DNA of 64,000 nucleotides from Synechococcales cyanobacterium C42_A2020_086 (GTDB lineage: Bacteria; Cyanobacteriota; Cyanobacteriia; Elainellales; Elainellaceae), in NCBI GenBank assembly GCA_015272325.1, contig JACYLU010000021.1, positions 62,001-126,000 of the forward strand. The letters run 5' to 3'. Within the stretch, counting starts at the first letter, position 1. Every line of letters starts with the position of its first letter. The notes beneath the pieces are model-generated. The model searched no databases and was not told the DNA's origin. It worked only from the letters and a program-made list of their open reading frames with translations. Shown here one piece after another: positions 1 to 64,000 of the stretch. Both the position numbers and the translations under genes were made by a program.

Positions 1-437
1 TTCAGCCGCTTGGCTTCGGCCTTGGCCGCCTTCTTCAGCTTCTCTTCCTCTGCTTTCGCTGCTTCCTCGGCAGCCTCTTGTTCTTCCTTCAGCCGCTTGG
101 CCTCTGCTTTCGCTGCTTTTTTCTCAGCTTTCGCCTGTTCTTTCGCTGCTTTTTCGGCCGCTTTCTGTTCTTCCTTCAGTCGTTTTGCTTCGGCCTTGGC
201 GGCCTTCTTCGCTGCTTTTTCGGCTTGCTCTGCTGCCTCGTCGTCCATGGGGTCAACCGCGGGAGCTTCTACTGCCTCGGCTAATAGGGGTGATCGCAAT
301 ACTCCAATGTCGATCGCGTTTGGGGACAGCCCTACACCTTGCGGGACGGCATCGGCTGTTGTGGTAAACCCTAACAGCACGGTCAGAAACAGCATGAGCG
401 ACAGCAGCAAACTGCGGAAATTCGGTAAATTCAACAT
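1..437 (-). CDS. Exported Lys/Ala/Glu-rich repeat protein (3' end outside window)
   Basis: The gene reads leftward from the ATG at 435-437 and runs off the left edge with 145 codons visible. Residues 1-30 look like a signal peptide: a Leu-rich core ending TTTADA. Residues 31-60 are a mixed linker. From about residue 65 the chain is almost only Ala, Lys, Glu, Gln, Arg and Leu, in a 29-residue repeat; KRLKEEQ-type starts recur every 87 nt (DNA near 1, 88 and 175). This predicts a long helical coiled coil outside the cytoplasm, perhaps a periplasmic spacer or envelope-linking protein. No catalytic motif is visible. The Shine-Dalgarno is weak. I do not recognise the family, and the missing C-terminus could carry the functional domain. 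Confidence 0.7.
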   Translation of the reverse strand, partial: MLNLPNFRSLLLSLMLFLTVLLGFTTTADAVPQGVGLSPNAIDIGVLRSPLLAEAVEAPAVDPMDDEAAEQAEKAAKKAAKAEAKRLKEEQKAAEKAAKEQAKAEKKAAKAEAKRLKEEQEAAEEAAKAEEEKLKKAAKAEAKRL

Positions 438-837
438 GGGTGGCTAATTTCTCAATTTCACTAACAGAAAAACCGAACGAAATGCAAAAACAAACAATCG
501 CAACATTTTTGTTTACATTGCAACATCACTATTCATCACTATTGATATGTAGCAGTCCTAAATCATTTGTGAACAAAGGAAGCTGGGAAAGTCTTTCCCA
601 TTGGAAAAGTTCTTTCACAATCTAGATAGGATTGCGATGGAACCTGATTCATACTGAATGGCATGAGCCGTGTCTAATAGTCTAAACTCAGATAGTCTAA
701 ACTCAGACACGCCCAAGACTTCCGTCTTTCAGGATACAAAACTCAGATTTTCGGTATACAGTATACGCTGTTTCAGTCGAATTCCTGTCAAGAAGCAGTC
801 AACAAAACGGCTAAACACTCGGAAGATTGGATTTGAC
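438..837. other. Intergenic region with a 15-bp tandem duplication
   Basis: No convincing gene. The region separates two leftward genes, so it should hold the promoter of the exported repeat protein. TAGTCTAAACTCAGA occurs twice head to tail at 678-692 and 693-707. Two adjacent GTATAC palindromes separated by one A lie near 753-766. Either could be a regulator site, but nothing shows which. Confidence 0.4.
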
Positions 838-2016
838 TCAAGACTGTGACCTTGCTCTACCTGATTCAGCAATAAAGTTGGCGATGGCGTCGTCTTCCAG
901 GTTGCAGTGGTCGATGATGGCGTCGAGAATCTCGGTTTCTGCCTCCGAAATACCGTCCTTCTCCGCTACCCGGAGACATTGCGACAGCAGCGGCACCGAG
1001 AAATCGCAGTCGAGCTGTTGCAGTAAGGCTCCTAACGGCTCGGGTGACTTGAGATGCTGAGCCATCGCCTCCAGGGACTCGGGAGCAAATTGTAGCTGCT
1101 CTAGCTCCGGCAGAATATCGTCCCAGGTTTTGTCGGGATGACCCGCCAGAACCATGTGCGCCAAAATTTGGTCCATCACCGCCTGCTGGGACATCGCTAT
1201 CGTCAGATACTGTTCGCTTTCGGCCTGAATTGTCTCAAGGGTTGCATCCGACGGCTCTTCTGTCTCCGCTTCCAGCTTAGATTCGTAGAAGCGACAGGCG
1301 GCATAGCCCAAGGTGTACAGCATCGTGGCATTGGTGCCCGCCCCGATCAGCATTCCCGCTAGCGGCACATTGCGCAGAAACCCTAGCCCGGCTCTCATAG
1401 CATTGCGTCCGCCCAGCGCCAGCCCAAATACGCCCAGTACTTCGCCTTTGCGCTTCGCGTCACTCAGGTCCATGCCATAGGCAGCAGCAATTTGGTACAC
1501 CATTTCGGTTTGTAGCGCCGTTGTTGCCGCGAGATCCACCGCGAGCAGTGCCGTCGCCACCCCCGGCAGCACACTACTCGCCAAGCCAATGCCGCCCGCC
1601 AAGAGTGCCTTCCGCACCATGATCCGGTGAGAAATCTGCTTGGGGGTTTCGTTAGGATACTGCTCCTGTAGCTCCCGAACTGCCGCAACCGCTTTCACCA
1701 CATCTACCTGATCGGTAAGCGTCACCAGCCAGTCGAGTTTCAGTGCACCTGCAAAGCGCCGCACAAAAGGCACCTTGCCGAGCAACGTCATGACCTGCCC
1801 CGCCGCGTGAGTGGTGTATTCAATCGAGCGCACTGTCGTTTGAGCCGCAGCTTTACCCAACTGCCCCACGGTGTCTACTAGCGCTCCACTCGTGCGTAGC
1901 ACCGACTTTCCTGTGTAGCGAACCGACTTCAGCCAACTCTGCTGCAATCGCTGCCGCCGAGAGACGCGAGCATTCTGAGAGGGTTGAGAGGATTCCGGTT
2001 GAGACGATCGAGCCAT
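838..2016 (-). CDS. EcsC-family protein
   Basis: 392 residues. Residues about 95-270 match the EcsC family: an alternating Gly/Ala-rich hydrophobic pattern (ALLAGGIGLASSVLPG, AVDLAATTALQ, VFGLALGGRNAMRAGL) seen in EcsC-like proteins, whose biochemical role is largely unknown. The N-terminal 30 residues are Ser/Gln/Arg-rich and probably disordered. Residues about 335-385 (AEKDGISEAETEILDAI) resemble the acidic helical pattern of TerB-like domains; this second assignment is tentative. The hydrophobic stretches suggest membrane association, but no cleavable signal peptide is seen. The start is the ATG at 2014-2016, preceded by an AAGGG-type Shine-Dalgarno. It stands alone, leftward. Confidence 0.75.
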   Translation of the reverse strand: MARSSQPESSQPSQNARVSRRQRLQQSWLKSVRYTGKSVLRTSGALVDTVGQLGKAAAQTTVRSIEYTTHAAGQVMTLLGKVPFVRRFAGALKLDWLVTLTDQVDVVKAVAAVRELQEQYPNETPKQISHRIMVRKALLAGGIGLASSVLPGVATALLAVDLAATTALQTEMVYQIAAAYGMDLSDAKRKGEVLGVFGLALGGRNAMRAGLGFLRNVPLAGMLIGAGTNATMLYTLGYAACRFYESKLEAETEEPSDATLETIQAESEQYLTIAMSQQAVMDQILAHMVLAGHPDKTWDDILPELEQLQFAPESLEAMAQHLKSPEPLGALLQQLDCDFSVPLLSQCLRVAEKDGISEAETEILDAIIDHCNLEDDAIANFIAESGRARSQS

Positions 2017-2150
2017 TGCGTTTAACCCTTACCTGCATCTTAAGGAATATGATTCTATGGCTCTACTGTCGTTTAGGGTCACAGCCTTTCACATCCCTCT
2101 CAATAGGTAAGCTGAACCAGTTCAAGACGAAATTTTTAGAAATTCCTAAG

Positions 2151-2190
2151 CAGAAAACCCCACGCTCTGAACTCGGGAAGGAGTGTGGGG
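2151..2190 (-). terminator. Intrinsic terminator of the first RTX gene
   Basis: Inverted repeat CCCCACGCTC (2158-2167) / GAGTGTGGGG (2181-2190) gives a 10-bp stem with one G-U pair and a 13-nt loop. On the minus strand the stem is followed by TTTTCTG. It lies about 90 nt past the stop of the leftward RTX gene ending at 2283. Confidence 0.75.
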
Positions 2191-2282
2191 GAAAGATGAC
2201 GTTCAATCAATACAGGCAATACGGGCTAGGGGTCACTTAATGGCAGCTGCTTCTGGTTACATAAGGTGAACTATAAGGTGAA

Positions 2283-3797
2283 CTACGGCTGAAAGGTAAT
2301 GTCGCTGATTGCAAAATCCACCGCACCCTGTAGAGTCACAAAGTAGCCGCCGCTGCCGTTGTTGCCAAAGCCTCTGGCGCTGCCGTTAGCATTGAAGAAC
2401 AGCCTGCCGGTTGCTTCGCTGAAGACAATTTTCTTCGCGCTTGCCGCCGCATCGCGATCATTGGCTACCAGCGCAACGTCATTCCGAGACAACGGACCAA
2501 AGGTCGTCTCATCCAGAACGATACGGTCTACACCAGAGGTGAAATCTCGAATTACATCTCTGCCAATGGCTCCAAGATTGAACGGTGCATTCAGATCGAA
2601 GAAGAAGCCATCTGCTCCTTCACCGCCAGTCATTGTGTCTCTGCCGCGATCACCTTGCAGATTGTCGTTGCCTAGCCCGCCGCGCAAGATGTCGTTGCCG
2701 TTGCCGCCCAAGATGCGGTCGTTGCCGGCTAACCCTTCTAAGACGTTGGCGATGTCGTTGCCGATGATTTCGTTGTTCAGCTCGTTGCCGGTACCATTGA
2801 CAGCCGTGCCTTCCAGCGTCAGGTTTTCTAGGTGGCGACCCAGGGTAAAGTCAACTGTGGAGCGGACGAGATCGACTCCACCGAAGCTAGGATTTCCGGC
2901 GAGAACCTGATCTCCTTCATCCACAAGGTCGCCTGCATCGGTGACGATATAAATATCATTGCCAAAATCACCCAACATGCGGTCATTGCCAGTACCGCCG
3001 TCCAGAATGTCATTACCCAAATTGCCGATCAAGGTATCGTTGCCGTCGCCACCTTCTAGCGTGTCGATACCAGAACCGCCATCAATGCTGTCGTCGCCTG
3101 CCAAACCGCGCAGCGTGTTGTTGAAAGCGTTGCCTAGAATCACGTTGTTGAGTTCGTTTCCTGTGCCATTAAATGCAGTGCTTTGAGTCGCCACGTTAAA
3201 TAGCGTCAGGTTTTCCACATTGGCCGCCAGCGTATGATCAACACTGGAAATCACGGTATCAATACCGCCATTCACGGCTTCCTGAATGACATCACCTACA
3301 CTATCGACTCGGTAGGTATCGTTGCCGCCGCCACCGTTCATCGTGTCGTTGCCTGTGCCGCCATCCAACGTGTCATTGCCGATGCCACTAACTAGCCTAT
3401 CGTTGCCGCCCAGCCCAGAAAGACTGACTGAAGGGGCAGAGGTCAATGTAGCCGTCGGAAGCTGAATGATGTTGTCTAGCTCATTGCCGATCCCAATCGT
3501 GGCATTTTCTCTGAGAAACAGGTTTTCTACATTGGCACTCAGAGTAAAGTTAGCCGTTGAGGATACAGTGTCAATCCCATCATTGGGGTTTTCGATCACG
3601 ACATCGGCAGAATTATCGACGAGATAGAAATCATCGCCACTGCCGCCGCGCATCGTATCCACTCCGGTACCGCCATCGAGGATATCGTTGCCTGAATCGC
3701 CAAACAGCTCATCGTTGCCGCCAAAACCATTAATGAAATCGTCTGCACCTGTTCCAAACAGCCGATCGTTATTGTTAGTTCCATCAATTCGTGCCAT
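2283..3797 (-). CDS. RTX-type calcium-binding repeat protein 1
   Basis: 504 residues, almost wholly hemolysin-type GGxGxDxLx nonapeptides (for example GGNDELFGDSGNDILDGG near residue 25 and a dense block near 350-390). The repeats fold as Ca2+-binding beta rolls. Between the blocks are about four longer modules carrying a conserved V/LENL(T/F)L phrase followed by GTGNELNN. The C-terminus has the usual D.I.DF.SG.D.I.L ending of RTX proteins (about 415-430). There is no N-terminal signal peptide, as expected for type I secretion; no type I exporter is in this window. No enzyme domain is visible, so a surface or matrix role is more likely than toxin activity. AAAGGAC precedes the ATG. A paralogue lies directly upstream at 4230-5579. 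Confidence 0.88.
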   Translation of the reverse strand: MARIDGTNNNDRLFGTGADDFINGFGGNDELFGDSGNDILDGGTGVDTMRGGSGDDFYLVDNSADVVIENPNDGIDTVSSTANFTLSANVENLFLRENATIGIGNELDNIIQLPTATLTSAPSVSLSGLGGNDRLVSGIGNDTLDGGTGNDTMNGGGGNDTYRVDSVGDVIQEAVNGGIDTVISSVDHTLAANVENLTLFNVATQSTAFNGTGNELNNVILGNAFNNTLRGLAGDDSIDGGSGIDTLEGGDGNDTLIGNLGNDILDGGTGNDRMLGDFGNDIYIVTDAGDLVDEGDQVLAGNPSFGGVDLVRSTVDFTLGRHLENLTLEGTAVNGTGNELNNEIIGNDIANVLEGLAGNDRILGGNGNDILRGGLGNDNLQGDRGRDTMTGGEGADGFFFDLNAPFNLGAIGRDVIRDFTSGVDRIVLDETTFGPLSRNDVALVANDRDAAASAKKIVFSEATGRLFFNANGSARGFGNNGSGGYFVTLQGAVDFAISDITFQP

Positions 3798-3952
3798 TGT
3801 TCGTTTGTCCTTTTGTTAGATAAGTGAGAGTTTGAATGATTGAGTAAATCTGATTTTCAATCCGGGATTATGAAGCTGAGTTCTTCACTTTTGCCCATAA
3901 CTAGAATCAATGCTTTACTCAACCATGAATCCAATTTAGAGTTTAAAATCTG

Positions 3953-3986
3953 CGATGTCGGTCCAAAAAAGTTGGAAAAAGTCATT
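3953..3986 (-). promoter_or_regulatory. Upstream block of RTX gene 1, shared with RTX gene 2
   Basis: The 34-nt block aligns without gaps to 5743-5776. Both begin CGATGTCGGT on the plus strand and contain two AAA-rich decamers ending in GT. It lies 156 nt from the start codon here and 164 nt in the other gene. Read towards the gene, ACTTTTTCCA and ACTTTTTTGG form a direct repeat with 10-bp spacing, a pattern typical of OmpR/PhoB-type regulator sites. The regulator is not identified. Confidence 0.45.
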
Positions 3987-4134
3987 GGACTAAAAGATGA
4001 TTTGAGGATGATTTTAGTGAAATAAACTGGATCTACAAGAGAAAGAAATCTCCCTTTAAGATTTCCTCTAAGAGTAGAGCTTTAAAGCGACACATCTCTC
4101 TACTGGCATGTAGTTCAGGCGAGTAAAAAAATCT

Positions 4135-4176
4135 GACCTCGCAGATAGATTTCTAGCGAGATCAGAGTAAGAATCA
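4135..4176 (-). terminator. Intrinsic terminator of the second RTX gene
   Basis: TCTGACCTCGC (4142-4152) pairs with GCGAGATCAGA (4166-4176). In minus-strand RNA this is an 11-bp stem with one G-U pair. Seven U residues follow (A-run at 4135-4141). It starts about 54 nt after the RTX 2 stop codon. Confidence 0.85.
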
Positions 4177-4229
4177 AAGAGAAAAAAATGTAGTTTTCAG
4201 ACGATTTAGTCTACATGACTATAATGCAC

Positions 4230-5579
4230 CTAAACAAAAACGAACTGATTTCTGTTGTTTAGATTGAGAGTACCGCTGCCGACATCCTGCACAATCGCGA
4301 TCAGCTCATCCGGTGCAAACAGGTTCGGACGTGCTTTGAAAATACCGACATCTTGAGCAGCCGAACCGCGACTGAGAGAGCCACCCACATCGCGAATCAC
4401 ATACTGGCTGGCAGTTCCAGCAAGCTGAATGGTGTCTCCCGCTGCGAAATCGGTAATCAGAGCAAAATCGCTGACACCATCCATGCCTGTGAAGACATTG
4501 TTGCCGCCGTCAAAGTTATTGTCGCCATCATCGTAGAAAATCCGCCGCGGATCACGACCCGGCCCAGTCACGCTCTCTCGATCGCCCAGGATGAATTGGT
4601 CTGGCCCAGCTCCACCCACTAGAGTATCCTGCTCACCTCGTCCCGGCGACGGGCCGCCGCGAAGATTTACACCGATCAGCCGATCACTGCCAAGACGACC
4701 CGTTAGAAAGTCATTCCCTGCTCCACCTTCCAGGAGATCGTCCCGGTTACCGCCCACGAGAGAGTCATTGCCATCACCCCCGTCGGCATCGATCGTGGCC
4801 ACAGAGTTGAAAGCATTGATGAAATCATTACCGGTCAAACCACGAAATTGGATCAGGCGGACATCAGTTGCAGCTAACTCGCCAACCGTGAGTCCGTCAT
4901 TGCCTTCAACACCAGCCACAAAAACCGTTTCAACACTATCAAGCGTCAGCGTCACCGGACCCAAGCTGGTGCGTTTGAGGAGGACCTTACTGGTATTAAA
5001 GTCGAGACCCAGCGTGAGAATGTCGTCGCCGGGTTTAGTGCCGCCATTGGGGGCGAATGTGGTAGCGCCTGTGAACTGAACCGTATCGTTTCCTGCACCG
5101 CCAGAAATAATGTCGCTGCCATCCCCATCGATCCACAGCAGTCGATCGTCGCCTGCACCGCCGCGCATGGTGTCGTCGCCTTTGTCACCCGATACTACAT
5201 CATCACCGTCGCCGCCATCGAGCACATCGACTCCGTCACGTCCAAACAGACTATCGCGACCTGCATTGCCTGAGAAGGTGTCATTACCGCTGCTGCCAGT
5301 AATAGAATCGTTGCCCCGACTGCCAATCAAATTTTCGATGCTAATCAGGCTTTCGCTCGGCTGACCGAGAACAAAGCTGACTGAACCTGTTTGCAAATGG
5401 GCAATGATGCCGTCAGTGAAGGAATCGTAGGTAACTGTGTCGAAGCCTTCGCCACCGTCAAATTGGTCAATACCAAGGCCACCATCGAGTACATCATTAC
5501 CGCCCAGTCCGAAGAGCCGATCGTTTTCAGTGGAGCCAATTAGAACGTTATCGTTGTCGTCGCCAGTAAAAATTGCCAT
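4230..5579 (-). CDS. RTX-type calcium-binding repeat protein 2
   Basis: 449 residues. The first 165 residues carry dense RTX nonapeptides (GLGGNDVLDGGLGIDQFDGG, GDGDDVVSGDKGDDTMRGG). A middle part (about 170-260) has fewer repeats, then come more RTX blocks (about 265-330). The C-terminus ends in a DFALITDFAAGDTIQL-type segment and a domain of the kind common in cyanobacterial RTX proteins. The likely role is a secreted, Ca2+-folded surface or matrix protein exported by a type I system encoded elsewhere. There is no signal peptide. TAGGAC lies upstream of the ATG. Its leader resembles that of RTX 1 (both have AGGACAA shortly before the start), so the pair probably arose by duplication and is co-regulated. 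Confidence 0.88.
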   Translation of the reverse strand: MAIFTGDDNDNVLIGSTENDRLFGLGGNDVLDGGLGIDQFDGGEGFDTVTYDSFTDGIIAHLQTGSVSFVLGQPSESLISIENLIGSRGNDSITGSSGNDTFSGNAGRDSLFGRDGVDVLDGGDGDDVVSGDKGDDTMRGGAGDDRLLWIDGDGSDIISGGAGNDTVQFTGATTFAPNGGTKPGDDILTLGLDFNTSKVLLKRTSLGPVTLTLDSVETVFVAGVEGNDGLTVGELAATDVRLIQFRGLTGNDFINAFNSVATIDADGGDGNDSLVGGNRDDLLEGGAGNDFLTGRLGSDRLIGVNLRGGPSPGRGEQDTLVGGAGPDQFILGDRESVTGPGRDPRRIFYDDGDNNFDGGNNVFTGMDGVSDFALITDFAAGDTIQLAGTASQYVIRDVGGSLSRGSAAQDVGIFKARPNLFAPDELIAIVQDVGSGTLNLNNRNQFVFV

Positions 5580-5742
5580 GATTTGGTTGTCCTATGTTTG
5601 TCCTATTTGAAATAGATAAGTGAGTTCATAACAAGCAGCAAATTTTGTGTTTTTGCTGAAAGCTAAGCTGTAAGTTTGAGCGTTCGTTTTGCGAATCAAA
5701 CTCATTTCTTAACTCTGTATTCAATCTACAAAAAAGGTTTTC

Positions 5743-5776
5743 CGATGTCGGTATGAGAAAGTCAGAAAAAGTCGTT
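5743..5776 (-). promoter_or_regulatory. Upstream block of RTX gene 2, shared with RTX gene 1
   Basis: Counterpart of 3953-3986: CGATGTCGGT followed by two decamers (GTATGAGAAA, GTCAGAAAAA). Read towards the gene it gives ACTTTTTCTG and ACTTTCTCAT with 10-bp spacing. Conservation in otherwise diverged AT-rich DNA argues for function or recent duplication. Confidence 0.45.
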
Positions 5777-5986
5777 TGCTTGAGCAACAAATCATAGACT
5801 TTTCTGTTGACTAAAAATCGTGATTTTCTATTAATTGGAACCAGGAAAACCAAACAAGAAAAACTCCACTCTTGCAGAAGAATCTCTAACAAGAACAGAG
5901 CCGATCAAAGGAGCTTTTGATTTTTGGGGTTATTGCAAAGAAGCCTTGAGCTAGACTAATCTACAGTGTTACGAAAAATCTATTTC

Positions 5987-6178
5987 TCAATCCATCTTCT
6001 CAAGCCAAGTTGCAGCAGCCGAGAAGCCTTTGCGATAATAGAGGAAGATGCTGAGTAAAAAATGATGGCAGATCGAAAGGTGTTTATGAAGGCGATTTTG
6101 CCATCCTAACATGTAAAGCTTACTGCCTAAATAGCCTACAGAATCAAAAGATGTTTCTGTTGTCAATTGAATGTTCAT
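5987..6178 (-). CDS. Possible small protein of unknown function
   Basis: 63 codons. The main support is an unusually good Shine-Dalgarno, AAGGGAGG, 6-7 nt before the ATG. The product has a short hydrophobic/aromatic stretch near residues 38-48 (HHFLLSIFLYY), could be a single-span membrane peptide, and ends EKMD. No family is recognised. The surrounding DNA (5580-6254) is AT-rich and otherwise empty, so this could be chance; only the ribosome-binding site lifts it above background. Confidence 0.35.
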   Translation of the reverse strand: MNIQLTTETSFDSVGYLGSKLYMLGWQNRLHKHLSICHHFLLSIFLYYRKGFSAAATWLEKMD

Positions 6179-6254
6179 GAATTGCCTCCCTTAAGTTGAA
6201 ATGGTTTAAAGGCAACAATTTACAAAAGTCAAAACCATCTTTGAATTCGCCAAT

Positions 6255-6779
6255 TTATTCCTGACCTAAAAAGTAGTAGTCTGCCGAATAGCCAACTCGG
6301 ATTTCTTGATTTTGATTTGCCGCATCACAGCCTGTCACTGGCGCTTTTCCGCCTACTGTATTGACTCGCTGAATCCAATTAATCGCATTCAATTCACCAT
6401 TGCCTTCATGGGACTTCACCTGCAACAGGAGCCAGGGGATAGCGTCGGGTTGCGGAGCGTCAACGCGACTGTACAGTTGACCTACGATCTTGCTGCCGTC
6501 TTGCAGCTCCCAGCTTGGACCACCGTAGTGATGTCCGATCTCCTGACCGCGCTCGTCATACAGCACAGCTTCCGGAGCTTTCAGCGTCCACTCAAACTGA
6601 TTTGGCGCATCGGCCTTTGCCTGACAAATGTAAATTTGATCACCCTCTGCTCGCGCAGTCAAAAGCAACTGCTGATCGGCTGGAGCCTGAATTTCGCTAG
6701 GGAGAGAGTCCGTTTGCGCCAGAGTAGAGCCGCCGAGCGCAGCCAGTAATCCTGTGGTGAACAGTGCTGTATACCTCAT
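6255..6779 (-). CDS. DUF3455-type exported protein
   Basis: 174 residues from the ATG at 6777-6779, chosen because GAGGAGG lies 7 nt upstream and the next residues form a signal peptide (MRYTALFTTGLLAALGGS, cleavage after TLAQ or nearby). A longer frame upstream is Cys/Arg-rich and unlike coding sequence. The mature part (PSEIQAPADQQLLLTARAEG, IYICQA, WTLKAPEAVLYD, HYGGPSWE, GSKIVG, IPWLLLQVKS, RVNTVGGKAP) matches DUF3455, a periplasmic or secreted family of unknown function found in bacteria and fungi. Two Cys residues (YICQA, TGCDA) may form a disulphide. It stands alone between the RTX region and a divergent histidine kinase. Confidence 0.85.
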   Translation of the reverse strand: MRYTALFTTGLLAALGGSTLAQTDSLPSEIQAPADQQLLLTARAEGDQIYICQAKADAPNQFEWTLKAPEAVLYDERGQEIGHHYGGPSWELQDGSKIVGQLYSRVDAPQPDAIPWLLLQVKSHEGNGELNAINWIQRVNTVGGKAPVTGCDAANQNQEIRVGYSADYYFLGQE

Positions 6780-7058
6780 GGTGATGCCTCCTCGGGTTGC
6801 TGAAGGTTTTGCTGTATCTGAGCTGTATCTGCATCGTAGGCAATTGTGCCGCAACGGTCATCTCCAGAATGTCTTGATTGCCTCTATCCTTTGGTTCTGA
6901 CTTTTGGTTCTGACTTTCGTCATACCCTATGTAGGGAGGCATCAGCGAAAGTTGTAACCTAAGCTGCCGATCTGGAATTTTCGGTCGGCATGCAGTATTT
7001 GTTAGAGATATGCCCTACAGAGATATGCCCTATCGGATCCCCACCAAGAGCAATTGCC

Positions 7059-8273
7059 ATGACTGCCGCCCTGAGTGAAATTGGCCGCCTGCTGAAAACG
7101 CGCCCTCAACCCTTTCGGTTTCTGCTCTACACCGAGTGGGTGATGCTGACAAGCTGCGGCATGATGGCCGCCATTGAAGCCTGGCAGCGGCGCAGCGTTC
7201 CCGTTCAGCATATTTTGATTCTGCTCTCGCTGGGGCTAATGGGTTGGATAATGCCTGGCAAGACGCCCTTTCGCTATCTCTACACTGCGATTGAAATGGG
7301 CTTGATTTTCTATGGCACCACCTTGGGGTATCTGCACATTTTGCCCACGCTGTACCTGATTGTCCTGATCCGCAGCTGTTTTCTGTTCGAGCCGCCTGGT
7401 CGCTGGGTTGTCGCTGGATTGTCGCTACTACTGTTCTCAGTGCATCAAATTCAGTATTTGCGAACCATTACTCCTTTGATGTTGCCCGATGTTCAGCAGC
7501 AGCAGATCTGGATGCATCAGGTTGCGGAATTGTTGATGTTTGGCTTGGGTTTATTTTTTGTCTCGCAGCTCGTGACCACCCTGCTCGCCGAACGGCAAAC
7601 CCAGGAAGATCTGTCTCTGGCTCATCAGCAGCTCCGGCAGTATGCCCTAAAAGTAGAAGAAATGTCTGCTGTGCAGGAGCGCAACCGCATCGCTCGGGAA
7701 ATTCACGACTCGCTGGGTCATGCCCTGACAACGCTGAACGTGCAGCTCCAAACCGCCATCAAGCTCTGGCAGCACCGTCCAGCAGACGCGAAGCCGTTTC
7801 TCGACCAAGCTCAACGACTGGGGACCCTAGCGATGAAAGAAGTGCGTCAGTCTGTTCACACCTTGCGAGCCGATGCCGCTAACGAACCGCTAGAGCAGAC
7901 TCTAATCGCCCTCATACAGGATTTTGGTCAGGGCACCGGTATTGTGGTTTCCAGCCACATTGATTTACCCAATGCGGTTTCAACGCTGCATGCTAAAGCC
8001 ATCTACCGGATCGTCCAAGAAGCACTGACGAATATTTGCAAACACGCCCAAGCAACGGCGGTGGAGTTACATCTGCGGCAACATCTGGACTGCATCGAGC
8101 TGAGCATCCGCGATAATGGCATCGGCTTTACAGCATCATCCGATTCGGCCGGCTTTGGGCTACACAGTATGCAGGAGCGAGTTCTGGCTCTCAACGGCAC
8201 GTTTAATCTAGAAACCCATCCGGGCGCTGGCTGCTGCATCCGGGTGAACCTGCCGCAGGAGCACACCCCATGA
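7059..8273 (+). CDS. Sensor histidine kinase, NarL/DesK type
   Basis: About 404 residues from the ATG at 7059. A start at 6990 is possible, but its extra codons come from a 15-nt tandem duplication (7004-7018, 7019-7033). The N-terminal half has about five or six hydrophobic helices and little extracytoplasmic sequence, so the signal is probably sensed in or near the membrane. A coiled coil leads into a HisKA_3 dimerisation box (ERNRIAREIHDSLGHALTTL; phospho-His near residue 213) and a GHKL ATPase domain with DNGIGF and GFGLHSMQERV. The stop overlaps the next gene's start as ATGA, so kinase and regulator are translationally coupled. Confidence 0.93.
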   Translation: MTAALSEIGRLLKTRPQPFRFLLYTEWVMLTSCGMMAAIEAWQRRSVPVQHILILLSLGLMGWIMPGKTPFRYLYTAIEMGLIFYGTTLGYLHILPTLYLIVLIRSCFLFEPPGRWVVAGLSLLLFSVHQIQYLRTITPLMLPDVQQQQIWMHQVAELLMFGLGLFFVSQLVTTLLAERQTQEDLSLAHQQLRQYALKVEEMSAVQERNRIAREIHDSLGHALTTLNVQLQTAIKLWQHRPADAKPFLDQAQRLGTLAMKEVRQSVHTLRADAANEPLEQTLIALIQDFGQGTGIVVSSHIDLPNAVSTLHAKAIYRIVQEALTNICKHAQATAVELHLRQHLDCIELSIRDNGIGFTASSDSAGFGLHSMQERVLALNGTFNLETHPGAGCCIRVNLPQEHTP

Positions 8274-8947
8274 TTCGCCTGCTGCTGGTTGATGATCAGA
8301 GTTTGATCTGCCAAGGCTTAAAGGCGATGCTGTCGCTGGAGCCGGATTTAGAAATCGTGGGAATAGCCCACAACGGAGAGGCGGCGCTAGAACAGGTGGC
8401 GCTTTTGCAGCCGGATGTGGTGCTCATGGATGTGCGGATGCCGGTGATGGACGGCCGCGAAGCGACGCGGGCGATCACGCAGCAGTACCCGCAGGTGAAG
8501 GTGTTAGTCTTGAGCACCTTTGATGATGACCAGTACATTGCCGACGCTATGCGAGCTGGAGCCAAAGGCTACTTGCTGAAAGACATGCCTTCTGAGGAGC
8601 TAGCGCAGGCCATTCGGTTTGTGCATTCAGGCTACACCCAACTCGCTCCCGGACTAATGGAAAAACTGCTCACCGGTCTCGCTCCGGTCGCCGCTCCGCC
8701 GTCTTCTGCACCCCCTATGGCTGCCTCGGTGCCGCAATTGTCGCCCCGAGAACAGGAAGTGCTGCACCTGATCGGCAATGGCTTGACAAATCGCGATATT
8801 GCCCAGCAGCTCTTTATCTCGGAAGGCACGGTAAAAACTCATGTGACGCATCTACTGTCTCGACTCAACCTGCGCAACCGCTCGCAGCTCGCCATTTACG
8901 CCCATTCCCTCCCTATGAGTTCTCTAGATAAATTCCCCGCTTCTTAA
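8270..8947 (+). CDS. LuxR/NarL-type response regulator
   Basis: 225 residues. The N-terminal receiver has the acidic pair VDDQ near residue 8, phospho-acceptor Asp in LMDVRMPVMDG (about 57), the conserved Thr/Ser in VLVLSTFDDD and Lys in YLLKDMP. After a Pro/Ala-rich linker (about 140-160) there is a GerE-type helix-turn-helix (LSPREQEVLHLIGNGLTNRD, then GTVKTHVTHLLSRL). It is the cognate partner of the overlapping upstream kinase and should bind DNA as a dimer. The target genes are not evident; the adjacent AraC gene is one candidate. Confidence 0.95.
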   Translation: MIRLLLVDDQSLICQGLKAMLSLEPDLEIVGIAHNGEAALEQVALLQPDVVLMDVRMPVMDGREATRAITQQYPQVKVLVLSTFDDDQYIADAMRAGAKGYLLKDMPSEELAQAIRFVHSGYTQLAPGLMEKLLTGLAPVAAPPSSAPPMAASVPQLSPREQEVLHLIGNGLTNRDIAQQLFISEGTVKTHVTHLLSRLNLRNRSQLAIYAHSLPMSSLDKFPAS

Positions 8948-8957
8948 AGATTGCGGA

Positions 8958-9854
8958 ATGGCGATCTATGCGATAGTGAAAAGAACGAAGCAACTCCAAT
9001 TGAGATCGTTTTCTGCGACTATGCTGTCTCAGCCTGCTGCTGCCATCTGCACCCGCGTATGGAAAGGGTTGACGGTCGAGTATGGACGATTGGATGCTGT
9101 GGGCGAGTTTGACTTTGCTATGCCTAAACATGGCATGAGCGTTGCCTTTGCTCCCCATGAGCAGGTCACATGGTCAGTAGGGGGAGCAGCCCGGCAAACG
9201 ACTAGCCTCCCTGCCGGCAGCGTTTTTCTTTACGGCAACGAAGATTTTGTCTGGCATCACCGCACAAAACCGAGTGAATACGTGAATGTGCTGCTAGATC
9301 CGGCGCTAGTACAACAGCTGGCCAGCGAGCATGGTGTGTCTGTGTCCCCGTCCTTTGAGCAGCGCATTATTTTTCAAGATCCAACGATTCTGCATGTGGC
9401 GCAGCTCTTGAAAACCGAAGTGCTGAACGACGGCTTGGCAGGCGATCTCTATGTCGAATCGCTGCGCAACCTGCTGGTCGTTCATCTGCTGCGCCACTAC
9501 ACGCCAACGCTCCTGAAGCCAGTTGCACCTCCATTCCTCAGTGGTCTGAGGCTGCACCAACTCAAGGACTATATTGAGAATCACCTTGCCGAAGAGTTGA
9601 CGATCGAGGCGTTGGCTGCCCAGATCCCGATGAGTCCATTCCATTTCGCTCGCGCCTTCAAAGCCGCTGTTGGAGAACCGCCCCATCGCTACATCACCCA
9701 GCGCCGTTTAGAGCGGGCCAAGATTCTGCTGTCGGTGACTCAACTCTCGGTAGCCGAGGTTGCCTACCAAACTGGCTTCTCGAACCAAAGCCACTTTACG
9801 GCTCAGTTTCGCAAAACCACCGGCATGACGCCAAAGCAGTTTCGTGCTAGCTAA
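8958..9854 (+). CDS. AraC-family transcriptional regulator
   Basis: 298 residues from 8958, or 277 if translation begins at the ATG at 9021. The N-terminal 180 residues form an effector-binding region of the kind found in many AraC regulators. The last 100 carry the double helix-turn-helix: LTIEALAAQIPMSPFHFARA, then LSVAEVAYQTGFSNQSHFTA and the closing FRKTTGMTPKQFR. It lies 10 nt after the response regulator and may be co-transcribed. A paralogue with the same layout is at 57554. The ligand is unknown. Confidence 0.92.
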   Translation: MAIYAIVKRTKQLQLRSFSATMLSQPAAAICTRVWKGLTVEYGRLDAVGEFDFAMPKHGMSVAFAPHEQVTWSVGGAARQTTSLPAGSVFLYGNEDFVWHHRTKPSEYVNVLLDPALVQQLASEHGVSVSPSFEQRIIFQDPTILHVAQLLKTEVLNDGLAGDLYVESLRNLLVVHLLRHYTPTLLKPVAPPFLSGLRLHQLKDYIENHLAEELTIEALAAQIPMSPFHFARAFKAAVGEPPHRYITQRRLERAKILLSVTQLSVAEVAYQTGFSNQSHFTAQFRKTTGMTPKQFRAS

Positions 9855-9957
9855 CGAGCCCCCTCACTCGGTGATGGCTGCGTCCTGATCGGCTGCCTTT
9901 GCTTCGCGTGCAGATCTGCTAGAGTGAGCGATATGCAGCGATTTGGGGGATTGACCC

Positions 9958-10677
9958 ATGGTTAGATACTCGCCTCACCCACCCTCCAACACGACCCAAA
10001 ACATTCCTCCACTGGAAAGTGGCGATCGCTTGAGCCGCCCCGAATTTGAGCGACGCTATGCGGCTGCTTCTCAGATCAAAAAAGCTGAATTAATCGAAGG
10101 AATTGTATACGTGGCATCTCCTTTACGCTTTGTACACCATGCAGAACCTCATAGCCGTCTACATGGCTAGCTCTGGACCTATCAAATTGCAACACCAAGG
10201 CTGCGATTAGGGATTGAGCCAACCATTCGCCTTGATCTAGATAACGAACTCCAGCCCGATATTGTGCTGATCCTGGATGAAGCGGTGGGAGGGCAAGCTC
10301 GCTTGACGGAAGAGGGCTACTTAGAAGGCGTACCTGAACTAGTCGCGGAAATCGCTGGCAGCAGTGCTGCTATTGATATGGGAACTAAACGCCACGTCTG
10401 TCGCCGGAATGGTGTACCGGAGTATATTGTTTGGCAGTCTTACGAAAACCAGCTTGAATGGTTTGTGCTCACCGACGGTGAATATCAGGTCCTTCCTCCG
10501 GACGCAGATGGAATTATCCGCAGTCAAGTATTTCCAGGACTGTGGCTCGCGGTGGAGGCGCTGTTGAATAACCAGATGTCACGAGTGCTAGAGGTGCTGC
10601 AAGCGGGGTTGCAGGCAGAAGATCATGCGCTGTTCGTGAAGCAATTGCTGCAAAAGAACGAGGATAGCTGTGATTGA
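9958..10677 (+). pseudogene. Uma2-family gene interrupted by an in-frame amber codon
   Basis: Two open stretches in the same frame (9958-10170 and the rest to 10677) are separated by one TAG at 10168-10170. The join reads HSRLHG-stop-LWTYQIATP. Many Uma2 proteins have Trp at this position, so a TGG to TAG change is the simplest explanation. The second part keeps the PD-(D/E)xK nuclease-fold signature of the family (LQPDIVLILDE, VPELVAEIAG, Y after RRNGVPE). Intact length would be about 239 residues. The absence of other lesions suggests recent inactivation, a sequencing error, or readthrough. Confidence 0.85.
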
Positions 10678-10753
10678 CCGCATTCACTACCGGAAACGCT
10701 CAGTGAATGGAGGAAAGCCAGCTCTGTCTCCAACAAAAGCCGTGAACCGTACG

Positions 10754-11323
10754 TCAGAACGGACGCGTACCCTCTTCCCACGTCCAGGTCATTTTCATGC
10801 GGTTAACCTGCCAGCGATTCCCGTTTCTGACCAAATCATGTTCGTAATAACCACTCAGCACCCAGATGCCTTTGCTGGTATCGAGGTAGGTATGATGAGC
10901 CTGAAAGTTCGACAGGCAGGTGGCGGTCGTTCCACTAATCGTCACTACATGGCTACCCACCAAGTGCTGGGTTGCGTTGAAGGTCTCCGCAAAAAACGTT
11001 GCCCACTGCTCTATCTGCTGATCGGCGGTGATTGAGACCGGTTTCCCGCCGATTAATGAGGTATAGTCAAACTCAACGGTGTCAGTAAAGCTTTGGCGAC
11101 AGCGCTGCCAATCTCGAAGATCGGCGAAGATAGCAATGCCGTTGACCGTATTGATCACTGATATGTAATCAGCGAATGAAAGATTTTGTTCTACCGCTAA
11201 ACGATTTTGTGAATGGTGTTGAACATCGGCTCGCGACGACTTAGCTATCATGGCAGTCGACCATCCACCTACTCCAGCACTGCCCAGAGTAACCATCCTT
11301 CTGCGAGTGATCGCGGTCTTCAT
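10754..11323 (-). CDS. SnoaL/NTF2-like exported protein 1
   Basis: 189 residues. GAGGAG lies close before the ATG. The N-terminus has a twin-arginine-like motif (TRRRMVTLGSAGVGG) and a hydrophobic stretch, so Tat export is plausible. Residues about 50-185 have the NTF2-like/SnoaL_4 pattern: an N-terminal helix with ADLRDWQRC, FDYTS, a middle QHLVGSHVV segment and a C-terminal strand pair ending RWQVNRMKMTWTWEEG. Such folds act as small hydrolases, isomerases, hydroxylase subunits or binding proteins. No single activity can be assigned. It is the last gene of a leftward cluster with a second NTF2-like protein, an aldo/keto reductase and an MFS transporter. Confidence 0.8.
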   Translation of the reverse strand: MKTAITRRRMVTLGSAGVGGWSTAMIAKSSRADVQHHSQNRLAVEQNLSFADYISVINTVNGIAIFADLRDWQRCRQSFTDTVEFDYTSLIGGKPVSITADQQIEQWATFFAETFNATQHLVGSHVVTISGTTATCLSNFQAHHTYLDTSKGIWVLSGYYEHDLVRNGNRWQVNRMKMTWTWEEGTRPF

Positions 11324-11391
11324 CCTGTACTCCTCGTGTATTCCTCAAATGTACGGTGATAGGTCAGCGCTGCAAAAACTGCATCTGAAGA

Positions 11392-11952
11392 TTACGCCAA
11401 TCGCTCAGGAATTGGTTTGAGCTGATAAACCTGCCAGAAGAAAGCGTCAGCCGCGTGCTGATCGCTGGGAAAATTGACGACTTCTTTAATCCGCCCATTC
11501 TCGAAGCGAAACATCAGCGCCCAAAGCTGATCGATGTTGTCCTGCCCCTCCAGATTGCTGTAGCCGCGATGCACGTCCACCACATAGTCGTCATTGTCGC
11601 CGATGTAGAGCACTTCCGAGCGAAACTGGGATCGTCCCAAAGCCTGTAGAAAAGCCACAACTTCGTCTACTCCCTGCTTCGGTCCTGCCAAGGGATGATG
11701 TCCGGGAATCCGCCAGACAATATCCGGAGCGGCAATCTCTCGCACAATCTCCATCTCGCCGCGATTGTAGGCGTCAAAGAAGCGCTGAATCGTGGCAATA
11801 GTGGGATGAACGGGGGCAACCGAGTTAGGAGCATTGCCCTGGGCAATCGCCGCTTCGGGCGGACCTGCCTGAGCAGACTTGGCCAACACCGTCGCCAGCA
11901 ACCCGGCAAACCCAGCACCGCCCACCACAACCTGTCGCCGCAATATCGTCAT
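11392..11952 (-). CDS. SnoaL/NTF2-like exported protein 2
   Basis: 186 residues. AGGAG precedes the ATG. The N-terminus MTILRRQVVVGGAGFAG has paired Arg and a hydrophobic core ending AQA, again compatible with Tat or Sec export. The mature part is a typical SnoaL-like ketosteroid-isomerase fold: IQRFFDAYNRGEMEIVREI, APDIVWRIPGHHPLAG, GVDEVVAFLQALG, MFRFENGRIKEVVNF. The pairing of two related exported NTF2-like proteins with an oxidoreductase suggests they act on one substrate class. The substrate is unknown. Confidence 0.85.
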   Translation of the reverse strand: MTILRRQVVVGGAGFAGLLATVLAKSAQAGPPEAAIAQGNAPNSVAPVHPTIATIQRFFDAYNRGEMEIVREIAAPDIVWRIPGHHPLAGPKQGVDEVVAFLQALGRSQFRSEVLYIGDNDDYVVDVHRGYSNLEGQDNIDQLWALMFRFENGRIKEVVNFPSDQHAADAFFWQVYQLKPIPERLA

Positions 11953-12006
11953 CGCACGGTTCTCCTGTTATTCTTGAGTATCAATCTTCAGCCCAAAACG
12001 CTGCTG

Positions 12007-13119
12007 CTACGCCACACCTGTTCCACCGGATTGAATCAACACCTCGGGATAGTAGCCCGCTGGCTTCAGCCCGACGGTGGTGCCACCATGGATCATGCCT
12101 TGAATTTCGGCGTCAAAGAAACTGTAGGGAAACTGAGATTCCGGGCGGCTGACCGTTTCTAACCGCTGCCGCAGTTCCGCAGGCATTTCAAACTCCAGTG
12201 CCTTCAGGTTGTCTTCGAGCTGTGATAGCTTCGTCGCGCCCACAATCACCGAGCTAACTCCGGGACGATTCGCGACCCAGTTCACAGCGACTTGCGCCAT
12301 GCTGCGACCGAGTTCCTGAGCCACCTGCTCCAGTTCTGCCACAATTCTCCAATTGCGTTCGCCAAACTTTTGAAACGCTGGATTCTGAATGCCCTTCACG
12401 GTTTCCAGCCGTCCTTCGCCGGTGACACCCCCCTCACTCGGGCGATACTTACCGCTCAGCAGACCGCTCGCTAGGGGACTCCAGACCATGATACCCATGC
12501 CCAACTCCGTGCCCAGCGACACAAACTCGCGTTCGATATTGCGCTCCACGAGGGAATATTCGAGCTGCAACGTTGAGAGCGGTTCGTAGCCGCGCCATTC
12601 GGCTAGGGTTTGTGCTCGCGCTGCATACCAGGCCGGCGTATCGCTCAAGCCAATGTGGCGCACCTTACCCGATCGCACCAAATCATCCAGCGTTCGCATC
12701 ACTTCTTCGGCGGGTGTGATTCGGTCCCAGGTATGCAGAATATAAAGGTCAATGTAGTCCGTTCCTAGCCGTTGCAGAGAGCCTTCTACAGCTCGCAGAA
12801 TGTTCTTGCGCCCATTACCGCCTGCGTTGGGATTGCCGGGTTCTGCATTGTAGGAAAACTTGGTAGCGATAATCATGCGGTCGCGCAGATTGCGTTCAGC
12901 AATAAATTTCCCCACCCAGGTTTCGCTGGTTCCTCCGGTGTACAGATCAGCCGTATCGATAAAATTACCGCCCGCATCTACATAGGTATTAAATAACTGC
13001 TGCGCCGTGCTTTCATCGCTGCCCCAGCCCCATTCGGTGCCGAAGGTCATGGTGCCGAGGGCCAGGCGACTGACGCGCAGCCCAGAGCGTCCGAGGGTGT
13101 AATAGGTATTGAGTGTCAT
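12007..13119 (-). CDS. Aldo/keto reductase
   Basis: 370 residues from the ATG at 13117-13119 (CAGGAGT 9 nt upstream). It is a NAD(P)H-dependent carbonyl/aldehyde reductase of the TIM-barrel AKR superfamily. The catalytic tetrad is visible: Asp and Tyr in FIDTADLYTGG, Lys in IIATKFSY, His in LYILHTWD. The C-terminal cofactor segment is SSVIVGATKLSQLEDNL. The length exceeds the usual 320-350 because of a C-terminal tail. Its start codon overlaps the stop of a small signal-peptide ORF (ATGA at 13116-13119), so translation may be coupled. It lies in a leftward cluster with MFS and NTF2-like genes. Confidence 0.93.
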   Translation of the reverse strand: MTLNTYYTLGRSGLRVSRLALGTMTFGTEWGWGSDESTAQQLFNTYVDAGGNFIDTADLYTGGTSETWVGKFIAERNLRDRMIIATKFSYNAEPGNPNAGGNGRKNILRAVEGSLQRLGTDYIDLYILHTWDRITPAEEVMRTLDDLVRSGKVRHIGLSDTPAWYAARAQTLAEWRGYEPLSTLQLEYSLVERNIEREFVSLGTELGMGIMVWSPLASGLLSGKYRPSEGGVTGEGRLETVKGIQNPAFQKFGERNWRIVAELEQVAQELGRSMAQVAVNWVANRPGVSSVIVGATKLSQLEDNLKALEFEMPAELRQRLETVSRPESQFPYSFFDAEIQGMIHGGTTVGLKPAGYYPEVLIQSGGTGVA

Positions 13120-13271
13120 GAAAGCGACTCCTGTAGACAATTACAGCGAAGACCGGAGGTGATTGACCACCAAGGTAACTCGACAGAGCCGAACCCCAGA
13201 ATCGCTTGAGCCAGCGGAGCAGCACTGCCAAACACGACAAGAGCCAGAGCCAACAGGCTAGAACGATGCAT
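13116..13271 (-). CDS. Small signal-peptide ORF coupled to the aldo/keto reductase
   Basis: 51 codons. AGGAGA lies about 8 nt before the ATG at 13269-13271. The product starts as a clean signal peptide (MHRSSLLALALVVFGSAA, then PLAQA) and continues for only about 28 residues, with a Cys-x-Cys near the end. Its TGA overlaps the reductase ATG by the ATGA arrangement. It may be a small exported peptide, a leader that couples translation, or the remnant of an exported protein fused onto the reductase upstream region. No family is recognised. Confidence 0.5.
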   Translation of the reverse strand: MHRSSLLALALVVFGSAAPLAQAILGFGSVELPWWSITSGLRCNCLQESLS

Positions 13272-13460
13272 ACTGAAATCTCCTGAATCAGCCTTCGCTG
13301 CTTTTAATGTAGGAAATTCACCTATCGCCGCGCTATTGCATTCTTGCGGAGCTTTGTCGAAACCTTGCGGAAGCAAAAGAAGCAAAGAAGATATTCAATA
13401 TAGGAAGCGCATAGGAATCGTAAATACAGCGTAAAACGGGGATGTGTAACGAGAGTATAT

Positions 13461-15131
13461 TCAGTTTTGACGTTCGGCGCGAGACGCATATTTGGGAAGC
13501 CGAGTAGACAATAGGAGACACACGACTACGATTAGCAGTGCCGTGATCAGTGAAGCCCGCATTCCAGTCATAGCCGCTTCTAGCGCAATTGGACGAACAA
13601 GGGGAGCCATTTCGGGTGGCAGGTTGCGCAGGATTACCTCTCCGACTTCTCGCTTTGAAAGCGTCTGAATCATTTCTTGCAGATCGGCAATCAGCTGGCT
13701 GCGCCGGGCCAAAGAGATAGTAGCACCGAGCTGGGTCAAGATCCCGTCTACAATGCCTCGGGAGGCATAATAGACCAGCAGCGTCCCCAAAATGGCTCGA
13801 CCTAGGGAACTTCCCAAATTCTGCACCGGATTGTAGATGCCCGTTCCCTCCGGCTTCTCATGCTTGGCGACGTCTGTATAGGTGAGGCGGCTGATATAGG
13901 CCATAAATAAACCCGAGCCGACACCCATCAGCATTAGCCCTGGCATGAGTTCCCATGACCTTACCTGCCGATGAATGCTGTGATACAACAGTCCGATTCC
14001 TACAGCCAGGAGCATCAACCCGCTGTGGACAATATATTTGGGTGGGATGCGATCACCCAACGCCAAATATTTCAGCACCATCACAATCACCAGGATCATC
14101 GTGATGTTGTAGGGAATCACTGTCAGCGCCGTCTGAAACGGATTCAGCGACATTGCCACCGGCACGAACTGAAACAAATTGAATTGCAGCCCGCTGGTAA
14201 TTACCGTATGCAGCATGGCGGTCAACATCCCCAGCACAAAGCCGCGATTCCGCAGCAGCCCCACCCGCAACAACGAAGCCTGTCGCCGGTTGGCTTGCCG
14301 TCGCTGCCAAAACACAAAGAACCCCAGCAAAATCACGCCTACGGCAATCAGAGTCGGCACAATAGAGATGGCGAAAGGAGGCAGGACCACACCCGCAATT
14401 ACAAATAGACGCCTCGGCTCCCACCAACCAAACTCTCCCGACAAACTGATGCCGACCAAGATTGATCCTAGCCCCAAAAAGGAGAGCAGCCCACCGATCC
14501 AATCAATCGGCAACTCCCGGCGGAGCATCAGCTTGGGAATCGCTCGCCGCAGCATGCCAATTATAATCAGCACCACAAGGGACGGCGCAAACGCCCAGCG
14601 CCAGCTTAGTTGAGACGCAATAAAGCCTCCGAGCAGTGCCCCCGACAAACCGCCCAGCGCTGAAGCAATGATCAGCACCACCGTTGCCTGCTCTTGAGCC
14701 TTGCCTTCGTAGGACAGATCCACCACCGACCACGGCGTACTGATCAAGGGCGTTGCTGCCAAACCCGTCCAGAAGGAAAAGCTGACTGCCAGTGCTCCGA
14801 CGGAGGGGCTAAGACTGGTGAAGCCAATGCCAATGCCATAGAGCATTAAGCCCGTCAAAAAGACAGGAGTGCGACCAAAGTAGCGGCACAGGTTTTCGGT
14901 GGTGGGAGCAAAGGCAGCCGTCGTCAGTGAGAACAGCACTAGGATGCTTTGAATATAGCCCACGCTGGCATCAAACTCAGCGACAATCGCAGGCATAATC
15001 GCAGGCATAACACTGATGTTGTAGGCAATCATCAGCAGCGTTAAGCTGATGGCCCAAAAGCCTTTGCGCTCCAACGGTACCGTTGGCGATCGCTCTACTG
15101 GTGGCTGTCTAGACTCATTCATGCTGGCCAT
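13461..15131 (-). CDS. MFS transporter, DHA2-like (14-helix)
   Basis: 556 residues with about 14 hydrophobic segments, the size and pattern of the DHA2 drug/H+ antiporter subfamily. Features include a cytoplasmic N-terminus of about 30 residues, an acidic residue after MPAIVAEF, a conserved RYFGRTPVFLTGLMLY loop between helices 2 and 3, and a late GTGIYNPVQNLGSSLGRAIL helix. It is an inner-membrane exporter, probably proton-driven; the substrate is unknown. It leads the leftward cluster with the small ORF, reductase and two NTF2-like proteins. The start could also be the Met at 15122. TAGGTAAG is the only Shine-Dalgarno candidate. Confidence 0.9.
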   Translation of the reverse strand: MASMNESRQPPVERSPTVPLERKGFWAISLTLLMIAYNISVMPAIMPAIVAEFDASVGYIQSILVLFSLTTAAFAPTTENLCRYFGRTPVFLTGLMLYGIGIGFTSLSPSVGALAVSFSFWTGLAATPLISTPWSVVDLSYEGKAQEQATVVLIIASALGGLSGALLGGFIASQLSWRWAFAPSLVVLIIIGMLRRAIPKLMLRRELPIDWIGGLLSFLGLGSILVGISLSGEFGWWEPRRLFVIAGVVLPPFAISIVPTLIAVGVILLGFFVFWQRRQANRRQASLLRVGLLRNRGFVLGMLTAMLHTVITSGLQFNLFQFVPVAMSLNPFQTALTVIPYNITMILVIVMVLKYLALGDRIPPKYIVHSGLMLLAVGIGLLYHSIHRQVRSWELMPGLMLMGVGSGLFMAYISRLTYTDVAKHEKPEGTGIYNPVQNLGSSLGRAILGTLLVYYASRGIVDGILTQLGATISLARRSQLIADLQEMIQTLSKREVGEVILRNLPPEMAPLVRPIALEAAMTGMRASLITALLIVVVCLLLSTRLPKYASRAERQN

Positions 15132-15471
15132 ACTGCTTACCTAGCCAAAGTCAAGGCGCTATTCTGAATCAACTACAGCCATATAGGCTCCGACGCTTCA
15201 GATTTGCCACCGTTTTGCCGCCGTTTTACCACCGTTGAGGCGACGCACCAGCGTGTAGAGAATGCTGGACCTGGAGTCATACTGGGGATAGCGGCCGTCA
15301 AAAAACAAAAAAGGGCAACGGTAGCCGGATCAGGCATGGCAAGTTCCACTGGTGTTATCTCTTCTGTCGTTGTCTTCTGTCATTATCTATCGATATCTTC
15401 AAACCAAAGACAGCGGCAACATCTTGTTTTAGAGCCAAACATTTGCAGCCAGACAATGATGTTATTCTGCG
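15132..15471. other. Intergenic region without a recognised gene
   Basis: It lies between the MFS start and the stop of the leftward transglutaminase gene. A 106-codon plus-strand frame (15204-15524) has low-complexity start sequence, no family resemblance and overlaps the transglutaminase 3' end, so I do not call it. It probably contains the MFS promoter. Confidence 0.4.
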
Positions 15472-16377
15472 TTATTCTGCGGCAAATTCTGGCAGGCTAC
15501 CTAATTTGCGAATCGCGACATTGACCTCCATGCCCAGATAGTCTTGGGCCTCTCCATACCAGGAGCCGGATAGCGGCAGCACCTGCCCCGGATGACGAGC
15601 CACCGCGACGCGAATCAGGTCGAAGCCGGCCGTGATACGATTGGTCGGATCATAGGTACGCCAGCCCGCCCCCGGCAGATAGACCTGCAACCAAGCGTGG
15701 GTGGCGCCGGATCCCATCATGCCCACTTCGCCGCCGTCCAGTGCCGCATCGTAGAGGTAGCCACTCACAAAGCGACAGGCAAAGCCGAGTCGCCGCAACG
15801 CCTCGATCATCAGCCAGGCATAGTCTCGGCAGGTGCCCGACCGCAGCCGCAGGGTTTCCTCCGGCGATTGGGTGCCTTCCGCCTCACGAGCTTGGTACGA
15901 CAGGGTGGTTCTCAGTTCATCCATCATGCGTTGCAGGACATCGAGGGTGTCGTCTTGGTCGCCAGCGACGAAGTGTTTGGCCCAGGCGGCAATGCTGCCA
16001 TCGGGGTCTTCAGCATGGGGACGCATAAACATTGCCAGATCAATCCACTCATCTGGCGTATACTGCACCGGCACTGCTTTGGCCCGGGCTTCCAGGGGGA
16101 AGTTCGTGATCGTGGGAATACCGAAGTGCTCGCCGCGCATCCGGTAGGTCACGGTCAGCTCAGGAGCAGGCTCAGCAAATTCAATCAGGGCAACATTATT
16201 GGAGAGGGTGTCCATTGTCCAGCGCACCTGAGCGGGAATATTGGTTTCCAGCGCGTAGCTCAAGATCCGCCCTCCGTATCCCACGCTGGGCAAGAAGATA
16301 GCGCGATGCTCCCCAAACCGCACCGGCTGGCGGTAGCGATAGGTAGTGGTATGGTCTAGATCGTAAATGACACTCAT
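15472..16377 (-). CDS. Transglutaminase-like cysteine protease family protein
   Basis: 301 residues. GAGGAGG sits before the ATG. The N-terminal 80 residues are the bacterial transglutaminase N-domain (YDLDHTTTYRYRQPVRFGEH). The core holds the Cys-His-Asp triad: RSGTCRDYAWLMIEALRRLG, then THAWLQVYLPGAGW and TYDPTN. It is probably a cytoplasmic thiol protease or amide-bond-modifying enzyme; it lacks a signal peptide. Such genes often sit beside circularly permuted ATP-grasp/alpha-E genes, which are absent here. Upstream on the same strand are an unknown membrane protein and mgtE. Confidence 0.9.
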   Translation of the reverse strand: MSVIYDLDHTTTYRYRQPVRFGEHRAIFLPSVGYGGRILSYALETNIPAQVRWTMDTLSNNVALIEFAEPAPELTVTYRMRGEHFGIPTITNFPLEARAKAVPVQYTPDEWIDLAMFMRPHAEDPDGSIAAWAKHFVAGDQDDTLDVLQRMMDELRTTLSYQAREAEGTQSPEETLRLRSGTCRDYAWLMIEALRRLGFACRFVSGYLYDAALDGGEVGMMGSGATHAWLQVYLPGAGWRTYDPTNRITAGFDLIRVAVARHPGQVLPLSGSWYGEAQDYLGMEVNVAIRKLGSLPEFAAE

Positions 16378-16501
16378 CGGTTTGCCTCCTCAGCGTTACT
16401 ACCCGCCACGACTCGCATCCAGGGCCGTGATTCACCAGAAATTTGCTCCTGCCGTGTCTGCTTGTGTAGCTGAATCGCCAGAGGTACAACCTGCACTCAG
16501 G

Positions 16502-17113
16502 CTATTCTGTTTCCCGGAAAAACACCGGAGCATTCAGCAGGCGCTTGTAGGTGCGGTATTGATAGAGGAGATCGCGATCGGTGAAAAAGAACAGCGATAC
16601 AGCCTCCCAGAGAAACACCCATCCCCCAATAAATAAACCTTCTGCCAAGAGCGAGATCGCTAAGGCTGCACCTGCATTGGGAAACATAGCCTCAAGCCAG
16701 GCTTGATCCGGAAACACCGTGCCGATCCAGAGAAACAGAAAGCCCAGAAGCAAACAGCGAAGGGTTTGCCCGTTGGTTTTCTGCAGCTTTTTGCGCAGCA
16801 AATACATTTTGAAGATAAAGCTGTTCTTCAAGCCATCTCGAACTTCGTTTTCCATCGCTTCGTTGCGAGTGCCCTTAGGCAATGTGAAGTATAATTCGAT
16901 GCCATGCCGCCAGGGAATTTCCTCAGAGCTGCTGTTGAGATAGAGATCCAAGTCGGGGTCGAGCGAGCGGCGTTTAAAGGGGGCAGGGTCCCACTCATCA
17001 AAAATATCGGTGTATTGATCCAGCGCCACCTCGATCATGTAGCGGTTTGTAACCGGATCAATCGCATAGATTTGCTCGAATACCCCGTCTCGGTTGCGTA
17101 TAGCGTCTAACAT
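16502..17113 (-). CDS. Membrane protein of unknown function
   Basis: 203 residues. Residues 1-110 are soluble and acidic (residues 27-40 ending FDEWDPAPF, with many Asp/Glu). Residues about 120-140 (LLLGFLFLWIGTVFP) and 150-175 (ISLLAEGLFIGGWVFLWEA) are two transmembrane helices, and a basic/aromatic tail follows. I do not recognise the family. It lies 68 nt downstream of mgtE and 124 nt upstream of the transglutaminase gene on the same strand, so co-transcription with mgtE is possible. Confidence 0.7.
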   Translation of the reverse strand: MLDAIRNRDGVFEQIYAIDPVTNRYMIEVALDQYTDIFDEWDPAPFKRRSLDPDLDLYLNSSSEEIPWRHGIELYFTLPKGTRNEAMENEVRDGLKNSFIFKMYLLRKKLQKTNGQTLRCLLLGFLFLWIGTVFPDQAWLEAMFPNAGAALAISLLAEGLFIGGWVFLWEAVSLFFFTDRDLLYQYRTYKRLLNAPVFFRETE

Positions 17114-17181
17114 CCGTCTAACATCAATGAACTCGCTTCTCGTGGGACCTCATCTCTTGAGTGCCACCTTGGGAACCCTAG

Positions 17182-18567
17182 CTAGAGACCCAGCAGCACG
17201 GTGGCAATGCTCAGATAAATAAAAATTCCCAAGATGTCGACAACGGTTGTAATAAAGGGAGCAGACATCAGGGCAGGATCGAGGCGGAACGAGTGAAACA
17301 GAAAGGGCAATCCCGCTCCAATCGTAGAGGCAATCAGCGTAATGCACAGCAAACTGATGCCTACCGTCACGCCAATCGCCGTTTCGCCCATGACGATAAA
17401 CACCATAACAATCACGGCAATCCCTAGCAAGATCCCCAGCAGCCCTCCGGCTAGAGTCTCCCGAAAAATAACCCAAGCTGGCTTGCGGTGTTTGAGTTCT
17501 TCGGTGCTGAGACCCCGAATCACCACAGTAGCCGACTGCGACCCCACACTGCCTCCCATATCGATCAGCAACGGCGTAAAGAATGCCAGCGCCACCACCT
17601 GATCTAAAATCTCCTCAAACCCGCTCATCACGAAGACGGTCAGAGTGTTGGTGAGCAGCAACACCGCTAGCCAGGGTAGGCGTTTGCGAGTTACAGATCC
17701 CAAACTGGACTGAAAGTAATTATCCCCCTTAGGCTGTACCGCCCCCATAGTGTAGATGTCTTCTGTGGCTTCGGTTTGCAAGACATCCATGGCATCATCG
17801 ACCGTGACCACCCCGACCAGCTTGCGCTCGCGATCCACAATGGGCACTGCCATCAGGTCATAGCGTTGGATCAGCCGTGCTACCTCTTCCTGGTCGGTGT
17901 CGGTTTGGGCAAACACCACCTCGCGATTCATCACCTCCCGCAACCGCTGCTCAGGGTCCGACAGCAGCAGATCTCGCAGCGACATCACTCCCGTCAGGGT
18001 TTGCTGCTCATCCACAGTGTAGACATAGTAGCTGACCTCGCGATCGCGGGCTAGACGCCGCACCTGCTCAGACGCTTGAGCAACCGTCAAGTAGTCCGCC
18101 AAGGCAATATATTCTGGAGTCATCAAGCGGCCAGCAGTTTCGGGCTGGTAGCCTAGCAGCAAATTGGTTGCCTGACGCTCTTCGGGGCTGAGTTGTCCCA
18201 AGATTCGCCGCACGACTTGGGGCGGCAACTCATCGAACAGGTTGGCCCGATCGTCCGGAGCCATGCTGTTGACAATATCCAGGATTTCCTGCTCATGGAA
18301 TTCGGTGACCAAGGCTTCCTGAACATCGGTTGAGAAATATTCGTAGACCTCGACGGCTTTCTCTTTGGGCAGCAGCCGAAAGGCAATCAGCTGCATGGAT
18401 TGGGGCAACTGCTCAATGGCTTCTGCCGCATCAATGGGTTGCACCGGAATCAGCAGGGTTTTAGCGCCCTCAAAGTTCCGCTGGTCGATGAATAACCGCA
18501 ACTGCTCTCCAACTAGCTGGCGCAGTTCCAGTGGGGAATGACGCTCAACAGCGCGAGGTGAAGTCAT
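17182..18567 (-). CDS. mgtE: Magnesium transporter MgtE
   Basis: 461 residues from the ATG at 18565-18567; the 10 extra upstream codons lack a better ribosome site. Order of parts: superhelical N-domain (about 20-130, with LPPQVVRRILGQLSPEERQ), two CBS domains (about 140-265; VMNREVVFAQTDTDQEEVAR, VPIVDRERKLVGVVTVDD), a connecting helix, and five membrane helices with VGSQSATVVIRGLSTEE and the closing VVDILGIFIYLSIATVLLG. It is a Mg2+ channel gated by cytosolic Mg2+ through the N and CBS domains. Length is normal for the family (about 450). Confidence 0.96.
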   Translation of the reverse strand: MTSPRAVERHSPLELRQLVGEQLRLFIDQRNFEGAKTLLIPVQPIDAAEAIEQLPQSMQLIAFRLLPKEKAVEVYEYFSTDVQEALVTEFHEQEILDIVNSMAPDDRANLFDELPPQVVRRILGQLSPEERQATNLLLGYQPETAGRLMTPEYIALADYLTVAQASEQVRRLARDREVSYYVYTVDEQQTLTGVMSLRDLLLSDPEQRLREVMNREVVFAQTDTDQEEVARLIQRYDLMAVPIVDRERKLVGVVTVDDAMDVLQTEATEDIYTMGAVQPKGDNYFQSSLGSVTRKRLPWLAVLLLTNTLTVFVMSGFEEILDQVVALAFFTPLLIDMGGSVGSQSATVVIRGLSTEELKHRKPAWVIFRETLAGGLLGILLGIAVIVMVFIVMGETAIGVTVGISLLCITLIASTIGAGLPFLFHSFRLDPALMSAPFITTVVDILGIFIYLSIATVLLGL

Positions 18568-19537
18568 GACGTACTCACTCTTACACAACTGAATCACACT
18601 ATAGCGAAATCAGGTGATCTGCTTGTGATATCAGCTACGTTGGTGTTGCCAATTTGTGCGGTTACGAGGTGCCCCGAGGTCCAAGGTGCTACCATTCCTT
18701 GGTGAGTACGCTCATTCGATAGGAAAACGGAAAACCGGCGATGGGTCACAGCGCCCGCATGTTAGGAGTCAGACTCAGCATTGATGTGGATGTCGTCGAA
18801 ATGCCCAGAGATTGGTTAGATGACCAAGGATACCTGCGCCCCGAAGCAGCGCCAATCTACGGGGGAGATGGTCACGGTTGCCCTCCAACGGTATCACCAG
18901 ATTTGAAGGACAAGCCCAATGCGTTGTTTGTTCTCACCTGAGATAAATCAGGTCGGCGATCGTAGCAGGTCAACTCTAGGGTTTTGGTGTCAGCTAACGA
19001 TGTAGTTGTGCGGTGGCAGATAAACTTGAAATCTCACCATGAACCTCCGTTCTATCCGCACCACCATGTTTTTATCTTGATGTGCATAAAGATCTTGCAC
19101 TTATAGTTTGAGACGATCGATATCTCCGATAAAACACTCGGCGATTGATTTTAGTGAAGTATTGATGCAATTAAATTAACACTTAACTAAAACGTCTATT
19201 GCGTGATTTTCTAAAGGAAGATGACGCTAAAGGAGGTGATAGTGTGAATGAGACTAACTGATTAAAATTTAAGAGAATCCAAGAAACATATTTCTGTTGA
19301 AATCCGCTATTAGCTTGCTTTCTGCTGAAAGTAGAACTCGACTATCCCCTTGCTGAATCTCGGAGCAATTTAAATGAGCATTGACAAAGATGCAGGGGTT
19401 ACCTGCGGCGGGTGAGCAGGGTCGTTAGCTCTACCAACGCTGTGGGTTAGCCCAGCTTTTCCTACGGTCAAACGATTGAGCTATAAATGGACAGAGCACA
19501 TCTGCATCTCTATTGCCGTCCCAGAACTTCTTAAGTC
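18568..19537. other. Long intergenic region before the defence island
   Basis: Nearly 1 kb between divergent mgtE and the helicase gene. A 66-codon frame (18741-18941) has no good Shine-Dalgarno and no known family. The second half (about 19060-19340) is AT-rich. AAAGGAGGTGAT at 19229-19240 is a perfect extended Shine-Dalgarno followed only by frames of a few codons. The helicase promoter should lie here; none can be assigned with confidence. Confidence 0.5.
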
Positions 19538-22500
19538 ATGGCAACCCTCGAAGATCTCACCCGTGGTACGACCGTCAAAGGTATTCTGCCAGATCAAACC
19601 GTTACCGTGATTGATGCGACGTGGCACGGAAGTGAGGTGGTAGAGCTGACCTACAAGGATGCGAGTGGTCATTTGGGCAATGGCCTCTTTTTTCGCCACG
19701 ATGAATCCACCCTAGAGATTGTCACCGACGGGCAACCCTGGTGCTTCGATGGGGATGGGGCGTTGCTGCGGCTGGTGTCCGAGGCCCATCGCATTCGGCT
19801 GGCCCATCTCTTCGATCCACTGCTGGCGGTGCATACTTCGTTAGTGGAACCTCTGCCTCACCAGATCACGGCAGTGTATGGTGAGATGCTGACCCGTCAG
19901 CCGCTGCGGTTTCTCTTGGCGGATGATCCGGGTGCCGGAAAAACTATTATGGCGGGACTGTTGATCCGAGAATTGCTGATTCGGGGGGACTTACACCAGT
20001 GTCTAGTTGTGTGTCCGGGGAGTCTGGCGGTGCAGTGGCAGGATGAGCTGTTCCACAAGTTTCATCTGCCCTTTGAGATTTTGACGAACGATCGCATTGA
20101 AGCGGCAAGGACGGGCAATGCCTTTACAGAGATGCCGCTGGTGATTGCGCGGTTGGATAAGCTGAGTCGGGATGAGAATCTGCAAGCCAAGCTGGGGCAA
20201 ACGGATTGGGATCTGGTGGTGGTGGATGAAGCGCATAAGCTATCTGCCTCGTTTTTTGGGGGTGAAGTCAAAGAGACTAAGCGGTATAAGCTCGGGAGGC
20301 TGCTGTCCACGCTGACTCGCCATTTCCTGCTGATGACGGCGACACCTCACAATGGGAAGGAAGAGGATTTTCAATTGTTTCTGGCATTGCTGGACGGCGA
20401 TCGCTTTGAGGGGCGCTTCCGGGATGGGGTGCATACCTGTGATGCGTCGGATTTGATGCGGCGACTGGTCAAGGAGGATCTGCTGAAGTTTGATGGCAAA
20501 CCGCTGTTTCCGGAGCGGCGGGCGCATACGGTGCAGTATGGTCTGTCGGAGCTGGAGGCGGTGCTTTATCAGCGGGTGACGGACTATGTGCGGGAGGAGT
20601 TTAATCGGGCAGAAGCGCTAGCAAATGAGGGACGCAAGGGAACGGTGGGCTTTGCCCTGACGATTTTGCAGCGGCGGTTGGCTTCGTCGCCGGAAGCGAT
20701 CTATCAGTCCTTGCGGCGGCGCAGGGAGCGATTGGAGAAGCGGCTGCGGGAGGAAAGCTGGGAACCACAGAGACACGGAGGGCACGGAGAAGGAACTCTG
20801 TGGACTCTGTGCCTCCGTGGTGAATTAGAAGAGGAAGATTTGACAGCTGAGGAATGGGCGATCGCTGAGGAAGAGGTGGTGGATCTGGCGACGGCATCCC
20901 AAACGATCGCCGAACTGCAAGCCGAGATTCACCAGCTCGATGAACTCGAAAGTCTAGCCTTGCGGGTTCGACGCAGTGGCAAGGATCGCAAATGGGATGA
21001 GCTATCTAAGCTGTTACAGAATAGCGCTGAGATGTTTGATGCTGGAGGGCATCGGCGCAAACTGGTGATCTTTACCGAACATCGGGATACCCTGAACTAT
21101 TTGGTCAGTCAGATTACGACCCTGATCGGGCGACCTGAGGCGGTGGTTACGATCCACGGTGGCATGGGACGGGAAGAGCGCAAGAAAGCAGAGGAAGCGT
21201 TTAAGCAGGATGTGGCGGTGCAAGTTTTGATCGCTACGGATGCAGCGGGGGAAGGGATTAACCTGCAACGGGCACATTTGATGGTGAACTACGATCTGCC
21301 GTGGAACCCGAATCGACTGGAGCAGCGGTTTGGGCGAATTCACCGGATTGGACAAACGGAAGTCTGCCATCTTTGGAATCTGGTGGCGGCGGAAACCCGC
21401 GAGGGGGATGTGTATCTCTCGCTGCTGAAGAAGCTGGAGATTGAGCAACGGGCGCTCGGTGGCAAGGTGTTTGATGTGTTGGGGAAAGCGATCGCGGGGC
21501 AGGAGTTGCGAGAACTGCTGATTGAAGCAATTCGGTATGGCGATCGCCCAGACGTAAAGGCGAAGCTGGATCAGGTGGTGGCCGATCGCCTTGACCAAAG
21601 TCGGTTGCGAGCGTTGCTAGAGGAACGCGCCCTGGCACGGGACTCGATGGATGTGACCAAGGTGCAGCAGATTCGCCAGGAGATGGAGCGGGCGGAAGCC
21701 CGAAAACTCCAGCCCCATTTCATTGCCTCCTTTTTCTTAGAAGCCTTCCAGCGATTGGGCGGTACGATTCGGCAGCGGGAACCCAAACGCTACGAAATTA
21801 CCCATGTTCCGGCGGTGATTCGCAGCCGTGACCGGGTGATGGGTCGGGGTGAACCGATTCTGCGGCGCTATGAGCGGATCTGTTTTGAAAAAGAACTGAT
21901 CAGTGTGCCGGGAAAACCTCTGGCGGATTTTGTCTGCCCCGGTCATCCTTTGCTGGATGCCACCCTTGATTTGACCTTGGAGCGTCATCGGGATCTGCTG
22001 CGGCAAGGGGCCATTTTGGTGGATGAAACCGATCCGGGGGAGGAAGTCCGAGCGTTGGTGTATTTGGAGCATTCCATTCAGGATGCGCGGACTGAGAGGG
22101 ATGGACGGCGGCGGGTCGTCTCGCGGCGGATGCAGTATGTGGAGATGGGGGAACCACAGAGGCACGGAGAGCACGGAGAGATAGAAGTCAGGAGTGGGGG
22201 GTATGCGCCTTACCTGGATTATCGTCCCCTTACCCCTGATGAACGGACTTGCCTAGAGGCTCAAGAAACTCTGTGTCCTCTGTGCCTCTGTGGTTCGAAT
22301 CTCGAATCCCAAGCCACCACCTATGCCATCACTCATCTTGTCCCCCAACACCTCCAAGAAGTGCGGCAACGAAAGGAAGAGCTGATTGAAAAGACGGTTC
22401 GAGCGGTGAAGGATCGCTTGACGAAGGAAATCAACTACTGGGATCAACGCGCCGCCGAACTCCGCCTACAGGAGCAAGCGGGCAAGCCCAATGCCAAGCT

Positions 22501-23137
22501 CAACTCTGCTAGAGCACAACAACGGGCCGACGAGCTAGCCGATCGCCTGCAAAAGCGCCTAGCCGAACTGGAACAGGAACGCAAGCTGTCTCCCCTACCT
22601 CCAGTAGTGATCGGTCGGGCGCTAGTGGTGCCGATCGGTCTATTGCAACGGCTGCAAGGTAAACGGGAGTCGGCGGCTAGTCTCTTTGCCAGAGAGACCA
22701 AGCGGGTGGAGCAAGCAGCGATGGCAGCCGTCATGGCGACCGAGCGGGCATTGGGATATGAGCCACGGGATGTTAGTGATCAGAAGTGCGGCTATGACAT
22801 CGAATCCTCGGCTGGGGGTGAGGGACTCCGATTTATTGAGGTAAAGGGCCGGATCGAAGGCGCAGAGGCCGTTACCGTGACTAAAAATGAGATTCTGACA
22901 GCGCTCAATAAACCCGAGAACTTTATCCTGGCGCTGGTGCAGGTGCCCGTGGATCGGAGTTTTCCAGAGGGGGATGTGTTTAAGGCGAAGACGACTTCAG
23001 GCACCTATGCAGTACCAGGCGAGGGGTGCATTGTGCGCTATGTGCGGCAGCCATTTCAGCGGGAGCCAGATTTTGGGGCGAGTAGTGTCAATTATGAATG
23101 GCGAGAGTTGTGGGAGAGAGGGGAGAAACCTCTGTGA
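19538..23137 (+). CDS. SNF2-type helicase with C-terminal DUF3883 domain (HMA/DrmD-like)
   Basis: 1199 residues. Superfamily 2 motifs are complete: Walker A DDPGAGKTIMAG (about 129-140), DEAH (230-233), LLMTATPHNG (about 265), and the C-lobe ending QRFGRIHRIGQ. The DDPGAGKT form is that of DrmD-like defence helicases. A long charged helical region follows. Residues about 1055-1170 match DUF3883, a nuclease-like PD-(D/E)xK fold (GYDIESS, FIEVKGR). Two palindromic repeat copies are read in frame, at 20764-20821 and 22153-22294, probably in surface loops. The final Pro-Leu and stop codon come from a third copy. It is probably the helicase of a helicase-methylase-ATPase defence system with the genes at 24261 and 30250. 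Confidence 0.93.
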   Translation: MATLEDLTRGTTVKGILPDQTVTVIDATWHGSEVVELTYKDASGHLGNGLFFRHDESTLEIVTDGQPWCFDGDGALLRLVSEAHRIRLAHLFDPLLAVHTSLVEPLPHQITAVYGEMLTRQPLRFLLADDPGAGKTIMAGLLIRELLIRGDLHQCLVVCPGSLAVQWQDELFHKFHLPFEILTNDRIEAARTGNAFTEMPLVIARLDKLSRDENLQAKLGQTDWDLVVVDEAHKLSASFFGGEVKETKRYKLGRLLSTLTRHFLLMTATPHNGKEEDFQLFLALLDGDRFEGRFRDGVHTCDASDLMRRLVKEDLLKFDGKPLFPERRAHTVQYGLSELEAVLYQRVTDYVREEFNRAEALANEGRKGTVGFALTILQRRLASSPEAIYQSLRRRRERLEKRLREESWEPQRHGGHGEGTLWTLCLRGELEEEDLTAEEWAIAEEEVVDLATASQTIAELQAEIHQLDELESLALRVRRSGKDRKWDELSKLLQNSAEMFDAGGHRRKLVIFTEHRDTLNYLVSQITTLIGRPEAVVTIHGGMGREERKKAEEAFKQDVAVQVLIATDAAGEGINLQRAHLMVNYDLPWNPNRLEQRFGRIHRIGQTEVCHLWNLVAAETREGDVYLSLLKKLEIEQRALGGKVFDVLGKAIAGQELRELLIEAIRYGDRPDVKAKLDQVVADRLDQSRLRALLEERALARDSMDVTKVQQIRQEMERAEARKLQPHFIASFFLEAFQRLGGTIRQREPKRYEITHVPAVIRSRDRVMGRGEPILRRYERICFEKELISVPGKPLADFVCPGHPLLDATLDLTLERHRDLLRQGAILVDETDPGEEVRALVYLEHSIQDARTERDGRRRVVSRRMQYVEMGEPQRHGEHGEIEVRSGGYAPYLDYRPLTPDERTCLEAQETLCPLCLCGSNLESQATTYAITHLVPQHLQEVRQRKEELIEKTVRAVKDRLTKEINYWDQRAAELRLQEQAGKPNAKLNSARAQQRADELADRLQKRLAELEQERKLSPLPPVVIGRALVVPIGLLQRLQGKRESAASLFARETKRVEQAAMAAVMATERALGYEPRDVSDQKCGYDIESSAGGEGLRFIEVKGRIEGAEAVTVTKNEILTALNKPENFILALVQVPVDRSFPEGDVFKAKTTSGTYAVPGEGCIVRYVRQPFQREPDFGASSVNYEWRELWERGEKPL
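20764..20821. repeat. Palindromic repeat inside the helicase gene (copy a)
   Basis: Arms 20764-20789 and 20796-20821, each 26 nt, separated by 6 nt; about 20 of 26 positions pair. It is read in frame as roughly residues 409-428 (EPQRHGGHGE...LCLRGE) without breaking the helicase. Confidence 0.85.
22153..22294. repeat. Split palindromic repeat inside the helicase gene (copy b)
   Basis: Left arm 22153-22178 and right arm 22269-22294 enclose 90 nt of coding sequence. Both arms are read in frame (EPQRHGEHGE and LCPLCLCGS). Either the spacer was captured between the arms or two half-elements inserted separately. Confidence 0.75.
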
Positions 23138-23272
23138 TCTCGGTGTCTCTGTGGTGAATTCTGGGAGTAAACCACGGAGGCACGGAGGGCACGGAGCAAG
23201 AGAACCTCTGTGATCTCGGTGTCTCTGTGGTGAGTTCTGAGAGTAAACCACGGAGGCACGGAAGGTATGGAG
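23129..23272. repeat. Two tandem palindromic repeats, 76-nt period (copies c1, c2)
   Basis: c1 has arms 23129-23155 and 23171-23196; c2 has arms 23205-23231 and 23247-23272. The spacer is 15 nt rather than 8. The helicase stop (TGA 23135-23137) lies in the first arm and the next gene's ATG (23267) in the last arm. Confidence 0.85.
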
Positions 23273-23647
23273 ATGGAGTTGGATGAAATATCGGGACAGG
23301 TGATTGGGGCAGCGATCGCCGTTCATCGGGAGTTGGGGCCAGGGTTACTGGAATCAGCGTATGAAGCGTGTTTGGTGCATGAATTGCGACAGCGGGGGGT
23401 TCAGATTGAGCAACAAATCCCGCAACCCGTTTTTTACAAAGGATTACAGTTAGAGTGTGGTTACCGTTTAGATCTCCTGGTGGAGAATCGGGTCATCGTA
23501 GAATTAAAAGCCGTTGAAACCCTTTTACCCATCCACGAAGCCCAGCTTTTGACCTACCTCAAACTCCGTCAACTCCGCCTTGGCCTCCTGATCAACTTCA
23601 ACGTCCCCATCCTCAAACACGGCATCAAACGCCTCCTCAACGGCTAA
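23267..23647 (+). CDS. GxxExxY protein
   Basis: 126 residues (124 if the second ATG at 23273 is used). It carries the family signature GPGLLESAYE (about 26-35) and a PD-(D/E)xK-like core, YRLDLLVENRVIVELKAVE (about 66-84), followed by a helix ending LLTYLKL and the C-terminal INFNVPILKHGIKRL. GxxExxY proteins are small nuclease-fold proteins of unknown physiological role that are common in cyanobacteria. The start codon lies in the second tandem repeat. It sits between helicase and methylase genes, bounded by repeats on both sides, like an inserted cassette. Confidence 0.92.
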   Translation: MEMELDEISGQVIGAAIAVHRELGPGLLESAYEACLVHELRQRGVQIEQQIPQPVFYKGLQLECGYRLDLLVENRVIVELKAVETLLPIHEAQLLTYLKLRQLRLGLLINFNVPILKHGIKRLLNG

Positions 23648-23675
23648 CCCTCCGTGCCCTCTGTGTCTCTGTGGT
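23648..23675. repeat. Single-arm palindromic repeat (copy d)
   Basis: CCCTCCGTG, CCCTCTGTG and TCTCTGTGG units directly after the GxxExxY stop codon. Only one arm is present; the complementary arm is missing. Confidence 0.75.
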
Positions 23676-23700
23676 TATTTATTATTCAGGAGTTAAATTT

Positions 23701-23985
23701 ATGAATGCCCATAAGCTAGCGGCAACCCTAATCGAGGACGGCACTCTCATCCTGAAAGGATTACCCTTCCATGCCGGGGATACCGTAGAAATCATCATTC
23801 TAGAGCAGCCAAAAACGGACACTCAACCTCAAACATCCCCATCAGACTATCCCTTACAAGGGACAGTCCTACGCTATGACGAACCCTTTAAACCTGCCGT
23901 ATCTACTGAAGATTGGGAAGCAATCTCGGCAACCATGACGGAATGGAATTCAAAAGCGGATGAACTGGCTTATCGCAATCTATAA
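23701..23985 (+). CDS. Small antitoxin-like protein of unknown family
   Basis: 94 residues from the ATG at 23701, chosen for the CAGGAG upstream. Residues 1-35 (MNAHKLAATLIEDGTLILKG, then LPFHAGDTVEIIIL) resemble the short N-terminal beta fold of cyanobacterial antitoxin-like proteins that are usually followed by a toxin gene. The middle is Pro/Gln/Thr-rich and linker-like. The C-terminus (STEDWEAISA and on) is an acidic helix suited to binding a partner. No toxin follows; the next gene encodes a HicB-like protein. The function is inferred only from general pattern and context. Confidence 0.6.
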   Translation: MNAHKLAATLIEDGTLILKGLPFHAGDTVEIIILEQPKTDTQPQTSPSDYPLQGTVLRYDEPFKPAVSTEDWEAISATMTEWNSKADELAYRNL

Positions 23986-24011
23986 ACTTTGCTAATAAGG
24001 ACCGAACAACG

Positions 24012-24191
24012 ATGAAGTTAAAGATTATTGTTCATGAGGCAGAGGAAGGCGGCTTTTGGGCTGAAGTGCCTGCCATTCCGGGCTGTGCAACTCAGGGAGA
24101 TAGCTTTGAAGAGTTGCTGGAAAATCTCTATGAAGCGATCGAGGGTTGCTTGTCCGTAGACATCGAAACTCCTTCAGATTCCGATTTATGA
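24012..24191 (+). CDS. HicB-like antitoxin, apparently without HicA partner
   Basis: 59 residues. The whole protein is the partial RNase-H-like fold of the HicB family: MKLKIIVHEAEEGGFWAEVP, then AIPGCATQGDSFEELLENLY. HicB proteins neutralise HicA RNA-binding toxins and can repress their own operon. No HicA-like frame (dsRBD-like, with catalytic His) follows: after the stop there are only 35 nt before the next palindromic repeat. The protein lacks the C-terminal DNA-binding domain of long HicB forms. It lies 26 nt after the preceding small gene, with which it is probably co-transcribed. Confidence 0.8.
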   Translation: MKLKIIVHEAEEGGFWAEVPAIPGCATQGDSFEELLENLYEAIEGCLSVDIETPSDSDL

Positions 24192-24226
24192 AACAAGCTA
24201 ACCTCACAGAATCCGACCTCCAATAA

Positions 24227-24254
24227 TCTCCGTGCCCTCCGTGTCTCTGTGGTT
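24227..24254. repeat. Single-arm palindromic repeat before the methylase (copy e)
   Basis: TCTCCGTG, CCCTCCGTG and TCTCTGTGG units end 6 nt before the methylase ATG at 24261, so this half-element occupies the position of the methylase ribosome-binding site. No other Shine-Dalgarno is visible. Confidence 0.75.
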
Positions 24255-25017
24255 CCTCCCATGCCCCATCGCAAAAAACTGATCGAAATCGCCCTCCCCC
24301 TGGAAGCCATCAACCTCGAATCGGCCCGTGAAAAATCCATCCGCCACGGGCACCCCAGCACCCTCCATCTCTGGTGGGCACGCCGACCGTTGGCGGCCTG
24401 TCGAGCGGTGTTATGGGCTTCGCTCGTCGATGATCCCTCAAGTTGGCCGGACAAATTCCCCACGGAGGCAGACCAAACGCGAGAACGGCAGCGGCTATTT
24501 GATATTTTGGGGCGGATTGAGACGGAAACGGATAAGAAGGGGAATCAGAAGCAGGTCGTCCGAGGGCTGGTGTCGTGGGATGAGGTGAATGATGCCAAGT
24601 CTGGGGTATTGGAAGCTGCCCAGCGGGAGATTGCCCGGTGTTTGGCGTGGGAGCGGGGGGAGGAGCCACCGAAAAAACCGGATGCGGTGCGGGCCTATAT
24701 TGCGAAGTATGCCCCACCCGTGTATGACCCGTTTGCGGGGGGTGGGTCGATTCCGTTGGAGGCGCAGCGCTTGGGGCTAGAAGCCCATGCCAGTGATTTG
24801 AACCCGGTGGCGGTGTTGATCAATAAGGCTTTAATCGAAATTCCGCCGAAGTTTAAGGATAAATCTCCGGTCAATCCTGAAGATCGGGCTAAGAAAAGTA
24901 TCTCATCGTGGCGGGGGGCGCAGGGGTTGGCGGCGGATGTGCGGTTTTATGGGGCGTGGATGCGGGAGCGGGCGTTTGAGCGGATTGGGCATTTGTATCC
25001 GAAGGTGAGGATTGGGA

Positions 25018-25043
25018 ACCACGGAGGCACGGAGGGCACAGAG
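25018..25043. repeat. Single-arm repeat inside the methylase gene (copy f)
   Basis: ACCACGGAG-GCACGGAG-GGCACAGAG, read in frame as NHGGTEGTE directly before the ATVIAWLWARTV segment. Confidence 0.8.
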
Positions 25044-25188
25044 GCGACGGTGATTGCCTGGCTATGGGCGCGGACGGTGACGTGTCCGAACCCGGCCTGT
25101 GGGTGTGCGATGCCGCTGGTGCGATCGTTTCAGCTTTCGACGAAGAAGGGGAAGGAGGCTTGGGTAGAGCCGATCGTGGAGAATATGA

Positions 25189-25246
25189 ACCACGGAGACA
25201 CAGAGAGCACAGAGCAACCTCTCCGTGACCTCCGTGCCTCTGTGGT
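25189..25246. repeat. Palindromic repeat inside the methylase gene (copy g)
   Basis: Arms 25189-25214 and 25221-25246. Read in frame as NHGDTESTEQ then LRDLRASVVN, between WVEPIVENM and KIRFVVKSG, close to the Zn-ribbon region. The conserved sequence resumes on both sides. Confidence 0.85.
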
Positions 25247-27227
25247 GAATAAAATCCGATTCGTCGTCAAATCAGGCCAGGGCAAAGCCCCAGAAGGCAG
25301 TATGAGCCGTAAGGGTGCAGTTTGCATTGCTTGTAAAACACCTGTTCCTTTTGAGTACATTCGCTCAGAAGGATGCAGAGTAGGTATGGGATCGCAGCTT
25401 ATGGCGATCGTTGCTGAGGGTAAATCGGGCAGGGTTTATCTTTCGCCTGATGAGTACCATGTGGAAGTTGCCAATTCAGCACAGCCAACTTGGAAGCCAG
25501 AGGCAGAACTTCCTGATAATACTCGTGATATTCGCCCTCAAATTTATGGGTTGCCAACCTATGGCGACCTCTTCACCCCCCGGCAATTGGTGGCCCTCAC
25601 CACCTTCAGCGATCTGGTGGGGGAAGCACGGGAACGGGCAACTCAGGATGCCCTTGCCGCTGGCCTACCCGATGATGATGTGCCCCTGGCAGAGGGCGGA
25701 ACCGGGGCGAGAGCCTATGGAGAGGCGATCGCGACTTATTTGGCATTTGCAGTAGATAAGATGACAGATTATCACTCTGATCTTTGCAGTTGGCACTCAG
25801 GACGAGACACTATTCGCAATACCTTTGGTAGACAAGCCATTCCGATGGTGTGGGATTTTGCCGAAGCCAATCCAATGAGTGATTCAACAGGCAACTTTAA
25901 CGGTGCCATTGAATGGGTTGTCAAAGTCCTGGAAATAGCCCATCCACACGCCTACTCAAAAGTCACCCAACATGACGCAACCGCCCCTCACCCCAACGAC
26001 ACCACCCCCAAACTCATCTCCACCGACCCGCCCTATTACGACAACATCGGTTACGCAGACTTAGCAGATTTTTTCTATGTCTGGCTGCGGCGCTCCCTCA
26101 GTTCCATTTATCCCACCACTTTCAGCACGCTCCTCGTCCCCAAAGCTCAAGAACTCGTCGCTACCCCCTATCGCTTTGATGGCAGCAAACAAAAAGCTCA
26201 AGCATTCTTTGAAGCAGGACTCGGTAAAGCCTTCAATCGAATGCACGAAATCTCCCATGCGGATTATCCGCTAACGGTTTACTACGCCTTCAAGCAAGCA
26301 GAAACAGATCAAAAAGGCAAAAGTGATGAATCCATCGCTTCTACCGGATGGGAAACCATGCTAGAAGGCTTAATCAAAGCCGATTTCACCATTGATGGCA
26401 CCTGGCCCATGCGGAGCGAACTCAGTAACCGCATGGTCGCATCCGGCACTAACGCCCTCGCCTCCTCGATCGTCCTTGTCTGCCGCCCCCGCCCCGCCGA
26501 TGCGCCCAAAATCACCCGTCGCCAATTCCTCACCAACTCAAACGCCAACTGCCCCCCGCCCTCAAAACGCTCCAGCAAGGCAACATCGCCCCCGTCGATC
26601 TCGCCCAGGCCAGCATCGGCCCCGGTATGGCCATCTACTCCCAATACGCCGCCGTCCTCGAAAACGATGGTTCCCCCCTGCGCGTCCGCACCGCCCTGCA
26701 ACTGATCAACCAACTCCTCGACGAATACCTCACCGAACAGGAAGGCGAATTCGACAGCGACACCCGCTGGGCGCTCACCTGGTTCGAGCAATACCAGTTT
26801 GAACCCGGCCAGTACGGCGACGCCGAAACCCTCAGCAAAGCCAAAAACACCAGCGTCCAGGGCATGGTGGAAGCGGGCATCCTGGAAGCCAAAGGCGGCA
26901 AAGTGCGCCTACTCCAACGCAGCGAACTAAAGTCAGACTGGAATCCCGCCCAAGACCACCGCATCCCCGACTGGGAAATCACCCAATACCTCATCCATGC
27001 CCTCGATCAACAGGGCGAAACCGGAGCCGCCGCACTGCTGGCTAAACTGGGAGGCAGAGGTGAAATTGCCCGCGACCTCGCCTATCGGCTGTATAGCCTG
27101 TGCGATAAAAAAGGCTGGACCCAAGAGAGCCTCGCCTACAACAGCCTCGTCATCTCCTGGCCCGAAATCAGCCGCCTCGCCGCAGATATGCAGTCCACCA
27201 CCCCTCTCCAAACCAGCTTGCTCTAAC

Positions 27228-27287
27228 CTCCGTGCTCTCCGTGCCTCTGTGGTGAATACGAACCACGGAGACACAGAGACCACAGAG
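27228..27287. repeat. 60-nt palindromic repeat (copy h)
   Basis: Arms 27228-27253 and 27262-27287 with the 8-nt spacer GAATACGA. It starts 1 nt after the methylase stop codon. Confidence 0.9.
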
Positions 27288-27288
27288 A

Positions 27289-27364
27289 TTTCCCCCAAGG
27301 AGACACCCCACTGCATCAAGTCCGTTCTATCCTGAAACACCTAGCCAAGCGCGAACAGCCCTAA
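27289..27364 (+). pseudogene. Deletion scar: Uma2 leader fused to the 3' end of a nuclease gene
   Basis: 27289-27308 is identical to the 20 nt just upstream of the Uma2 gene at 28180 (up to the base before its ATG). From 27311 the sequence reads LHQVRSILKHLAKREQP-stop, matching the last residues of the nuclease gene at 28855-29484 (LYQVLSILKQLAKLGQP-stop). A deletion in an ancestral repeat-Uma2-repeat-nuclease array, like the one still present downstream, would produce exactly this. Confidence 0.8.
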
Positions 27365-27366
27365 CC

Positions 27367-27426
27367 CTCCGTGCCCTCCGCGCCTCTGTGGTGAATACGA
27401 ACCACGGAGACACAGAGACCACAGAG
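27367..27426. repeat. 60-nt palindromic repeat (copy i)
   Basis: Arms 27367-27392 and 27401-27426 with spacer GAATACGA. It begins 2 nt after the stop codon of the nuclease remnant. Confidence 0.9.
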
Positions 27427-27447
27427 CTACCCTTATCCACCCAGCCT

Positions 27448-28092
27448 ATGGTCACCCTCCAACTCCGACAACTCACCGTTCCCCCCGGTCAACGCCTGCT
27501 GATTCAGGATGTCAACTGGTCAGAATTTGAAGCCATCCTGGATGAACTGGGCGAAAAACGCGCTAGCCGCATTGCCTATAGCGATGGAACGTTGGAAATC
27601 CGAATGCCATTACCCAAACACGAGCGGGAGAAATCAATTATCGGAGATATTATCAAAATCCTATTGGAAGAACTAGAAATTGACTGCGAATGTTTTGGCT
27701 CAACGACGTTCAAGCGGCAAGAAATGAACTACGGCATTGAACCGGATGAGTGCTTCTATATCCAAAACCATGAAACCATGATTGGCAAAGATCGGCTGGA
27801 CTTATCCGTTGACCCGCCTCCCGATCTCGCCATTGAGGTCGATGTCACCTCCAAAACCCAGCTCGAAGCTTACACCCGCCTGGGAGTTCCGGAACTCTGG
27901 GTCTACGAAGATACTGAGCTAAAAATTTACATCCTGCAATCCGGGCAATATCAGGTTTCTGCTACCAGCCCAACCTTTCCCGATTTGCCAATTGTGGCGT
28001 GGGTATCAGAAGTATTAGAGCAGAGCCGAGAGCTTGGCCGAAGTCCAGCCTTACGCGCCTTTCGCCAAAAAATCAGATCCCGCTCAGCCTGA
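27448..28092 (+). CDS. Uma2-family PD-(D/E)xK protein A
   Basis: 214 residues from the ATG at 27448; an upstream in-frame ATG lies in the repeat and is not a likely start. Uma2 signatures: an N-terminal strand-helix region, SRIAYSDGTLEIRMPLPKHE, the strand with catalytic acidic residues in IEPDECFYIQN, and PPDLAIEVDVTSK followed by YTRLGVPELWVY. The fold is that of restriction-endonuclease-like nucleases, but the role of Uma2 proteins is unknown. The sequence differs clearly from the two downstream Uma2 copies, so it is a different subfamily. Repeats i and j bound it on both sides. Confidence 0.9.
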   Translation: MVTLQLRQLTVPPGQRLLIQDVNWSEFEAILDELGEKRASRIAYSDGTLEIRMPLPKHEREKSIIGDIIKILLEELEIDCECFGSTTFKRQEMNYGIEPDECFYIQNHETMIGKDRLDLSVDPPPDLAIEVDVTSKTQLEAYTRLGVPELWVYEDTELKIYILQSGQYQVSATSPTFPDLPIVAWVSEVLEQSRELGRSPALRAFRQKIRSRSA

Positions 28093-28098
28093 TAAACC

Positions 28099-28158
28099 CT
28101 CCGTGCCCTCCGCGCCTCTGTGGTAAATACGAACCACGGAGACACCGAGCACACAGAG
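28099..28158. repeat. 60-nt palindromic repeat (copy j)
   Basis: Arms 28099-28124 and 28133-28158. It opens the first copy of a 733-bp duplicated block and differs from copy l at one position. Confidence 0.9.
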
Positions 28159-28179
28159 CTTTCCCCCAAGGAGACACCC

Positions 28180-28752
28180 ATGATCGCCCTGAAACTCCGA
28201 CCCACCCTGCAACTTACCGATGAAGTGTTTGAGCAACTCTGCCAGCAAAACCCTGACCTGCGCCTCGAACGCACCGCCCAAGGAGAATTGATTGCCATGG
28301 CCCCCGCCGGCAGTGAAAGTGGATATCGCAATGCCGATTTGCTAGGTCAACTCTGGCAGTGGAATCGCCAGATGCGCCTAGGCGTGGTCTTCGACTCCTC
28401 CGCCGGATTCACCTTGCCCAACGGTGCCATTCGCTCTCCTGATGCCGCCTGGGTGGAACAATCGCGCTGGGAACGCCTCACGCCTGAGCAACGCCGCAAA
28501 TTTGCCCCCCTCTGCCCCGACTTTGTGCTGGAACTCAAATCCCCCACCGATGACCTCACTACTCTCCAAGCCAAGCTGCAAGAATACATCGACAATGGCG
28601 CCCAACTCGGTTGGCTGATTGACCCGGAAACCCAGTGCGTCTACTGCTATCGACCCGGACAAGCAGTGCAACTTTTAGAACGTCCGGTCAGCCTCTGCGG
28701 CGACCCAGTGCTCCCCAACTTTGTGATGGACTTCAACCTCATCTGGGAGTGA
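28180..28752 (+). CDS. Uma2-family PD-(D/E)xK protein B, copy 1
   Basis: 190 residues. AAGGAG precedes the ATG at 28180. Family signature: LRLERTAQGELIAMAPAGSE, the strand pair SPDAAWVEQSRW, the E-x-K core CPDFVLELKSPTD, then a helix and GAQLGWLIDPETQCVYCY. Nuclease-like fold; the biological role of the family is unresolved. The protein is identical to the product of 29568-30140. Upstream and downstream repeats make it look like a movable gene block inserted between methylase and ATPase genes. Confidence 0.92.
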   Translation: MIALKLRPTLQLTDEVFEQLCQQNPDLRLERTAQGELIAMAPAGSESGYRNADLLGQLWQWNRQMRLGVVFDSSAGFTLPNGAIRSPDAAWVEQSRWERLTPEQRRKFAPLCPDFVLELKSPTDDLTTLQAKLQEYIDNGAQLGWLIDPETQCVYCYRPGQAVQLLERPVSLCGDPVLPNFVMDFNLIWE

Positions 28753-28771
28753 TCATCAAAGCCCCCTAACC

Positions 28772-28831
28772 CTCCGTGCCCTCTGTGCCTCTGTGGTGGA
28801 TACGAACCACGGAAACACCGAGCACACAGAG
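28772..28831. repeat. 60-nt palindromic repeat (copy k)
   Basis: Arms 28772-28797 and 28806-28831. It ends the first duplicated block and differs from copy m at two positions. Confidence 0.9.
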
Positions 28832-28854
28832 ATAGTCCCTCCAGGTATTCTCCA

Positions 28855-29484
28855 ATGACCACGACCATCCCAGCCGCTGAAGTAACCCTCCGCACTCTCA
28901 AACAAACGCTCAATCTGCAGGAGTCTACGGATCCGCAGTTCTTTTCAGAATGGCAGATCGAGACTGGGGAACTTGCGGAGATGGAACAGGTCTATCTCGA
29001 TCGCGTCAAGGGCAACTTTTTAGACTTGCTCGAAGATCCTCCTGCCCTAGAAAATGGCGTCAAAATGGTGGTACTTGCCCCATTGCTCGATCTGGCTGGA
29101 TTTTATCGTCGTCCTTTTCGGATCACCACCGAAACCAGCATCGCCATCGAACTAGAAGACGAAGGACGGGTCATTCAAGGCCGTATCGACGTATTAGTGC
29201 TCAACCAGTTTCTCTGGCTAGTGGTCATCGAATCCAAACGCAGTGATTTTGCCGTGACTCGCGCCCTGCCTCCAACCTTAGCCTACATGCTGGGGAATCC
29301 TAAACGAGAACACCCTACCTTCGGCCTCATTACCAACGGCACCGACTTTTTATTCCTCAAAGCCACCCACCCACCCATTGCTCAGTACGCTACCTCTCGC
29401 CTCTTTTCCCTCCTCAATCCCGGTAACGAACTGTATCAAGTCCTATCCATTCTGAAACAGCTAGCCAAGCTTGGACAGCCCTAA
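28855..29484 (+). CDS. HsdR N-terminal-like nuclease-fold protein
   Basis: 209 residues. After an N-terminal helical part there is the type I restriction R-subunit N-terminal (HSDR_N) pattern: LVLNQFLWLVVIESKR preceded by GRIDV, giving the D...E-x-K core of PD-(D/E)xK nucleases, then LAYMLGNPKREHPTFGLITN and DFLFLKAT. The protein stops there: no helicase or translocase domain follows, so it is a stand-alone nuclease-like module. It lies between repeats k and l. A 17-codon 3' remnant of a second copy survives at 27311-27364. It may assist the HMA system or be a passenger. Confidence 0.85.
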   Translation: MTTTIPAAEVTLRTLKQTLNLQESTDPQFFSEWQIETGELAEMEQVYLDRVKGNFLDLLEDPPALENGVKMVVLAPLLDLAGFYRRPFRITTETSIAIELEDEGRVIQGRIDVLVLNQFLWLVVIESKRSDFAVTRALPPTLAYMLGNPKREHPTFGLITNGTDFLFLKATHPPIAQYATSRLFSLLNPGNELYQVLSILKQLAKLGQP

Positions 29485-29486
29485 CC

Positions 29487-29546
29487 CTCCGTGCCCTCCG
29501 CGCCTCTGTGGTAAATACGAACCACGGAGACACAGAGCACACAGAG
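29487..29546. repeat. 60-nt palindromic repeat (copy l)
   Basis: Arms 29487-29512 and 29521-29546, starting 2 nt after the nuclease stop codon. It opens the second duplicated block. Confidence 0.9.
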
Positions 29547-29567
29547 CTTTCCCCCAAGGAGACGCCC

Positions 29568-30140
29568 ATGATCGCCCTGAAACTCCGACCCACCCTGCAA
29601 CTTACCGATGAAGTGTTTGAGCAACTCTGCCAGCAAAACCCTGACCTGCGCCTCGAACGCACCGCCCAAGGAGAATTGATTGCCATGGCCCCCGCCGGCA
29701 GTGAAAGTGGATATCGCAATGCCGATTTGCTAGGTCAACTCTGGCAGTGGAATCGCCAGATGCGCCTAGGCGTGGTCTTCGACTCCTCCGCCGGATTCAC
29801 CTTGCCCAACGGTGCCATTCGCTCTCCTGATGCCGCCTGGGTGGAACAATCGCGCTGGGAACGCCTCACGCCTGAGCAACGCCGCAAATTTGCCCCCCTC
29901 TGCCCCGACTTTGTGCTGGAACTCAAATCCCCCACCGATGACCTCACTACTCTCCAAGCCAAGCTGCAAGAATACATCGACAATGGCGCCCAACTCGGTT
30001 GGCTGATTGACCCGGAAACCCAGTGCGTCTACTGCTATCGACCCGGACAAGCAGTGCAACTTTTAGAACGTCCGGTCAGCCTCTGCGGCGACCCAGTGCT
30101 CCCCAACTTTGTGATGGACTTCAACCTCATCTGGGAGTGA
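29568..30140 (+). CDS. Uma2-family PD-(D/E)xK protein B, copy 2
   Basis: 190 residues, identical in protein sequence to the product of 28180-28752 and, as far as I can see, in nucleotide sequence too. The leader differs by one base (GACGCCC instead of GACACCC before the ATG). The same AAGGAG site is present. Exact identity inside the gene with differences only in the flanks suggests very recent duplication or ongoing gene conversion. Confidence 0.92.
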   Translation: MIALKLRPTLQLTDEVFEQLCQQNPDLRLERTAQGELIAMAPAGSESGYRNADLLGQLWQWNRQMRLGVVFDSSAGFTLPNGAIRSPDAAWVEQSRWERLTPEQRRKFAPLCPDFVLELKSPTDDLTTLQAKLQEYIDNGAQLGWLIDPETQCVYCYRPGQAVQLLERPVSLCGDPVLPNFVMDFNLIWE

Positions 30141-30159
30141 TCATCAAAGCCCCCTAACC

Positions 30160-30219
30160 CTCTGTGCCCTCTGTGCCTCTGTGGTGAATACGAACCACGG
30201 AAACACCGAGCACACAGAG
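30160..30219. repeat. 60-nt palindromic repeat (copy m)
   Basis: Arms 30160-30185 and 30194-30219. It is the last copy of the family, 30 nt before the DUF499 gene start; no copy is seen beyond it. Confidence 0.9.
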
Positions 30220-30249
30220 ACCCTCTCCCACCCTCACCCAGTTACTTCC

Positions 30250-33200
30250 ATGGCCATTAGCAATCACGAACGAGTTGGACGTGCTCTCAATCTACTCCGC
30301 AACGGGCTTTACCCCTTCGTTGAACGCGAGATGAAAGCCATCCACGGCGATCGCTGGCTAATCCCTGCCTCCGCCTGCCTACCCGACAGCTACGTCAAAC
30401 ACAAGCCTGTCCAAGAGGTGCTTCAAGAAGACGTCTCCGCCCTGCTGATTGTCATGTGGGAGCAATGGAACAGCATTTTCAAGCAAAGCCTGGGACAATC
30501 CGAACGCACCCTGGTTAGCGAACTCCGCACCACCCGCAACGACTGGGCACACACCACCACCTTCTCCACCGATGACGCCTACCGGGCCCTCGACAGCATC
30601 GCCCGTCTCCTCACGGCTATTTCTGCCCCCGAAGCCGCCGAAGTCGAAAAGCAAAAGCAAGAACTTCTGCGCCTCCGATTTGAAGAGCAAGCCCGCAACC
30701 TTACCCGCCGCACCACCATTGCCCCAACCGAAGGCCAACCCCAAGCAGGACTCAAACCCTGGCGCGAAATTGCCACTCCCCACCCCGATGTTGCCTCCGG
30801 GCGCTTCCAGCAAGCTGAATTTGCCGCCGACCTCTGGCAGGTCTATCTGGATGAAGGTTCCGACGAATACCGTGACCCCACCGAATTCTATCGCCGCACC
30901 TATCTCACCGACGGGCTGCGACAACTGCTGAAAAATGCCCTGCGGCGGTTGAGCGGTCAGGGCGGCGATCCGGTCATCGAACTGCAAACCAACTTTGGCG
31001 GCGGCAAAACCCACGCCATGCTGGCCCTCTATCACCTGTGTCAGGCCATGCAAATCTCGGACTTGCCTGGGATGGAACCGCTCTTTCAGGACGTGGGGAT
31101 TGCTGCGCCGCCTCAAAATGTCAATGTGGCAGTTTTGGTGGGGAACAAACTCCAGCCCAGCGGCATTGTGCCTTACAAACTAGAACAGCGCAGCCAGAAT
31201 CGCCCCGTGATCCGAACCCTCTGGGGAGAACTGGCCTGGCAACTGGGAGGAGCCGAGGGCTATGAACTAGTGCGGCAAGCGGATGAAACTTCCACGAACC
31301 CCGGCGATGCCCTTAAGGTGTTGTTCAACCGCTTTTCTCCCTGCCTGATTCTGATCGATGAATGGGTCGCCTACGCCCGCCAACTCCACGAACAAAGCGA
31401 CTTACCCGGCGGCAGTTTCGATACCCAATTCACCTTTGCCCAGACCCTCAGCGAATCTGCCAAAAATGCCAGAGATACCCTGCTGGTGGTCAGTATTCCA
31501 TCGTCTGATATTGAGATTGGCGGCGACCGCGGCAAAGAAGCCCTCGACCGGCTCAAAAATGCCATCGGTCGGGTGGAATCCCCCTGGCGACCTGCCAGTG
31601 CTGAAGAAAGTTTTGAAATCGTTCGGCGGCGGCTGTTTCAGCCCATTACCGACCCTAGCCTATTTGTGCAGCGAGATGTGGTCATTAAAGCCTTTATGGA
31701 CATGTATCGCACCCAAGGCCAGGAGTTTCCCAGCGAATGCAAAGAAGCCGATTACGAGCGCCGTCTGAAAGCCGCCTACCCCATCCATCCCGAACTGTTT
31801 GATCGCCTCTACACCGACTGGTCTACCCTCGACAAATTCCAGCGCACCCGGGGTGTCCTGCGGTTGATGGCCAAGGTCATCCATTCCCTCTGGGAGCGTA
31901 ATGACCAGAGCCTGATGATGATGCCTGCCCACGTGCCCATGGACGATCAGCAGGTGCAGTCTGAACTGACGCGCTACCTGGAAGATAACTGGCTGCCCGT
32001 GATCGACAAGGATGTCGATGGCACCAACTCCCTGCCCTTGACCCTCGATCGCAACAATCCCAACCTCGGTCGATACTCTGCTTGCCGTCGGGTCACCCGC
32101 ACCATCTATATGGGGTCTGCGCCCACCCTGCGCGCTGCCAACCGGGGACTCGACGATCGCCGCATCAAACTCGGCTGTGTGCAACCCGGCGAAACCCCCG
32201 CCACCTTTGGTGATGCCCTGCGACGACTCACCGACCAAGCCACCTACCTCTACGTCGACGACAGCAAACGCTATTGGATTTCCACCCAACCCAACGTCAA
32301 CCGCACGGCTTTGGAACGGGCTGAGCAGATTTTGAGCGATCGCCACCCCGTCTGGAACGAAATCATCAAACGCCTCAAAGCTGACAAAAGTCGGGGAGAA
32401 TTCAGCGCTGTCCATGTCGCTCCCCACTCCACCACCGACATTCCCGACGACTGCACCCAGGGTGTCCGGCTAGTAGTTTTGCATCCCGAACAATGTCACA
32501 GCAGAGGCAGCACAGATAGCCCCGCCCGCCAATGGGTCGAGAACGCCCTAAACCACAAAGGCAGCGGTCCCCGCTATTACAAAAACACCCTACTCTTTCT
32601 GGCACCAGATAAAGCCAAAATCGAAAATCTGGAACGCAATACCGCGCAGTATCTCGCCTGGAAAGCGATCGTCGATGAGAAAGAAACCCTCAACCTGGAT
32701 GCCTTCCAGAGCAACCAAGCCACCACCAAACTCAAGCAGTCCAACCAGGATGTCGATGCCATTCTCCGCGACACCTACCAGTGGCTTCTAGCCCCCACGC
32801 AACCCGATGCCCGAAGCGGCATTGAGTGGAAGGAAACCCGGCTGCAAGGGCAGGATTCCCCCATCTTGCAGGCAAGCCGCAAAGCGGTACACGAAGGAGA
32901 TTTGTTACCCAATTACTCCGCCACCAACTTGCGACTTGAAGCCCTCGACAAATATCTCTGGCGCGATACAAATCACATCGATCTCAAACGGCTGTGGGAC
33001 TATCTCACCCAGTATCTTTACCTGCCTCGCTTGCAAGATCAATCTGTGCTTCTAGCAGCCGTGCGCGATGGGGTTGCCAGAACCGACTGGGCGGATAACT
33101 TCGCCTACGCCGAAGGCTTTGATGAGGCCAAGGGCAAGTATCTTGGTCTGCGGGTCGCGACAGGCATCAACCCCAGCGTCAGCCCCCAAAGCCTGTTAGT

Positions 33201-33594
33201 CAAGCCAGAGGTTGCCCAAAAGCAATTGGACGAGGAGAGGACAAAGGAGGAAAGAGAAGCCAGGAAAGAGAACACCGGCGAAACAAGTCAACCACTGGCA
33301 CATCATCAGCCCACCGTCCCTCACTCCTCTGCGCTCTCTCCTCTTTCCTCTGCCCCTATCCTGCGCAGATTTTATGGGAATGTGGAGCTTGACGCGATGC
33401 GGATTAATCGAGATGCCTCCACGATCGCCCACGAAGTCATTCAACACCTCACCGCACTGAATGGCGCAACGGTCAAAGTCACGCTGGAGATTGAAGCTGA
33501 AATTCCTGAGGGCGTCCCCGATGATATAGTCCGAACGGTGATGGAGAACTGCCGGACACTCAAGTTTAAGACGCAATCATTTGAGCAGAGTTGA
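30250..33594 (+). CDS. DUF499 P-loop ATPase with HEPN-like N-terminus (HMA system)
   Basis: 1114 residues from the ATG at 30250; the longer frame from 30181 begins inside repeat m. The N-terminal 120 residues (ISNHERVGRALNLLRNGLYP, then FVEREM) match the Swt1-type HEPN domain seen at the start of DUF499 proteins. The DUF499 AAA-like core has Walker A NFGGGKTHAMLALYHL near residue 250 and Walker B CLILIDEWVAYAR near 366. Long helical parts follow, then an acidic/basic linker (about 990-1035) and a C-terminal domain starting FYGNVELDAMRINRDAST. DUF499 proteins are relatives of the BREX/Pgl ATPases PglY/BrxC. With the helicase and methylase this completes the three-gene HMA set. Confidence 0.92.
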   Translation: MAISNHERVGRALNLLRNGLYPFVEREMKAIHGDRWLIPASACLPDSYVKHKPVQEVLQEDVSALLIVMWEQWNSIFKQSLGQSERTLVSELRTTRNDWAHTTTFSTDDAYRALDSIARLLTAISAPEAAEVEKQKQELLRLRFEEQARNLTRRTTIAPTEGQPQAGLKPWREIATPHPDVASGRFQQAEFAADLWQVYLDEGSDEYRDPTEFYRRTYLTDGLRQLLKNALRRLSGQGGDPVIELQTNFGGGKTHAMLALYHLCQAMQISDLPGMEPLFQDVGIAAPPQNVNVAVLVGNKLQPSGIVPYKLEQRSQNRPVIRTLWGELAWQLGGAEGYELVRQADETSTNPGDALKVLFNRFSPCLILIDEWVAYARQLHEQSDLPGGSFDTQFTFAQTLSESAKNARDTLLVVSIPSSDIEIGGDRGKEALDRLKNAIGRVESPWRPASAEESFEIVRRRLFQPITDPSLFVQRDVVIKAFMDMYRTQGQEFPSECKEADYERRLKAAYPIHPELFDRLYTDWSTLDKFQRTRGVLRLMAKVIHSLWERNDQSLMMMPAHVPMDDQQVQSELTRYLEDNWLPVIDKDVDGTNSLPLTLDRNNPNLGRYSACRRVTRTIYMGSAPTLRAANRGLDDRRIKLGCVQPGETPATFGDALRRLTDQATYLYVDDSKRYWISTQPNVNRTALERAEQILSDRHPVWNEIIKRLKADKSRGEFSAVHVAPHSTTDIPDDCTQGVRLVVLHPEQCHSRGSTDSPARQWVENALNHKGSGPRYYKNTLLFLAPDKAKIENLERNTAQYLAWKAIVDEKETLNLDAFQSNQATTKLKQSNQDVDAILRDTYQWLLAPTQPDARSGIEWKETRLQGQDSPILQASRKAVHEGDLLPNYSATNLRLEALDKYLWRDTNHIDLKRLWDYLTQYLYLPRLQDQSVLLAAVRDGVARTDWADNFAYAEGFDEAKGKYLGLRVATGINPSVSPQSLLVKPEVAQKQLDEERTKEEREARKENTGETSQPLAHHQPTVPHSSALSPLSSAPILRRFYGNVELDAMRINRDASTIAHEVIQHLTALNGATVKVTLEIEAEIPEGVPDDIVRTVMENCRTLKFKTQSFEQS

Positions 33595-33728
33595 TCTGAC
33601 GAAATCAACGAAATAGGAGAGAAGTCGTTCAAGCTAGTCGCCAGGGAGGGCTAACACTGCATGGCAGCCAACGGAGCAAAGCTGCTGGTGTTGCACTTGA
33701 GCTTATCCGCCGCCGCACAACTGCACCG

Positions 33729-34298
33729 TTAGCTAGCTGATAAGGCTCGCCGGGCCGCCATTGCTGCTGCCAGCAAAGAGATGCCGCTCATCAGCAGGCT
33801 AATGCCGACATACAGCCCAATCAGCCAGATGGCGCTGGAGGGCCAGCGATTCAACACCAAAATACCCAGAATCAGCGTCACAATGCCGTTGAGCGCCACC
33901 AGCCAGGACATGCGATGACCAGCACGATTGGTAAACGCCATGATAATTGTAAAAATGCCCTCCACGATGAACAAGATTCCAAACGCAAAGGTGAGAGCAA
34001 CGACCGCCGCCGCTAGATTGAACAAAATGTAGATGCCGGCAATTACATAAGCAATGCCGACAAGCAGATTTAGCCAGAATCCTCGAACCGGCTTCGACTG
34101 AAACGATTCGATGATCATGACGATGCCGCTAATGATTGCAACCCAACCCATCACAGCGGTAAAAAACGCTGAAGCAATGCCCGGCAGCAAAATAGACAGC
34201 ACACCCAAGACAATCAAACCGATACTGAGGGCAATTACCCAACCCGTCGATTTTCTGATAATCGCATCTGGCTGCAAATCAGTGGTCATAACAGGCAC
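33729..34298 (-). CDS. HdeD-like DUF308 membrane protein
   Basis: 189 residues with six hydrophobic helices and very short loops, the layout of HdeD/DUF308 proteins. Repeated motifs GWVAIISGIVMIIESFQSK, AFGILFIVEGIFTIIMAF and GIVTLILGILVLNRWPSS are typical. It is an inner-membrane protein; E. coli HdeD takes part in acid resistance at high cell density, but the role in cyanobacteria is unknown. It is convergent with the DUF499 gene across a 134-nt gap. Confidence 0.9.
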   Translation of the reverse strand: MPVMTTDLQPDAIIRKSTGWVIALSIGLIVLGVLSILLPGIASAFFTAVMGWVAIISGIVMIIESFQSKPVRGFWLNLLVGIAYVIAGIYILFNLAAAVVALTFAFGILFIVEGIFTIIMAFTNRAGHRMSWLVALNGIVTLILGILVLNRWPSSAIWLIGLYVGISLLMSGISLLAAAMAARRALSAS

Positions 34299-34889
34299 CT
34301 CATTAGTGAAACTATATTCAGTGAAACGACCTCAACAGCTGCAGTAAAGCTCTTGCGCGCTCAGCACATGACGGTCAACATGACATGAGTGTACTGGCTG
34401 AATATCGCCAGGGAACGGTTTATCGCTTTTTCTTAAACCCAGGTCTAGAGAGAATAAGGCTCTATTGGCAGCCCACAACTGCAATGGTGTAAAAGTTACC
34501 ATTCACCCTGCCTACTCGGGCATTGACGCGGCACCAAAACAGCGATGATTCCAAGTCTCAAGAGTAGCTTATTGATCATGAATTTGTTACCCAAATTGGT
34601 TGCTCAAAGTTAATTTTAATGATAAATCAAAAGACATGCTAGTTTTGACATTTATTGCTTAGATGCTGTCATGTCGTCAAGATATAAGGGTAAATTGCTC
34701 AACATCCTAAATTAGGACTAGTATACGGAGAGCATCTTATGTGTGCCTGAGATGTACACCTGAGAGAATTTGCTCTTTAGCGTAAACTAATAAAATATGA
34801 AACTGATATGAATCCGTTAAAACAACTGCTGTCGCCGATAAGCTGCTCGTCAGGGCATCTGATTAACGACTCATGCAGCACTGCTAGCA
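34299..34889. other. AT-rich intergenic region with a 13-nt palindrome
   Basis: No convincing gene. TCCTAAATTAGGA (34705-34717) is a perfect 6-bp inverted repeat around one A and could be an operator. The stretch should hold the promoter of the leftward HdeD-like gene. Confidence 0.4.
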
Positions 34890-36086
34890 CTAGCGAACTG
34901 GCTCAACTATTACCTCCACCTGATTCGGGTTGCCGCGAGTGATGACTGGCGTAGCGGTAGTGTTTATAAAACGCAGTTGCCCATCCACGGTGATTCGGGC
35001 TTGAACGGTGTAGCTAGAGCGTGGATCAATTTGCTGTGGATCGTAGACCAATTCAAAAGGAATGGGAACCTGCCGCTCGCCCACGCGGATCGCTTGCGAT
35101 GCCAAAACCAACGCTGCCGCATCTGCCCGGCTAACATCGTTCAGCGTCACTTCGACAACGGCATGGGGCGGTAAAGCCATCCGTACTCGATAGGTTACTC
35201 TGCCGCTCACCTCGGCCCGGTCTTGCAGCACCGTATCGTTCACCGTTAGCGTCTGAGATCCCGAAGTCGCTACCTCTACCCGCACCGAGGGCGAACCACC
35301 ATAGCGGTAAACCCATCCAGTGGTGCTCGGCTCAACGGTTGCTTCTACCGCCGCTAGCGCTAATGTCCCTGTCTGTTTATCGAATAAATTGATGCGAGGG
35401 CGACCGTTTTGCAGGAAAACACGCACTGCATAGCTAGAGGTTTGCGAAAAGACCAGCGTGCCGTCGGGTTGATCGAACGTGACGGGATAGATGACTCGCT
35501 GCGGTCCCTCTTGGAGTGCGGTGCCATCGATGCTGAAGGAGCGCTCAATCACTTCGGTCTGCGTTAGAAGCGGCACCAGAATCTGACCGTCGACAATCGT
35601 GATCGGGCCATTGAGCATAATCCTCTCTCCTAGCCGCACTGGGACGAATGATCGCCCGTCACCCTCCACATCTAGAGCCGCCGTGAGATAGGTCGCCACC
35701 GATTGACCCTCCGGATCGAGGGCCACTCCTAGAATCACCGCCGCATCGACTCTGCCGTCGTTGTTCAGATCGCCAAAGGTCAGCCAGCCGGGTTGATTCA
35801 CCAGCTCCACAATCAGCGGCCCATCGGCTTGCTGATAGCGGCCGTTGGTTAGGGTGACTGTAGTCAATTCCGGATTAGGGTCTAGAGTTGTGGGGACGGT
35901 GTAAGTCGCGTTTTGCAGAATCTGCCAGCGATTACACCAGGCTTGCTTCTCGGGCGTAAACACCTCGCGAGTGAGGCAGTTATACCATTCGGGTTCTGTC
36001 ATGGCGTCTGCTCTCCCGGCTCCCACTAGCCCAACCGTTGCTGCCATCACCCAACTCAGCGCGCCCAAACCCTGCTGTTGTTTCAT
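34890..36086 (-). CDS. Exported protein with C-terminal YbaY-like domain
   Basis: 398 residues from the ATG at 36084-36086, chosen because a signal peptide follows (about residues 1-28, core ALSWVMAATVGLVGAG, ending ADA); the longer frame overlaps the upstream gene. Residues about 110-140 include GDLNNDGRVDAAVIL, an FG-GAP/dockerin-like Ca2+ loop common in cyanobacterial exported proteins. The C-terminal 110 residues (VTYRVRMALPPHAVVEVTLN, VPIPFELVYDPQQIDPRSSY, ARITVDGQLRFINTT) match the YbaY/YscW lipoprotein domain. No lipobox is seen, so it is probably soluble in the periplasm. Function unknown. Confidence 0.8.
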   Translation of the reverse strand: MKQQQGLGALSWVMAATVGLVGAGRADAMTEPEWYNCLTREVFTPEKQAWCNRWQILQNATYTVPTTLDPNPELTTVTLTNGRYQQADGPLIVELVNQPGWLTFGDLNNDGRVDAAVILGVALDPEGQSVATYLTAALDVEGDGRSFVPVRLGERIMLNGPITIVDGQILVPLLTQTEVIERSFSIDGTALQEGPQRVIYPVTFDQPDGTLVFSQTSSYAVRVFLQNGRPRINLFDKQTGTLALAAVEATVEPSTTGWVYRYGGSPSVRVEVATSGSQTLTVNDTVLQDRAEVSGRVTYRVRMALPPHAVVEVTLNDVSRADAAALVLASQAIRVGERQVPIPFELVYDPQQIDPRSSYTVQARITVDGQLRFINTTATPVITRGNPNQVEVIVEPVR

Positions 36087-36172
36087 CGCTCGAACCCTGC
36101 TGTCTCCGCTAGCATCACGATGGCTGCAATTCGCCTCGCTATAGAAAATTCTAAGCGATCGGCAAGACAGGT

Positions 36173-36760
36173 TCAGCGGGGGTAAAGCCAGCGGTAGAAA
36201 AGCCGGGTCAGGCGCGGCATGACGACATAGGTCAAAAGGGCGACAACGATGAAGGCGGCTACCAACGAGCTGAGCCACAGCGGTAGACGGTTGAGCAGCG
36301 GCCCGAGGAGCGCTCGCACCAGCATGGACATAACAAATACAGCCGTTCCCGTGAGAAGCACCATTTTGTAGCGGGCAGGGGGTGGCTGCAAAGGTTTACC
36401 AGGCAGCGTAAACCAGGTTTCTAAACCCGTCAAAATCTCAATGGTCTGATCCTGCACCACCAAGGGTTTGGCTTTCTCGATCCATTGCCGCCGCACATCC
36501 GACTCCAGCCACTGTTTTAGGTGCGTGTAGCGATCAAACTTGAGGACAATCACATACTCCGGACACACTCCCGGCTGAGGGCGAATAAAACTAACGCCTT
36601 GGTGCCCCTCAAACTGTTGGGCAACGGCAGACACATCATGCAGCCAGCGTTCATATTCGGATTCGCGGCCGCGTTTCACTTGATGGGAAATCACGGCCGT
36701 TACTGGCTGCTCTGCGTCCTGTACCTCGTTAGCGACTTGGTTCCAGGAGTCGGCAGTCAT
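36173..36760 (-). CDS. ABM-domain protein with membrane anchor
   Basis: 195 residues. Residues about 20-115 form an antibiotic-biosynthesis-monooxygenase-type ferredoxin-like domain (VTAVISHQVKRGRESEYERW, EGHQGVSFIRPQPG, YVIVLKFDRYTHLKQWLES). A linker is followed by two transmembrane helices (about 133-185) and a basic C-terminus. This ABM-plus-membrane layout is widespread in bacteria; whether it oxidises a substrate or only binds one is unknown. It lies upstream of the YbaY-domain gene on the same strand (86-nt gap). Confidence 0.87.
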   Translation of the reverse strand: MTADSWNQVANEVQDAEQPVTAVISHQVKRGRESEYERWLHDVSAVAQQFEGHQGVSFIRPQPGVCPEYVIVLKFDRYTHLKQWLESDVRRQWIEKAKPLVVQDQTIEILTGLETWFTLPGKPLQPPPARYKMVLLTGTAVFVMSMLVRALLGPLLNRLPLWLSSLVAAFIVVALLTYVVMPRLTRLFYRWLYPR

Positions 36761-36821
36761 TGTTGTTCCAATATTTGCTCTAACGTTTACTCTAATGTTC
36801 TCGAAGCTTTAGTTCATGAAC

Positions 36822-37484
36822 TTAATGAGTCATAGCAGGTGCTTTGCTGCCGGTCGCAGGTTGACCATGCACCATCGTGTAGGCATACTCCACACCTACT
36901 CCATAAGCACCCGTATGCTCTTTCACGATGTCAATGACTGCATCATAGGTTTCACGACGTGCCCAGTCACGCTGGAATTCGAGCAATACCTGCAGAGCTG
37001 TTACCGGCACCACGCCCGCCTGAATCATTCGCTGCATGGCCATCGTGTGAGCGGCAACTGTCGTACCACCCGACGCATCCTCAACCGCGTAGACTTCATA
37101 GCCTGCTTCTAGTGCCTGGATTGCGGGGAAAGTCAGGCAAACTTCTGTCCATAGCGCCGCAATGATTAACTTTTTGCGACCGATGCGTTCTACTTCGGAC
37201 ACAAAATTGGCATCCTCCCAAGAGTTCATGCTGGTCCGTTCAATCGGCTCTTGCCCAGGAAAAATTTCCAGCAGCTGCGGCCACATATAGCCGCTGAAAC
37301 TCTGCGTTTCCACCGTGGTCAGAATGGTGGGCACATTGAATACCTTTGCCGCTTTCGCTAGGATCAGCGTATTGTTGATTAACGTTTGCCGATCAATAGA
37401 GGTAACGCCAAAAGTCATCTGGGGCTGGTGATCAATGAAAATCACCGTGGCGTTTTCGGGCGTCAGTAAACTGTGAATCGTCAT
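36822..37484 (-). CDS. Isochorismatase-family hydrolase (YcaC-like)
   Basis: 220 residues. The cysteine-hydrolase fold is clear: catalytic Asp in VIFIDHQPQMTFGV (near residue 18), nucleophile Cys in IIAALWTEVCLTFPAIQAL (near 115), and the cis-peptide/oxyanion region EDASGGTTVAAHTMAM. The EPIERTSMNSWED segment is characteristic of the YcaC subgroup, whose physiological substrate is unknown. It is cytoplasmic. The gene faces the same way as the ABM-domain gene 61 nt downstream, and the two may be co-transcribed. Confidence 0.92.
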   Translation of the reverse strand: MTIHSLLTPENATVIFIDHQPQMTFGVTSIDRQTLINNTLILAKAAKVFNVPTILTTVETQSFSGYMWPQLLEIFPGQEPIERTSMNSWEDANFVSEVERIGRKKLIIAALWTEVCLTFPAIQALEAGYEVYAVEDASGGTTVAAHTMAMQRMIQAGVVPVTALQVLLEFQRDWARRETYDAVIDIVKEHTGAYGVGVEYAYTMVHGQPATGSKAPAMTH

Positions 37485-37781
37485 AGGTGATGCTCTCTAA
37501 GGAGTACAGAGTAAAGAACCGCAGCCATGAATCGAGAATTCACCTAAAACCAGCAGCCTTTGACCTCTCAAGTCAAAAAGGACAATTCATTCAGCAGACT
37601 AGTACAATCTCAATTCATAGTTTCAATCATTGCTTAAAGTGATTAAGAAAAGATAAAGCTCTGATTGAAAAAACGGATGATAACAATTACTTGAAAGCCG
37701 GAGCGGCCGCGCAGACCTCAAGGAAAAGCAAACCAGTAAGCGCTCACAGTGCCAATCTCGGACTGGTTGCGATTTTACCTG

Positions 37782-38204
37782 CTATTGGCACACCATCCGG
37801 AGGCTGCTGTAGGGTGTCACGCAGGTGGGATTTCTGGGTTGCGAGGTTGAACGGTGTTGTCTGAAATGAGAGTGTCTGGAATGAGGGTATCTGGGGGCAA
37901 TAATCACCGGATTAACGAGCGTAGAATTCTCAATTTCAGAGTGAATAATCACCGGGTTAATTAGCGTTGCCCCCTCTACTGGACGGCGGTCAATCCGCGA
38001 GCGTGTCCGCCAATCTGAGCGGTGGTGAAACGCACTCGATGCGGGCTGCTGGAGTGTGACTCCCCCAGAGACTATTCCAGAGCGAAGGATGATTTCTCCG
38101 GCTTGGGCAGGTCGTGGAATAGGCAAGGCCATTAGAACCATTGCCCCCACCCATCCGGCCATCGTCAAACTCTGTCTCAGGTGCTGTCGTGATGCGTTTG
38201 TCAT
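37782..38204 (-). CDS. Small exported His/Arg-rich protein of unknown function
   Basis: 140 residues from the ATG at 38202-38204 (AGGAGA 8 nt upstream). The signal peptide covers about residues 1-36 (MAGWVGAMVLMALP, ending AQAG). The mature part contains an internal duplication (TLINPVII, then TLVNPVIIAP 16 residues later) and a basic His/Arg/Ser-rich stretch (RYPHSRHSHFRQHRS) before two Cys residues near the C-terminus. The two NPVII units suggest one beta-strand repeat. I do not recognise the family; related short exported proteins occur in cyanobacteria. Confidence 0.65.
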   Translation of the reverse strand: MTNASRQHLRQSLTMAGWVGAMVLMALPIPRPAQAGEIILRSGIVSGGVTLQQPASSAFHHRSDWRTRSRIDRRPVEGATLINPVIIHSEIENSTLVNPVIIAPRYPHSRHSHFRQHRSTSQPRNPTCVTPYSSLRMVCQ

Positions 38205-38522
38205 GGGTGCTTTCTCCTGGAATGAGTGATCCACGGCTGATACCGACGAGCTGTGACGATTGATTGTGCCGCTGATTGATGCCGCCCTAGCGGGTTTGCA
38301 TCGTCTGCTTGCCTAAATTGCCTAAATGCCCGCAGTAGATCTCGGTTGCTTTGATCGTAACTGGCAGTAGACTAGCAGTGGTCTAGTGGCGTCGAGCCAA
38401 CGGGAGTGCTCTTGCTGGCAGTATTATTCACAAGAACCGTTACAATCTGAAAAGCGTCCATTTTCCAGCAGTCAAGAGTTGGATGGGATTGTTTTCTAGC
38501 CGAGTTTTAGCCGAGCAACGCC
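38205..38522. other. Divergent intergenic region
   Basis: It separates the leftward exported-protein gene and the rightward TPR-like gene, so it should hold both promoters. I see no clear operator, RNA gene or small frame with a good ribosome site. Confidence 0.4.
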
Positions 38523-39089
38523 GTGAGTGCCGATAGCCCAGAGCGCAGCGCAGACCAATGCCCAGAGAGCACCGAACTAGCCCGTGTCCAGTACGAAGCC
38601 GGCAAAGAAGCCTTTGAACGCGGCGCGTATCGAGAGTCGGTCGAGCGGCTGCAAAAGGCCGTTAGCCTCGCGGGAGCCAATACCGCCCTAGGAGGCGAAA
38701 TGCAGACATGGCTCGTCACTGCCTACGATGCGGCTGGGCAACAGAGTGAAGCAATTGCTCTCTGCGAACGGCTGAGCCAGCACCCCCATCTACAAACGCG
38801 GCAGCAGGGCAGTCGGCTGCTCTATATCCTCAAGGCACCTCGGCTGAAAACTCGCCCGGAGTGGCTGACCCAAATTCCCGATCTGGCTGGGCTAAATGCC
38901 GACGAAGGCAATAGTAAAGGAGCGTATTCCTATCCTTCTTCCAACCGTTCCCCTGCGCCTCCCCAATACACCATTGAGCCGGTGGATTTGAGCCAAGTGA
39001 ATACCCGAGAGAATCGCTTTGTCTGGGTAGCATTGATTTTGGTCGGGCTGATGGGAGCAGGCTTGCTGTGGTTGAGTATGCGTCCTTAG
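38523..39089 (+). CDS. TPR-like single-span membrane protein
   Basis: 188 residues with a GTG start at 38523. Residues about 20-105 are helical with tetratricopeptide-like pairs (YEAGKEAFERGAYRESVERL, MQTWLVTAYDAAGQQSEAIA). A Pro/Ser-rich linker follows, and a single transmembrane helix lies near the C-terminus (WVALILVGLMGAGLLWLS). The soluble part would face the cytoplasm, as expected of a tail-anchored protein-interaction module. The type is common among cyanobacteria; its partner is unknown. Confidence 0.75.
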   Translation: MSADSPERSADQCPESTELARVQYEAGKEAFERGAYRESVERLQKAVSLAGANTALGGEMQTWLVTAYDAAGQQSEAIALCERLSQHPHLQTRQQGSRLLYILKAPRLKTRPEWLTQIPDLAGLNADEGNSKGAYSYPSSNRSPAPPQYTIEPVDLSQVNTRENRFVWVALILVGLMGAGLLWLSMRP

Positions 39090-39146
39090 CGTCTGCGGTA
39101 TTTTCAGAGGCTGACGGCAGACTCAGAAGCAGACTCGGAAATGTCT

Positions 39147-39830
39147 CTAGCGCTGAAACTGCCCCATTAACCAGTTGCCCACCTGCGACTGATCCTGCTC
39201 TCGACTCTGCCGCAGAGCCTGCTCTATAACCGTGATCTGCAATCCCGGCAGCACCTGCGATTCATCAATGCGGCGGCTGCCTCGCTCGATCATTTCAAAG
39301 GCGTAGATCTCCATCTGCTCCACATCCACTGCCCAATATTCTGAGACGCCGGCTTCCTCATACAGGGTCCGTTTGACGGTGCGGTCGTCCATTATGGTGG
39401 TCTTGCCAATTTCAACCACCAAATCCGGGGGAGCATAGACCTCCAAATTCACAATCGACGTGCCATTGGGGATCAACCGCGCTCGCTCGCCAACGTAATA
39501 CGCCAGATCCGGCTGGAACTCGCGCTTGCCCGCTTTCCGAAATGAGGAGTTGTCAAGGACCGTAAACGGAATGCTTTTCAAGACGCCATATAGCCCAATG
39601 GCGAGTGCAAGGGTACCGTGATCTCTCCCGTGGTCGAAGCTGACGGGCAGCATTTCAATCCGCATCCATCCGTCTAGATAATACCCCTTGGCCTTCTCGT
39701 AGCCGGATTGCTCGATCTGCTGCACATACTGGTCCCAAGGGGCCTTGACCCAGGTATCGGTAGGCAGCCGTGGCTGATTCTGCGGTTGGCTCTGGGGTTG
39801 GCTGTGCGGCTGACTTTGAAGCTGGCTCAT
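39147..39830 (-). CDS. Uma2-family PD-(D/E)xK protein C
   Basis: 227 residues from the ATG at 39828-39830; the alternative start is 7 codons earlier. The first 20 residues are a low-complexity Ser-Gln-Pro-Gln repeat. The Uma2 core follows: GYYLDGWMRIEMLP, the acidic strand EFQPDLAYYVGE, and PPDLVVEIGKTT, then YEEAGVSEYWAVDVE. Nuclease-like fold, function unresolved. It stands alone and is convergent with the TPR-like gene. Confidence 0.88.
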   Translation of the reverse strand: MSQLQSQPHSQPQSQPQNQPRLPTDTWVKAPWDQYVQQIEQSGYEKAKGYYLDGWMRIEMLPVSFDHGRDHGTLALAIGLYGVLKSIPFTVLDNSSFRKAGKREFQPDLAYYVGERARLIPNGTSIVNLEVYAPPDLVVEIGKTTIMDDRTVKRTLYEEAGVSEYWAVDVEQMEIYAFEMIERGSRRIDESQVLPGLQITVIEQALRQSREQDQSQVGNWLMGQFQR

Positions 39831-40036
39831 GGGCACACTCCACCGGAACATGCAGAAGGATTTCCCTGTAGTGTAACAAGCCCAACCCTGATGGGTGTTG
39901 GCGACTAGGATTTGTGCCAGTTTGGCAACTGCGGCAGCGACATCAGTGTTAGATTTTTAACCCAGAACTGCGAACGGATTTCTTTTTTCCTATATTTTTT
40001 CTTTTTTTCTATTGTTTCGTGGGGTGCATTAGAACC

Positions 40037-40372
40037 ATGCGTATTACAGATCTTCCCTGCCTTGAAGACATTTCCCATACCTTGGTTTCGGGTGCGGCAG
40101 GAACGACGGTGTCGGCTAGCGCAACTGCTTTTGGATATTCAACTCGCACCTCAACCCGCACCCGCTCGCTGGCGAGAGGGCTACCTCGAAATGGTTCGCT
40201 GTCGATTAGTCGAGGGTTCGCATTCGCTCAAGGGGCGGTGGCAGCTGCTCAAGTGGCGACAGCAGGCGATGGCGATATCGTCGTTGGTTCTGTCCGGTCC
40301 ACTCCCGACCTGCCCGGCAAATCCACAGATGTGGCTCATGGGGTAGTCGTTGCGATTGTGCTGCCCGGTTGA
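40037..40372 (+). CDS. Small Ala/Ser/Thr-rich protein with leader-like N-terminus
   Basis: 111 residues from the ATG at 40037. The first 20 residues (MRITDLPCLEDISHTLVSGA) resemble the acidic/hydrophobic leaders of cyanobacterial peptides whose core follows a VSG(G/A) motif. Thereafter the sequence is rich in Ala, Ser, Thr and Gly (TTVSASATAFGYSTRTSTRT, GDGDIVVGSVRS, VAHGVVVAIVLPG) and lacks Cys except at position 8. An unusual T-rich tract (about 39988-40016) lies just upstream, with GGGGTG as a possible ribosome site. No maturase or transporter is adjacent. I do not recognise a named family. Confidence 0.55.
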   Translation: MRITDLPCLEDISHTLVSGAAGTTVSASATAFGYSTRTSTRTRSLARGLPRNGSLSISRGFAFAQGAVAAAQVATAGDGDIVVGSVRSTPDLPGKSTDVAHGVVVAIVLPG

Positions 40373-40392
40373 ATGGAGATGCAGAGGCGCTG

Positions 40393-40989
40393 CTAATCTG
40401 GATCCTGCTTGTAGCGGCGCGGATTGGATGTGCTGCGGCTGCCCGCCTGCTGTAAATACCAGCGGCGCCATTCCGTGGAGCTGCGAATCGCGATCCATAG
40501 CATCAGCAGCACAATCAGCCCACCCTGACGCGGCGCATCAAACGCCAGCAGCACCAAGGCCACACAGAGAAAATCCTGGATAAAAATCACCCACAGCGGC
40601 AGTCCCCGCAAGCGGTAAGACCAACCCACCTGCACCAGATGCAGCACAAACGCCAGCAGGCCGCCTACCACGCCCAGCATCCAGGTCAGCCAACTTTCCA
40701 GTCCGGCAGTTCGAGCCACTGTCAGCCCCACCATTGCCCCGACCAGTGGACTGAACAGGAGCTGCACGATCTGCAACAGCCGCTGCCCCAATCGTTCTTT
40801 GGAAAACAGCAGTTCCACCAGCGACCAGCTCACCAGCACTCCTAGCACCAGCGGCGGCGGAATTCGCGACAGCAGCGGCACATTGGCCCATAGTGAGTCG
40901 CTGTAGAGCAAGCCAATGAGCAAGAGCGGTAGGGCAATGCGCATGCCTACGGCCGCCGAGAGCGAAAGGGCGGCTAGAACCTCAATCAT
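40393..40989 (-). CDS. DUF4126 membrane protein
   Basis: 198 residues with five or six hydrophobic helices. Start segment (LAALSLSAAVGMRIALPLLL), the mid segment with VLVSWSLVELLFSKERLGQR and the Gly-rich LTWMLGVVGGLLAFVLHLVQ match DUF4126, an inner-membrane family of unknown function. The C-terminal tail is basic and cytoplasmic. The following sensor kinase gene (41025-42833) is on the same strand 35 nt upstream, so co-transcription is likely. Confidence 0.85.
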   Translation of the reverse strand: MIEVLAALSLSAAVGMRIALPLLLIGLLYSDSLWANVPLLSRIPPPLVLGVLVSWSLVELLFSKERLGQRLLQIVQLLFSPLVGAMVGLTVARTAGLESWLTWMLGVVGGLLAFVLHLVQVGWSYRLRGLPLWVIFIQDFLCVALVLLAFDAPRQGGLIVLLMLWIAIRSSTEWRRWYLQQAGSRSTSNPRRYKQDPD

Positions 40990-41024
40990 GGACTGGTCCT
41001 TGGGTCTGTGATGCTAAGAGCCGC

Positions 41025-42833
41025 TTAGAGCAGCAGATCCGCTGAATCCGCCAGAGGTGCGGTGATCATTACGGGGTCTTGATACAAGGGTACGGTAAAG
41101 GTGACCGTAGAGCCTAATCCTTCACCCATGCTGAAGAAATTGACGACGCCACCCATGGCTTCTACCAGCTTTTGCGAGATAGCTAGCCCCAGCCCCGTGC
41201 CACCATACTGGCGCGTGCGGGAACCATCCACTTGGCTGAAGGACTGAAACAGCTTGTCCTGCTTTTCCAGCGACACACCAATGCCCGTATCGGCAACACT
41301 GATCTTGACCGAGCCGGGTTTCTCTTCGCCTTGCACCACCACTTTTCCAGGAAGCACCTCCGCGCTGATGGTGACGCTTCCCTCGTGGGTGAATTTGATG
41401 GCATTCCCCACCAGATTCAGCAGCACTTGCAGCAGCCGTTGGTAGTTGCCGTAGAGAATCACCTCATCGCGGGTAGCAGGGGTACGAATTTCAAAACCCA
41501 AGTTTTTCTGCTGGGCCTGGTGCAGCATGAAATTTTCGACTTCGTTCAGCAGATCGTCGAGCCGGATCGGGTTGAGATCGAGCTGCATTTTGCCCGCCTC
41601 GATCTTGGCGATATCGAGGATGTCATTGATGACGTGCAGCAAATGGATTGCTGAGCGATAGGCTTCCTGGATAAACTGCTGCTGCTCCTCCGGGTCATCG
41701 GCCATGCCGTCCAAAATCAGCTTCAGGAAGCCAATCACACCATTCAGCGGTGTCCGCAGTTCGTGGGAGGTATTGGCCAGAAACTCACTCTTCAGCCGTG
41801 AGGCTGCCTCCGCCTGCTGCCGGGCTTCTTCTAAGTCGCTGTGTTGCTGCATCAGGCTTTCATTGACTCGCTGCAGTTCGGCTGCCATGTTGCGGCTCTC
41901 CTCAAACAGGCTAGCATGGGCAATGCCAGTCCCGACCTGATCGGCCACCTCACGCAGCAGGTCAATTTCCACATCGCTCCACAGCCGCGCCCGGTCATAC
42001 TCGTGCAGGATGATAATGCCATTGGGCTGATCCTGATAGCAGGTGGCAATCGCCAGAATCGACGGTGTTGGTTCTGGGAAAGGCTCGGCCGCGCTGACAG
42101 CGATAGGTCTCAAGGAAGCCAGAGCCTGAGCCAGATAGGGTTCGTCGAGTGAGAGTTTGGTTCCCAGCAGCGATGGCAGCGACGGATGGCGATACTCGGC
42201 CACGATCTCCAGATGAGAGCAATCGGGCTGGTAGGGACCAATCAGACAGCGGCTGAGGTCAAGGGCTTCCCCTAGCCCATCCACGGTTTGCTGCCAAATC
42301 AGCTGCAAATCCAAACTGCGGCGAATATTCCAGATCACCTGGGTAATCCGCTTGTGGTGGCGATCGGAATGCAGAGACGGACGGGAACTAAGCAGGGCGT
42401 TGATAATCTCCAGGGCGGTTGCTTCGGAAGCGAGGTAGCGAAACTGCCCGGTGGCTACAACGGTTGTGGCGGTGCCGTGCGGCATGAGAATCGGGCTAAT
42501 GGTGAGGTCAAAAACGAGATATTTTCCCGCACAATAGAAAGGATATTCAAATCGCAGCGGCAGCAGATAGTCCAACACTTGCCGCACACGGTCCAGGTAG
42601 GGAGTCAATCCCAGGGGAGCGACGGTATCGGCTAGCGACTGACCTACCCACTGTTCTGGCTTGACCCCATAGCGCTCGGCATCTTTCCAAAAGAATGACA
42701 AGCACTGTCCAGAATCATCGTGGGTCAAAACCAGATCAGCACTGGGAACCGACAAGAAACCATCCACTTGACTGGGGGTTGCCGGGTTTATTGACTCAGC
42801 AGCGGGAAGTGAACGATCGCTAGACGATGTCAT
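41025..42833 (-). CDS. PAS-GAF sensor histidine kinase
   Basis: 602 residues, no transmembrane segment, so a cytoplasmic sensor. Parts in order: a PAS-like N-terminus (about 30-135, LVLTHDDSGQCLSFFWKD), a GAF domain (about 165-315, IWQQTVDGLGEALDLSRCLI, ending DLLREVADQVGTGIAHASLF), a coiled coil, the HisKA box FLANTSHELRTPLNGVIGFL with phospho-His 357, and a HATPase domain with DTGIGV and QYGGTGLGLAISQKLVEAMG. No receiver domain is fused and no response regulator is adjacent. The GAF domain lacks an obvious bilin-binding Cys-His pair, so a chromophore cannot be assumed. Confidence 0.93.
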   Translation of the reverse strand: MTSSSDRSLPAAESINPATPSQVDGFLSVPSADLVLTHDDSGQCLSFFWKDAERYGVKPEQWVGQSLADTVAPLGLTPYLDRVRQVLDYLLPLRFEYPFYCAGKYLVFDLTISPILMPHGTATTVVATGQFRYLASEATALEIINALLSSRPSLHSDRHHKRITQVIWNIRRSLDLQLIWQQTVDGLGEALDLSRCLIGPYQPDCSHLEIVAEYRHPSLPSLLGTKLSLDEPYLAQALASLRPIAVSAAEPFPEPTPSILAIATCYQDQPNGIIILHEYDRARLWSDVEIDLLREVADQVGTGIAHASLFEESRNMAAELQRVNESLMQQHSDLEEARQQAEAASRLKSEFLANTSHELRTPLNGVIGFLKLILDGMADDPEEQQQFIQEAYRSAIHLLHVINDILDIAKIEAGKMQLDLNPIRLDDLLNEVENFMLHQAQQKNLGFEIRTPATRDEVILYGNYQRLLQVLLNLVGNAIKFTHEGSVTISAEVLPGKVVVQGEEKPGSVKISVADTGIGVSLEKQDKLFQSFSQVDGSRTRQYGGTGLGLAISQKLVEAMGGVVNFFSMGEGLGSTVTFTVPLYQDPVMITAPLADSADLLL

Positions 42834-43188
42834 CAGCTTAGAACCACCAACAATAAGTTCAACCAGTTCGGTAGTTGAATCACCTGAGTAAATACTGCGA
42901 AACCCCGTCCCAAATCACTGAAAGGTAGATGCAACGATAGCAGCTTAGGGTGCCCATCCAGGATAGGTCAGCTTAGCCCAATTTATTCTAGCCATGGAGC
43001 GAACTCGTCCTGCTCCATTTCAGCCTACTTCTAATGGCAGCGTCGAGCGCAAGACATAAAGGTATAAACTGATTCCCACCTCAGCCCGCAAGCAATAGCT
43101 GCAAGTGTAATGGAGCCTTCTAGATCCGGTTTTCTGCTCGACACAATGCTTAATCATGACCGATCATCGGCGGCATCACGGTAGGCAA
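42834..43188. other. Intergenic region, nothing recognised
   Basis: It separates two leftward genes. No good small frame, RNA gene or terminator is seen. It should contain the promoter of the PAS-GAF kinase. Confidence 0.35.
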
Positions 43189-43419
43189 CTAATCATTCCA
43201 CTCGCCTTTGGGAGGCACTGGCGGATTGCGGCGTAGGGTGCGCGTCAGGTCATCATCCCGACGATTTCCGCCTCCAAGCCATTGGCGGACAGCCACCTCG
43301 ATGACCTTGCTAGGATCGCTCGTGAGATGGCTGATTTGCTCTAGCAATTCCGCATCAATTTGAATTGAAACATTGACTTTACCAGAAGCGGGTTTTGCGT
43401 CAACAGCGGGATCATTCAT
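43189..43419 (-). CDS. Ribbon-helix-helix-like antitoxin/regulator, orphan
   Basis: 76 residues. Residues about 14-50 (KVNVSIQIDAELLEQISHLT, then DPSKVIEVAVRQWL) follow the strand-helix-helix pattern of CopG/ribbon-helix-helix DNA-binding proteins, many of which are antitoxins. The C-terminus is charged and Pro-rich (RRNPPVPPKGEW) and could mask a toxin. No toxin gene is adjacent on either side. The Shine-Dalgarno is weak. Regulator of its own or other genes is the alternative. Confidence 0.65.
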   Translation of the reverse strand: MNDPAVDAKPASGKVNVSIQIDAELLEQISHLTSDPSKVIEVAVRQWLGGGNRRDDDLTRTLRRNPPVPPKGEWND

Positions 43420-43813
43420 AAGATCGGTTAATGTAGTAGGTAGAAGTTACTATGCATTCAGGGCGATTGCCATTCAGCCTTGAATTCGGGTTCAAGGCCG
43501 GATAGGAGCCACACTATCGCTTACTCTATCCGAACCTTCAACCAATATGGTAGACGGTATAGCCGATGGACGGTGTTCGGCTTAGCATAGAAGTCTTAAA
43601 GTTTCGGAGCATTTCAGCGGAATTCTCCAAAAATTTTCCTAGCTGCCGCCGCACAAGCCGTAACAGAACCATTCCTAGTAACCGGATTTGGCGTTTCCTG
43701 AACGGAGAGCGCTGCACCGGCAGCAGGTCGAGCAAGGAAGTCTACTGGGAATCCAATCAGAAGCATTACAATGTTTTAAGCAGCTTAGCTACCCTTCTGT
43801 CTCGTTGAGGTAT
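43420..43813. other. Divergent intergenic region upstream of lepA
   Basis: It lies between the leftward small RHH-like gene and lepA. Frames extending lepA upstream to 43688 have no family resemblance and are rejected. No other feature is evident. Confidence 0.35.
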
Positions 43814-45619
43814 ATGACCGACGTTCCTGTCTCCCGGATTCGCAACTTCTCCATCATTGCCCACATTGATCACGGCAAATCAACGTTGGCAGACCGTCTG
43901 CTGCAGGTCACGGGCACGGTCAAAGAGCGAGAAATGAAAGATCAGCTCCTCGACAACATGGATCTGGAGCGTGAGCGCGGCATTACGATTAAGCTGCAAG
44001 CAGCCCGCATGAACTACCAGGCTAAAGACGGGCAGCAGTATGTGCTGAACTTGATCGATACCCCAGGGCACGTCGATTTTTCCTACGAGGTGTCGCGCTC
44101 GCTGGCTGCTTGCGAAGGGGCGCTGCTGGTGGTCGATGCTTCTCAAGGCGTGGAAGCACAAACCCTAGCTAATGTCTATCTGGCGCTGGAAAACGATCTG
44201 GAAATCATTCCGGTACTCAACAAAATTGACCTGCCGGGAGCTGAACCCGACCGGGTTGCCGGAGAAATTGAAGAAATCATCGGGCTTGATTGCAGCGACG
44301 CCATTCACGCTTCCGCCAAAGAAGGGATCGGCATCGACGCCATCCTAGAAGCGATCGTCGAGAAGGTGCCGCCGCCCCGAGATACGGTGAACCAGCCGCT
44401 GCGGGCGCTAATCTTTGACAGCTACTACGATGCCTACCGGGGCGTGATTGTCTACTTCCGGGTTATGGATGGCACGGTCAGGAAAGGCGACCGCATCCGG
44501 TTTATGGCGTCCAAGAAGGAATATCAGATCGACGAACTGGGTGTGCTGTCGCCGAACCAAATTCAGGTGGAAGAGCTACACGCGGGTGAGGTGGGTTATC
44601 TCGCAGCCGCCATCAAATCTGTGGAAGATGCCCGAGTCGGCGATACCATCACCCTGTCGGCGACGCCTGCTCCGGAACCGCTGCCCGGATACACCGAAGC
44701 CAAACCCATGGTCTTTTGTGGGCTGTTTCCTACCGATGCTGACCAGTTTGAAGATCTGCGGGAAGCGCTGGAAAAACTGCGCCTCAACGACGCGGCCCTG
44801 CAATACGAACCCGAGACCTCTAGTGCCATGGGCTTTGGTTTCCGCTGTGGCTTCTTGGGGCTGCTGCATATGGAGATTGTGCAAGAGCGCTTGGAGCGGG
44901 AATATGATCTGGATCTGATCACAACTGCGCCTTCGGTGATTTACCGCGTCACCAAGATCGACGGCGAGGTGCTGATGATCGATAACCCTAGCCTGCTCCC
45001 CGACCCGCAGTACCGCGAGAAGATTGAAGAACCCTATGTGCAGGTAGACATGATTACCCCCGAGGAGTTTGTGGGGGCACTGATGGAGCTGAGCCAGAGC
45101 CGCCGGGGCGTCTTCAAAGACATGAAGTACCTGACGCAAGGGCGCACGACTCTCGTTTATGAGATTCCGCTAGCGGAAGTGGTCACCGACTTCTTTGACC
45201 AAATGAAGTCCCGCTCGCGTGGCTATGCCAGTATGGAGTATCACCTGATTGGCTACCGCGAGAACCCGCTGGTGAAGCTCGATATTTTGATTAATAACGA
45301 AAAAGTTGATCCTCTGGCGACTATTGTGCATCGCGACAAAGCCTACTATGTCGGCAAGGCGCTAGTGGAAAAACTGCGAGAGCTAATTCCTCGCCACCAG
45401 TTCAAGATTCCGATTCAGGCAGCCATCGGTACGCGGGTCATTGCCAGCGAACATATTCCCGCCCTGCGTAAAGACGTGCTGGCTAAGTGCTATGGCGGCG
45501 ACATTTCCCGCAAGAAAAAACTTCTGCAAAAGCAGGCGAAGGGTAAAAAGCGGCTGAAGGCGATTGGCACCGTAGATGTACCGCAGGAGGCGTTTATGGC
45601 GGTGCTGAAGCTGCAATAG
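43814..45619 (+). CDS. lepA: Elongation factor 4 (LepA)
   Basis: 601 residues from the ATG at 43814 (TTGAGG upstream), the usual length for LepA. The GTPase domain has G1 AHIDHGKST (about 15-23), the effector [14 protein letters not shown]3 [13 protein letters not shown]4 [12 protein letters not shown]-like domains II, III and V follow, then the LepA-specific C-terminal domain ([20 protein letters not shown] and on, with [19 protein letters not shown]). It is a ribosomal GTPase that back-translocates or rescues stalled ribosomes, for example under ionic stress. No operon partner is apparent. Confidence 0.98.
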
Positions 45620-45734
45620 GTGGGACCTGACCGCCCCTGTAACCAAAACGTGGTCAAACTTGGTCACTGCTGTCTGGCTACTACTGTAGGCTACTACCGT
45701 AAAGTAGAGGTAGGCAACAGAGCAGGACAGAGCA

Positions 45735-46913
45735 ATGCCAGAAGCCAATCCTATTCACCATATCCACTCCGAACTTCAGGAGGGTATGGCTTGGGCTAAA
45801 TGTCGGAAATGCGGTTGCATGAAAGACATGCTAGACAATTTGGAAATAGCCCTATCCGCAAATCTGACTGATACCACTTCGGATTTACTTTCAGAGTTAC
45901 TGAGAGATACTCGCCATTGGCTAAATCAGATGGAACCAATTCAGTATCCCTGTATTGGCTGTGATCATTGTTTTCCTGCGGTAGCAACTAACTCGTTCTA
46001 TCAAGCCTTTCCCGAATCTACTCAACGTTATTCATCAGGATGCGGCTTCGAGGTGCGAGAAAACGCTCTGTTTCCGATCGCTGGAGAGTATTTTGTGCTT
46101 TGTCATGGTGAAGGTTGTCCAGTTGCAGTTTCAACGCTGGCAAGTGTTGAGCTAGCCGAGCAACTCGCAAATCTCAAACCTAGCGAACTCTGCGTGGTCG
46201 GAAAAACTGAGACAGAAAATATTGGAGTTGACAAAGTTATCAAAAATATTGTGAGTAACCCAACGATTCGGTTTTTGTTGCTGACCGGGAAAGATCCAGA
46301 GGGGCACTACAGCGGAAAAACTCTACTTGCGCTTGCTGAAAATGGAGTAGACGATCGCATGAACGTGATTGGTTCTCCTGGTAAGCGACCAGTGTTAAAG
46401 AATGTTACTCACGAAGAGGTAGACGCTTTTCGGAAGCAAGTGCAGGTTGTTGATCTCATCGGATGTGAAGATCCAGAGAAAATAATCGAGAAGATGCGAA
46501 CCCTCTCGCACATGCAATCTTCCTGTGGCTGCAGCAAGCAGGGCAGGAGTGATGTAACACAAGAGGCTGCAACTATTCTGCATGCTGAGGTTCTGCAGGC
46601 CAGGGAGCCTGTAAAGTTCCGAATGGACAAATCAGGGTACTTCGTAATTCTTCCGCAACCAAACAGGGGCACGATTCTTGTCGAGCACTATTCATATGAC
46701 AATGCGCTCTTGAGGGTGATTGAAGGGAAAAATGCAAGGAGCATTTATTGGACAATTATTGAAAATGGCTGGGTGACTCAACTTGATCATTCTGCCTATC
46801 TAGGTGAGGAGTTGGCAAGAGCAGAACTGTCGATGCAGCTAGGCTTTAGATATGTTCAAGATCAGGCGCACTGCAAACTGCCGAAACGCGATCAGCCTAG
46901 CGCTACGGCTTAG
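45735..46913 (+). CDS. MtrA-like (methyltransferase subunit A) protein with DUF4346 domain
   Basis: 392 residues. The N-terminal 70 residues have Cys pairs (CRKCGCMKDML, CIGCDHC) that could bind a metal or cluster. Residues about 130-255 match the soluble domain of tetrahydromethanopterin S-methyltransferase subunit A: CPVAVSTLAS, TETENIGVDKVIKNIVSNP, RFLLLTGKDPEGHYSGKTLL, and VEVVDLI-like KQVQVVDLIGCEDPEK. In methanogens this subunit carries a corrinoid. The C-terminal part (YFVILPQPNRGTILVEHYSY, then AYLGEELARAELSMQLGFRY) is DUF4346. Cyanobacteria do not make methane, so the role is unknown; a corrinoid or pterin link is possible but unproven. Confidence 0.88.
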   Translation: MPEANPIHHIHSELQEGMAWAKCRKCGCMKDMLDNLEIALSANLTDTTSDLLSELLRDTRHWLNQMEPIQYPCIGCDHCFPAVATNSFYQAFPESTQRYSSGCGFEVRENALFPIAGEYFVLCHGEGCPVAVSTLASVELAEQLANLKPSELCVVGKTETENIGVDKVIKNIVSNPTIRFLLLTGKDPEGHYSGKTLLALAENGVDDRMNVIGSPGKRPVLKNVTHEEVDAFRKQVQVVDLIGCEDPEKIIEKMRTLSHMQSSCGCSKQGRSDVTQEAATILHAEVLQAREPVKFRMDKSGYFVILPQPNRGTILVEHYSYDNALLRVIEGKNARSIYWTIIENGWVTQLDHSAYLGEELARAELSMQLGFRYVQDQAHCKLPKRDQPSATA

Positions 46914-47166
46914 ACCGCCTAGCAGCAGGAATAGAGTACTCAGCGACGCTAACTGCACTAGCGGCTGCACCCCGGCACCCCTCAAGGTCATGCCGCTTCA
47001 AACCCTGCCCAGAATCATGCTATAGACGCGACCGCGAACAGCCGCCGGAGCTGCCAGAGAAACAACTGCCGACAAGATAGCGACAAGATAGGAAATAGCA
47101 AACTGAATCCCAAGCTATACACGAGGGATCATATCAGCAGCGGCAGTTCACGTTATTTCCTCACTG

Positions 47167-47748
47167 TTAAACTCGATGAGCGCGACGATGCGGCCGCAGC
47201 AACCGCACAAGACGGGGCAACAGCAGGTATACTAGCAGTCCCAGATTCAGTCCAAGTTCAAACTGCTGAAATTCATTCCCATAGTAGCGAGGATCCCAAT
47301 AGCTGATGGGGCTGTAAAAGCGGAGCGTCCAGTTGAGGGGGAACAACAGCAGCGGTCCGTCGTTGGCATGGGTGAAAATGTCGATGCCTGAGTGCAGCAG
47401 GCAGGCTAGGAGAAACCAAAAGAGCCAGCGAGAGCGGCTGCCAATATTGCGGCGAGTGCGCCAGACGGCAGCAATACCGAGCAGCAGCAGAATCGGCGCG
47501 TGCAGGGCGTTGTGTAAGCTAATCCAGATGGGATCATAAAAATAGAGGTGATTGAATAACCAGTCGGCGGTGCGCTCTAGCTCCCAGCCCCGAATGCCGT
47601 GATAGTAGGCGATGCCCCCCAGTGATAGAACCCAGAGCGGCAGATCGGGCGCAACTGAGCCAAGCAGAAAGGCTTGCTTAACAATCGGGACTCTGGGCAA
47701 CGCCTGATCGAGCGCGGCAGTCATCAAAAAATGCGAGGGAGTGTTCAT
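47167..47748 (-). CDS. Membrane-bound metal-dependent hydrolase-like protein
   Basis: 193 residues with about four hydrophobic helices. It begins MNTPSHFLMTAAL and carries GSVAPDLPLWVLSLGGIAYY, HNALHAPILLLLG and LLHSGIDIFTHANDGPLLLF, the scattered His/Asp pattern of the YdjM-like/DUF457-related membrane hydrolase families. The basic C-terminus (PHRRAHRV) is probably cytoplasmic. Enzyme activity is presumed from family annotation and not shown for most members. Its start faces pstS across a 193-nt divergent region. Confidence 0.75.
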   Translation of the reverse strand: MNTPSHFLMTAALDQALPRVPIVKQAFLLGSVAPDLPLWVLSLGGIAYYHGIRGWELERTADWLFNHLYFYDPIWISLHNALHAPILLLLGIAAVWRTRRNIGSRSRWLFWFLLACLLHSGIDIFTHANDGPLLLFPLNWTLRFYSPISYWDPRYYGNEFQQFELGLNLGLLVYLLLPRLVRLLRPHRRAHRV

Positions 47749-47863
47749 GGCATTGCTTCTGCGGAGCAGTGGGCAGTTCGAGCGATGTTAACAAACAAAG
47801 TTGATATGATTTAGTCGGGAAGGCTGAACTTCTGGATCCACGCCAGGCAAAGAATCGTATCAG

Positions 47864-47882
47864 CTTAACCTTGGCTTTAAAT
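47864..47882 (+). promoter_or_regulatory. Pho-box-like site upstream of pstS
   Basis: CTTAACCT (47864-47871), 3-nt spacer TGG, then CTTTAAAT (47875-47882). Cyanobacterial Pho boxes bound by SphR-type regulators are 8-bp direct repeats of about this sequence with 3-bp spacers. The first repeat is a full match; the second matches 5 of 8 positions. It lies about 60 nt before the pstS ATG. Confidence 0.55.
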
Positions 47883-47941
47883 TAGGATTCTAGCGTTGAA
47901 GTGTTCAGCCCGTAATTCTAGTCGAGCTAGGACATAAAACA

Positions 47942-49036
47942 ATGATTACGAATTTGTTTTTCAAACGCTTCATCTATACAGCGGCTGCGGTTGGTTTCGT
48001 TGCCAGCCTGACGGCCTGTGGCAGACCGCAACAAACTGCTACTGGCGATTCTGCAACGGATGCCTCTCCGGCTGGTACTACGGTTTCTCCAGAGGGGTCT
48101 GCCCTCAGCGGCACTGTCAAAGCCGATGGTTCGAGTACGGTTTTCCCAATCAGTGAGGCGATTGCCGAAGAGTTTCAGAAAGCGAATCCGAATGTACAGG
48201 TAACGGTGGGAACCTCCGGTACAGGCGGCGGCTTCGAGAAATTCTGCAACGGCGAAACCGATATTTCTAATGCCTCGCGTCCGATCAAAGCTAAAGAAGC
48301 TGAAGCCTGTCGCGCTAAAGGCATCGAATTCATTGAGCTGCCGGTGGCGTTTGATGCCCTCTCGGTGGTGGTGAATCCACAAAATGACTGGGCCGAGTGC
48401 TTGACTGTTGAGGAACTGAAAACCATGTGGGAGCCTGCCGCACAGGGCAAAATCACCAACTGGAATCAGGTGCGGCCCGATTTTCCCAATGCGCCCCTCA
48501 CGCTCTATGGACCCGGCACCGATTCCGGAACATTCGACTACTTCACAGACGCCATTGTGGGAGAAGAGGGAGCTAGTCGAGGAGATTTCACTGCCAGCGA
48601 AGATGACAACGTGTTGGTGCAGGGGGTGAGCGGTGACCGCAATGCCCTGGGTTATTTTGGCTATGCCTACTACGAAGAGAACCGGGATCGGCTGAAGCTA
48701 GTCGCGATCGATGATGGCGATGACAGCAACGGGCAAGGGTGTATTGCACCTAGTGAGGCGACGGTGCTTGATAATACCTACCAGCCCTTGGCGCGACCGC
48801 TATTCGTCTATGTCAGCAAGCAGGCAGCCGAACGCCCGGAAGTGAAATCCTTTGTGGAGTTCTACGCCAATAAAGCCAACAAGGATCTGATCGCGGAAAC
48901 CGGCTATGTTCCGATGTCAGATGACATCTACGACAAAGTGCTGGCGCGGTTCCAAGCGGGCAAAACCGGTTCCGTCTTTGAAGGCGGATCGGCGGTTGGA
49001 GTCAGCTTGAAGGATATTCTGGAAAGGGAATCGTAA
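47942..49036 (+). CDS. pstS: Phosphate-binding lipoprotein PstS
   Basis: 364 residues. The signal peptide ends in a lipobox LTAC (Cys near residue 26), followed by a Thr/Ser/Pro/Gly linker, so it is a membrane-tethered lipoprotein. Phosphate-site motifs: [37 protein letters not shown], and [15 protein letters not shown]. The length and sequence are those of PstS/SphX proteins of cyanobacteria. It delivers phosphate to PstC/PstA in the inner membrane. It leads a pstS-C-A-B operon (140, overlapping, and about 95 nt gaps) and has a Pho-box-like site upstream. Confidence 0.96.
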
Positions 49037-49175
49037 GCGTTGAGAGGAGTCGTGGAGTGACAACCCTACCTAATCGTTGTCGCGAGGTACGAATCGAGGT
49101 ACGAATGTAGTGATTGATTCAGGTCAGCTCTCTCGGGCTGGCCTGAGTCTGTGTTGTTTTCAGATATAGGCTGAG

Positions 49176-50120
49176 ATGAGTGAAACTAGTTCTGCGTTAA
49201 GACAGTTCGTTAATTCTGCTCGCTGGCGACCCAAGCGCTCGCTTAGCCAATGGTCCGAACGCCTGATCAAGATCGTGTTCGGCACGTTTGCCTTAATTTC
49301 GATTCTCACGACTCTCGGGATCATCTTCTCGCTCGTTTTTGAAACCGTGGAATTCTTTAAGGAGGTGCCGGTATGGCGCTTCCTCACCGATACCCAGTGG
49401 ACGCCGCTATTTGTGAATCCACAGTACGGCATTATTGTTCTGATCTGCGCCACGCTGTTGACCTCGGTGATTGCGCTGCTAGTAGCGATTCCGCTGGGGT
49501 TGCTGGCGGCGATCTACCTCAGCGAATATGCCAATCCGCGGCTGCGGCGTTGGTTGAAGCCGGCTTTGGAGGTGCTGGCAGGGGTGCCCAGCGTTGTCTA
49601 CGGCTATTTCGCCCTGCTGTTTGTGACGCCGATTTTGCAGGCGTTGATTCCCGGCATGGAGACTTTTAATGCCTTGAGTGCCGGACTGGTGATGGGGATT
49701 GCGATTCTGCCGATTATGGCGTCGTTAAGCGAAGATGCGATCTACGCGGTGCCCCAAAGTTTGCGGCAGGGAGCCTATGCCGTAGGAGCCACCCAGCGAG
49801 AGACGATTACCAATGTGGTGCTGCCGGGTGCCTTATCGGGGATTGTCGCCGCCTCGATTTTGAGCGTTGCTCGCGCCGTAGGGGAAACGATGATTGTCAC
49901 CATTGCCGCCGGGCAGAACCCGCGTCTCACCCTCGATCCGCGAGTGTCGGTGCAGACGATGACCTCGTTCATTGTGCAGGTGAGCTTGGGGGATGCGCCG
50001 GTGTTCTCAATCGAATACAAAACTATTTTTGCCGTCGGCATGACGCTGTTCGCCATGACGCTGCTGCTAAATATTTTTAGCTTCTGGTTCGTCAACCGCT
50101 TCCGGGAGAAATACGAATGA
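49176..50120 (+). CDS. pstC: Phosphate ABC transporter permease PstC
   Basis: 314 residues with six transmembrane helices. It shows the PstC TTQWTPLF-type extracytoplasmic segment ([16 protein letters not shown]), and the EAA-type loop facing the ATPase ([20 protein letters not shown]). It forms the membrane channel together with PstA. The stop overlaps the pstA start as ATGA, giving translational coupling. Confidence 0.97.
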
Positions 50121-51061
50121 CCACGACCGAGTCCAAGGCGTTTTCCTTTCCTGAGGGCGCTGATGCCCTTCAATTTGAGCCAGCTCTCGACCACCGCTAC
50201 CGTCTCGATCGCATTTTTGCCACTGCCGCTTTGATTGCGACGACCATAGGACTGCTGGTGCTGACGGTACTCCTCATCGATGTGATAATCGACGGGCTAC
50301 CGCGCCTGAGCTGGGACTTTTTGACAAGCTATCCTTCGCGACGTCCGGCTCGGGCAGGGATTCTGTCGCCGCTGGTGGGCACCCTCTGGCTGCTGGTGCT
50401 GACAGCACTGATTGCCTTTCCCATTGGCGTGGGGTCTGGTATTTTTCTAGAGGAATTTGCCGCCAACACGAGACTGGCGAAACTGATTGAAATCAATATT
50501 GGCAATCTGGCCGCCGTGCCTTCAATCATCTACGGACTGCTAGCGCTGCAAGTGTTTGTGCGACTCATGGAGCCGATTACTGGCGGACGCACTGTGCTGT
50601 CGGGCGGGCTGACGCTGTCGCTCCTGATTTTGCCGGTGATTATTGTCGCCACGCGAGAGGCGCTGCGGGCCGTTCCCAGCAGTATTCGTCAGGCGGGGTT
50701 TGCTTTGGGTACCACTCGCTGGCAGGTGGTGCGCGATCATGTACTGCCGCTGGCGTTTCCCGGTATCCTCACCGGCACGATTCTGGCGCTGTCGCGGGCA
50801 ATTGGTGAAACGGCTTCGCTGATCACGATTGGAGCGCTGACCTTTATTGCTTTCTTACCGCCGCTGATTCCCCTGATCGACGGCTTGCGATCCTCCTTCA
50901 CGGCGCTGCCGATCCAAACTTACAACTGGGTGTCGCGGCCACAGCCAGAATTCCACCAGAATGCGGCTGCGGCAATCATTGTGCTAATGACCGTTCTGCT
51001 GCTAATGAATGCTACCGCCATCTACTTGCGCAACCGAACCCAACAAATTCGCAACGATTAG
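50117..51061 (+). CDS. pstA: Phosphate ABC transporter permease PstA
   Basis: 314 residues with six transmembrane helices. Family features: [19 protein letters not shown] in the first periplasmic loop, [15 protein letters not shown], and the EAA-type loop [20 protein letters not shown]. It begins 4 nt inside the end of pstC. Heterodimer partner of PstC in the inner membrane. Confidence 0.97.
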
Positions 51062-51156
51062 TGCCTGGCCACGATGTTCCGCTTGTAGGGTAGTGCACCT
51101 GAAAATGCACTCAATCTTTGACTCGGTCTATCATTTTTGGGAACGCTTTACTATCT

Positions 51157-51954
51157 ATGACTTCTTCTGCAACTACTGTGGATACGATTCTGCAGGTCGA
51201 TCAGGTTTCAGTTTATTATGGTTCATCCCTGGCACTACGAGATGTTTATTTAGAGATTCCAATTCACCATGTAACGGCGTTTATTGGTCCTTCGGGCTGT
51301 GGTAAGAGCACGTTGCTGCGCTGCTTCAATCGCTTGAATGATCTGATTCCCACCGCACGGGTAACAGGACGCATTCTTTATCGCGGCATCGATATCAATC
51401 AGCCTGAGGTAGATCCAGTGGATGTACGCCGGCAAATCGGCATGGTGTTTCAGAAGCCCAACCCCTTTCCCAAATCGATCTACGAAAATGTTGCCTATGC
51501 GATTCGCATCAACGGCTATCGGGGGGATGTAGATGAGTTGGTCGAGAAATCGCTGCGGGATGCGGCACTTTGGGAGGAAGTCAAAGACAAGCTTAAAGAC
51601 AACGCCCTGTCCCTTTCCGGAGGACAGCAGCAGCGCCTGTGTATTGCTCGGGCCTTGGCTATTGAGCCGGAAATCTTGCTGATGGACGAACCCTGCTCAG
51701 CACTCGATCCGATCTCCACGCTACGCATTGAGGAACTCATCCATACCCTGCGCGAGCATTACACGATCATTATCGTGACTCACAATATGCAGCAAGCGTC
51801 TCGCGTGTCGCAGTACACGGCTTTTTTCAATACCACCCTGAACGAGACGGGGGGGCGCAGTGGCTACCTCGTGGAGTATGGTACCACCGAGCAAATTTTT
51901 CATGCTCCCCAGCAGCGAGCCACCCAAGACTATATCAGTGGTCGCTTTGGTTAA
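51157..51954 (+). CDS. pstB: Phosphate ABC transporter ATPase PstB
   Basis: 265 residues from the ATG at 51157; a longer frame starts 13 codons earlier but adds non-conserved sequence. Walker [22 protein letters not shown]-loop [20 protein letters not shown], signature [18 protein letters not shown], Walker [15 protein letters not shown]-loop [10 protein letters not shown]. It hydrolyses ATP to power phosphate uptake through PstCA. Last gene of the operon; no phoU follows. Confidence 0.97.
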
Positions 51955-52029
51955 TACTGACTGGGCTTTTCACTCGCGAAACGGTAGGCTAGGGTTGCTT
52001 ATTCCCCATGCTCACCCTGGAGGCACACC

Positions 52030-53214
52030 ATGCGACGGCGGCGGTTTTGGATTCTATTGATCCTCGGCTGGATCATGAGCATATGCCTCGCCTGCGACAG
52101 CCAGCAAGCGATGGTATCTGCTCCACCGGAACGTCCACCCGCTCCGACCCTGGACACTCCGGTATCTCCTCGCTCTACCCTGCCACCCAAAACCCAGGCC
52201 ATTTTGGATCAGGTCGGTTCGCTGGTCGATCCACCTCGGGGAGAGGTGCGTCTGGTGGTGATCAGCGACCTGAATAGCGCCTATGGCTCTACCGAGTACG
52301 ATCCGGAAGTGGACATTGGCGTGAATTTAATTCCCTTTTGGCAGCCCGATCTGGTGCTGTGCAGCGGCGACATGGTAGCCGGGCAGAAACCCAGCCTCAC
52401 TCCAGAGCAAATTCGGGCGATGTGGGCCGCGTTTGATCAGCATGTAGCGGCACCGCTACGCAGTTTTAAAATTCCCTTTGGCTTCACGGTGGGCAATCAT
52501 GATGCCTCTAGCGCCACGGCAATTAACGGTGGCTTTTTGTTTCAGCAGGAGCGCAACCTAGCGAAGGAATACTGGGAGACCCACGATCCCGGCGTGCAGT
52601 TTGTCGATCGCTTCCAGTTCCCCTTCTACTACACCTTTGCTGCCAAGGATCTGTTCTTCCTCGTCTGGGATGGCTCCTCGAATCAAATTCCTGCCGACAA
52701 GCTGGCCTGGGTAGAGCAGGCCCTCGCCAGCCCCGAGGCGCAACAAGCCAAGCTGCGGCTAGTGATTGGGCATTTGCCGCTGTATGGAGTTGCTGTGGGG
52801 CGAGATGAGCCAGGGGAAGTGCTGAGCAACGCCGAGCAGCTGCGAGCACTGCTGGAAAACTATCGCGTCCATACCTACATTAGCGGTCATCATCACGCCT
52901 ACTACCCCGCCCACAAAGGGCAACTGCAATTGCTACACATGGGCATTTTGGGATCGGGTCCTCGCCCCCTGATCGACAGCGATCTGCCGCCACGCAAAGC
53001 CCTAACGGTGATTGATGTCAACTTTGCCACGCCAGAGCAGACTACCTACACCACCTACGACCTTCAAACCTTCCAGCTCATCACCTATGACCAACTGCCT
53101 CGGTTTCTGGCGGGTCACAACGGCATGGTGCGGCGACGCGACGTAGAGGAACTGACAGCGGCTGAGCAGTCGGCTTGTGTGCAAAAGATCGGTAACTCAC
53201 TGTGCAGCACCTGA
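52030..53214 (+). CDS. Exported metallophosphoesterase, probable lipoprotein
   Basis: 394 residues. GGAGG lies just before the ATG. The N-terminus MRRRRFWILLILGWIMSICL continues AC, a plausible lipoprotein signal, then a Pro/Ser/Thr linker. Calcineurin-like phosphoesterase motifs are in order: VVISDLNS (Asp), LCSGDMVAG, FTVGNHDAS, LVIGHLPLYG and YISGHHHAYY. This is a binuclear-metal phosphomonoesterase or diesterase fold facing outside. It lies 75 nt after pstB, so it may scavenge phosphate and be co-induced by phosphate starvation, but no separate Pho box is seen. Confidence 0.88.
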   Translation: MRRRRFWILLILGWIMSICLACDSQQAMVSAPPERPPAPTLDTPVSPRSTLPPKTQAILDQVGSLVDPPRGEVRLVVISDLNSAYGSTEYDPEVDIGVNLIPFWQPDLVLCSGDMVAGQKPSLTPEQIRAMWAAFDQHVAAPLRSFKIPFGFTVGNHDASSATAINGGFLFQQERNLAKEYWETHDPGVQFVDRFQFPFYYTFAAKDLFFLVWDGSSNQIPADKLAWVEQALASPEAQQAKLRLVIGHLPLYGVAVGRDEPGEVLSNAEQLRALLENYRVHTYISGHHHAYYPAHKGQLQLLHMGILGSGPRPLIDSDLPPRKALTVIDVNFATPEQTTYTTYDLQTFQLITYDQLPRFLAGHNGMVRRRDVEELTAAEQSACVQKIGNSLCST

Positions 53215-53434
53215 GGCAGAGTCCGGCTGCTCCCTCCTTGCTCCCTACTAAGCGCCTAAACGGTCTGAAACAATCTAAGCGGCTGGCTTCCCCCTGTCTG
53301 GTGGTAGGAGGATGGACAATACGACATCGCTCTATCTTTGCTCGTCATGACTGCCGCAGATGGACGTCTGCCATTATGGTGGTAGAAGGAAATTCTGTGT
53401 CTGTCGTCCTGCTGTTGTATTGTCATCGAAGCCC

Positions 53435-54826
53435 ATGAGCACTCGTCGGATTGTTGACCTGCTGAGAACTGGACAGCCGAATCAGACCGTGACGGTCCAA
53501 GGCTGGGTGCGAACCAAACGCGAACAAAAGGAGTTTTGCTTTGTCGAGGTGAACGATGGCTCGTCGATGGTGGGACTGCAAGCCATCCTGACCCCAGACC
53601 TGCCCAACTACGCCGACCTCGTGAAGCGGCTGAATACCGGAGCTTCGGTGGAGATCAGCGGCACCCTCGTAGAGTCGCCTGCGAAAGGGCAGCGGATTGA
53701 GCTGCGGTCCACTGCGGTTACAATCTACGGTGAGGCAGACCCCGAGACCTATCCCTTGCAAAAGAAGCGACACTCCTTCGAGTTTTTGCGCACCATTGCC
53801 CACCTGCGTTCGCGGACCAACACCCTAGGAGCCGTGTTTCGGGTGCGGAATGCTTGTGCTGCCGCGATTCACCAGTTCTTTCAGGAGCGGGGCTTCCTCT
53901 GGGTCCACACGCCGATCATCAGCGCCAACGACTGCGAAGGAGCCGGCGAGCTGTTTACCGTTACCACCCTGGATCTGAAAAACGTGCCCCGCACCGATGA
54001 TCAAGAGATCGATTACAGCCAGGATTTCTTTGGCAGACGCGCCTTTCTCACGGTGAGCGGGCAGCTCGAAGCCGAAATCATGGCCATGGCATTCACAAAC
54101 GTCTACACCTTTGGTCCTACTTTCCGGGCAGAAGACTCGAACACCTCGCGCCACCTTGCCGAGTTCTGGATGATTGAACCAGAGATGGCATTCTGCGACC
54201 TCGAGGGCAACATGGACTTGGCCGAAGCATTTCTGAAGCACATCTTCAAGTCGGTGCTGGAGCAGTGCCCGGAAGACATGGAATTTTTCAACCAGCGCAT
54301 CGATAATTCGGTCCTAGCGACTGCCGAGAACATTATCAACAGCGCCTTTGAGCGCATCACCTATACCGAGGCTATTGCTCTACTAGAAAAAGCCGACCGT
54401 GCCTTTGAGTTTCCCGTGTCTTGGGGGTTAGATCTGCAATCGGAACACGAGCGATACTTGGCAGAAGAACTGTTCAAGAAACCGCTGATTGTCACCGATT
54501 ACCCAGCTGCGATCAAAGCCTTTTACATGCGGATGAACGATGACGGCAAAACGGTGCGAGCCATGGACATCCTGGCACCCAAAATCGGCGAAATTGTGGG
54601 CGGTTCCCAGCGGGAAGAACGCCTCGATGTGCTGCAACGCCGCATTCGAGAGCTGGGCCTGCCTGAGGAAGACCTTTGGTGGTACCTCGATTTGCGCCGC
54701 TTTGGTACGGTGCCCCACGCTGGATTTGGCCTAGGCTTTGAGCGAGTCGTGCAGTTTATGACCGGCATGACAAATATTCGCGATGTGATTCCATTCCCCC
54801 GCTTTCCCTTGAGCGCGGAATTTTAG
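53435..54826 (+). CDS. asnS: Asparaginyl-tRNA synthetase
   Basis: 463 residues from the ATG at 53435, close to the usual 466. The N-terminal OB-fold anticodon-binding domain ([20 protein letters not shown]) is followed by the class IIb catalytic core: motif 2 [20 protein letters not shown] and motif 3 [20 protein letters not shown]. It charges tRNA-Asn directly. Frames extending upstream to 53360 show no homologous sequence. Confidence 0.98.
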
Positions 54827-54906
54827 TCGGAATTGTAGCTACTGCGTAGTAGTATTAAAAATACCCGTGCTCGTAGAAAACTAGATAGAGCAGCAGGCTT
54901 GGCTCA

Positions 54907-55782
54907 TTGACCCAGGGACTAGCAACTAGATTGGCAAACGTAATCAGCACTCCTACCGTTGAGTTTGCGCATTTGCCGCCGCCGCTGAAATGGGCGGGAG
55001 GAAAGCGCTGGCTGGTGCCTATCCTGCATGGCATTTGGCAACCCTATAGAGAGCGTCGGCTCGTAGAACCGTTTGTGGGCGGCATGGCGGTGGCGCTAGG
55101 GTTGCAGCCGCAAACAGCCTTGCTCAACGATTTGAATCCGCATTTGATTAATTTCTACACCTGGTTGCAGCAGGGATTGTCGATCGACATTCACCTAGAA
55201 AATAATCCCAACTACTACTATCGCTGCCGCAAGCGGTTCAATCAGCTCATTCTCACGGGACAAGCAAACAGTGAAGAGGCAGCCAAGCTGTTCTACTTTA
55301 TGAATCGCACTGGCTATAACGGGCTGTGCCGCTTCAATAGCAAAAATCAATTTAATGTACCGTTTGGTCGCTACAAAACGATCAATTACACGAATGATTT
55401 CCGACACTATACAACGGTGCTGCAGCACTGGATTTTTTCTGCTGTGGATTTTGTGCAGCTAGATTTGCGCCCGACGGATTTCATCTATGCCGATCCGCCC
55501 TACGATGTGTCGTTCACGCAATATAGCGCCCATGATTTTAAGTGGCAGGATCAGGTGCGGCTGGCAGAATGGCTGGCGAGTCATCCTGGTCCGGTGGTAG
55601 CGTCGAATCAGGCAACCGAGCGCATCGTGGAGCTGTACGGCGATCTCGGGTTTGCCGTTGTGTTGCTAAACGCACCGCGACGAATTTCCTGCACCGGCGA
55701 TCGCAAACCTGCCCGAGAGGTGTTGGCGCTCAAGGGCATTGAGCCGCAGATCGTGGAGAAGTTAATCGACTCCGCCGGTTAG
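54907..55782 (+). CDS. Dam-family DNA adenine methylase
   Basis: 291 residues. The likely start is the TTG at 54907; no in-frame ATG precedes conserved motifs. Class D12 (Dam-like) motifs: LKWAGGKRWLVPILHGIWQP (motif X), RRLVEPFVGGMAVAL (SAM binding), YFMNRTGYNGLCRFN, and the catalytic DFIYADPPYD. It should methylate adenine, with GATC the usual target for this family; the HIP1 octamer GCGATCGC contains GATC. No restriction enzyme partner is adjacent, so it looks like a solitary methylase common in cyanobacteria. Confidence 0.92.
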   Translation: MTQGLATRLANVISTPTVEFAHLPPPLKWAGGKRWLVPILHGIWQPYRERRLVEPFVGGMAVALGLQPQTALLNDLNPHLINFYTWLQQGLSIDIHLENNPNYYYRCRKRFNQLILTGQANSEEAAKLFYFMNRTGYNGLCRFNSKNQFNVPFGRYKTINYTNDFRHYTTVLQHWIFSAVDFVQLDLRPTDFIYADPPYDVSFTQYSAHDFKWQDQVRLAEWLASHPGPVVASNQATERIVELYGDLGFAVVLLNAPRRISCTGDRKPAREVLALKGIEPQIVEKLIDSAG

Positions 55783-55837
55783 CCTGCGACACTCAATCCC
55801 AATGTTCGATTCTAAATGAAGCCTCTACATAGAGCCT

Positions 55838-56236
55838 CTAAATATCAGATCGTAAGTACGTCCGCACTTGAGATAGCAGCTCGTCAAAATCGATGGGCTT
55901 ATGAATCAGTCCGTCGGCTCCTACAGCACTGCTATCCGCGGGGCTGCACTGGTCATAGCCGGTAATCAGCAAAATCGGCAGATCGGATAGCTCCGGGTGT
56001 TGGCGAACATGGCGCGTCACCTCGAAGCCGTTCATTTCAGGCATCATCACGTCTAGCAGCACGAGAGCAGGGGGAGCAGCCGCGATTTTTTTGAGGGCTA
56101 CATGACCATTCTCAGCGATCTCGACCTGGTAGCCTTCGCTTTCCAAAACGGTCTGCAGCAGGAACGAATTATCGGCAATATCATCTACCACAAGAATGTG
56201 GTTTAGAGTAGTTGGATGGGAAACTGGCTTATTCAT
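55838..56236 (-). CDS. Single-domain response regulator
   Basis: 132 residues, only a receiver domain. Acidic pocket VVDDIADN (about 16-20), phospho-Asp in LVLLDVMMPEMNGFEVTRHV (about 60), conserved Thr in LLITGYDQ and Lys in LIHKPIDFDEL. No output domain, so it acts as a phospho-relay or by protein binding, as CheY-like regulators do. No kinase is adjacent. Confidence 0.93.
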   Translation of the reverse strand: MNKPVSHPTTLNHILVVDDIADNSFLLQTVLESEGYQVEIAENGHVALKKIAAAPPALVLLDVMMPEMNGFEVTRHVRQHPELSDLPILLITGYDQCSPADSSAVGADGLIHKPIDFDELLSQVRTYLRSDI

Positions 56237-56729
56237 CGCGGGTATTGATTTAACTCTCCGGTATAGCGTTACAGTTCAATTAGGATTCAGTTAATCTTTG
56301 ATTTTTGAATTTACTTCACTAAAAATGCGCCAAAGATGGCAGTAGCACTGGATCGCAGAGACATTCAGCAATTAGAGGCTACTTAGAATTCAGCTCAATG
56401 ACAGCGTCAAGCCTGAAAGGAATCTGCCCTCAGGCTTCAATCTGGATAGCTAGGACTGCTTAATAACTGCTCAATAACAACTCAGTGGCTGAAAAGGCAG
56501 CCAAATCAGGGGACTCCCAGTGCAGTCCTCAATTAACGGTGTTTAACTCCGTAACTTTCGTAACAATTTGTATAGTTCCATTGTCCTGAACTGGAGCTGG
56601 ATCGAACTCTGGCGTGAGAAGGATCTTGGTTTCCTTCTACCTCTCTTAAGATAGATGTGGGTAAAGGGGATGGGGCAAGAGTAGTGCAGTGGAAAACTTG
56701 CGCTAATCAAGGTGCCCCAATGGCGGTGC
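56237..56729. other. Intergenic region with an 8-bp-stem hairpin
   Basis: AAGCCTGA (56409-56416) can pair with TCAGGCTT (56430-56437) around a 13-nt loop, but no U-run follows on either strand, so it is not a clear terminator. Otherwise nothing is recognised; it should contain the response-regulator promoter. Confidence 0.4.
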
Positions 56730-57392
56730 CTAGGTTCTTGATCCGCTGGCAACTAGTTCGGCAACTTGGCTACGTGCTTGAGCAATCGATTCAGCTAACC
56801 GTTGCCCACCCGTCTCATCGTTCTCTACTGTAATGAAGCTGATATCGGTAATGCCCAAAAAGCCGAAGACGGTTCGCAAGTAGGGATCTTGATAATTCAT
56901 CGATTCGTAACGCTCACCGATACCATATCCAGAGGCACCTCGGGCCGTAATGACAACCATCTTCTTCCCCAAGACCAGCGGCTTATAGGGAGAGTCCGCA
57001 TCCTCTGGAGCAAAGTCAAAGGTGCGTCCAACCCGGACAATTTGATCGATATAGGCTTTGAATCCACTGGGAACGCTGAAATTATACATGGGGATTCCCA
57101 TAACGTAGATATCTGCTGCCAAAAACTCATCCACAAGTTGATCGCTCAACTGGATCGCGGCTCGTAATTGGGGGGTGTGGTGCTCAGGTGGCGTGAATGC
57201 AGCGGCAATCCAGTGCTCATCAATATGTGGAATGGGATTGCGACCGATATCACGATAGGTAATTTGAGTATTCGGATTGTTGCGTTTCCACTGTTCAACA
57301 AACTCTTGAGTCAAGCGGCGAGACTGGGATCGCTCAGAGCGTGGACTAGAGTCAACATGCAATAGATGTAGCATTGTCTTTTTTGGTTTCAA
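56730..57392 (-). CDS. FMN-dependent NADH-azoreductase-like flavoprotein
   Basis: 220 residues; translation may instead start at the Met at 57374. Flavodoxin-like AzoR family features: LLHVDSSPRSERSQSRRLTQ (FMN phosphate loop), VMGIPMYNFSVPSGFKAYID (isoalloxazine region) and VVITARGASGYG. It reduces azo compounds or quinones by two-electron transfer using NAD(P)H, protecting against electrophiles. The AraC regulator at 57554 is divergent across 161 nt and is the obvious regulator candidate. Confidence 0.93.
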   Translation of the reverse strand: MKPKKTMLHLLHVDSSPRSERSQSRRLTQEFVEQWKRNNPNTQITYRDIGRNPIPHIDEHWIAAAFTPPEHHTPQLRAAIQLSDQLVDEFLAADIYVMGIPMYNFSVPSGFKAYIDQIVRVGRTFDFAPEDADSPYKPLVLGKKMVVITARGASGYGIGERYESMNYQDPYLRTVFGFLGITDISFITVENDETGGQRLAESIAQARSQVAELVASGSRT

Positions 57393-57553
57393 TTATCTCG
57401 TTGACGTTTCTAGCTTAGATATATAGAGCGTACTCAGCTACTTCATTCTTGTGACGCTATCAAAATCTTGCGATCGGTTTTGAAATCTCACGGCAAAGGC
57501 TATGCTAAAAGCACTTACAATCAGAAGCAGAATAATTTAGCTGCTACAGGTTC

Positions 57554-58429
57554 ATGATGGAGCTAGCTGCAACTCAACCTCTTGAATGTGCTTATTCACC
57601 TCTGCTGTCTAGCCAGAATCAAGGCTGGGATTTCATTTCGGTTGAGCAATTTCAGAACCCATCGGGGGAAGGGGAAACCTATTACCCCAATGAACATGCT
57701 ATTTGTCTGTCTCTGGCTGCTCGACCCGTTCGCTTTCTGCAGATTAAGGGTGGCAAATCCCATCAGAGCCTGTACGGGAAAGGAGATATCTCGATCACGC
57801 CGGCCGAAATGCCGTTTTTTGCCCGCTGGCAAGGAGACGATCACTACCTGCACATTCGGATTGCTTCCCAGTTTGTACGGCGGGTTGCGGAAGAAGCACT
57901 CGCTCTAGATCCTGACTCATTGGAATTACGTCCCGAGTTTCGCACCCGCGATCCGCAGATTGAGTCGATAGGTCTACTGTTGTTGGCTGAACTGCAGCAG
58001 CCGCAATTGGGCAGCAGGCTCTACGTCGAATCCTTAGCGAATGCATTTGCCGTGCATTTACTGCGGCATTATGCGGTTAGCCCTTTCCGTCCACCTCGTG
58101 CGGCAGGTGAATTGCTTCAGCATCAGCTGCTACAAGTTCTAGACTTTATCCAGGAGCATTTAGAACAAGAGATCAAACTGGCTGATCTTGCTGCGCTCGT
58201 TGGTGTCAGTCCGTTTCATTTCAGCCATTTGTTTAAACAAACAACCGGCTTTTCCCCCTATCAGTATTTGCTGCAGCAGCGCATCGAACGGGCAAAGCAA
58301 TTGCTGAAACAAACCAATTACTCGATTATGGAAATCGCTCTGCTTTGCGGCTTCAACAGCCACAGCCATTTGAGCAAACAATTTCGCCAGCGAATGGGGA
58401 TGTCGCCCAAAGCGTATCGGGACTATTAG
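57554..58429 (+). CDS. AraC-family transcriptional regulator
   Basis: 291 residues (start at 57554 or the next codon). N-terminal effector region of about 185 residues, then the double helix-turn-helix: IKLADLAALVGVSPFHFSHL, RIERAKQLLKQTNYSIMEIA and the closing FRQRMGMSPKAYRDY. Same layout as the gene at 8958, including a conserved YVESLANAFAVHLLRHY segment, so the two are paralogues. It is divergent from the azoreductase gene and probably controls it. Confidence 0.92.
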   Translation: MMELAATQPLECAYSPLLSSQNQGWDFISVEQFQNPSGEGETYYPNEHAICLSLAARPVRFLQIKGGKSHQSLYGKGDISITPAEMPFFARWQGDDHYLHIRIASQFVRRVAEEALALDPDSLELRPEFRTRDPQIESIGLLLLAELQQPQLGSRLYVESLANAFAVHLLRHYAVSPFRPPRAAGELLQHQLLQVLDFIQEHLEQEIKLADLAALVGVSPFHFSHLFKQTTGFSPYQYLLQQRIERAKQLLKQTNYSIMEIALLCGFNSHSHLSKQFRQRMGMSPKAYRDY

Positions 58430-58509
58430 CTTTTCTTGCTTCGCCTAGGGGCAAACAATGGCAGATTGGGTTACAGATCTGGTCATAAATCTGGTCATAA
58501 ACTATAAAC

Positions 58510-59049
58510 ATGATTCCAGACCTAACTATCCGCCCAGAGATTCCTGCTGATTGTGCCCCTATTCGGTCATTGATTACTGCTGCTTTTCTCAAAGCATCCC
58601 ATACAAGCCACACCGAGTCCCTCATTGTCGATGCTCTGCGAAGCTCAGGTAACCTGACGCTTTCGTTGGTAGCCGAGGTCAACGGTCAACTCGTTGGGCA
58701 TGTTGCCATTTCTCCGGTCACTCTCTCGGAGGGAAACCAAGGGTGGTATGGTCTAGGTCCGGTGGCGGTTGCACCCAAGCATCAAGGTCAAGGTATCGGT
58801 ACCCAGCTGATTCAACGGGCATTAGCCGCCCTACGAGAGTTCGGTGCAGCAGGATGTGTTGTGCTGGGTGAACCACAGTACTATCGCCGCTTTGGGTTTC
58901 AGGAGGTGCCCAACTTGCGGTTGCCCGGCGTGCCACCAGCCTATTTTCAAGCCATAGCGTTCGATGCCCAATTGCCCCAAGGCGTGGTCTCCTATCATGA
59001 GTCCTTTCAGGTGCAGCACAAGGCTGGAGAATCTCCACTCCCAGAATGA
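58510..59049 (+). CDS. GNAT-family N-acetyltransferase
   Basis: 179 residues. The acetyl-CoA-binding motif is LGPVAVAPKHQGQGIGTQLI (about 76-95), preceded by LSLVAEVNGQLVGHVAISPV and followed by VVLGEPQYYRRFGFQEV, the pattern of YhbS-like acetyltransferases. Acceptor unknown. It lies 80 nt after the AraC gene on the same strand, with an AT-rich gap containing CTGGTCATAAA twice. Confidence 0.92.
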   Translation: MIPDLTIRPEIPADCAPIRSLITAAFLKASHTSHTESLIVDALRSSGNLTLSLVAEVNGQLVGHVAISPVTLSEGNQGWYGLGPVAVAPKHQGQGIGTQLIQRALAALREFGAAGCVVLGEPQYYRRFGFQEVPNLRLPGVPPAYFQAIAFDAQLPQGVVSYHESFQVQHKAGESPLPE

Positions 59050-59120
59050 TTTTTCAACCTGAAAATGGACTTTTGGCAGGGGGACCGAGTTGTGTGGTGG
59101 ATTGAGTGGGTTGCTCTTAG

Positions 59121-59885
59121 TTAGCTGAGATCGCCAAATCGCTGACGATAGTGAGCAAGCAGTGCTTCTGCGTCCATAGCACGTTGTTCTGCGTTTGTGG
59201 CGCGCTGTTCTGCCGTGATGCGCTGTTGTTGCTCTAGGAGTGCTGCCTCCTCGGGTGTAGGGACCCGTTGCCCCTCTGGGGTAAACAAGCGGAGTTTGCC
59301 GGCGTCTACCCCTAGAAAAAGCTGAAGTTGATGGCTCCAGCGCCATCCTTGCGGATTGGGTTCAATCGGTACATACTGCCCATCGATGAGATGAAATCCG
59401 GCAAACTCCAAAGTGTAGGGATCAAACCAGAAGTAATCTGGCACGCGAAAGGTATCTTGATAGACCTGCTTTTTGAGACCACGATCGATTTTGGCAGTTG
59501 AGTCTGAGAGCAGCTCAATTATTACATTGGGATATTTACCGTCCTCTTCCCACACCACCCAACTCTTGCGTGATTTGCGTTCGGTATTAAGGACAACAAA
59601 GAAATCAGGTCCCCTAAAATCTTCCGACTTACGCTGGTTGGGGCTGTAGTAGATAGTGAGATTGCCCGCCGCAAAGTAGTCGTTGCGCTCACGCCAGAGC
59701 CAGTCTAGACAGGAGAGGAGCAGCAAGAGCTGCCGCAAGTGCAGGTCAGTTTCTAAGGGAGGCTCGTCACTGTAGAGGTCGCTGGGAGGGAAAAGAGTTT
59801 CTGATCCATCCTGAGCGGTCTCATCCTCTGCTAACGCAGCAAGAGGTGATTCCGGAGGGGGAGCGTCCTGATTGGCAACAGACAT
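59121..59885 (-). CDS. Uma2-family PD-(D/E)xK protein D
   Basis: 254 residues. The Uma2 core shows FRGPDFFVVLNTERKSRKSW, YPNVIIELLSDSTAK, and YLWF-like YFWFDPYTLEFAGFHLIDGQ. The C-terminus (QRITAEQRATNAEQRAMDAE) is an Ala/Gln/Arg heptad-like coiled coil typical of many cyanobacterial Uma2 proteins. A first Asp/Glu-rich segment (about 8-45) is likely disordered. Nuclease-like fold, function unresolved. Confidence 0.9.
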   Translation of the reverse strand: MSVANQDAPPPESPLAALAEDETAQDGSETLFPPSDLYSDEPPLETDLHLRQLLLLLSCLDWLWRERNDYFAAGNLTIYYSPNQRKSEDFRGPDFFVVLNTERKSRKSWVVWEEDGKYPNVIIELLSDSTAKIDRGLKKQVYQDTFRVPDYFWFDPYTLEFAGFHLIDGQYVPIEPNPQGWRWSHQLQLFLGVDAGKLRLFTPEGQRVPTPEEAALLEQQQRITAEQRATNAEQRAMDAEALLAHYRQRFGDLS

Positions 59886-60069
59886 GGCAAGACGGGCAGA
59901 AACAGTACAACTATTCTACTGAATTTTGCAGGGGGCAATGGTAGCCAAGGGACAAATCGCACTAGTACAGAGAGATTGCTGGTGAACGTTGCACCGCGGC
60001 GGTTATTGAGGTCATCTTGTGCTCTACCAATCAATAAACCGAATCAATACTCTGTAAAACTGCAGAAAA

Positions 60070-60591
60070 TCAGCTCGGCTGGGCAACAGGCTGCTGAAGT
60101 GTGTAAAACACTAGTTCCTGTCCTGCGTTCGTCACCTGTTTCTGAAAGGTCATGCCGAGGCGTTGCATAACGGCTATTGAGGCGGTGTTGGCTGCATTGG
60201 CGCTGGCGGAGATAGTATCAAAGCCATAGCTTTGGAAACCGTAGGTTAGCATGGTGCGGGCCATTTCGGTGGCTAGTCCATGTTTCCAATAGCGGCTTGC
60301 CAGTCCATAAATGAGTTGCACTTCGGGTGGGTCGAAAAAGGGCCAATAGCCAGTGAAGCCAACGGGCGTCTTGTGAGGCTTTAGCCGGGCTATCCAGATG
60401 CCGTAGCGATGCTCTTGAAATGCAGCGACACTTTGGTCCAGCATTTTCTGAATCTGCTCTAGAGGGAGGATCTGGTCATCACAGAGGTACTTTCGCACCG
60501 CAGGCTCTGCCCAGATTGTGTAAAGTGCCTGAGCATCCAATTCAGTAGCCGGAGTTAACCAGAGTCGAGGGGTTTCAATCAGGGGAGTCAT
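60070..60591 (-). CDS. GNAT-family N-acetyltransferase (RimJ/RimL-like)
   Basis: 173 residues. N-terminus IETPRLWLTPATELDAQALY is typical of RimJ/RimL-type acetyltransferases; the cofactor region is LIYGLASRYWKHGLATEMAR, followed by the SANAANTASIAVMQRLGMTF motif of the family. It probably acetylates a protein N-terminus or small amine; the substrate is unknown. It is monocistronic. Confidence 0.93.
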   Translation of the reverse strand: MTPLIETPRLWLTPATELDAQALYTIWAEPAVRKYLCDDQILPLEQIQKMLDQSVAAFQEHRYGIWIARLKPHKTPVGFTGYWPFFDPPEVQLIYGLASRYWKHGLATEMARTMLTYGFQSYGFDTISASANAANTASIAVMQRLGMTFQKQVTNAGQELVFYTLQQPVAQPS

Positions 60592-60859
60592 GAATACTGT
60601 ATCTAGCTGCTTGCTCGGTGGGGTAGTGCTAAGAGAAAACTCCGCGGAGCGCGGGCTTCACTCCACGGAGAAGATTGGAGCGCGGCAGGGGGGCTTCAGC
60701 CGCTAGAGTGTGCTTAGATCTCGGAACTTGAAGGACAACTGATGACACAACGCAACATGCTTGAGTTATCAGTCTGCAATCAGTCTAGACAATCCAGGAG
60801 GAGATGTCTGTGGGAAAAAGTAAGAAAAGGTCAGATCTCTTGTCCATTGATTGCGAAGG

Positions 60860-61681
60860 CTAATGATCCGTAGACTCGTTGCCCCCAGGAGACGACACAA
60901 CGCCGTCGATGCAGTCCTCCTCAGCATTCCAGTAAGCAGATATCAACCCTGCCTGCTCCGATCCATCGCGCCGAATCAAGCGAGTGCTGTAGCGGTGGAT
61001 TTCGCCGTCCGTTAGCAGCAGAGTCAGCAGTTGCTCACGACTCTGAAACTGTAGCCAAGACCATGCTGCTGCTGCCATCAACTCTGAAGTAGAGTCATAG
61101 TCCAGCAGGGTCAGCAACTGAGCGTTCACCTCTAGCAATCTGCCCTCGCGATTGACGCGGAAGCTGCCAACCAACGTGTTGTGGAAGAAATGGCGCCAGC
61201 GCGTCTCGCTCTGCTGCAAGCGGGCGGTGAGTTGTTCTGCGTGCTGTTGGGCGTGGGTTAGGCGGTGCTGCTGTTCCTGAAGCTGCTGTTGCAGGTGGCG
61301 GATGGTTAAGGCATTCTCTACGCGAGCAAACACCTCTTCCTCGCTAAAGGGCTTAGTAATGTAGTCAATACCGCCGACGGCAAACGCCTTGACCTTATCT
61401 AAGACTTCATCGAGGGCGCTGATAAAAATAACCGGAATATCTCGCGTGGTCGCCATCGCTTTCAAGTGCTGACAGACTTCGTAGCCGCTCATGTTCGGCA
61501 TGCGAATATCCAGCAGGATCAAGTCCGGAGGATTTGCCTGTGCCGTTTTCAATGCCATCTGCCCATCGATGACCCGCCGCACTTCGTAGCCTTGCTCGGT
61601 CAGCATTGCCGAGAGCAGCCGCAGGTTGTTGGGGGTGTCGTCTACCAGCAGAATATTACCTCTGGGGAAAGCAGCCGTCAT
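60860..61681 (-). CDS. Response regulator with C-terminal PAS-like domain
   Basis: 273 residues. Receiver domain 8-125 (ILLVDDTPNN, phospho-Asp in LILLDIRMPNMSGYEVCQHL, Lys in YITKPFSEEEVF), then a coiled coil rich in Gln/His (about 128-165) and a PAS-like domain (about 165-265, WRHFFHNTLVGSFRVNREGR). There is no kinase or DNA-binding domain, so it probably relays to another protein. It follows the hybrid kinase gene after 5 nt, so both are one operon. Confidence 0.92.
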   Translation of the reverse strand: MTAAFPRGNILLVDDTPNNLRLLSAMLTEQGYEVRRVIDGQMALKTAQANPPDLILLDIRMPNMSGYEVCQHLKAMATTRDIPVIFISALDEVLDKVKAFAVGGIDYITKPFSEEEVFARVENALTIRHLQQQLQEQQHRLTHAQQHAEQLTARLQQSETRWRHFFHNTLVGSFRVNREGRLLEVNAQLLTLLDYDSTSELMAAAAWSWLQFQSREQLLTLLLTDGEIHRYSTRLIRRDGSEQAGLISAYWNAEEDCIDGVVSSPGGNESTDH

Positions 61682-61686
61682 AGGAT

Positions 61687-64000
61687 TCAGGAAGATGGAG
61701 GATCGATCAGAGGAGTGGTGAGGTCCAAAATGGCGTCCCAGCGGAACTGAGACACGAGTTCTGCTAAGGCGTCGGCAGTCGCGGCAGCAGAGTCGGGCAA
61801 CTGCTGCAGGAGTTCAGCCATTTGCTGTTCGTCGGTACAGAGGGCAACCTGATGCAGCTGCTGTAGCCAGGGTCGGGGCAGCGTTGCCAACCTCTCTGCG
61901 GTCAACTCATAGGATGGCGACGGCTCAGGCTGCGTAGATTCGTCATAGAGATAGCGGACACCGAGATGCTGTGCCATCTTCTCGAAAATATCTTTTTCTT
62001 GGTATGGTTTGCGTACTAAATCATCACAACCCGCAGCCAGAATCTTGCCCTGCTGTTCCTCAAAAGCGCTAGCTGTTAAGGCAATAATTTTGGTAATCGG
62101 CATCTCTGATTTTGATACGCACCAATCACGACTTTGGTTTTTTGAAGATTCAGAACTATCTGGCTCTTGTGTTCTTGTTCTGTGGCTGCGCTCCAATTCG
62201 CGAATCCGTTGGGTAGCTAGATAACCATTCATCACGGGCATTCGCATATCCATCCAAATCAAGTGAGGATGCCAGGTTTGCCATTGGGTAATGGCTTCTT
62301 CTCCATTGGTAGCCGTTTGGGTGATGAAGCCAACGGTACTGAGCAAGCGCACCATTAGCAACCGATTTTCTGGGCGGTCGTCTACTACCAGAACACGATA
62401 GATGGGCTGCCCGGGTGCCAGATGCAGCACGCGCCGATGCACGGCAGGCAGCGCCAACTGGGGAGGTGCCAACTCTATCGGAATGGTAAAGCGAAAGATC
62501 GATCCCTGCCCTAGGCGACTTGTGACTTTTAGGTCTCCGCCCATCAGACGCACAAACTGATGGCTAATCGCCAACCCCAGCCCGGTTCCCTCACCGGATT
62601 GCAACCCCGACATCGTCTGGATAAACGGCTGAAACAGCTGATCCAGGTCTTCGGGTGCAATACCGCAGCCCGTGTCTTCCACTTGGCAGATTAGCTTTAG
62701 TGCAGCAAAGGGTTCCACGCTCACTCGCAGCGTCACTCCGCCGGTTTGGGTAAACTTGACGGCATTGCCCAGCAGGTTGATCAAGACCTGCCGCAGTTTA
62801 CCTTCGTCGGTCAATACATAGCGGGGTAAATCGGGGGCGAGATCGAACGTAATCGAAAGCTGCTTGGCGCGGGTACGCATTTGAAACATCTCATAGAGTG
62901 TTTGCAGCAGTCGGTGTAAATCGAAGGGGTCCCGATTCAGCACAATCCGGCCCGCTTCGATTTTGGACATTTCCAGCACGTCATTGATTAAGTTGAGCAG
63001 ATGCTCCCCGCTGTGGTTGATGGTGGAGAGCGCTTCGCGCTGGCTAGCACTGAGCGTCGTGTCGCGTTCCATGAGCTGGGCAAAGCCAAGGATAGCGTTG
63101 AGGGGTGTCCGCAGTTCGTGGCTCATGTTGGCTAGGAAAATGCTCTTGGCGCGGTTGGCGGCTTCGGCGGCATCTTTGGCAACCAGCAGCGAGGTTTCGG
63201 CATGTTTACGCTCTAGCTCGGCTCCCGCTCGCGCTGCAAAGATTTTGAGAATCAGCTCTCGTCCTGGATCCGGTGGCATCGGCTTCACATCCATGACGGC
63301 CAGGTGCCCTAGGATATTGCCCGAGGAACCCAGTAAAGGGGCCCCCAGATAGCTTTCTGCCTGGATCGCCAGCAGTTCTTTGGCGTCGGGAAACAGCGTG
63401 GGTAATTGGGCAGGTAGGTAATACACTGCTCCGGCGAGAACGGCAGCGCAGGGTGCGGTTTGCACATTGCATTCAAAATTATCGCCGGCTCGATCGCCCT
63501 GCCAAAAGGCCAGCGTGCGGATCCGGGTTTTCGCCTCGTTGATCACGGTAGCCACCACGGCATAGCGAACCTGCAACACTTCCGCCAAGTAGCGAACGCA
63601 GGAGGAGAAGAACTCATCGCCGGTTGTGGCGGCCGTGCCTTCCACAATCAGCCGCAGGGCTTGCTCACGATGCTGGCGTTCGGTAATGTCTTCGGAGACA
63701 GCCAGAATATGGGTAGCTTGACCTTCAGCATCGTAGAGGGGCAGTTTCCAGCCGCGCACCAAAATTCGCTCCGGACCTTCGCCAATCCAGTGATCTGGAA
63801 ACTCAAGCAGGGCTCCGTGCTGCAGAGCGGCTTGATCTTCCTGCCGGTGGTAGTCAGCCTGCTCAGGCGGGATCAGCTCGTAGTCGTTGCGCCCTAGAGC
63901 CTGCTCTCGAGAAACGCCTAGCACCCGTTCCGAGCTTTGGTTAATCAAGACGTAGCGGAAGTCATTTTGGACATCTTTAGCAAACAGTGCCAAAGGAATG
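61687..64000 (-). CDS. Hybrid sensor histidine kinase (5' end outside window)
   Basis: About 770 residues are visible; the frame stays open to the right edge, so the N-terminus is missing. Order of parts: a PAS domain with PAC (ending LAVSEDITERQHREQALRLI), a GAF domain (about 105-255), HisKA box IFLANMSHELRTPLNAILGF, HATPase with EDTGCGIAPE and GEGTGLGLAISHQFVRLMG, and a receiver (VLVVDDRPEN, phospho-Asp in LIWMDMRMPVMNGYLATQRI). The C-terminal 100 residues are helical and could be an Hpt-like or regulatory tail, but no clear Hpt His motif is seen. The partner is probably the response regulator 5 nt downstream. Confidence 0.94.
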   Translation of the reverse strand, partial: IPLALFAKDVQNDFRYVLINQSSERVLGVSREQALGRNDYELIPPEQADYHRQEDQAALQHGALLEFPDHWIGEGPERILVRGWKLPLYDAEGQATHILAVSEDITERQHREQALRLIVEGTAATTGDEFFSSCVRYLAEVLQVRYAVVATVINEAKTRIRTLAFWQGDRAGDNFECNVQTAPCAAVLAGAVYYLPAQLPTLFPDAKELLAIQAESYLGAPLLGSSGNILGHLAVMDVKPMPPDPGRELILKIFAARAGAELERKHAETSLLVAKDAAEAANRAKSIFLANMSHELRTPLNAILGFAQLMERDTTLSASQREALSTINHSGEHLLNLINDVLEMSKIEAGRIVLNRDPFDLHRLLQTLYEMFQMRTRAKQLSITFDLAPDLPRYVLTDEGKLRQVLINLLGNAVKFTQTGGVTLRVSVEPFAALKLICQVEDTGCGIAPEDLDQLFQPFIQTMSGLQSGEGTGLGLAISHQFVRLMGGDLKVTSRLGQGSIFRFTIPIELAPPQLALPAVHRRVLHLAPGQPIYRVLVVDDRPENRLLMVRLLSTVGFITQTATNGEEAITQWQTWHPHLIWMDMRMPVMNGYLATQRIRELERSHRTRTQEPDSSESSKNQSRDWCVSKSEMPITKIIALTASAFEEQQGKILAAGCDDLVRKPYQEKDIFEKMAQHLGVRYLYDESTQPEPSPSYELTAERLATLPRPWLQQLHQVALCTDEQQMAELLQQLPDSAAATADALAELVSQFRWDAILDLTTPLIDPPSS

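Follow-up and report, generated by a model that had tools for sequence, protein, structure and literature searches.

A probable deletion relic of Uma2 and nuclease genes between HmaB and HmaC of a cyanobacterial defence operon

The locus raises the question of how the start of one gene came to lie against the end of another, in a short stretch (27288-27364) with a repeat on each side, and which genes stood there before. From the sequence alone it had been read as a deletion scar proving an earlier, longer cassette array. The window, that is, the whole stretch of 64,000 nt that was analysed (G000:C22:62001-126000), belongs to a genome of 5.93 Mb in 38 contigs (G000). Searches covered 388 genomes of the class, G000 included, among which the same-genus genomes numbered 0.

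The Hma locus and the two halves of the scar

The locus carries a SNF2-type helicase gene, HmaA (19538-23137; PADLOC HmaA, 1672 bits), a DUF1156 methyltransferase gene, HmaB (24249-27226), and the gene of an ATPase, HmaC (30250-33594; PADLOC HmaC, with HEPN_Swt1 and DUF499 matches). The three Hma genes and all parts of the array between HmaB and HmaC lie on the forward strand. With helicase, methyltransferase and ATPase in one locus, it is a member of the Hma or DUF499-centred BREX-related type 1 systems. HmaB runs over two frames in the G000 assembly (24249-26705 and 26627-27226), both recognised as HmaB by PADLOC, and forms one frame in G040. The split is decay or a sequencing error and is not decisive for family membership. 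From HmaB to HmaC the order is palindrome, scar, palindrome, Uma2a (27448-28092; PF05685), palindrome, Uma2b copy 1 (28180-28752; PF05685), palindrome, an intact HSDR_N-like nuclease gene (28855-29484; PF04313, 25.4 bits against a cut-off of 25.1), palindrome, Uma2b copy 2 (29568-30140; coding sequence equal to that of copy 1 over 570 nt) and palindrome.

The scar consists of the 5' end of one local gene and the 3' end of another, with a sharp joint, as expected of a deletion relic. The leader piece (27288-27308, ATTTCCCCCAAGGAGACACCC) shares 20 of its 21 nt with the Uma2b leader (28159-28179) and contains AAGGAG. The joint (27309-27310) reads CA, which is not clearly assignable to either side; microhomology is not clear. 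The tail piece (27311-27364) runs from CTG to CCC TAA and holds the last 17 codons of the nuclease gene and its stop. It is translated as LHQVRSILKHLAKREQP, against LYQVLSILKQLAKLGQP in the intact nuclease, with 42 of 51 nt and 12 of 17 residues identical.

Leader (23 nt) and tail (49 nt) probes were scored against the window, and 200 shuffles of each against both of its strands. The two Uma2b leaders scored 20/23 and 19/23 with the leader probe (best matches of the shuffles: mean 15.9, maximum 18), and the nuclease gene scored 40/49 with the tail probe (shuffles: mean 27.0, maximum 32). The matches of both halves are far above chance. The sequence-only reading, in which a Uma2 leader was joined to the last 17 nuclease codons between two repeats, was confirmed in this respect, with the leader starting at 27288.

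In the class-wide search two candidates were scored per genome, so that weaker second matches were possibly missed. The left half matched the leader between HmaB and Uma2b in G159 (E 2.6e-6, 96%), the downstream Uma2b leader of G000 itself (2.9e-6) and a leader in G040 (5.9e-4). The right half had its best DNA match outside G000 at the 3' end of the G040 nuclease gene (E 1.2e-9). The other matches listed for the two halves were short, with E above 0.006. The halves separate at 27309/27310, each matching different genomes, and at two candidates per genome no other genome of the 388 showed leader and tail joined. Within its own genome the full scar matched only itself, and positions 27222-27426 gave no match in a plasmid collection.

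The residues of the tail were also compared with 55 rows of nuclease homologues, in which some genes occur twice and the window's own gene is included; rows with matches ending short of residue 200 or beginning past residue 150 were dropped. The local nuclease and its G040 orthologue matched best (12/17 residues each), followed by 9/17. An origin of the tail from an unrelated gene, named beforehand as the result that would overturn the reading, is therefore unsupported. On these matches, the two halves are relics of real gene families.

Over the 51 nt of the tail, the scar differs from the intact nuclease gene at 9 positions and from the G040 gene at 9, and the latter two differ from each other at 13. 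Of the variable sites, six group the scar with G040 and six with the intact gene; at two more the scar stands alone, and at one all three sequences differ. The tail is equally near both nucleases, with six sites each way, and 51 nt are too few for closer placing. The 3' end of the gene diverges faster than the remainder, with 13/51 differences between G000 and G040 against a gene-wide mean of 5.8 per 51 nt. With 9 differences in 51 nt from the intact nuclease and as many from that of G040, the tail is not recently copied from the intact gene, and the earlier statement that the remnant had diverged and came from another copy holds. The site pattern indicates that the relic's nuclease copy split from the intact one at roughly the time when the G000 and G040 copies split. 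The leader piece is too short to be assigned among Uma2b genes; one site favours G159 and one the local copies.

The HmaB-HmaC slot in other genomes

The slot was compared in 16 loci of 14 genomes in which both HmaC and the C-terminal part of HmaB were matched. Loci of G095, G026b, G069, G043, G051b, G376 and G112 were dropped for want of a match to one or the other. Uma2a lies in the slot of 10 loci (G000, G040, G051, G032b, G049, G041, G076, G099, G159 and G171) and the HSDR_N-like nuclease of this array in two (G000 and G040). In G159, HmaB is followed by a palindrome, ATTTCCCCCACGGAGACACCC and the ATG of Uma2b. In G040 it is followed by a palindrome, the nuclease gene (89% identical in amino acids), a palindrome and Uma2b. 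HmaB is followed by one palindrome and Uma2a in G171 and G041, and by Uma2a without a palindrome in G049 and G032b. Two Uma2b genes without palindromes stand directly after HmaB in G051, and likewise in G095, which was not counted as it gave no HmaC match. In G076 and G099 a palindrome-like stretch and a small gene pair precede Uma2b; the second gene of the pair is PemK/MazF-like in G076, and that of G099 is alike by eye. Other slot genes encode a PIN protein in G040 (by Pfam), with matches in G041, G032a, G026a and G028, and an HNH protein in G076.

The slot is variable, and the scar halves correspond to genes standing at the same position in other genomes; unoccupied versions of the scar site also exist. 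It had been proposed to look in relatives for an intact repeat-Uma2-nuclease unit at this position, and the outcome was divided. Uma2b in G159 and the nuclease gene in G040 each stand intact after HmaB, and the exact unit of palindrome, Uma2, palindrome and nuclease following HmaB was seen in none of the 16 loci. The order Uma2b, palindrome, nuclease is present in G000 itself, downstream of Uma2a.

Further tail-only pieces were observed. In G051 a relic retaining only a 3' end lies between Uma2a and HmaC (L068 reverse complement, 12574-12774). It is 47% identical over residues 129-196 to a gene that is complete in the G040 slot and to which Pfam assigns no family. Outside the window, at L143 (G000:C22:38976-39146), a tail-only match to the nuclease family (residues 148-204, 49%) lies beside a Uma2 gene.

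Palindromic repeats within and beyond the array

A 66-nt palindrome occupies all six junctions between HmaB and HmaC in G000: HmaB/scar (27222-27287), scar/Uma2a (27361-27426), Uma2a/Uma2b (28093-28158), Uma2b/nuclease (28766-28831), nuclease/Uma2b copy 2 (29481-29546) and Uma2b copy 2/HmaC (30154-30219). Folded as single-stranded DNA and compared with shuffles, two of the six stood out clearly (z -3.7, at 27222-27287, and -4.9), a third did so moderately (-2.3), and the effect was weak in the remaining three (-1.4 to -1.5). Some of the copies are thus poorly palindromic. The two that flank the scar are 139 nt apart and have 45 identical nt in common; the right one overlaps the scar's stop codon. 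Among 16 aligned fragments, the right-arm ending AGACCACAGAG of 27222-27287 recurs only in the repeat to the right of the scar and in the HmaB-Uma2a repeat of G171.

The palindrome at 27361-27426 is a mosaic of two other repeats. Its left arm equals that of the repeat after the nuclease gene (32/32) and its right arm that of the repeat after HmaB (26/26). The alternative pairings of the arms differ at 6 and 2 sites, and the mosaic rests on these 6 + 2 informative sites. The Uma2b tract at 28095-28832 is duplicated at an offset of 1388 with 4 mismatches in 738 nt, all of them outside the 570-nt coding sequence; each end of it coincides with the outer edge of a palindrome. G040 and G051 also have two Uma2b copies each, with identities of 98.8% and 90.2% respectively, and the identity of Uma2b between G000, G040 and G051 is 72.8-77.0%. 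Twins that are closer within genomes than between them point to separate duplications or gene conversion. The Uma2b copies of G051 and its congener G095 interleave (85-90%), so that the duplication may predate these two.

Along the locus, the DNA identity of G000 to G008 varies from part to part (HmaA 75-77%, the GxxExxY stretch 91%, parts of HmaB 83-96%, HmaC 77%), a sign of piecewise exchange. The mosaic, the arm ending shared with G171, the Uma2b duplications and the patchy identity fit homologous recombination at the palindromes and elsewhere as a putative pathway. Separately, the GxxExxY nuclease gene (PF13366, 23267-23644) was seen to adjoin palindromes, and its protein is 98% identical to that of G008, although HmaA is only 78% identical.

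Exact half-sites of the palindrome were found in 43 of 388 genomes, with 1 to 244 in each (244 in G206), and controls gave 0 or 1. When one mismatch was allowed, the Hma locus contained 25 of the 32 half-sites in G000 and 27 of the 28 in G008; the loci taken from G051, G049 and G009 contained no half-site. HmaA and HmaB themselves contain in-frame copies of the palindrome (20764-20821, 22153-22296 and 25018-25246), and several relatives have copies at similar positions, by eye. A further observation concerns HmaB of G040, in which a DUF559 domain is inserted in frame (L065 16783-17190, minus strand) between the peptides LTPQPPLPRGEG and LPSPSGRGAGGEG; by eye, these resemble another palindromic repeat family.

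The palindrome as a mobile element tied to Uma2 was not supported by a test in G206, where 2 of the 39 Uma2 matches listed for the stretch examined lay within 500 bp of half-sites (100 of 378 used), with 1.3 expected. In G000, 3 of 43 Uma2 matches fall in the array. Counter to the G206 result, a palindrome cluster of G159 outside the Hma locus (L145) lies, by eye, among Uma2-like open frames. The palindromes are read here as dispersed repeats that provide homology and recombination points, and not as part of a nuclease element.

Origin of the scar and comparison with known systems

The scar probably marks a deletion in which most of a Uma2b gene and of an HSDR_N-like nuclease gene, formerly located between HmaB and Uma2a, was lost. 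Palindrome-bounded genes would have entered the slot, been duplicated there and been exchanged by homologous recombination between palindromes, and a single later illegitimate deletion would have brought the Uma2b leader up against the nuclease 3' end. If the lost genes lay as far apart as the Uma2b and nuclease genes do now (28180 to 29431), the deletion would have taken out about 1.25 kb. The evidence for a deletion includes the matches of the split halves, the intact genes after HmaB in relatives, the loci with Uma2a next after HmaB, the Uma2b-nuclease order in G000 itself, the mosaic palindrome, the palindrome-to-palindrome duplication of Uma2b and the tail-only relic of G051. Against it, the complete predicted unit was not found after HmaB in any of the 16 loci, no same-genus genome is among the 388, the leader piece is too short to point to one Uma2b gene, the mosaic has few informative sites, and in the one further slot with this nuclease, that of G040, the nuclease precedes Uma2b, whereas a simple deletion requires the opposite order.

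The G040 order, which stands directly after HmaB, is the one expected if the joint was made by a tandem duplication. In a nuclease-palindrome-Uma2b array, a short stretch comprising the nuclease 3' end, the palindrome and the Uma2b leader would then have been duplicated, and recombination between palindromes would later have removed the intact nuclease and Uma2b genes. The distance and shared identity of the scar's two palindromes also agree with this account. It takes three events (one duplication and two losses) against one deletion, the neighbours of the scar are HmaB and Uma2a, not the nuclease and Uma2b expected of a fresh duplication, and the Uma2b-nuclease order needed for a deletion is present in G000 itself. 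A tandem duplication is judged unlikely. The Uma2b and nuclease genes once stood here under either reading, and an earlier, longer array is well supported. The word "proves" was too strong, since the exact form was found in 0 of 16 loci, a tandem duplication followed by losses would give the same joint and the 51-nt tail cannot be placed closer to either nuclease.

Break repair might instead have copied short pieces from the intact Uma2b and nuclease genes, both of which lie no more than 2.2 kb downstream. Such a templated insertion is very unlikely: the 9 differences of the tail from the intact gene, 6 of them at sites agreeing with G040, argue against a recent copy, an old copy lacks support, and relatives carry these genes at the same position. 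An error of assembly, joining two pieces of the array, was given slightly less weight still. The region is repetitive and the genome is in 38 contigs. The diverged tail occurs nowhere else in the assembly and is therefore not a misplaced copy of the intact gene, and the twin Uma2b tracts are told apart by their four flanking differences. Least credible, and nearly dismissed, is that the scar was kept for a function. AAGGAG, which resembles a Shine-Dalgarno sequence, stands eight bases ahead of a CTG in frame with the tail, from which a 17-residue peptide could start. That frame has no ATG, GTG or TTG from 27288 to 27361, the joined scar did not turn up elsewhere among the 388 genomes at two candidates per genome, and 5 of the 7 codons changed relative to the intact gene alter the residue. 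The relic itself is probably functionless.

A deletion, as the preferred origin, suggests that accessory genes of the operon come and go. The scar records such turnover in an Hma operon, with genes present, lost and duplicated at one slot. A single relic is routine genome decay and ordinary gene loss; the palindrome-bounded turnover of the slot is mildly interesting. The slot genes are probably exchangeable auxiliary nuclease or toxin effectors of Hma, in line with PMC12839542. More tentatively, and with doubt prevailing, the HmaB-HmaC gap may be a standing exchange slot, in which palindromes act as recombination ports, Uma2, HSDR_N-like, PemK/MazF, PIN and HNH genes are swapped singly in this anti-phage operon without an integrase, and relics are the footprints. 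If exchange really does take place through the palindromes, a defence operon would not need its own transposase or integrase to change effectors.

Hma was named by the authors of PADLOC from 1,638 instances (PMC8565338). In the portion of PMC12839542 covered, Hma is placed among DUF499-centred BREX-related systems, and auxiliary PD-(D/E)XK, HNH, HEPN, PIN and other nucleases are described in or near such loci; accessory nucleases at these loci are thus already known. The present locus is like them in its core of helicase, N6-methyltransferase and DUF499 ATPase and in its accessory nucleases (here Uma2 and HSDR_N-like, PIN in G040, HNH in G076). It is unlike that account in the palindrome-bounded turnover and gene relics, which are absent from the portion covered; neither "Uma2" nor "recombination" occurs in the main text of PMC12839542. 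Uma2 (COG4636) genes have expanded in some strains, as stated in PMC9403480. Unlike the cyanobacterial Uma2 clusters, as far as they are described in the accessible parts of PMC2701414 and PMC9403480, those here are mixed with another nuclease family, separated by palindromes and contained in one defence operon. In the literature searched, mostly titles and the openings of abstracts, no description was found of the palindrome-bounded turnover, the repeat family or the array.

Repeats of the REP, REPIN and MITE types are dispersed, short, imperfect palindromes. The array palindromes are likewise short, imperfect, dispersed in some genomes and placed at gene ends, with in-frame copies inside HmaA and HmaB; they are unlike such repeats in their concentration within the Hma locus of G000 (25/32 half-sites). 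Mobile integron cassettes are single genes between palindromic repeats, in arrays of varying content. The array here resembles them in having single genes separated by palindromic repeats and a variable content, and "cassette array" is fair in that its genes are bounded by repeats, though only loosely. Unlike those of integron cassettes, its repeats are near-identical to one another and also occur in frame inside the core genes.
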